A stretch of DNA of 64,000 bases, from assembly GCA_964036665.1 (NCBI GenBank), contig OZ038530.1, forward strand, positions 14,293,001-14,357,000, in the 5' to 3' direction. Source of the DNA: Gordius sp. MW1 (lineage: Eukaryota > Nematomorpha > Gordioida > Gordea > Gordiidae). The translations under genes were made by a program, and so were the position numbers. Within the stretch, counting starts at the first letter, position 1; the number at the start of each line of letters is the position of its first letter. Under the pieces are notes generated by a model. That model was given only the letters and a program-made list of their open reading frames with translations, was not told the origin of the DNA and ran no database searches. Of this stretch, positions 1 through 64,000 are shown one piece after another.

Positions 1-99
1 GATTTCTCGTCCCCCCCCCCCCTCATTTACGGCACTGATAAAGAACCCTGTAAGGGGTGTGGGGTGCGGTGATACATGGGAAAGAAATAAGGGCAAAAA

Positions 100-480
100 A
101 TAGAATAAAAATTTCGATATACACTTTGGCCAGTGGGCACTTTTTCTAATGGACAGCAGGTAAAAAAAGTCTAAATACATAAGGGCCAAATATTAAAAAA
201 AAACAAAAAGATTTTTTAATTAGACTTTCGCCATTGGTCATTTTTTCCATTGGTCAGTAGCCAGCAGACGGCCAAATAGCCTATAATTATAATATAGAAA
301 AAAAATTCGACATACACTTTGCCAGTGGTCATTTTTTCTAATCATCAGCAGATGCTAAAGAAGCGTATAAATACACAAGGGCCAAATAATAAAAAAACAA
401 AAAAAAATTCAATCCCACTTTGGCCACTGGTCATTTTTTCCATTGGTGAGTAGTCAGCAGACGGTCAAAAAGCCTATATG
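100..480. repeat. Degenerate minisatellite related to the arrays at 34.1 and 48.3 kb
   Basis: Three or four diverged units carry the phrase TTGGCCA-tGGtCATTTTTTc followed by a GGTCAGtAGCCAGCaGACGG-like block and an A-rich run. The same phrase forms the tandem arrays in the elements at 32971-35102 and 47822-49673, so this is probably a decayed piece of that family. No element ends can be defined here. Confidence 0.6.
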
Positions 481-503
481 TTGAATCTTATTAAAAATAA
501 CAA

Positions 504-861
504 CATGGGCGTACGCAGGTTTTGAATTAGGGAGGGGGGCACATTAAAATTTTCCTGAAGCAAAAAAAAGAAAAGAAAAAAGGTCTCGACATCCAAAAAT
601 TTTCCCGAGAGCAAAAAAAAAAAGGTCTCGACGTCCAAAAAATTTCCTGAGAGCAAAAAAAAAGCAACTGCCCTAAATTAGGCAGTGTGGGCAGCCAGAC
701 CCCCTGCCCCCCTGGCAAATTAGGGGGGGGGGCAGGGGGTCCGGCTGCCCCCCTCCGGCTAATTACGGGGGGGGCAAAACAAAATTTTTAATTTGTTAGG
801 GTTTTTGTATTGAAATTTTTTTTTTAATTAGGGGGGGCCCCCCCCCCTGCGTACGCCCATG
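504..861. mobile_element. MITE family B, hAT-type, copy 1
   Basis: The terminal inverted repeats are CATGGGCGTACGCAGG at the left and its complement CCTGCGTACGCCCATG at the right. The flanks AATAACAA (496-503 and 862-869) are a perfect 8-bp target duplication. The interior has long G and C runs. No transposase is encoded, so it is non-autonomous. The 8-bp duplication suggests hAT mobilisation. Confidence 0.85.
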
Positions 862-1297
862 AATAACAAGATATTATCAATGCAAAATTTAGGTTAATAA
901 CAAAAAGAAAAATATTCACAAAGCAGCAAATATACAATTAAAATAGCAATAATCAAATTAATAGTTTTGGCCTACTGACGGGGTCAAATAAAGTAGAGCA
1001 ACGGTGATAATTGATTTGCAGGGAATTTTTAAGCCAGTTTCGCAAGCATCCGTTTTAAAGCAACAACTAGACAAATTGTCAAAAGAAATTAACAAAACAG
1101 CAAATATAAATATCTATAAACTAGAATTTTGGCCTTTGGCCGGGGTCAAATAAAGTAGAAGTAAGCAACGGTCATCATAATTTGTGGGAATCATAATTTA
1201 GCCAGTTTGGCAATTATTCGATATATAGCAACAACCTAGACAAGTTGCCCTAAGAAATTCAGGTATAAAGTTAATCAGTGGGGCACAACAACAATAA

Positions 1298-1440
1298 TAG
1301 ATAATGGGCTCGGGCAAGGTCAAAAAAATTAAATTTTACGGGGCCGCGGGCTTTGTATAAAAGTAGCGGGCCGGGCCGGGCTTGTAAATTTTTGTTACGG
1401 GCGGGCCGACTGGCCTAAACAGGCCCATAGCAGGTCTCTA
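1298..1440. mobile_element. Remnant of a CGGGCC-rich hAT element
   Basis: A GC-rich tract of repeated GGGCCGGGCC motifs ends in AGCAGGTCTCTA, which resembles the inverted end TAGAGATCTGCA of the complete hAT at 7530-10605. The left end is not well defined and I see no clear target duplication. It is probably a short internally deleted derivative of the same hAT group. Confidence 0.5.
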
Positions 1441-2218
1441 ATCCAGAATAATCATTGACCCTAAATTAAATTAGAAAAGAATATGTAAGTCCAATAATTG
1501 AGATAAAATTTGTTATGTAAACGCATCCCATGTTGGCATCGCAATTGCTCGGTATTTTACGGAGTGTGGAAAAAACGTCCACAAGCCATAAAATACCCCG
1601 TTTCGTTTTGTTGCTGATTTACAGTGCGTGATTTCTTCGCTTATCCACAGTTCATGAATTAGTGGATCCTAGAGCAAAGGCAGAAATTGTCACAACATGG
1701 CAGGCGAAATAAACATCAATTTTGGCTCATTCGGAAAGTTTTCAAAATAATTTGGGTTGCTTATAAAATAGTAACAAACACTAAACTTAAATGCTATACC
1801 TAGAATTTGTCCTGCTAGAAGCTTACTTTTAATTATAGAAGATAAAGTAGACCGCCGCGTCTATCTCTAATTAAAGGGGGGACATTGATTATATCTCACT
1901 ACTAATTGATCTGTATAGGAAATATGGCGTATTGATTGTTTTACTTAGCGAAACCATTAAGGACATCAAGGTTTCGAGTTCTCGATAAAGGGCAAGTGGT
2001 ATCCCACCTGCAATTACCCCAAACATTTTTACACACGGGCTAGCTTCCATTTTCCTTTCCCTATTAGCCCGAATAATTAATTTAATTACTTTTTCATATA
2101 TTTATGCTATCTTAAACCACACAAGAAATAAAAATTTGATATACGTTAATAAGTGAAGAACAAAACGTGTATTTTAGTTAGTTATAACTTATAAGTTATG
2201 CTGTTTTACTTTTACATT

Positions 2219-2479
2219 CATTGGCGAAGGGAAGGGGTTGTTTGCGGGTTAGAGCCCCTCCCATGATTTTCAATTCATATAATTTTTATATTGTACATTT
2301 AATAAAAATGAATATTTGTTGGAATTTTACTTTGAGATTTATTTTTTTTTTCACTATTGTCACTTTAAACGTTAAGGAAAAAAACATTTTTTCAAAAAGA
2401 AGAGTTACAAAAAAATTGCACCTAAAAAATTTTATAACCCCCCCCCCCCCCCTTTGAAAAAATCCTAGTTACGCCTATG
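2219..2479. mobile_element. MITE family B, diverged copy 2
   Basis: The right end reads TAGTTACGCCTATG, a diverged family B terminus, after a long C run. The left end is a weak CATTGGCGAAGG. The flanks TTTACATT and TTTACATC match at 7 of 8 bases, supporting an old 8-bp target duplication. The open frame across it is a repeat artefact. Confidence 0.6.
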
Positions 2480-2487
2480 TTTACATC

Positions 2488-5315
2488 ATATGCTTAATAG
2501 GATTACATGGTTAGAAAAATGTACCAGACATTAAGAATTAAGTTATAAATATTGTGCCTAATGTTATTTATATAAATCTAATCATAATGTTTAATTTAAA
2601 GTGGTTTAACCTATAACCATCTTTCAGAAGCTCATTTCGAGTAATAATTAAAAACTTGTTATGATAAAAAAATATTTTGTTTTTTTAATTATTTAATTAA
2701 TAAATACATTATTATTACAAGATTAATTTATCAAAAAGACATAACAGAATAAAAGGAGGATTTAAGATAAAATTTAAATACACCATCAAAGTCTTTCTAT
2801 TAAAATTATAATACTTATCAAGCAAATATTGTAATCTATCAATTATTTAACAGAAAAGAATACTTGACCTAACTACATGACACCCTTCTTAAATTATTTT
2901 GCCGTTAGTAGTGCTACAGACAATTATTAATATAATAGATTTTAAAGTTGATTTACCAAAGGGTGTATTAAAGTCCATGTTATTAGATAATGAGTATTAT
3001 GTTGATTTAAATAAAAAAACTTTGTCCACAAATTCGGCGAGATAATTTAGACGTGTACTTTAGCGACATTCATTTATTTTTTTTTCAATAATGTACTTTA
3101 TTTCTAATGGTTTATTCATAGACTAATGGGTTTATTGACCGTTTGACAAATGGTAATTTATATAAAATTTTTGTAGTAGCAATATTGTAGTTGTTATATT
3201 AGTTATAATAAGATCCTTTTATAGGCTATTAAAAATGTTTATTAAATAAGCTTTTTATTCATTATGTTTATTTCATAATAAATTAATTGTATAGTTATAT
3301 ATTAAAAAGAGCAACAAATTTATTTTTTATGTAAATATTTTTAACTGACAAACTTGTAAATCTATTTCAATTTATTTAAATTAAGGCATATTGAATTATA
3401 AAATCTATTTTACATCTTTAAAAAAATGATTTTTTTACTTAATACTAAAGATTAAAGCATTTTATTTATGTTAGAAATAAGTTATATAAATTAGGATTAA
3501 TTAGTGTTAATAGGAACCTTGTTATCTGCCCAATTTTGGTATTGTTATTAATTATGTTGCAATTTTATTTTGCTAACTTTTGCAGTTACCAATTAAACAA
3601 GTTTTATTTATAATTATTAATAAAATTTTATACCTTGTAGATTTTAGTTATATATATTTTTTGGCATAAACCCTTTATTGATTTATTATTTAGTTGCATT
3701 ATATGGTGTTATTTTATATGGGTTTAATTATGAGTGCTTTAAATGATAAATAATCTTTTCCTCTTCTATTCACATTCCCCTATGTTTTTATTATTATTAA
3801 AGAGTCCAATGACAGCACTAGGGTACATCAGTGTGCAAGAGCATGCATATAATCACACAACCTCGTTTTCCTCTCCCTTGTTGCTTATCTATTAGAGATC
3901 TACACACGCCATCCATCATTATCATTTATATTCATTACATTCATCCTACATAAAATATTTATTTATACAATATTTATGTGCATTTGAACAAACAATAAGC
4001 AACAACTCCGTTTTGAATGCGGTAATGTTTGGAAGTTGTTCCCTTCAGAATCCAAAAAAATCTATATATTAATGCATATTCATTCCTAACTTTAAAAAAT
4101 CGTGGCGGCTATTTAGATTTTGCTACCATTGCACCTCAAATCACTAACAGCTGGCCCGAGTCGTAATTCTTTTTGCGCGCATTGTATCTCACTATTTTCC
4201 ATGATTGTGCCTGAGTTTTGGAGAACAGAATATTTGGATTTAAAATCTAAGCAAACATGATGTTTTTTCCTTAGTTATGGTTGATAAAATTTGTAGGTAA
4301 ATCAATATGGCAAAAATATATTTGTGGTATTTCATAGGATTATCGTTTGGAATTTGTTTTTTATCGTCTGCTAATTTATTTCACATGATTTTTAGATGCC
4401 AAATCATTCGTTATACTGTTTAAAATTATTTATTTCCCTGCTTAAACGGGTTTGCTTGTTATTCCGAGAGTATTTTGGGATTGTTTAGTTCCTATTATTC
4501 AAATTTATGATGGAATTTAATCATAATTTTTTTTACTTTCGGTTGTTTGTCAAAACTGGTTGATTTATTTAAGATAATTTCTAGTTCAATTTGTAAACCG
4601 TATGTCGATACTCGTGTGCGAATATCATTATGTATGTAAAAGCTCAAGGACGTAATACAAAGTAGCTCATTTTTTACACTACTTTGTCGTCATGATAAAT
4701 TGAAATTGTCAAATCAACACTCACTATTAAAATGCCTTCATACAAAACGCGAAGTTTTTTTATTTTAAGCTGCGCAATAAAATATGAAAAGTATCTTATT
4801 TAATTGAGATAAATAAAAAGCCTCCATGTTTGTGCAATTTAACTTGTTCTTTAGAGTAAAATTAATATCAAACAATTTTATATTATTCCGTCCCCCGATT
4901 TTATTCTAGGCATATAAGGTGGTAGTTATTAAAGGGGCTGATATTAGGGAATTTAATCAATGACGTTATTTGATACATTTTAATGACTAACCACCCTAAT
5001 GAGTCAGAGGGAGGGACTTTGTTAAAAATGATTGGAATTAAATTGTGTAACTAACTGCGCTAATCAACGATTTGGCTATTAAGCATTTAGAGACCTTGAT
5101 ACTTGAGGCCTCAGCAGATGACAAATTGATATTATAAATTAATTTTTTCCTACGCCATTTTAATTAAGTTATATTATTGGTAAAAGCTAATAAGAACTAA
5201 CATATGCCCCCCCCCCTTCCACCGCGATTATATTTTTAATTAAATTATTATTATTGTTTAAATCCAAAACTTTTTGCCGCCCCCTACGTCCTTGCCTTTA
5301 CTTTATTTTTAATCC
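2488..5315. other. AT-rich spacer without recognisable genes
   Basis: Very AT-rich sequence with frequent stops in all frames. I see no conserved protein motif, no tRNA-like structure and no clear repeat ends. C runs near 5207 suggest further decayed MITEs. Confidence 0.5.
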
Positions 5316-5323
5316 CCTCAAAC

Positions 5324-5421
5324 AAGTCTTGTATAAACGGCTGCGTTTTGTTTGGCCGATCTTTGGTTTTAGTCGATTAGAACCAAAGATCGACCAAACA
5401 AACCCCAACCGTACAACACTA
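5324..5421. mobile_element. MITE family A, short copy 1
   Basis: A palindromic MITE with ends resembling AGTGTTGTAAAAACGGC and inner arms around GGTCGACCTTTGGTTTTAG. The flanks CCTCAAAC (5316-5323) and CCTCAAAT (5422-5429) match at 7 of 8 bases, which suggests an 8-bp target duplication as made by hAT transposases. At about 98 bp it is the shortest family A copy here. Confidence 0.7.
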
Positions 5422-5429
5422 CCTCAAAT

Positions 5430-6968
5430 GCGTATTTTAAGACAAAATTTGACTAAAATGCTTCTTTGGCTTCTAGTTATAAATTACTTTGTTTTTGTTG
5501 AGTATGTTGTAGTCGCTTTTTGGATATCATCAGTCTACCATGTACACTATTATGGCTCAGCGCCCCCTGCCCAGTAAAACGTAGGCTGTGATAAAATCAA
5601 CGAACCACAATTAACATTTATCTCCTCTGAAAATATCGATCGAATGCAGCCCAAAATATTTGCGCATTTTGTAAGATTAATTGTGAAAGGTCGTATTACC
5701 GCGTGGGAAGACCCTCGCGTGCAGTCCATTTTCCACCCATAATTAATTTAGAGAATGATATTCGTTCTAATTCGATCCGATGCACATCTAAAATCTATCT
5801 TTTTTTAAATTGTTGTAATCATGGATCTTTTAAGACGTGTGGTGGACACCTTTGTAAATGTGCACTAACACGTCGGTAATGAACCACTTTTGTTTTTTAT
5901 ACGTGGCGAAAGAGGTCTTGTAATATTGAGGGGCGGAGTGGTGCCCACGACTACATTAAGTAAGTATTATATTGATTATTTTTTTACAATCTGATTATAA
6001 GTGCATTTGTAATTACAGTCATTAATAATTCTCTTTAAATTAAGGAATTGAAAACGTTAATTACTAAAAACATGTTTTTTAAAATAATTTTGGATCCAAA
6101 AATCCAGTAATAATTAAAAAAATCTTTTGTGTTTTAGTTATAAAAGGGTAAACACTATGTAATATCAAATTTTAATTTAGGAATTCACCATTAAAATTGG
6201 GATTTGTTTGCGAAATTAAAAAGTGCGAAAACGAATTCAATTAACATGTTAAGAATTTAGTTTCATCTAAGGGGCGCCATAAAATTATACAGCTTTGTAG
6301 TGTATGGGGAGCGACAGGCATGTGGACCGCGAATTACTCAAAGGATGAGTGTCGTACCGACTTTAATTACATATATAGAAATCGATATCATTATTCCACT
6401 TTGTTTTGCCACTATGGTGGTACTTAATTTTCCTCCGAATTTACTCAAAGCAAAAGGACATTTTATTTTATTATTTTTTGTCCACCAAACTTCTCCTTTA
6501 TAATGAATTATTTATCACTCAACTGTAAACGCGCTTTTAAGTAACGTTAATAAGTGACAACTTCTTTTACATTGGAAAATATTTACCGAATTTTACGTTT
6601 TAATATTAAAAAAGACGATTTTTTAGAGCAATATTTGATTATAAAAGTTATCGTAAATTAATAAATTTAATCGTTTACAATCTATATATGCAACTATGGT
6701 CCGTGAAATTAGCTGACTATATTAACGATAAATATTATATTCCACCTCCAGATATTTTGACCGAACCCATCGAGCTTCTAGCATATCATCAATATAAAGC
6801 TTCAGCCCACACCATGCCCACACCACCCCGGCTACGCAAAGAGACACTACCCCCTACCTACTCCTTCCTACGCAACAAAGACTACTACTAGCTAATATAG
6901 GATATTAATTCCCCTTCATTTCCTATTTTATTTGATTCGAGCAAGTCCTTAATATACAATATATTCCT
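5430..6968. other. Region upstream of the PCTAIRE kinase start
   Basis: No gene is recognised. Because the first kinase ATG lies at 6969 with an in-frame TGA just upstream, this stretch should hold its 5' UTR, promoter and perhaps non-coding exons. I cannot point to a defined promoter element. The short open frames at 6300-6503 and 6688-6891 show no family resemblance. Confidence 0.4.
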
Positions 6969-28742
<21,774 letters not shown>

Positions 28743-29959
28743 CCTCAATCGGTGTGGTGATATAGTCAATTGTTTAAATGCTGCCATGATTGCGTTTTGC
28801 CTAGAACTATTACCATATCCCCCTCTCTAAATTATATCGACTCTTCGAAATACTTTACATACTTACAATCTACCACAGATAGTTTCGTCCTTCATCACAC
28901 CCCCTTTTTCTATGCATTTACTTTATACAACACTCGACTCACTTATTAAACTTTAATCGTATCACGCCCCTCTAACTAAAATTGCCGTTTAACTTATTTT
29001 GTAAACGTTTATTTATGCTAAACCCTATGATTGAATATTATTCGTAAATTATGCAGCACTACCGCGGATCCTTTTATAAATTTCACACTGCGAACTTATG
29101 ATGATTACCCATCAAACTACGTATCTTCGGAATCTCTCTCAACATTTTCATTCAGTCAAACCAACTTAACTACAACGCCCCCCCCCTACCTTAGTTTATA
29201 TACGGCATATTTCGTTTATATAATTATTTTTACGGATAAAGTTTATTGCACACAATTCTTCAGTGATATAAAGTTGCGTTTTATTATGACAAATGATATG
29301 ATACTTTATTGATATACATATTATTGGTAATAAATAATGATGAATGAATGTGCAATTCAATCATGATTTGAAAGATAGCTCTAACAATGATTTCATCGAA
29401 TGATCAAAGCTAGGGCTATTTAAGCTATATTTGAGTCTAGATGTTTAAGACTATTAACAACAAGCATAATTTTGAAGCAGTAATGTATATTAAATTTAAA
29501 GCAGCTTCTATTTTTTACTTAAAAATCAAATTTTTACACTAACAAACGTTTTCATATTAAGACCATATTAAAGTGTAAAAATTGCTTAAACAATTTTAGA
29601 CGAATATTTTTGTCCATTTTAAAATTTATAGGGCCTAACATTTCAGATTTGATCAAATACTTAGTTTTCCATTTTAACTAACATGTGTTCTTCTTAAAAG
29701 GTAAATTAATTTTTTTTAATTGTAAAGTAACATTTGACTAAATAATTTTATGATATCATAGGAAATTTAGACTCAACATGATATTATTTAACCTAAACAG
29801 ATAATCAAAATATAAATACATTGGTATATTTATGTAACTCCATCGAAGGCTCAGGATCTCTTACTGATCTTGTTGCTTTTTGCAATATTCTGTATTAAAT
29901 ACATAACTGTATATTTAAAGCCAAAAATATTTAAGTAGTTATTTGGATATTTGGCATAT
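28743..29959. other. Convergent intergenic region between the kinase and NELFCD
   Basis: The two genes end toward each other about 1.2 kb apart, so this stretch should carry both 3' UTRs. I see no further gene. The frame at 29031-29312 has no recognisable domain. Confidence 0.6.
29329..29334 (+). promoter_or_regulatory. Candidate poly(A) signal of the PCTAIRE gene
   Basis: AATAAA about 590 nt after the kinase stop codon. This is placement only; the hexamer is common in sequence this AT-rich. Confidence 0.25.
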
Positions 29960-32900
29960 TTATTCACCTATGAAAGTTGATACGGAATCAGTTTGATCAT
30001 CATTCCTCAGAGAGCCAGTTATTTCTTGATTGCTTATGAGTGGGAGAAATAGTTCCACAAAAGCAGGATGATAAGGTGGCGCTATCATGTCCAATATCTA
30101 TGATGATATAAATAGATTATTCATTAATGCGACAATCCTTACTAAAACATTCTTAATAATATGGTAAACGTATTATAGATGTATTTAAAATTATAAAACC
30201 AATAAAACTAATTCAGATTAATTACACGTAATGTATAGCCATTGAATTAGTTTACGTTAAATTAATTAAAAATCAATCACACATTTAAACCGCGATTTTG
30301 TTTTTCAAACTAAGTATAATCTTCTCAAATAATTGAATAGCAAAACATAATTAAGCCATTAATTTGTTTAATGACTTCTTGAACGAAATGCCGTATAAGC
30401 GAAACATCGGTATCTTGTTTCTCCCAACATTTTTTGACAAAATTTATAACAGGAATTACATGGCCCCTCGACAATAGATGCACCATCCGCTCCAATAAAG
30501 TCTTTTTGAGCTCGAGCTATAGATGTACAAAATGTTCCACTATTTAAGTTAAATGTTAATATATTTAAAGAATTTATATTAAAAAACGTATAACTTTCGG
30601 CGACAAAATGCAATTAAAAAACAGACAGGTTGAAATTTTTCTTTAAAAACAAATGTTATACGAAGAAGAATGCAATATTTTTGGTTATCATTTTCAAGAT
30701 TAAGGTAATAATTATATAACCTGAACCAAAACTTCTAAATCAGGGTAAGGTGCTTCGAATAACTTAATCAATAAATGGAGTATGCTGTCGTGTAAAACGG
30801 TGTGACAAGTCGCTATTTCATCCAGTAACGCCAAATGCAATGGGGCCGTATTGTCTGTTCGAGTTGCAAAGTATTGCCCATCACAAACCACACAACTTAT
30901 CCAATGGAACACGCCGACCGATATGACGGGATATCTTTCATAATAACGATTAAAATTTTTTTAAATATAAATAATAAAGGGGCGTGGTGGCGTAGTGGGT
31001 ATAGGGTTTAGTTTTTGAAGCAAGAGCTCGCAAGTTCGATCCCGCCTCTGGCACTTATTTCAAGAAAGATTAAAAATCACATCGTCAACACGGCTGTCAG
31101 GAGTATTGTAAAAACGGCTGGGTTTTGTTAGGTCGACCTTTGGTTTTGGCCGACTAAACATAAACAGAAATGTCCATTTATGCGACTAAGAAAAACATAC
31201 CAAAATACCTTTGCTCTGTTTATGTTTAGTCGGCCAAAACCAAAGGTTGACTAAACAAAACCCCGGAGCAGTTTTTACAACACTACTGTCAGGCCTGGAT
31301 AGCCGAGCATCACCCCTCATCCAAACTTCTAGAACGAAGCTGACCACCTTAGTGTGACAAACAGCTATGGGAAATATAAATGATAACTAAAAATTTTAAT
31401 TCAAATATATGCAAGCGAGCAAACAATTTGGACAAGTTTCAAAAATAAATGTTTTGAGATTAAAAAACCAGTAGGAACGGGCTCAGGTCGAGCTTACAAA
31501 TAATAAAGGATTTTAGCCTAGGGCCGGGTTAGACAAATAAATTCAAACAGCGGTCATTATTTATTTTTAACCATTTTTAGGCAAAGCTTTAGGCAGAATT
31601 TTAATTTGCGATTATATACTAACAAGTTGGACAAGACACTTCACGACACAACATTTCATGTCTGCAATTTTTAGATTTAATCAGGAATAGAAAAGCATAA
31701 AATTTGTTGAATATAACATCTAGCCAAACCAATGATTAAGTATATTTTTAAAAATCATTACAAAGTTAACATTCAACGAACTAAACGCATTACAAAAAAA
31801 CATATAATGCCTATAATGCAGTTTAAAAGATTTTATACCGTTTCTGATTAGTATACCTTAAAAATTTATGTAAAACAATATGAAAACCTACTTTAAATTT
31901 ATTACAAAAAACATTCATTTTTATTGTATAACTTATTACCTTAAAAGTTGGAATAGAGTCCCGAGATCGCTTATAAGTTCGGAGGAACCTGAGCTTTTAA
32001 CACATATGTGATGGGCTTTTTCTATAGCTACTATTAACGGTTTCAGTTCTTCCTTGTTTAACGTAACTCCCGTTTCGCTCCCATCATTTTCTCCTTCATC
32101 TATTGCCTCGATTATCCAGTATTATAACAAAAAATAATAAAGAAATTCAAACATTTGCTGGGCTTATATAATTTATTTTTACATACTTACTGCTTCGAAA
32201 TAATCATCCTGTCTCAAGAATTAAATAATTTAACTTTAAAATAACAAACTAAATTATTAATGTAATAGGCACAAGAGCTGAGCAAAAAAAGGCACTACGA
32301 ATACATTCATATTATTACTCCACAATTCTCATTTTTTATAAGTATTTTTTGTAAATTTTTGAAATAAAAAAAACTAATATCTTTTTATCGCTAAAATATT
32401 ACTTCGTATACGCACGAGGCATAGGCCAACAGGTGTATATATTTGGGTTTGTGGTCAGGATTTAGCTTGGATTGTGGTTTAAACAAGGCTTCGACTAGAA
32501 GTTCTAAATTGATCAGTTGTATTAAACTAATAAAAATTAGATAAAAATTGCGTTTTACTATCAAGTGATATAATTTTGCCAAAGCCAAATTAGTGACGTA
32601 TATCGACTCTAATAATCGTGAAAAAAATATTTAGGAATTTTTAAGGGAACATTGCATTGGGCATCAACGTAAAACACTTATTAAAAACGTAAGGTAAAAC
32701 TGCTCACAAAAAAATCATAGCTTAAATAACGCCGGATTGAGGACCCTGTTAAGCTTGTATGCAAGGTACGCACTTTATGAAAATTTATGAAATTATATGT
32801 GTTTATTATGTAATACCGAGAAACAAGGGCTTGCGGATTAAATCGGGAGGTGGAATATCGTTGGAGGTGTATATCTTGTAAATCTAAAATGGTTAAATTT

Positions 32901-35900
32901 ATCACGCCTACACAGTATTAAAAGTTGAGGCAAGGTATATAACGAATATATAATATTTGAAAATTAAAAACTCGGGCCTTCGGCCCTCGTGGGAAGGGGG
33001 AGAAGGGAAGGGGAGTAGGGGAAGGGAAGAGGGGAAGGGGGAACTCTTCTATACTCCGTATAAACGTAGCATATTTGCTATGCAATTTATGGGCGAGAAA
33101 GGTGGGAAGGGGCGAGAATGCCTATAGGGGGTATTAGATGCAAAATAATTAGTTAATTAGTTATAGGCCCTTGTAGGGGAGGACATAGGGTAATTATCAA
33201 TGTTAACCAATTCAAAAACGAAAAAAAAATTCGATTTATTTGGCCAATGGTCATTTTTTTATTGGTCAGTAGCCAGCGGACGGTCAAAAATTCATATTAT
33301 CATTGGTATTAACATGAACAAATATTAATTTAATTTAAAAAAATTAAAAAAAAAATTTTGTGCCCTCCCTGACTTGAAACCCACACCTCCAGTTCACAAG
33401 CCGGCGCTATAACCACTATACCATGTTGGCTTTAAAATAGTAGAAGTTATCATGTTATTTATATAGATAATGAAATAATAAAGTTGTGTTTTATGTTTAG
33501 AAAATCAATATATTTCGTCGGTCAGTAGCCAGCGGACGGTCAAAAAGTCATATTATCAATGGTATTAACAAAAACAAAATATTAATATAATGTAAAAAAA
33601 AAATTAAAAAAAAAGTTTTTTTTAGTTTTAAAAAAGGGCTAAATTCTTAAACTACCAGCCCGTTTCGCTCGAAACTTTACCCGTAGGTGCCCAGGGCGGC
33701 CGGGGGTAAAATAACCTTTTCAGATTCCTAAAATACCTTTTCATTTTAAAAATATCGGACATTTCCCTGCCACACGTGCGGTGTAATATCTATGACACGA
33801 AGAAAAATTTTACTAATTATATAAACTTACGCGCGCCATCTAATAAAGTACAATTCGTGTTTGAGTTTAATAGTAGATTCAATTTAATTAGAAATAACGG
33901 GCTATGATTATACCTTTGAAGGAGGTTTCGTTTCTATCGATATATTTTATCGTAAATTAGAATCTAATACCTATATTATTTTTTTAAATATTACTTTTTA
34001 GGTTTTCTATGAAATCACAATCTAATTAAATGAAATATATTAACCCAATAAAAAAATATATATGCATTTATAAGGTTAAAAATATATATTACATAGTTGG
34101 CTGTCTGTTAGACCATCCATAATAAATTTTTAGGTTATATATAAAATTTGGCCAATGGTCATTTTTTTTCATTGGTAAGCAGCCAGGACACGGTAAAAGT
34201 GGATATAAATTCATTATTCAAAAAAAACGAAAAAAAAATTTTCGAATCACATTTTGGCCAATGGTCATTTTTTTCCATTGGTCAGCAGCCAGGACACGGT
34301 AAAAGTGGATATAAACTTATAATAGTCAAAAAAAAACTAAAAAAAATTTTCGAATCACATTTTGGCCAATGGTCATTTTTTTCCATCGGTCAGCAGCCAG
34401 GACACGGTAAAAATGGATATAAATTCATAATAGTCAAAAAAAACTAAAAAAAAATTTTCGAATTACATTTTGGCCAATGGTCATTTTTTTCCATTGGTCA
34501 ACAGCCAGGACACGGTAAAAGTGGATATAAATTCATAATAGTCAAAAAAAAACGAAAAAAAAAATTTCAAATCACATTTTGGCCAATGGTGATTTTTTCC
34601 CATTGGTCAGCAGCCAACGGACGGCCAAAAAGTCATAATAGCAATGGTAGTAACAGGAACAATCATAATAGTCAAAAAAAAAAAGCGAAAAAATAAACTC
34701 GGATTCACATTTTGGCCAATGGTCATTTTTTCATTGGTCAGCAGCCAGCGGACGGCCAAAAAGTCTTATTATCAATGATAGTAACAAGAACAATCATAAG
34801 AGTCAAAAAAAACTCCGGGATTCTAACCCCAAAACTAGTTAAATTGCATAGCAATTACCAAAATTTAAATATAGATATACTTATGCATTAATTTAACGTA
34901 GCAATTAAAACCCGACCCCGCCCGAAAGCGAGGGAGATAGAGATGAGGGGTGGGGCACCTCTTGATAGAGATGAGGGGTGGGGCACCTCTTTCTCATGCA
35001 TTAATTTAAAAAAGCGATAACCTAATATACCCAATGCAAATAGATAGGGAGGGTAACGGACGACGGACACCAAAAAACGAGCCCATAAATTGCATAGCAA
35101 TTAATATATAAACATTTTCCCCTAATATTTTACATTTTGGGTTATTAAAATACCATTAAACTTTAAAACAACATGTGCAATAACTATTTAAAACTTAAAC
35201 AAACTTCCAAAAAAAACTCTTCAAATATAAAATTTATTAGCAGAGTTTTCGTCATTTTCGTCGCATGGCTTTTATAACGCTGTCTTTCCTTAACTTATAT
35301 TCATCTACCACATAGTGTTGTAAAAAGGGCTGGGTTTTGTTTGATCGACCTTTGTTTTTAGTCAACTAAACATAAACAGACAAAAAAAATTTTGGTCTAT
35401 TTTTCTAAGCCGACCTCAGGCTTAGTCGAAATTTGAAAAACAGACCAGGGTCACCCTTAGTCTTAGTTGAACTCAAGGGTCGATCAAACAAAACCCAGCC
35501 GTTTTTAAGACACTACCACCACCTAGTAGTTATAGCTTAATAACCTTGTACCCCCAAGTCATACAAATGATATGACCTAAAATATTTAGTGAAAATATAG
35601 CTTAAAATACAACAAAATATAAGAATGAGAATTATATGACCAGGCTTATATCGGCCGGATTGAGAGCCTTTTTTGAGAGCATAGCTGACAAAGGGGTGAA
35701 GAGTTTTGGGTAATGGGCCGATCCATCTAATGCCATATTAATGTGACAGGAGTCGTAATTGTGGCGGCTGGCGTACGATTGAACTTCCTACACACAACGG
35801 GGTAAAGCATTAATTGATTTACTCGTCTATTGCACAATTCACATACTACACAAAAATTATAATTTTAACATTATTATATAAAACAATATTAAATAGTGTA

Positions 35901-38562
35901 AGTGCATATTAACTTATTATAAAGCATTTAATCTAAACCATGAAAGAAAATATATATACAGCAATAAAAACGTTAATCTTCATATAATATATGCTTAATA
36001 TAAGTTTTGCAACGTTATAAAGCGTTTAGAACATGAATAAATATAAAATTAATTAGTTATAATCATGTTTTGCAAATTTGAACTACATTTTGATTGGTTG
36101 TAGATCCTTTGAGCGATAGGCCAGTTGAGAAAATGCGCATTTATTCAAAATATTCCCAAATTCATACAAACAAATTTTCCCCTAGTTCATCAAAAAATGT
36201 TTTTTCAATCTCGCTTAATAATAACAGGCATTTTGCCCACCTACAATCAAAATACGCCCTTGCAAAAAATAATTTAAAACCATTTATGGCGTGAGTTATG
36301 ATATAGAATTTAAAATGCCTATCAATTCAATATAGAATTCTGCATCGATGATCAAAAGCTTATCCCGCGGCACTCAATTTTAATTTATAAATTAAAATTT
36401 ACAACTTTAATTTGGATGAAATGGATAGAAAATGTACTATTCTTTATTTAAAAAATACAAAAGTAGAAAAAATGTTACAGGGCCCTCCCCATTCAAAAGT
36501 TGATCGCAATTTTTATAAAAAAATATAGGTTTATGATCAAGCATAGTGGTAATATGATCTTTTTAATGAAATTTAAAACGACAAGAGATCAATAATTTTA
36601 TTCCTAGCCTAGGCCCGTGCAGATCTTTCTAATAAATCATATCAAAACGAAAGAAGGTAAAGCCCGCAAAACCGCTTTTCATGATCCAGCGCATTGTTTT
36701 AAATCAACTAATTTTTAGAGTCTAATCACAAAAATTTAAAGTCACAATTCTTCATTGAACAGTTAAAGGGATAAAATCTTTATTGAATTATTATATTGTT
36801 TTAAAGTTTTAATAGTATATATGTAAGTATTTAAAAGAATTGAAATATAATTTAATGATTCTAAATTATTCACAGGGGTGGTGAAGATGATGTTTGAAAA
36901 ATATGAACCCCATACGTTCATTCTATTTCTATCAATAGAGTTAAGTTAAGTTAATAAAATTATTTTTGAACTGTTTATTGATTAAGGACTTGATTTTGAC
37001 TGTGCTAAGGCCTTGGGTGAGTAGGCCAACCAAGGCCCAAATATTTTACAAATTTTTGTCTCAACCCAAAATCCCAAGCAGTGTTCTAGAGGTGTGTTAA
37101 AAATATAGATATAATAACTATGAGATTTACTTGGGCTAGCCTCTTGATCAATAAATTGTAGGGGTTCTTTGTGAGCAAATACTGCAGAAGGCTAAGGACG
37201 TAGAGATATGTATGCTCTCCATGGCATACTAATTTCTGAGAATTTTTGTAAGGCATAAGTTACAACAAACCATTTAGTATAATAAATACTAAATAAAATT
37301 TCTTAACAACTTATGAAAGTATATAACTTTATTTAATAGATACATTAAGAATAAATCAAAGTTATAAGGTTTCAAATTTCATATCTTTAAAGTTGTCTTA
37401 GGGCTTCATCTGCCTTAGTTAATAAGTTTTTCAAAAATTTAAAAATTCCATGATCAAAGAGCTTTCAGGCTAAAATTTCAAGTTTTAAAAGGTGTGTCCT
37501 AAATTAATTCTTTTTTATCATTAAAATTTAAATGGCAGATGCAAGTGTTTAATGGTTAATCATACCTGAAAATCTTCAATTTTCTTAAATATAGTGGTCT
37601 CATCTGAATCTATAATATTTGAGATCATAGTTTTGATGACCTTTGAAAATATTTCAATTTGTTGAGAAGCAGTTGATACACTTGTGATCTCATTTTGAAA
37701 TCCTGCATCAGAAATGAGCTATAAATTTATATAAATATAGAATTAGATTAATTGTTTAAACAAGGATATTAAAATTTCCAAGTAAAAATAAAAGTTGAAG
37801 AATTATATAAATTGGGCCTAACCTTTATAGCAAAATTCAAAAATAAACAATCTGAATACTGTTCAGCCAATTTATAGATAAGTGAACGCCAAGTGGGGTG
37901 TCCAATCATTTCAGGCAACCATGAGGGGATTCCACCATCTGCTTGGGTAAAAATTTTATCTGCCTTCCTAGGATCAAATTTTTTTATTATCATATCTTTG
38001 AGATGATCCTCAACAACTGTTTGTACTTCCTTAACATCCATTCCTTAATATAATACATATCATTAATATGCTAATAAAATAATTGATCTAAAATATTAAT
38101 TTAAGCTAAATAAATAAAAATAGGTATGCAAGTATTTACATATATTTAATTGCTTGATACCTACATAATACCTTAAAATGTCAAATTCTAATTTAAAACT
38201 TTATGCTGACCTGAAAATATAAGCCATTCTGCCAATATGTTAGACATTTGTGCCGTGGCACAATAATTATCTGAGAGCAACTGTATAACGTTTTCAGGCT
38301 CACCTCCTGCTTGAAAATATCTGCAGATAATGAATACTTAATTAGGAAAATCTTATAAACCTTTTCAGAGAATTAAAAATTTTAGGTTCCATAATAAAAT
38401 CTTTGGATGAAAAATCCTTAATGCAATCTTCCTTAATAGATTCATTGTCATTTCCAAAGTCATAATCAATTACCCCATTCTTAAAATTTATAGTAGTGTA
38501 AGCTTATAAACTTCATAATCTATTTCTTCGTCACTTTCGTCTGCGTTATTTACCGCCTCCAT
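29960..38562 (-). CDS. NELFCD: Negative elongation factor C/D (NELF-C/D, TH1) subunit
   Basis: Thirteen coding exons read right to left with fully compatible phases: 38562-38512 (ATG), 38479-38361, 38320-38211, 38043-37823, 37718-37566, 37235-37131, 35787-35641, 32883-32817, 32503-32403, 32106-31940, 30934-30721, 30516-30376, 30097-29960 (TAA). The product is 577 residues, close to the usual 580-590. It starts with a short acidic stretch ([10 protein letters not shown]). Conserved landmarks in order are [98 protein letters not shown] and [20 protein letters not shown] is the scaffold subunit joining NELF-A and NELF-B in the complex that pauses RNA polymerase II in the nucleus. The first intron is only 32 nt. 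Introns host a SINE with a nested MITE, a 2.1 kb repetitive element and another MITE. An AATAAA overlaps the stop codon. Confidence 0.95.
30979..31371 (+). mobile_element. tRNA-derived SINE, copy 1 (interrupted by a MITE)
   Basis: A tRNA-like head (30979-31055) has an A box (GTGGCGTAGTGGG), a B box (AGTTCGATCCC) and a terminal GGCAC. A body with TCGTCAACACGGCTGTCAGG follows, continuing after the inserted MITE as GCCTGGATAGCCGAGCATC to GACAAACAGCTATGGG. A second copy with the same head and tail lies at 41090-41187 plus 47758-47818, which identifies the unit as mobile. Pol III transcription from the internal boxes is expected by analogy. It sits in a NELFCD intron, antisense to that gene. Confidence 0.8.
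31102..31285. mobile_element. MITE family A, copy 4, inside SINE copy 1
   Basis: AGTATTGTAAAAACGGC at the left and GTTTTTACAACACTA at the right. The insertion splits a SINE whose two halves are otherwise contiguous, with CTGTCAGG repeated on both sides (31094-31101 and 31286-31293). That gives a clean 8-bp target duplication for the family and points to a hAT transposase. Confidence 0.9.
33361..33431 (-). other. tRNA-like segment inside element H1
   Basis: On the minus strand the segment reads GCCAACATGGTATAGTGG (A-box-like), then CTTGTGAACTGG (possible anticodon loop) and GGTTTCAAGTC (B-box-like). The acceptor stem pairs only partly, so it is more likely a tRNA-derived relic than a functional tRNA gene. 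Confidence 0.45.
34148..34825. repeat. Tandem array of about 110-bp units in element H1
   Basis: Six units start near 34148, 34255, 34363, 34470, 34578 and 34703, each with TTGGCCAATGGTCATTTTTT, CATTGGTCAGCAGCCAG and an A-rich tail. The first four share GGACACGGTAAAAGTGG; the last two carry CGGACGGCCAAAAAG instead. The 99-residue open frame across it simply follows the repeat. Confidence 0.85.
35314..35515. mobile_element. MITE family A, copy 5
   Basis: AGTGTTGTAAAAAGGGC at the left, CCGTTTTTAAGACACTA at the right, with the typical TTGATCGACCTTTG arms. The flanks TACCACAT and CACCACCT are partly matching. Lies in the NELFCD intron between exons 7 and 8. Confidence 0.8.
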
Positions 38563-39145
38563 ATGACATACGTGAATAGTCAAAACATCACAGAATCCAG
38601 GTACATATTCCTAAACTCCTATATAAACATTATTAGTCTATGTATATAAAATTAGATTTAATATCGCAACAAAATTTTGGCGACTAGACAATTTTCTTTG
38701 CCAAATTCTGTCCAAATCACAAATAAACTTGGCAAAGATTAGAAACCCTTTAAGTCAAGTCTAGTATGATATGCTATGTTAAAAAAATGAACTACACAAC
38801 CTATTAGCAAAGACATAAATAACAATTTTTGGAATAACACTGAATTGGCAATAGTAGCTGTATTACGTAGACATTTATAGTCAGATAACGTTATATATTG
38901 CTTATTTGTTCAGTAGTCTATTATAACATAAAGTACTCTTATTTTGTAATAGAAACCTAGTTATTTGTGTAAATTTCACATATTTTAAACACCCATACAT
39001 TTATACTTATCACATAAAGTTAAAAAGAAATTGCTATATAGATGTTAAGCAAAGATGAAAACATTAAGTTTTTTAGACAGGAATGCAGCGGGGTTATTAA
39101 AGCGTCAAATAACAATATTGCATTGACTAATCGTTAATTTGAGTA

Positions 39146-39312
39146 GTGTGGTCAGGTGCCCTATCAACTCGCCGAATACCATCTCGCCTAATTTAATGTC
39201 CCCCGTTTAAAAAAGATCCCCTAATTTAAAATCGTCCCCCAGGGGACCAATTTTAACCGGGGGACATTAAATTCGGCAAGATAGTTTTCGGCCAGTTGGG
39301 GCCACCGTGTGG
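39146..39312. mobile_element. Palindromic MITE-like element
   Basis: Inverted ends share GGTG-CCC..AACT.GCCGAA. The inner arms TTTAATGTCCCCCG and CGGGGGACATTAAAT are complementary around a central CCCCCAGGGG. No target duplication is obvious, so the superfamily is unknown. Confidence 0.5.
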
Positions 39313-39357
39313 TCAAATTCATAACCTATTATAAGTTATAATAGGTTATGAATTTGA
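39313..39357. repeat. Perfect 45-bp palindrome
   Basis: Two 22-base arms are exact reverse complements around a single central G (39335). The sequence is AT-rich, with AACCTATTATAA in one arm. It abuts the preceding MITE-like element and could be part of it, or could form a cruciform on its own. Confidence 0.8.
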
Positions 39358-40324
39358 AACCTTTTAATAAAGCTTTCCCATTAGTTTTTAATAATCTGAC
39401 TTTAGAAATCTTATACCGGTTTTTATGCAGACAATGTTATTGTGAAATATAGTGGGTGTTAAATTCAAAGGTAATGAATCTCGAAATTTATAACATTTGA
39501 CTTAAAGCTATTTTCAGTATGAACTTATTATATTACGTATTTAATAGGGTATTTTAAGTAAAACGATGATGCATATTGGTATTAATTAATAAATAGTGAA
39601 TGACAAATGAGGTTTTAAAAATATAAAAAAAACATGCATCTACAATAAAATAATTATATATACAATAAAAAAAAATATTTAAAAATATTCATTTTTTAGG
39701 CTTGTTACTAACTAAAAGGACCCTCTGGCTGAAAGCCTGCATAGTTATATTTACAAAAGTTTTTGCAAAACAGGAAAATAAATTTTAATGTCATATTTGT
39801 TAGGCTTGTTTAAAATATATATTGCCTTTAGGTCTAATAGAAGCAATCATCAGCTAATTACAAAAACTACTAACCACAAAAGTTTAAATAACTTCTAAAA
39901 CAACAATAATTATTTCAAATGTTACAAACCTGCTTAAATTAATTTTAAAAAATTGAAAAAGATAAAAAAAAATTTCTTTGGAATGGAACTCTAACGCTTA
40001 TGTCTCCAAAATTTATTATGCTAAATATAAATTATTAGCCGTCAAAAAATGAATTTAGCATTTTAATAACATTATATCAATATTTCTGTTATATTAAATG
40101 AATTTATTTAAATGGAACATTGTGTGCATTATTCGTCGAGAAAAAATGTATGCAATATTAACTCTTCAATTAGTACAAAAATATTTCTAATTTTATTCTA
40201 TAAAACGACTTTAAAGGTATTAAATGCCCCTTAAGAATTAATAAATATTAACTATAATTTCGGTATCTTATTTAATCATAGAAATTATGCATTATTCGCA
40301 CTCACACGTTAGTGATTAGTTATA

Positions 40325-40485
40325 TTATATGCAGAGTTCAGACATAAATATATTTTGGGCTTTCAAGGTTACAACATGTACAGTGAAGTTTGGTTTCTTC
40401 ATATCAAACCAAAGATATTTGTGCTTTTCTAAAAATGACTCAGGCGTCTGCTCCTTAAAGAGCAACTTGGGTTGCTGATGGAATG
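40325..40485 (-). CDS. Candidate terminal exon of an unidentified gene
   Basis: After an acceptor-like TTTAATAG, an open frame of 52 codons runs to TAA. It contains QPKLLFKEQTPESFLEKHKY and WFDMKKPNFTVHVVTLKAQN, whose composition is much more protein-like than the surrounding AT-rich sequence. A short stretch reading ETLAFIKKS on the same strand near 40600 may be a preceding exon. I do not recognise the family. It could be a real gene on the minus strand upstream of NELFCD or a relic. Confidence 0.35.
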
Positions 40486-41089
40486 CTATTAAACAACAGA
40501 ATAATTTAATAGTGTAATAAATATTAATATGGATTTAATTCAAAGCATGCAATTATGAAGGTACAATGGTACACGACTTTTTAATAAAGGCCAGAGTCTC
40601 TAAAAACATTCTCATTATTAATCAAAATAAAATGGTCATTTAACAAAAATAACATTTTTTTTCAAATAACACTTGCTCATAATTATATTAGGTTATAGAA
40701 AATTAATATTTAAAACAACGTTTAAGATAATTTAAACTATTTATTAGTATATAAAGTATACAAACCTGGATTTTCAGTTATAATTAAGAATAAATTTTTT
40801 AATCTCGAAAGGAAATTTTATTCTTCCAAATAAATCGCATCTCGATATAATGAAAAGAATCCTAGATCACCGCTAGATATTATATTTTATTCAAAATAGT
40901 TCAAGGACGCTATATTAAAGGGTATTATGGTAACTTCGGATAGCAGCTTGTAAAATACAAATTAGGGGGGGGGGGGGTATTCTGTTAGATACCCAATATG
41001 CAGAGTATACTGCCTATCCATCATTTTTCTATACAAATTTAATCATTTTGAATTTTCTATAATTAAGAAAGTAAAGTAAGAGGCGTGGA

Positions 41090-41187
41090 GCAAAGTTGAC
41101 ATAGGCTTTGCCTTTGAACAAGAGCTCGCGGGTTCAAATCCCGCTTTCGGCACTTTAAATATATCACATCGTCAACACGGCTGTCAG
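41090..41187 (+). mobile_element. tRNA-derived SINE, copy 2, 5' part
   Basis: The same tRNA-like head as copy 1 (AACAAGAGCTCGCGGGTTCAA region with B box GGTTCAAATCC and GGCAC), then TCACATCGTCAACACGGC to GGCTGTCAG, where the retroelement pair begins. The 3' part resumes at 47758. Confidence 0.8.
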
Positions 41188-41302
41188 AGATATCTCCCCC
41201 TCTACCGTTTGTTTTATTTTATATTCTCACTCACAAATATTTCATGTATAACGCGCGCGTATTATAAAACATATATGTATACTGTGAATAATGATCGAAA
41301 AT

Positions 41303-41492
41303 TAAGGGTTATTACTTAAACTGGCGCAAAAACAGTAGGCAAGCAAGAAACAAGATAAATTCGATATTTACAGGTGCCGAATTATACTGTGTTTCTTAGA
41401 CTAAGTAAGGGTCTTTTGCACCTGTAAATATCGAATTTATCTTGTTTCTTGCTTGCCTACTGTTTTTGCGCCAGTTTAAGTAATAACCCTTA
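41303..41492. repeat. Terminal hairpin of retroelement copy 1
   Basis: Two about 75-bp arms, from TAAGGGTTATTACTTAAAC to TTTACAGGTGC and its reverse complement, surround a spacer of about 41 bp. A transcript through it would fold into a long stem. The same arm occurs singly, next to the spacer, at the other three ends of the two copies. Confidence 0.9.
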
Positions 41493-41603
41493 ATTTTTGT
41501 GCGGAACTATTATTAACTACATCAGGAATTCCCCCCTGCTTCTACCTTGTCCAATTCCTCTTCTTTCCCCCCTTTTATATCCCCACCCCGCTTCTCTTGC
41601 CTT

Positions 41604-42518
41604 ATGCCAAGAGGAAGGAAAGAGATCACGATGACTACTCTTACCTACATCACCCCTGGTACCTCCTCCGTGTCAACAGTCCAAACCATTATCCCTATGA
41701 CGGACATGTTTTCGCAGACGTCGTTCCTGAATAACTACGTACCGCCTGGGCAAGCAGAAAAAGTCCTCACAGAATCTGAGGTGGTCACGGAGGCAATCAT
41801 CTCACCCCTAAAGACGCCAGAGAAGGAGTCAATGCCGTCGGCGTACCAGCTACACTCATTGATTGCCGGATGGGCTTCGAAGATGAACCGCATGGAAGCA
41901 TTGCTTGAATCACGCCTACCCGGACCCGCGAGCAAAGAAACAAGACCCTTCGCAAGCGGAGCGCAAGCCACATCATCCCATGTCTACGAGTCCGCCGAGG
42001 ATCTCGCGCATTGGGGGCCATCGCAACCAGCGAAGATGCATATGTTAACAGATGCAGAACTCAAAAGGATCATTGACATCGAAAAAGCTAAGTGTTCCCC
42101 CACGATGGAACCTACCAACGTCGAACTTCTCAAGAAAAGGCTAAAAGCCCTTAAAGAAGCGTGCGACAAGAATCCATCCATCCCGCCATACCAACGGCAT
42201 GAAGCCGAGTTCCTGTTATCAATGGGGGAAACGATAGATTGCTTTGAGGACACAATCGACAAGTTCTCGGATAGAGTTAAGACCCTCGCATTGGCTACAT
42301 ACTACGGATGGCAGGCAGTCACTGGAAAATCCAAAGACTGGGCAGAAAGGAATGGATTAGGATCCTACACAGAACCCGTAAATACGTACAGGACTTATAG
42401 AAGGCCTCGAGCAGAGTACACGGAACAATCGAGTTCCTTTCGTTCGACTAGTCGACCTCAAAATCAAAGAAGGGCGCCCCCGGCCAGAAAGAAAGGGGCG
42501 TCAGAGGATAGGACGTAG
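41604..42518 (+). CDS. Gag-like protein of retroelement copy 1
   Basis: 304 residues from the ATG at 41604; the frame is open a further 19 codons upstream. It lies 5' of the polymerase ORF, as a capsid gene would. The middle is helical and charged (DAELKRIIDIEKAK, ELLKKRLKALKEA) and the tail is rich in Arg/Lys (RRPRAEY, RRAPPARKKG), suited to nucleic acid binding. There is no CCHC zinc knuckle and no aspartic protease motif. I assign it as Gag by position, size and basic tail; sequence alone does not tie it to a known capsid family. Confidence 0.65.
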   Translation: MPRGRKEITMTTLTYITPGTSSVSTVQTIIPMTDMFSQTSFLNNYVPPGQAEKVLTESEVVTEAIISPLKTPEKESMPSAYQLHSLIAGWASKMNRMEALLESRLPGPASKETRPFASGAQATSSHVYESAEDLAHWGPSQPAKMHMLTDAELKRIIDIEKAKCSPTMEPTNVELLKKRLKALKEACDKNPSIPPYQRHEAEFLLSMGETIDCFEDTIDKFSDRVKTLALATYYGWQAVTGKSKDWAERNGLGSYTEPVNTYRTYRRPRAEYTEQSSSFRSTSRPQNQRRAPPARKKGASEDRT

Positions 42519-42540
42519 GGAGCGATCCTACGTCCGGAAG

Positions 42541-44340
42541 GTGGCGGCGACCCTCAGCAGCGGTGTATACCCGCTGAGGTCAGTGGGAGACGAACGGATT
42601 CCTGGTTGGCTAACTAACATCACCTCAATAGCCAGGAGTCTCGCCCTAAATACGATCTCCCCTGACAATGGTCCGGAGGTAGAGGAGCCCGATCCGCCCT
42701 TTACCACGTCGCCACCCGCTCCAGCTAATGTGCCGGAACATCTCCAAAATGATTGGACGGTGGTGGGCCCTGACGGCGAGGACCCACCTATCATCAGCGA
42801 ACCTTCCAATATCCCCCTATTTCCCCATGTCCCAAGCGTTAATTTCTCTCACTCCACCTTCATACACCCATTAAACATTGAAACCACGATCCTTAGACCG
42901 CATCATTCGCAATCCTCCTTCACAAACAAAGTGGCACGTCACGGATTCAAGCCACAGTACGATAGAAGAGCAATAGCCACGAATGAAGGGAGGTATTTCG
43001 TCCCAAACCGAGTTCACCCTATTTCCCGAGAGCACAGACCACTAGCATACGAAGTAGTCGACTCCCAAGTGGTTAGAGAATCATCAAGGACAATCCCATC
43101 CTCAATGTACTTTATTCCAAAAAGCGATGGGAGCCCTAGACTGATAGCGGATCTGGGTACAGTATCACGCAACTTCATAAAATACCCCTTCTCCCTCAAA
43201 TCTATCCCGTTGATAGCATCCTCATTAAAGGAAGCCCGATTCGCCACGAAAATCGACATGAAATCCGCCTTTTTCTCTATTCCCCTAGACCCAGCAATCA
43301 GCCACCTGTTCGGTTTCAAGATAGGGAGACGAAAATTCTGTTACAACGTCCTGCCTATGGGAGCAAGCTTCTCCCCCTTTGTACTACAGCAGATAATGCT
43401 GGACCTGTGCGCCAAATCAGTCACGACTTGTAGGTACAATGTATACCTCGACGATGTATTGATCTATGGGCCCACTTACGAAATCGTTAAAGCCAACACC
43501 AAAGCTTTCCAAAAACTGTGCTCAAAGTGGAATCTCTCGATTAATCCCCGAAAATCAATCCTTGCACCCGTACAAGAACTGTCATACCTGGGCATCGATA
43601 TCAACTTGATACGCCACACCCTCAATATCAACGACAAATTCTTCGAAAAAATTGATGCGGCAGCCAGAATTATGTCCCACTTCACGACAACAAACACAAA
43701 ACCTCACCCCCTAGTAACACAGATATGCCTGGGGATCCTCACGCACTACATATACATGGTGACAGGCTGGTCTAAATATATGTCCCCTTGGTATAACTTA
43801 TTCCTAAGCGACAACCCAGTCCCGTTTAATACCAGATGGATGACAATCAAGCTAATGGAATTGCGGGAGGCCCTCACGTTCCCATTACCGATGCAACTAA
43901 ATTTTTCCCACGTAGTTTCGGCAGATGCCTCGACAAAGTACCTGGGCATATCGTTTCGGGGGCACAACATGTCAATTTCCAAGGCAGATGCGATGGGAGC
44001 GTTCAGATGTCACTCTTTCATACCTACCATTAATCTGCTGGAGATGTTGGCAGTCCCCTTGGCACTGTTACGTGTGGAGTCCGAATACCCAAACATTAAA
44101 CCAAAAATATGCACCGACTCCAAGACCGCTTTTTATATACTAAAGAAAGGTTCAGCCCATGCACCCCATCTAGAGGAAGCCCTATCCAAGATAATTCATG
44201 TCATCGGAGGGGAAAGAATGCTTACCATCAAGCAGGGTTTAGAATGGGTACCAACGAATGCAAACCCAGCCGATACTCCATCACGAATATGGATGCCAGC
44301 TCCAGAACACTGGGAAAGGATCCGTGGGCTCATGCTTTGA
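42541..44340 (+). CDS. Reverse transcriptase-RNase H polyprotein of retroelement copy 1
   Basis: 599 codons from GTG at 42541 to TGA. The frame is open back to 42382, overlapping gag by about 137 nt in the +1 frame, and has no ATG near its start, so expression by frameshift or reinitiation is likely. Residues 1-180 are a Pro-rich region without protease motif. The RT shows motif A IDMKSAFF (D239), motif B PMGASFSPF (272-280) and motif C YLDD (302-305). RNase H has D462, E501, D526 and D578 within NPADTPSR. The ORF ends soon after, leaving no room for integrase. RT type is uncertain: DIRS, BEL-Pao and hepadnavirus-like lineages all share parts of this pattern. Confidence 0.9.
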   Translation: MAATLSSGVYPLRSVGDERIPGWLTNITSIARSLALNTISPDNGPEVEEPDPPFTTSPPAPANVPEHLQNDWTVVGPDGEDPPIISEPSNIPLFPHVPSVNFSHSTFIHPLNIETTILRPHHSQSSFTNKVARHGFKPQYDRRAIATNEGRYFVPNRVHPISREHRPLAYEVVDSQVVRESSRTIPSSMYFIPKSDGSPRLIADLGTVSRNFIKYPFSLKSIPLIASSLKEARFATKIDMKSAFFSIPLDPAISHLFGFKIGRRKFCYNVLPMGASFSPFVLQQIMLDLCAKSVTTCRYNVYLDDVLIYGPTYEIVKANTKAFQKLCSKWNLSINPRKSILAPVQELSYLGIDINLIRHTLNINDKFFEKIDAAARIMSHFTTTNTKPHPLVTQICLGILTHYIYMVTGWSKYMSPWYNLFLSDNPVPFNTRWMTIKLMELREALTFPLPMQLNFSHVVSADASTKYLGISFRGHNMSISKADAMGAFRCHSFIPTINLLEMLAVPLALLRVESEYPNIKPKICTDSKTAFYILKKGSAHAPHLEEALSKIIHVIGGERMLTIKQGLEWVPTNANPADTPSRIWMPAPEHWERIRGLML

Positions 44341-44787
44341 TCGAAATTTAAGGGCATACCCCAGAACTTCAACCGGTATGCCCTGGGCAAAAGACCCTTA
44401 CTTAGTCTAAGAAACACAGTATAATTCGGCACCTGTAAATATCGAATTTATCTTGTTTCTTGCTTGCCTACTGTTTTTGCGCCAGTTTAAGTAATAACCC
44501 TTAATTTTCGATCATTATTCACAGTATACATATATGTTTTATAATACGCGCGCGTTATACATGAAATATTTGTGAGTGAGAATATAAAATAAAACAAACG
44601 GTAGAGGGGGAGATATCTCTCCCCTTAGGGTTATTACTTAAACTGGCGCAAAAACAGTAGGCAAGCAAGAAACAAGATAAATTCGATATTTACAGGTGCC
44701 GAATTATACTGTGTTTCTTAGACTAAGTAAGGGTCTTTTGCCCAGGGCATACCGGTTGAAGTTCTGGGGTATGCCCTTAAATTTCGA

Positions 44788-46587
44788 TCAAAGCATGGGC
44801 CCACGGATCCTTTCCCAGTGTTCTGGAGCTGGCATCCATATTCGTGATGGAGTATCGGCTGGGTTTGCATTCGTTGGTACCCATTCTAAACCCTGCTTGA
44901 TGGTAAGCATTCTTTCCCCTCCGATGACATGAATTATCTTGGATAGGGCTTCCTCTAGATGGGGTGCATGGGCTGAACCTTTCTTTAGTATATAAAAAGC
45001 GGTCTTGGAGTCGGTGCATATTTTTGGTTTAATGTTTGGGTATTCGGACTCCACACGTAACAGTGCCAAGGGGACTGCCAACATCTCCAGCAGATTAATG
45101 GTAGGTATGAAAGAGTGACATCTGAACGCTCCCATCGCATCTGCCTTGGAAATTGACATGTTGTGCCCCCGAAACGATATGCCCAGGTACTTTGTCGAGG
45201 CATCTGCCGAAACTACGTGGGAAAAATTTAGTTGCATCGGTAATGGGAACGTGAGGGCCTCCCGCAATTCCATTAGCTTGATTGTCATCCATCTGGTATT
45301 AAACGGGACTGGGTTGTCGCTTAGGAATAAGTTATACCAAGGGGACATATATTTAGACCAGCCTGTCACCATGTATATGTAGTGCGTGAGGATCCCCAGG
45401 CATATCTGTGTTACTAGGGGGTGAGGTTTTGTGTTTGTTGTCGTGAAGTGGGACATAATTCTGGCTGCCGCATCAATTTTTTCGAAGAATTTGTCGTTGA
45501 TATTGAGGGTGTGGCGTATCAAGTTGATATCGATGCCCAGGTATGACAGTTCTTGTACGGGTGCAAGGATTGATTTTCGGGGATTAATCGAGAGATTCCA
45601 CTTTGAGCACAGTTTTTGGAAAGCTTTGGTGTTGGCTTTAACGATTTCGTAAGTGGGCCCATAGATCAATACATCGTCGAGGTATACATTGTACCTACAA
45701 GTCGTGACTGATTTGGCGCACAGGTCCAGCATTATCTGCTGTAGTACAAAGGGGGAGAAGCTTGCTCCCATAGGCAGGACGTTGTAACAGAATTTTCGTC
45801 TCCCTATCTTGAAACCGAACAGGTGGCTGATTGCTGGGTCTAGGGGAATAGAGAAAAAGGCGGATTTCATGTCGATTTTCGTGGCGAATCGGGCTTCCTT
45901 TAATGAGGATGCTATCAACGGGATAGATTTGAGGGAGAAGGGGTATTTTATGAAGTTGCGTGATACTGTACCCAGATCCGCTATCAGTCTAGGGCTCCCA
46001 TCGCTTTTTGGAATAAAGTACATTGAGGATGGGATTGTCCTTGATGATTCTCTAACCGCTTGGGAGTCGACTACTTCGTATGCTAGTGGTCTGTGCTCTC
46101 GGGAAATAGGGTGAACTCGGTTTGGGACGAAATACCTCCCTTCATTCGTGGCTATTGCTCTTCTATCGTACTGTGGCTTGAATCCGTGACGTGCCACTTT
46201 GTTTGTGAAGGAGGATTGCGAATGATGCGGTCTAAGGATCGTGGTTTCAATGTTTAATGGGTGTATGAAGGTGGAGTGAGAGAAATTAACGCTTGGGACA
46301 TGGGGAAATAGGGGGATATTGGAAGGTTCGCTGATGATAGGTGGGTCCTCGCCGTCATTGCCCACCACCGTCCAATCATTTTGGAGATGTTCCGGCACAT
46401 TAGCTGGAGCGGGTGGCGACGTGGTAAAGGGCGGATCGGGCTCCTCTACCTCCGGACCATTGTCAGGGGAGATCGTATTTAGGGCGAGACTCCTGGCTAT
46501 TGAGGTGATGTTAGTTAGCCAACCAGGAATCCGTTCGTCTCCCACTGACCTCAGCGGGTATACACCGCTGCTGAGGGTCGCCGCCAC
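44788..46587 (-). CDS. Reverse transcriptase-RNase H polyprotein of retroelement copy 2
   Basis: 599 codons, the same domains and catalytic residues as copy 1 (YLDD, RNase H DEDD set). It differs from copy 1 by only three residues: Pro to Asn in the N-terminal acidic segment, Val to Ala in the SQVV/SQAV stretch, and Leu to Pro near the C-terminus. No stop or frameshift. Near identity of two intact copies implies a recent duplication or recent assembly-level inversion. Confidence 0.9.
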   Translation of the reverse strand: MAATLSSGVYPLRSVGDERIPGWLTNITSIARSLALNTISPDNGPEVEEPDPPFTTSPPAPANVPEHLQNDWTVVGNDGEDPPIISEPSNIPLFPHVPSVNFSHSTFIHPLNIETTILRPHHSQSSFTNKVARHGFKPQYDRRAIATNEGRYFVPNRVHPISREHRPLAYEVVDSQAVRESSRTIPSSMYFIPKSDGSPRLIADLGTVSRNFIKYPFSLKSIPLIASSLKEARFATKIDMKSAFFSIPLDPAISHLFGFKIGRRKFCYNVLPMGASFSPFVLQQIMLDLCAKSVTTCRYNVYLDDVLIYGPTYEIVKANTKAFQKLCSKWNLSINPRKSILAPVQELSYLGIDINLIRHTLNINDKFFEKIDAAARIMSHFTTTNTKPHPLVTQICLGILTHYIYMVTGWSKYMSPWYNLFLSDNPVPFNTRWMTIKLMELREALTFPLPMQLNFSHVVSADASTKYLGISFRGHNMSISKADAMGAFRCHSFIPTINLLEMLAVPLALLRVESEYPNIKPKICTDSKTAFYILKKGSAHAPHLEEALSKIIHVIGGERMLTIKQGLEWVPTNANPADTPSRIWMPAPEHWERIRGPML

Positions 46588-46609
46588 CTTCCGGACGTAG
46601 GATCGCTCC

Positions 46610-47524
46610 CTACGTCCTATCCTCTGACGCCCCTTTCTTTCTGGCCGGGGGCGCCCTTCTTTGATTTTGAGGTCGACTAGTCGAACGAAAGGAACTCGAT
46701 TGTTCCGTGTACTCTGCTCGAGGCCTGGTATAAGTCCTGTACGTATTTACGGGTTCTGTGTAGGATCCTAATCCATTCCTTTCTGCCCAGTCTTTGGATT
46801 TTCCAGTGACTGCCTGCCATCCGTAGTATGTAGCCAATGCGAGGGTCTTAACTCTATCCGAGAACTTGTCGATTGTGTCCTCAAAGCAATCTATCGTTTC
46901 CCCCATTGATAACAGGAACTCGGCTTCATGCCGTTGGTATGGCGGGATGGATGGATTCTTGTCGCACGCTTCTTTAAGGGCTTTTAGCCTTTTCTTGAGA
47001 AGTTCGACGTTGGTAGGTTCCATCGTGGGGGAACACTTAGCTTTTTCGATGTCAATGATCCTTTTGAGTTCTGCATCTGTTAACATATGCATCTTCGCTG
47101 GTTGCGATGGCCCCCAATGCGCGAGATCCTCGGCGGACTCGTAGACATGGGATGATGTGGCTTGCGCTCCGCTTGCGAAGGGTCTTGTTTCTTTGCTCGC
47201 GGGTCCGGGTAGGCGTGATTCAAGCAATGCTTCCATGCGGTTCATCTTCGAAGCCCATCCGGCAATCAATGAGTGTAGCTGGTACGCCGACGGCATTGAC
47301 TCCTTCTCTGGCGTCTTTAGGGGTGAGATGATTGCCTCCGTGACCACCTCAGATTCTGTGAGGACTTTTTCTGCTTGCCCAGGCGGTACGTAGTTATTCA
47401 GGAACGACGTCTGCGAAAACATGTCCGTCATAGGGATAATGGTTTGGACTGTTGACACGGAGGAGGTACCAGGGGTGATGTAGGTAAGAGTAGTCATCGT
47501 GATCTCTTTCCTTCCTCTTGGCAT
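46610..47524 (-). CDS. Gag-like protein of retroelement copy 2
   Basis: Identical to copy 1 except for one Arg to Thr change in the basic tail (RTYRRP versus RTYTRP). Same ATG, same stop, same spacing to pol. Confidence 0.65.
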   Translation of the reverse strand: MPRGRKEITMTTLTYITPGTSSVSTVQTIIPMTDMFSQTSFLNNYVPPGQAEKVLTESEVVTEAIISPLKTPEKESMPSAYQLHSLIAGWASKMNRMEALLESRLPGPASKETRPFASGAQATSSHVYESAEDLAHWGPSQPAKMHMLTDAELKRIIDIEKAKCSPTMEPTNVELLKKRLKALKEACDKNPSIPPYQRHEAEFLLSMGETIDCFEDTIDKFSDRVKTLALATYYGWQAVTGKSKDWAERNGLGSYTEPVNTYRTYTRPRAEYTEQSSSFRSTSRPQNQRRAPPARKKGASEDRT

Positions 47525-47757
47525 AAGGCAAGAGAAGCGGGGTGGGGATATAAAAGGGGGGAAAGAAGAGGAATTGGACAAGGTAGAAGCAGGGGGGAAT
47601 TCCTGATGTAGTTAATAATAGTTCCGCACAAAAATTAAGGGTTATTACTTAAACTGGCGCAAAAACAGTAGGCAAGCAAGAAACAAGATAAATTCGATAT
47701 TTACAGGTGCCGAATTATACTGTGTTTCTTAGACTAAGTAAGGGTCTTTTGCCCAGG

Positions 47758-47818
47758 GCCACCCCTCATCCAAATATCTAAGGAAGCTGACAACCTTAGT
47801 GTGACAAACAGCTATTGG
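47758..47818 (+). mobile_element. tRNA-derived SINE, copy 2, 3' part
   Basis: CACCCCTCATCCAAATATCT to GACAAACAGCTATTGG matches the 3' body of SINE copy 1. Compared with copy 1, the 18 bases GCCTGGATAGCCGAGCAT are absent between the two halves, so the retroelement insertion left a small deletion rather than a visible duplication. Confidence 0.75.
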
Positions 47819-47821
47819 ATT

Positions 47822-49673
47822 TTTAATTGCTATGCAATTTATGGGCTCGTTTTTGGTTGTCCGTTGTCCGTCCGTTACCCTCCCTATCTATTTGCATTGG
47901 GTATATTAGGTTATCGCTTTTTTAAATTAATGCATGAGCAAGAGGTGCCCCACCCCTCATCTCTATCTCCCTCGGTGTGTTACATTATATATAAGATTTG
48001 TTAAATTATCTATTATATAATAAACATAAATAAAAGTTGTTTACTTTTAATGCTATGCAATTTAACTAGTTATATAATAAACATAAATAAAAGTTGTTTA
48101 CTTTTAATTGCTATGCAATTTAACTAGTTTTTGTTATATAATAAACATAGATAAAAGTTGTTTACTTTTAATGCTATGCAATTTAACTAGTTATATAACA
48201 AACATAAATAAAAGTTGTTTACTTTTTAATTGCTATGCAATTTAACTTGTTTTGGGGTTAGAATCCCGGAGTTTTTTTGACTCTTATGATTGTTCTTGTT
48301 ACTATCATTGATAATAAGAATTTTTGGCCGTCCGCTGGCTACTGACCAATGAAAAAAATGACCATTGGCCAAAATGTGAATCGAAATTATTTTTTTCGTT
48401 TTTTTGACTATTATGATTGTTCCTGTTTCTACCATTGCTATTATGACTTTTTGGCCGTCCGCTGGCTGCTGACCAATGTTATATAATAAACATAAATAAA
48501 AGTTGTTTACTTTTAATTGCTATGCAATTTAACTAGTTTTTGGGTTAGAATCCCGGAGTTTTTTTTGACTCTTATGATTGTTCTTGTTACTATCATTGAT
48601 AATAAGACTTTTTGGCCGTCCGTTGGCTGCTGACCAATGAAAAAATGACCATTGGCCAAAATGTGAATCCGAGTTTATTTTTTCGTTTTTTTTTGACTAT
48701 TATGATTGTTCCTGTTACTACCATTGCTATTATGACTTTTTGGCCGTCCGCTGGCTCCTGACCGATGGAAAAAATGACCATTGGCCAAAATGTGAATCGA
48801 AATTATTTTTTTCGTTTTTTTTTGACTATTATGATTGTTACTGTTCCTACCATTGCTATTATGACTTTTTGGCCGTCCGCTGGCTGCTGACCAATGGAAT
48901 AAAATGACCATTGGCCAAAATGTGATTCGAAAACTTTTTTTTCGTTTTTTTTGACTATTATGAATTTATATCCACTTTTACCGTGTCCTGGCTGCTGACC
49001 AATGGAAAAAAAATGACCATTGGCCAAAATGTGATTCGAAAATTTTTTTTTCGTTTTTTTTACTCTTGTGAATTTATATCTACTTTTACCGTGTGCTGGC
49101 TGCTGACCAATGGAAAAAAATGACCATTGGCCAAAGTGAGCATCAAAATATTTTTTTCCGTTTTTTTGGCTATCATTGACTTATAGAGTATCTGTTGGTA
49201 CTGACCAATAGAGAAAAAGTGACCATTGGCCAAATTTTTGATTTTTTTAATTAAAAATTGTTCAAATTCAACAAAAAATTTCTCCCAACAATTCTGCAAA
49301 TTCTTAACATTGTGTTGTTTTATAATATAATGTTTGTTAGACCCATAATCACTAAAGGCCATAAAAACTAATGTAATACGCAACTAGATGCAAACACTAA
49401 ATCTAACCCTAACCCTTGCCTATATTACATTTTGCCTTTATTACATTTTGCCTATAATGGAAAATTTGTATAAATAATTAATTAATCATTAGGCATTTAA
49501 TACCCCCCTATAGGCATTCTCGCCCCTTCCCACCTTTCTCGCCCATAAATTGCATAGCAAATATGATACATTTATACGAAGTACAGATGAGTCGTCCCCC
49601 CTTCCCTTCCCCTCTTCCCTTCCCTTCCCTTCCCTTCCCTTCTCCCCCTTCCCACGAGGGCCGAAGGCCCGAG
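47822..49673. mobile_element. Tandem-repeat-bearing element, copy H2 (inverted relative to H1)
   Basis: Starts with TTTTAATTGCTATGCAATTT and ends with the hairpin CGAGGGCCGAAGGCCCGAG, i.e. the reverse complement of H1. The interior holds about eight units of the 110-bp repeat on the opposite strand and several copies of a 60-bp repeat absent from H1. It begins immediately after the SINE copy 2 tail. H1 and H2 are a 1.9-2.1 kb inverted pair about 13 kb apart. Confidence 0.65.
48000..48540. repeat. About 60-bp repeats with a TGCTATGCAATTTAACTAG core
   Basis: Four to five units of TATAATAAACATAAATAAAA then GTTGTTTACTTTTAATTG and the core, at 48010-48250 in tandem and again at 48480-48540 after an intervening 110-bp-type unit. 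The interspersed order suggests amplification by unequal exchange or template switching. Confidence 0.8.
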
Positions 49674-52214
49674 TTTTTTTATATTTAAGAAAGTAGGCTA
49701 AATCAACAAAATAGTTTGGTCAGACCCAACTGGAGCTATAGCAGAGTGCGAAAAGGCAAATTCAAGTAAAAATCATGTAATAGATGGGCCCCAAGCATTG
49801 CAATTTCTGGCCTTCCTTTACAATTTTAAGGTGATAATAGAAATTCGGGTTGTTAAACCAAATTTATTTTTATTATTTAAAGTTTTGGGTATGCAAGTAA
49901 ATTTAAAAATCTTTAGAAATTTGGAGTTTCCAATGAGAAAACGCAAAATCCAGCAGTAAAAAATATAGCGTTAATGTTATATTTCATCAGACAATATTTA
50001 ATTCAATTTAGTTAAGTTATATAAATCTACATTCCAAACTAAGCAATAATAATTAAAACAAACGAAATAATTATAAATATCAGATCCCAAAATAAAATTT
50101 TAGTTAAAATAAGCATGGTTTATACCAGTGCCAATTCCGAGAGCCCAAAACCGTATTCTTAGGGATTAAACTTATCCAATTCTGGTGTTAAAAATGTTAA
50201 AAATTTCAACACCAGGCCGTTATAAAATTTATTATTTTTTATTACGTCCACCAGTGCATAGCATACCATATAATATTGGGGCTTAGGGTTAAGAAATTTT
50301 TAACGCAACAGTTTAGCTTTTGTTTACTATTCGGGCCCAAAAATACAATCGTAATTTTACCACAACGCCGGTCGAGAATCAATGGCTTTGCAGCACTCTA
50401 AATTTCATTACTAACAATTTGAAACAATTGAATTGAAACTCATTTCTTAACCGCTTGGTGCTATTTCAAAAATTTTGCAAAATATTTAAATATTTAGTAT
50501 AATCACATGAATTTTAAAAGTTAGTTATAAAATAATTTTTCTTTCTTTATTATTGAAGTTTGCAATTACCCTATATCGCAGGAATAAGATTAGATGATCA
50601 TTTAAAATTGCAATTTTTTTTATAAATAATTGTATAAGTCTAAAGCTTTTAAAATTTATAACCTATTGAATCCCAAAGAGGTTTGTTCTTAAATTAGAAA
50701 CGACATATAGATATAATTTAAAACATATATTGGTTTAAAGAATACCCTTTACTACATAAATCAATCAACCTTTTTGTCGGAAAATTTAATGTCACTGGTC
50801 AACAAATAATGGACTTATAAAATCAACCGACAAAATGATTGCAGGTTCTGGTAAAGTTTTTTTTATTTATAAATCAATTTTTTATATTAAAATTTTACCG
50901 ATTAATTTGCAAGGTATTGACGTTTAAAAACGACAAAATTGTTGTTTTTAGCAACTTTGACAGCAAATAATTCAAAAACTTGAGGCATGGGAAGAAAATT
51001 AAAAATACGTGTTCCCCGCAAATAACTCTTTATATAATTATTTTCAGGTTTTAAATAAATATCAATTTAGTCTATAAAATTCAGGTTAAAAGGACTGGGT
51101 AAGAAATTTTACTAGCTGAACACAATTCAACGATATATTGTTCGTGTTAAAAATTATAGCTAACAAATGCAAACTGATATAGAGCTCGTTTTATTTATGA
51201 GAATAAAAATTGAGCAATAACTATTTATCTTACCCGTTATTTGAACGTTTATTTAATTTAAAAATCAAGTGTTAAGTTAAAAAGGCGACCGATTTAATTT
51301 AATAGAATTGGATTAAACCTACTTTTAAATGTTGTTTCAGTCACCTAAACAAAATTAAGGCAAATATTTTAACCAGCTTAGATCTAATAACAATTTTTAT
51401 TCATTTATGAGCCACAGATTTAGGAATGTAGCACGAAAGCAAGTGCTCAAATAAAATAGTAAAACTAGCGTCCATTTTGAATACGAACAAGGGTACACAA
51501 AGACATGCAAAATATTCAAGTCTTATAATTCCATAATACACTTCACAAATTAAGATTATACAAGTTTGGGTGCAAATTTAAAAGTCAGACAGGAACCATT
51601 GATTGGAATAAAATTATTAAATTGTATTGTATACATTTTAAAAATGAAACAATTTCATAATTTTTAAGACCGGTTTAATGACAAACTATTTTATATGTGT
51701 TGTTATATGTGTGATGAATATAAACCCCAAAAATTGCAATTGCTAAAATTATCCTAAACTAATCATTAATTAATAATCCTTGCCGGCCCTAAATCTTATT
51801 AAAAATTGTATGTAAGAGTTATGTAAATCTAATGTCCAAAATGTTATCATTATATGTACTTAAATTATTTATTTATAATTTAATGTCATTTTGTGTGTAC
51901 GTAGTGTTTTTAATAAATTAAAAAATTGATTTTCCTTAAAACTTAATTCGAATGTTTATCATTCTAATATCGATTTATATTACCCATGCATTTTGACTGC
52001 TATTATTAAAAACATAATTAAGGGAAAAGTCGTCGTTTAAATTTAAACTTTAATAGAGCGGTTACGTTATTTTTTATCCCTAAAGCCTTACAAATAAACA
52101 TACTGCTAAGACTATTGCCATCTAATAAAAATGGACTTGAAAAAATTTATTAAAATAAGTTAGATAAACACCAAGTGCGATGTTATCTATAATGTGAAGC
52201 ATTTGGTAGCATAG
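49674..52214. other. AT-rich spacer without recognisable genes
   Basis: 2.5 kb with dense stops in all frames. I see no conserved motif, element ends or RNA gene. Confidence 0.5.
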
Positions 52215-52446
52215 ATTTGGCAAAAATCGCGTGAATTCCAAAATGACAAAAGGTATAAAACGGCGAAATCATATGAAACGCAATTAGTAAAATTTGACGA
52301 GAAATTTGTTATATGAGCAATACACCGATGATGATCCAAGTAAAATGAAGTTCAACAATGACAAGATAGGAAAGGAGGGTGGAAATAAAATTGTTAGGTA
52401 TCCATCGAATCATTACCATTCTAAAGAAAAGGGAAAAGATGGTTAG
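52215..52446 (+). pseudogene. Coding-like segment with one frame break, family unknown
   Basis: Two overlapping frames read IWQKSREFQNDKRYKTAK then SYETQLVKFDEKFV, followed after a +1 shift by EQYTDDDPSKMKFNND and KIGKEGGNKIVRYPSNHY. The hydrophilic Lys/Asp/Tyr-rich composition differs from random translation of this AT-rich DNA. A donor-like GGTTAGT follows. It could be a decayed exon, a processed fragment or chance. Confidence 0.3.
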
Positions 52447-52454
52447 TACAGTCT

Positions 52455-52640
52455 AGTTTTGTAAAAACGGCTGAGTATTGTTTGGTCGACTAAACATAAA
52501 CATACAAAAGGTTTTTTGGCCTGTTTTTCTAAGTCGACCTCTAGGCTTAGTCGAAATTTAGAAAAAAATCAAAGTCGACCGTTAGTTAATCTTAGTTAAA
52601 CCAGAGATCGACCAAATAAAACTCCGCCGTTCTTATTCAA
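52455..52640. mobile_element. MITE family A, copy 6
   Basis: AGTTTTGTAAAAACGGC at the left and inner arms GTTTGGTCGACTAAACAT and GACCTCTAGGCTTAGTCG identify the family. The right terminus is degenerate (CCGCCGTTCTTATTCAA). Confidence 0.75.
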
Positions 52641-53253
52641 TTTTGGCAAAAGTTTAGAAAGTTTTTTAAAGTGGCGGCCTTAATTTTCAGGCATCGCCCC
52701 AGTAGTCACTTTTAAATTATTTTTTCCTTTGACACTGGCTCGGACGTGACTTAAAATTAATGCTAGACAACTTTAACAAATTTCTCAAGGTTAGAGAGGT
52801 AGTAAAGCGTACACGAAAGTTGGCTGGATAAGCTGAGAGAGGTTAAAGGTAAGCAAAGCTAAGCGGAGCAGAGATTTACAGTTTAGGCCACTAGCAACTA
52901 AAACGGTCCCAGCAAAATATTGAAACTTCTACCCTCGTAGAACAGCTAAAAAACGGTTCAAATATTTTGCGAGGACAATTTTAATTAATAAACTTATAGG
53001 CAGCGAGTGTGAAAGCAGTAAGCAATACCATGCGTTACGTTACATGCGTTAGGAGACGAGATTGAGAAATAGAGATTGCGTAAGCTGCGCTGAGCTAGGC
53101 ATCGGGCTTAACAGTGACAGCTTTTAATTTATTATAAACGGTCGATAGCAAGCCACCTGCTATCGTGTTAGCTCTGATCGATCTTCCACCAGCTAATCGC
53201 TTGCCCCCCGACAATGGCGTTCGCTGTGAGAGAGAGTGAGAGAAACGTATAGG

Positions 53254-53840
53254 TAGAGCCCTGCATGGGCCGCCCGAAGCCCGGCCCAATCGGGTTTTGG
53301 GCCGGGCTCGGGCAGAATTCGATAAAAAAATCGGTTCGACCCGAGGCCGAGCCCGGCCCGAATCGAACTAAAGCAACTAGTCTTTTATAAAATATGGTTT
53401 AAATAAACACAACTTGATATTAAATAATTGTTATCTTAGCGCGGCGTACATAATATAGTTCCCAATTCAGCTTTTTCCACCTGTTATAATATAACTGGCC
53501 TGAATTGCAAATCTTAACTTTAGAAATAAGATCTAGGTAAATATTTCAAAAAGTTTTTTATTTGGAATTGTTAAAAATATATTTTATCAAGTTAAATTTA
53601 GTTTTTAATTGTTAGCTAACCACTTTTAACGAGTGAAAATGGATTTTTTATTAACTTATCATTACGAGTAATAACAATCTAATGCATTTTATATTTAGAT
53701 GGCAAAATGATATTCAAAAATATAATTTTTCAAAAATTTTATTTGAAAAATCGGGCCGGGCTCGGGTCGGGCCAAAAATAAAAAGACTTTTGGGCTCGGG
53801 CCGGGCTCGAGCAGAAGAAATTTGATTTTGCAGGGCTCTA
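53254..53840. mobile_element. Non-autonomous hAT element of the CGGGCC-rich group
   Basis: Ends TAGAGCCCTGCA and its complement, with GGGCCGGGCTCGGG-type subterminal repeats at both sides. The flanks CGTATAGG (53246-53253) and CGTATGGG (53841-53848) match at 7 of 8 bases. The interior is AT-rich and non-coding. Confidence 0.85.
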
Positions 53841-53898
53841 CGTATGGGTAGTATTGGCAATTGGCTAAAAACAACACTAAGCCAGCTACTTTTATACA

Positions 53899-54061
53899 AG
53901 TGCTGTAAAAAGACCTGGGTTTTGTTTAGTCTACCTTTACTACTTCTGATTCAAGACTAAGGTCGACTGAGAAAAACAGACCAAAAACCTTTGGCCTGGT
54001 TTTAATTAGCGACTAACACCAATGGTCGACTAAGCCAAACCCAGGTCTTTTTACAACACTA
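53899..54061. mobile_element. MITE family A, copy 7
   Basis: Begins AGTGCTGTAAAAAGACC and ends CTTTTTACAACACTA. It has the family arms (GTCGACTGAG, CAGACCAAAAACC), with the CGGCTGG core changed to GACCTGG symmetrically at both ends, which suggests a subfamily. Confidence 0.75.
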
Positions 54062-54484
54062 CAACATATTAAACTCGAGCCCTGCCAAGCATAGTTTCCA
54101 CCCAAGTAAAGATTTTGTTTGTTACTTTAAACTTTTTAACGATAGCCCCGTTAATTGCAGACACAAAAAATAGTAGGCGATTTTTGAGAGTAGAATGGTT
54201 TAAAGATTTAAGCGTTCAGCCAACACAAAATAACGATAAGCACGATATGCTTCTTTAAAAGGCCGTTTATGAATTACGAATCAAACTGAGCTAAACAACT
54301 TAAATTTAGCGGCAAACTGAATAGATAAGCATAAGCCGACAACACTATTTTAGTACGTTTCTTCTAAAACCTGTTTACCACGCTTCGCAATAAAATTAGC
54401 ACCATATGAATAAACTAATTTTCAGATTCGCGCTGCCAAGCTTTTTAGGCGTTTTTAAAAATACTCAATTTAAAAATCTGATTT

Positions 54485-63931
<9,447 letters not shown>

Positions 63932-64000
63932 TTAATACATAAATTTATTAAATAGATCATATTACCAGGAATTGGAAGACGATTTATAGTTGATTTTTTG

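Follow-up and report, generated by a model that had tools for sequence, protein, structure and literature searches.

How a retroelement enters chromosomes is central to what it is called, since retrotransposon classification rests largely on the mode of integration. The locus studied here, in a 64,000-nucleotide stretch of contig OZ038530.1 of the nematomorph Gordius sp. MW1 (hereafter the window), raises the question of how an element with a gag-like gene, a reverse transcriptase (RT) and an RNase H, and no recognisable integration enzyme, is inserted and kept in a genome.

Two copies in the window

The window holds two copies of 3.1-3.2 kb, each made of a gag-like ORF and an RT-RNase H ORF, at the positions given in the initial annotation: 41547-42518 and 42541-44340 on the forward strand for copy 1, and 46610-47581 and 44788-46587 on the reverse strand for copy 2. 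They have 3,084 bp in common, with 6 differences. Copy 1 proper spans 41418-44626, with a 5' repeat (R) that is missing its initial ~40 bp. Copy 2 spans 44627-47759 and is devoid of the U' segment. The probable start of gag is the ATG at 41604, not the TTG at 41547. The features are as follows.

41186..41417, reverse: solo R-U', 100% reverse complement of 44389-44620, with block U at 41186-41297, block B at 41298-41377 and block C at 41378-41417; the cut at the 3' end falls within the terminal hairpin
41418..41497, forward: truncated 5' R of copy 1, block B' only, C' missing (the complete 5' R is C'B' in L029 and L030)
41604..42518, forward: gag-like ORF of copy 1; counted from the ATG it encodes 304 aa, and the frame is already open at the TTG at 41547
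42541..44340, forward: pol ORF of copy 1, with a low-confidence N-terminus of ~110 aa, RT (YLDD), connection and RNase H (RVT_1 match and model)
44352..44383, forward: hairpin with conserved loop AGAACnnCAACCGGT, immediately 5' of the 3' R
44389..44508, forward: 3' R of copy 1, made of blocks C'B'; when complete, R starts with GCCCTGGGC, here at 44380
44509..44620, forward: U' of copy 1, containing the conserved AATATAAAATAAA
44605..44626, forward: terminal 9-bp hairpin with which copy 1 ends at 3', without the usual CAAAATTTT tail
44627..44739, reverse: 3' R of copy 2, short by 7 nt, without U'
44788..46587, reverse: pol ORF of copy 2 (dS 0, dN 0.003 relative to copy 1)
46610..47524, reverse: gag-like ORF of copy 2, the mirror-image counterpart of 41604-42518
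47631..47759, reverse: complete 5' R of copy 2, with start GCCCTGGGC

The terminal blocks had been likened to those of DIRS elements, but the inverted ends are an artefact, produced by copies that lie next to one another. We rejected the 234-bp "terminal inverted repeat" as a feature of the element because positions 41186-41417 lie outside copy 1, which starts at 41418, and are a separate solo R-U' in reverse orientation. The neighbours behind the apparent inverted ends are a solo R-U' in reverse, a copy truncated at 5' and a reversed copy. Other solo R-U' pieces were found at L053 and at L051, the latter with part of an additional R.

Proteins and selection

The pol product matches RVT_1 at 6e-24 in a Pfam search, and its AlphaFold model (mda87120a9b10) has the RT-connection-RNase H layout. 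The acidic residues of RNase H are invariant across four families. Relative to gag, pol lies in the +1 frame, and this frame stays open over the gag end in all four of them; it has 652-662 open codons in families A (that of the window), C5 and C7, and pol of C1 contains six in-frame TGA. Neither pol, in the Pfam search, nor the gag of the window copy matched protease, integrase or endonuclease families.

The gag-like ORF has an Arg/Lys-rich tail in copy 1, and its structure model is helical with a mean pLDDT of 55. We found no gag homologue: the profile search against capsid families proposed for this ORF, run in Pfam, gave no match to core families, and a search of PDB sequences gave no significant one. 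Both genes of family A are under purifying selection, with dN/dS values for gag of 0.063 (against L029) and 0.072 (against L030), and for pol of 0.028 in a single pair (against L030).

A compact anatomy without a recognisable integration enzyme

We searched the 212 Mb of the genome for relatives. Most of the 83 pol matches are known by coordinates only, and the anatomy given here rests on the relatives whose letters were examined, with pol identities of 56-95%. The related families share the order R(~125 bp)-gag-pol-R-U'-hairpin, in a unit of about 2.7-3.1 kb that has no room for a further gene; in L029, L030 and the C1, C5 and C7 arrays the units are bounded by R without spare room. The R repeats are direct, and the canonical L029, L030, C1 and C5 read R..R-U'. 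By blastn, U' in L029 and L030 lies downstream of the 3' R, and no copy of it was found before that repeat. Pol frames are open in several families at 53-100% identity, and they are largely open in a second clade of the same genome, at 34-39% identity. A tandem unit of this distant clade measures 2,793 bp.

The units contain no tyrosine recombinase ORF, and a genome-wide profile search for the tyrosine-recombinase family PF00589 gave 0 matches, with its control matching in 14/14 cases. The initial annotation had named longer relatives with an integrase or a recombinase as the finding that would overturn its reading, and we found none among the relatives whose letters were examined. Its proposal of a lineage with gag and RT-RNase H in which no integration enzyme can be recognised is upheld: no protease, integrase, endonuclease or tyrosine recombinase was seen. 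The window copies are not deletion derivatives, because the related families examined have the same anatomy with no room for an extra gene, the genes of family A are under purifying selection, and the PF00589 search of the genome found no tyrosine recombinase.

Arrays, ends and insertion sites

The copies are strongly clustered. Within 8 kb, 45 of 93 gag copies fall in 16 clusters (mean 0.7 and maximum 6 in 500 random sets), and the corresponding figure for other RT hits is 14 of 150. Neighbouring pairs are tail-to-tail (13), head-to-head (3) or on the same strand (13). Array units abut and are 98.5-100% identical, and an 88-bp pol fragment forms filler between two C5 units. Part of each array may result from unequal crossing over, since the two C1 junctions are identical.

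Two insertion sites could be mapped against empty copies. The site of L036 is clean, without target duplication and with a 24-bp deletion: four of five empty copies have a 24-bp stretch absent from the occupied copy, and in the fifth, L060, a separate gap lies at the same place. At the 5' junction of L036, GC is common to the target in three of those four. For L030, the flanks enclose an extra 803-817 bp at four places, which corresponds to a deletion of ~0.8 kb at insertion; the site lies in a tandem repeat, whose length is variable in any case. A constant LTR-type target duplication of 3-6 bp is absent at both sites.

We lean, by a little, towards a lineage of retroelements that pass through an extrachromosomal DNA stage and lack their own integration enzyme. 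Its cDNA would, by a similarly narrow preference, be joined to chromosomes by host end joining, often as concatemers. An RNA running from the 5' end of R to beyond the terminal hairpin would be packaged by gag, and RT-RNase H would make cDNA from the folded 3' end, while the two copies of R would permit strand transfer and circles. Linear, circular and partial DNAs could then be end-joined by the host to one another and to broken chromosomes, which would yield concatemers, solo R-U' pieces and truncated copies. The process would resemble the integration of hepadnavirus and plant pararetrovirus DNA, with the difference that here a chromosomal family is kept in the genome. Besides the compact units, constrained genes, arrays and insertion sites described above, a structured 3' end speaks for this reading: its stem has 8 cells with a change on both sides, compared with 3.3 in shuffles (1/500 as high). 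Against it, the 4 stem pairs with two-sided change do not exceed shuffles (122/500 as high), and the 5' ends are fairly exact (GCCAAACC in 4/4 C5 units), a regularity that an enzyme supplied in trans might explain as well.

Penelope-like elements and endonuclease-independent LINE insertions use target-primed copying at a nick or break. Such insertion, with the RNA 3' end copied at a pre-existing break or at one made by a LINE endonuclease in trans, is a rather unlikely account of this family. It fits copies truncated at 5' that keep the 3' hairpin (L050, L054), the conservation of this hairpin and its tail, and the deletions, since insertion at breaks yields these too. However, 3'-truncated copies also exist (window copy 2, L034, L049), no target duplication is seen at the two sites examined, and head-to-tail concatemers with filler would be unexpected.

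A DIRS-, Ngaro- or PAT-type origin, with a tyrosine recombinase that has been lost or is provided in trans, is strongly disfavoured. The missing target duplication, the blocks that at first look inverted and a distant similarity of the RT to the DIRS-like protein P0020 would suit it, but the inverted termini are the artefact described above, R is direct with no U' before the 3' copy, the genome yielded no tyrosine recombinase, and the targets lost 24 and ~810 bp.

Relatives of the RT and the hepadnavirus question

The RT forms a clade with full support (100/100) that includes one outside relative, from another horsehair worm: Gordionus sp. LOC135924019 (P0001), known here from the protein alone and the nearest protein outside the genome (36% identity over 70% of pol). 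The nearest RTs outside the clade are Ty3-type proteins, and the genome holds many Ty3-type elements, as one would expect if the copies were decayed or non-autonomous Ty3/BEL LTR elements that lost their integrase and were moved by relatives. We consider this hardly credible: the clade is separate, its frames are open or largely so across both clades, family A is under purifying selection, and the sites show no LTR-type duplication.

The hepadnavirus-like organisation suggested at the outset fits in size and in its two-ORF plan; terminal-protein and core families gave no match, and the RNase H hit is weak. This sole Pfam hit of an RNase H piece, to hepadnaviral DNA_pol_viral_C (PF00336), concerns one of four pieces at E 0.063, below the cut-off, and whole pol gave no PF00336 hit at E <= 1. 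The hepadnaviral terminal-protein family PF00242 had no match in pol, although proto-viruses are very divergent. Searching the genome with PF00336 yielded neither a candidate nor a control match, and so carries no weight. Kinship with hepadnaviruses may exist.

The copies could instead derive from a still-infectious, non-enveloped pararetrovirus of hepadnavirus or proto-nackednavirus type, the arrays being accidental germline integrations. The unit of ~2.7-3.1 kb, the two main ORFs with no envelope or protease seen and the PF00336 hit speak for this reading. We judge it unlikely, as terminal-protein and core matches are missing, pattern scans of viral contigs confirmed no relative, and several families in one genome suggest a chromosomal life.

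Membership of HEART is decided by an RT that is sister to Blubervirales. HEART are endogenous retroelements of insects and other invertebrates, reported to be related to Blubervirales (Gong and Han 2018, as summarised in PMC12691608, PMC11551314 and PMC12440569), and the hepadnavirus resemblance noted in the initial annotation leads towards them. Proto-nackednaviruses are described as circular genomes of ~3.2-3.5 kb that encode core and P (PMC12691608, PMC11551314). Should the RT-RNase H fall beside Blubervirales, it would bear on the origin of hepadnaviruses, because a published model, as outlined in PMC12691608, holds that they arose by escape from a HEART retroelement of an invertebrate.

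Returning to end joining, a broader proposal is possible but doubtful: a new animal retroelement superfamily, perhaps the chromosomal sister of hepadnavirus-like DNA viruses, which would lack an integration enzyme and combine extrachromosomal DNA made by its own RT with concatemeric end joining in the germline, and would have persisted and diversified, as the 34-39% clade and the horsehair worm relative suggest. A selected, recently active family of retroelements with none of the known integration enzymes would mean that host repair alone can sustain such a lineage, and would form a chromosomal counterpart of integrase-free pararetroviruses.

Comparison with known systems

The closest published kind is HEART, as described in citing papers, and the family may or may not belong to it. 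The integrase and protease domains of LTR retrotransposons (Ty3, BEL, Copia, Troyka) are absent from the units. DIRS, Ngaro, PAT and VIPER elements also have RT-RNase H without protease, no target duplication and odd terminal repeats, but here no tyrosine recombinase lies in the element or was found in the genome, R repeats are only direct, and targets carry deletions; the inverted terminal repeats or split direct repeats (A1..B1-A2-B2) of DIRS/Ngaro were not encountered in L029, L030, C1 and C5. Penelope-like elements share tandem pseudo-LTRs and truncated and inverted copies. They have a telomerase-like RT, often a GIY-YIG nuclease, and no RNase H, whereas our elements have an RT-RNase H of LTR type. 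Endogenous Caulimoviridae likewise lack an integrase and form tandem, rearranged chromosomal arrays. They are larger, with a protease, a movement protein and a different gag, and have plant hosts. Finally, Blubervirales resemble these elements in their ~3 kb, a core-like and an RT-RNase H ORF, the lack of integrase and protease, and terminal redundancy. In contrast, the elements described here have no terminal-protein or core match, carry a ~125-bp direct repeat with a unique U', and reside in the genome as endogenous arrays of several families.

Anatomy of the element and its relatives

The element under study is a small retroelement with a gag-like ORF and a pol ORF encoding reverse transcriptase (RT) and RNase H. 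The features of the window that concern us are the following:

8459-9976 (+): 505-aa ORF that matches the Hermes (hAT) transposase (1e-54 over residues 10-443) and stops early; the hAT element is probably truncated
~41080-41155: B-box-containing, tRNA-like stretch whose end lies ~30 bp to the left of the insertion; ARAGORN called no tRNA here, and the stretch is perhaps a SINE relic
41418-44626 (+): element, copy 1
44627-47759 (-): element, copy 2
48006-49173: minisatellite arrays close to the element, with units of 57, 108 and 129 bp

Searches of the genome returned at least 127 matches to gag (124 of 166 candidates scored) and at least 83 to pol (73 of 1,970 scored). Two copies, L029 and L030, have both ends and share the order R-gag-pol-hairpin-R-U'-terminal hairpin, where R is a direct repeat of 120-129 bp and U' a unique block of ~112 bp; the pol of L029 is interrupted. 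The same order was found in three families related to the window's own family (A) and read in arrays: C1 (L048), C5 (L043-L044), and C7 (L045-L047). By reading, a motif like AGAACnnCAACCGGTwTGC lies directly 5' of the 3' R in A, C1, and C7, and is weaker in C5. Five A-type copies (L029, L036, L050, L051, and L053) end in the tail CAAAATTTT, variants of which occur in L052 and L055; no such tail is present in L030, L054, or the window copy. This tail is element-derived, since it is absent from the empty targets of L036 and from two copies of the target repeat fetched for L051.

The 3' end is also structured. Across seven related rows, the 3' R is enclosed by a long-range stem of 13 pairs, with 91% of cells paired. 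For three helices taken jointly in these rows, pairing dropped from 94.5% to 36-57% when partners were slid by 1-3 columns, and there were 8 cells with two-sided changes where shuffling gave 3.3 (a value this high in 1 of 500 shuffles). The count of pairs with such changes, 4, did not exceed that in the shuffles (as high in 122 of 500). Three pieces containing the terminal hairpin folded at -14.1, -19.1, and -16.8 kcal/mol.

No recognisable integration enzyme in the units read

The initial annotation described an element with gag and RT-RNase H that lacks a recognisable integration enzyme. This was borne out and is well supported for the lineage: the relatives' units that we read have an R at either end with nothing else inside, which also led us to reject a deletion derivative of a longer element, and the tyrosine-recombinase family had no match in the genome in a search that was positive in 14 of 14 control genomes. 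A very divergent tyrosine recombinase could escape such a search, and integrases of other elements are surely present in the genome. Pol of copy 1 is 86% identical to that of L030 at the DNA level, with a dN/dS of 0.028; for gag of copy 1, dN/dS is 0.063 against L029 and 0.072 against L030. In pairs between families, dS is saturated.

Among the pol matches listed, 17 rows form a second clade with 34-39% identity to pol and largely open frames of 569-713 codons (one stop in 6 of the 17), at loci such as G000:C8:11687341-11691858, C7:26489, and C2:23029964. One tandem pair has a period of 2,793 bp, and the 1,081 bp between its pols hold, by reading, a TATA-like sequence, a short leader, and a first ORF with one frame change; the gag profiles gave no match to this ORF (best E 0.19-0.2). 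The 551 bp downstream of another pol of this clade contain no long ORF. TATATAA lies 5' of the first ORF in L066 and 3' of pol in L067. At G000:C6:19310079-19338382, four pol copies of the clade lie on one strand, 8.8-8.9 kb apart; they probably belong to a larger tandem repeat.

Inverted ends, arrays and insertion sites

The DIRS-like inverted ends initially ascribed to the element are an artefact of adjoining copies and pieces. The 234-bp inverted repeat of copy 1 comes from a solo R-U' in reverse orientation to the left of this copy, whose own R is missing its first ~40 bp; copy 2, likewise reversed, supplies the second half of the big palindrome. L053 also contains a solo R-U' piece, and L051 one accompanied by part of a second R. 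The piece in L053 (G000:C6:22613200-22613900) is centred in an inverted repeat of 134 bp (96%), as though it had inserted at a hairpin tip or the flanking host DNA had undergone inverted duplication. Four of the six differences between copies 1 and 2 make up two adjacent double substitutions (window 42400-42401 and 42769-42770).

Copies of the element are clustered. Once fragments were merged, 45 of 93 gag copies had a neighbour within 8 kb, in 16 clusters, against a mean of 0.7 clustered copies (maximum 6) in 500 random placements and 14 of 150 in a control made of the top-scoring subset of other RT hits. Among the 29 neighbouring pairs, the two copies share a strand in 13, lie tail-to-tail in 13, and lie head-to-head in 3 (13 tail-to-tail versus 3 head-to-head: two-sided binomial p 0.02, by hand). 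Array units are 98.5-100% identical to each other. Those of C1 are full elements that abut, with an identical junction twice; plus-strand units of C7 share a single R at each junction; and the C5 array has units in both orientations, with filler in the form of an 88-bp fragment of pol. Such arrays are what the joining of extrachromosomal DNA gives, and some units may have been added afterwards by unequal crossing over. Two pol copies of the C1 array (G000:C1:20868500-20873399) are each interrupted by six in-frame stops, every one of them TGA rather than TAA or TAG.

Two insertion sites could be mapped. L036 lies in a Ty3-like gag repeat with at least 41 matching rows (40 of 324 candidates scored). 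Four of the five empty copies fetched hold a 24-bp stretch between the flanks that is missing from the occupied copy, a figure that assumes that the tail arrived with the element; in the fifth, L060, a gap of its own spans this place. Compared with these empty copies there is no target duplication, and at the 5' junction GC is common to element and target in three of the four with the 24-bp stretch. L030 lies in a tandem repeat; its two flanking sequences recur 803-817 bp apart at four places (two on contig C8, one on C5, and one on C1, where the right flank is at 87%). The single comparison copy read by letters revealed no target duplication; variation in array length is an alternative source of the size difference at this site. 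At L049 the left junction is blunt and R is truncated. The remaining flanks, which are unique or have a repeat on just one side, are uninformative for empty sites. Together, the two mapped sites and the anatomy of the arrays make integration by end joining likely.

Kinship with known elements

In an RT tree of 27 rows, our five sequences and Gordionus P0001 form one clade (100/100) on a long branch; forks deeper in the tree are weak, and the DIRS-like row could not be placed because it is too long. The RNase H was not recognised by Ty3-type models, and the sole Pfam match among its pieces was to the hepadnaviral DNA_pol_viral_C, in one of four pieces and below the cut-off (E 0.063); a DIRS-like protein had a weak match to RVT_3. 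A PDB search with the RNase H profile turned up no RNase H. In the viral structure library, an unnamed 634-residue protein came first, the named rows next below were mostly caulimovirids, and a hepatitis B P protein ranked 12th, a ranking that does not discriminate. Pattern scans confirmed no relatives in viral contigs.

In the portions of the literature searched, we found no description of an element with the present anatomy. The original paper on HEART elements is that of Gong and Han (2018). Several papers describe these as retroelements, from insects or invertebrates, that are related to Blubervirales (PMC12691608, PMC12440569, PMC11551314, PMC7955980), and another deals with such retroelements without using the HEART name (PMC6681497). 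HEART elements, known here from citing papers only, could be of the same kind as the present element.
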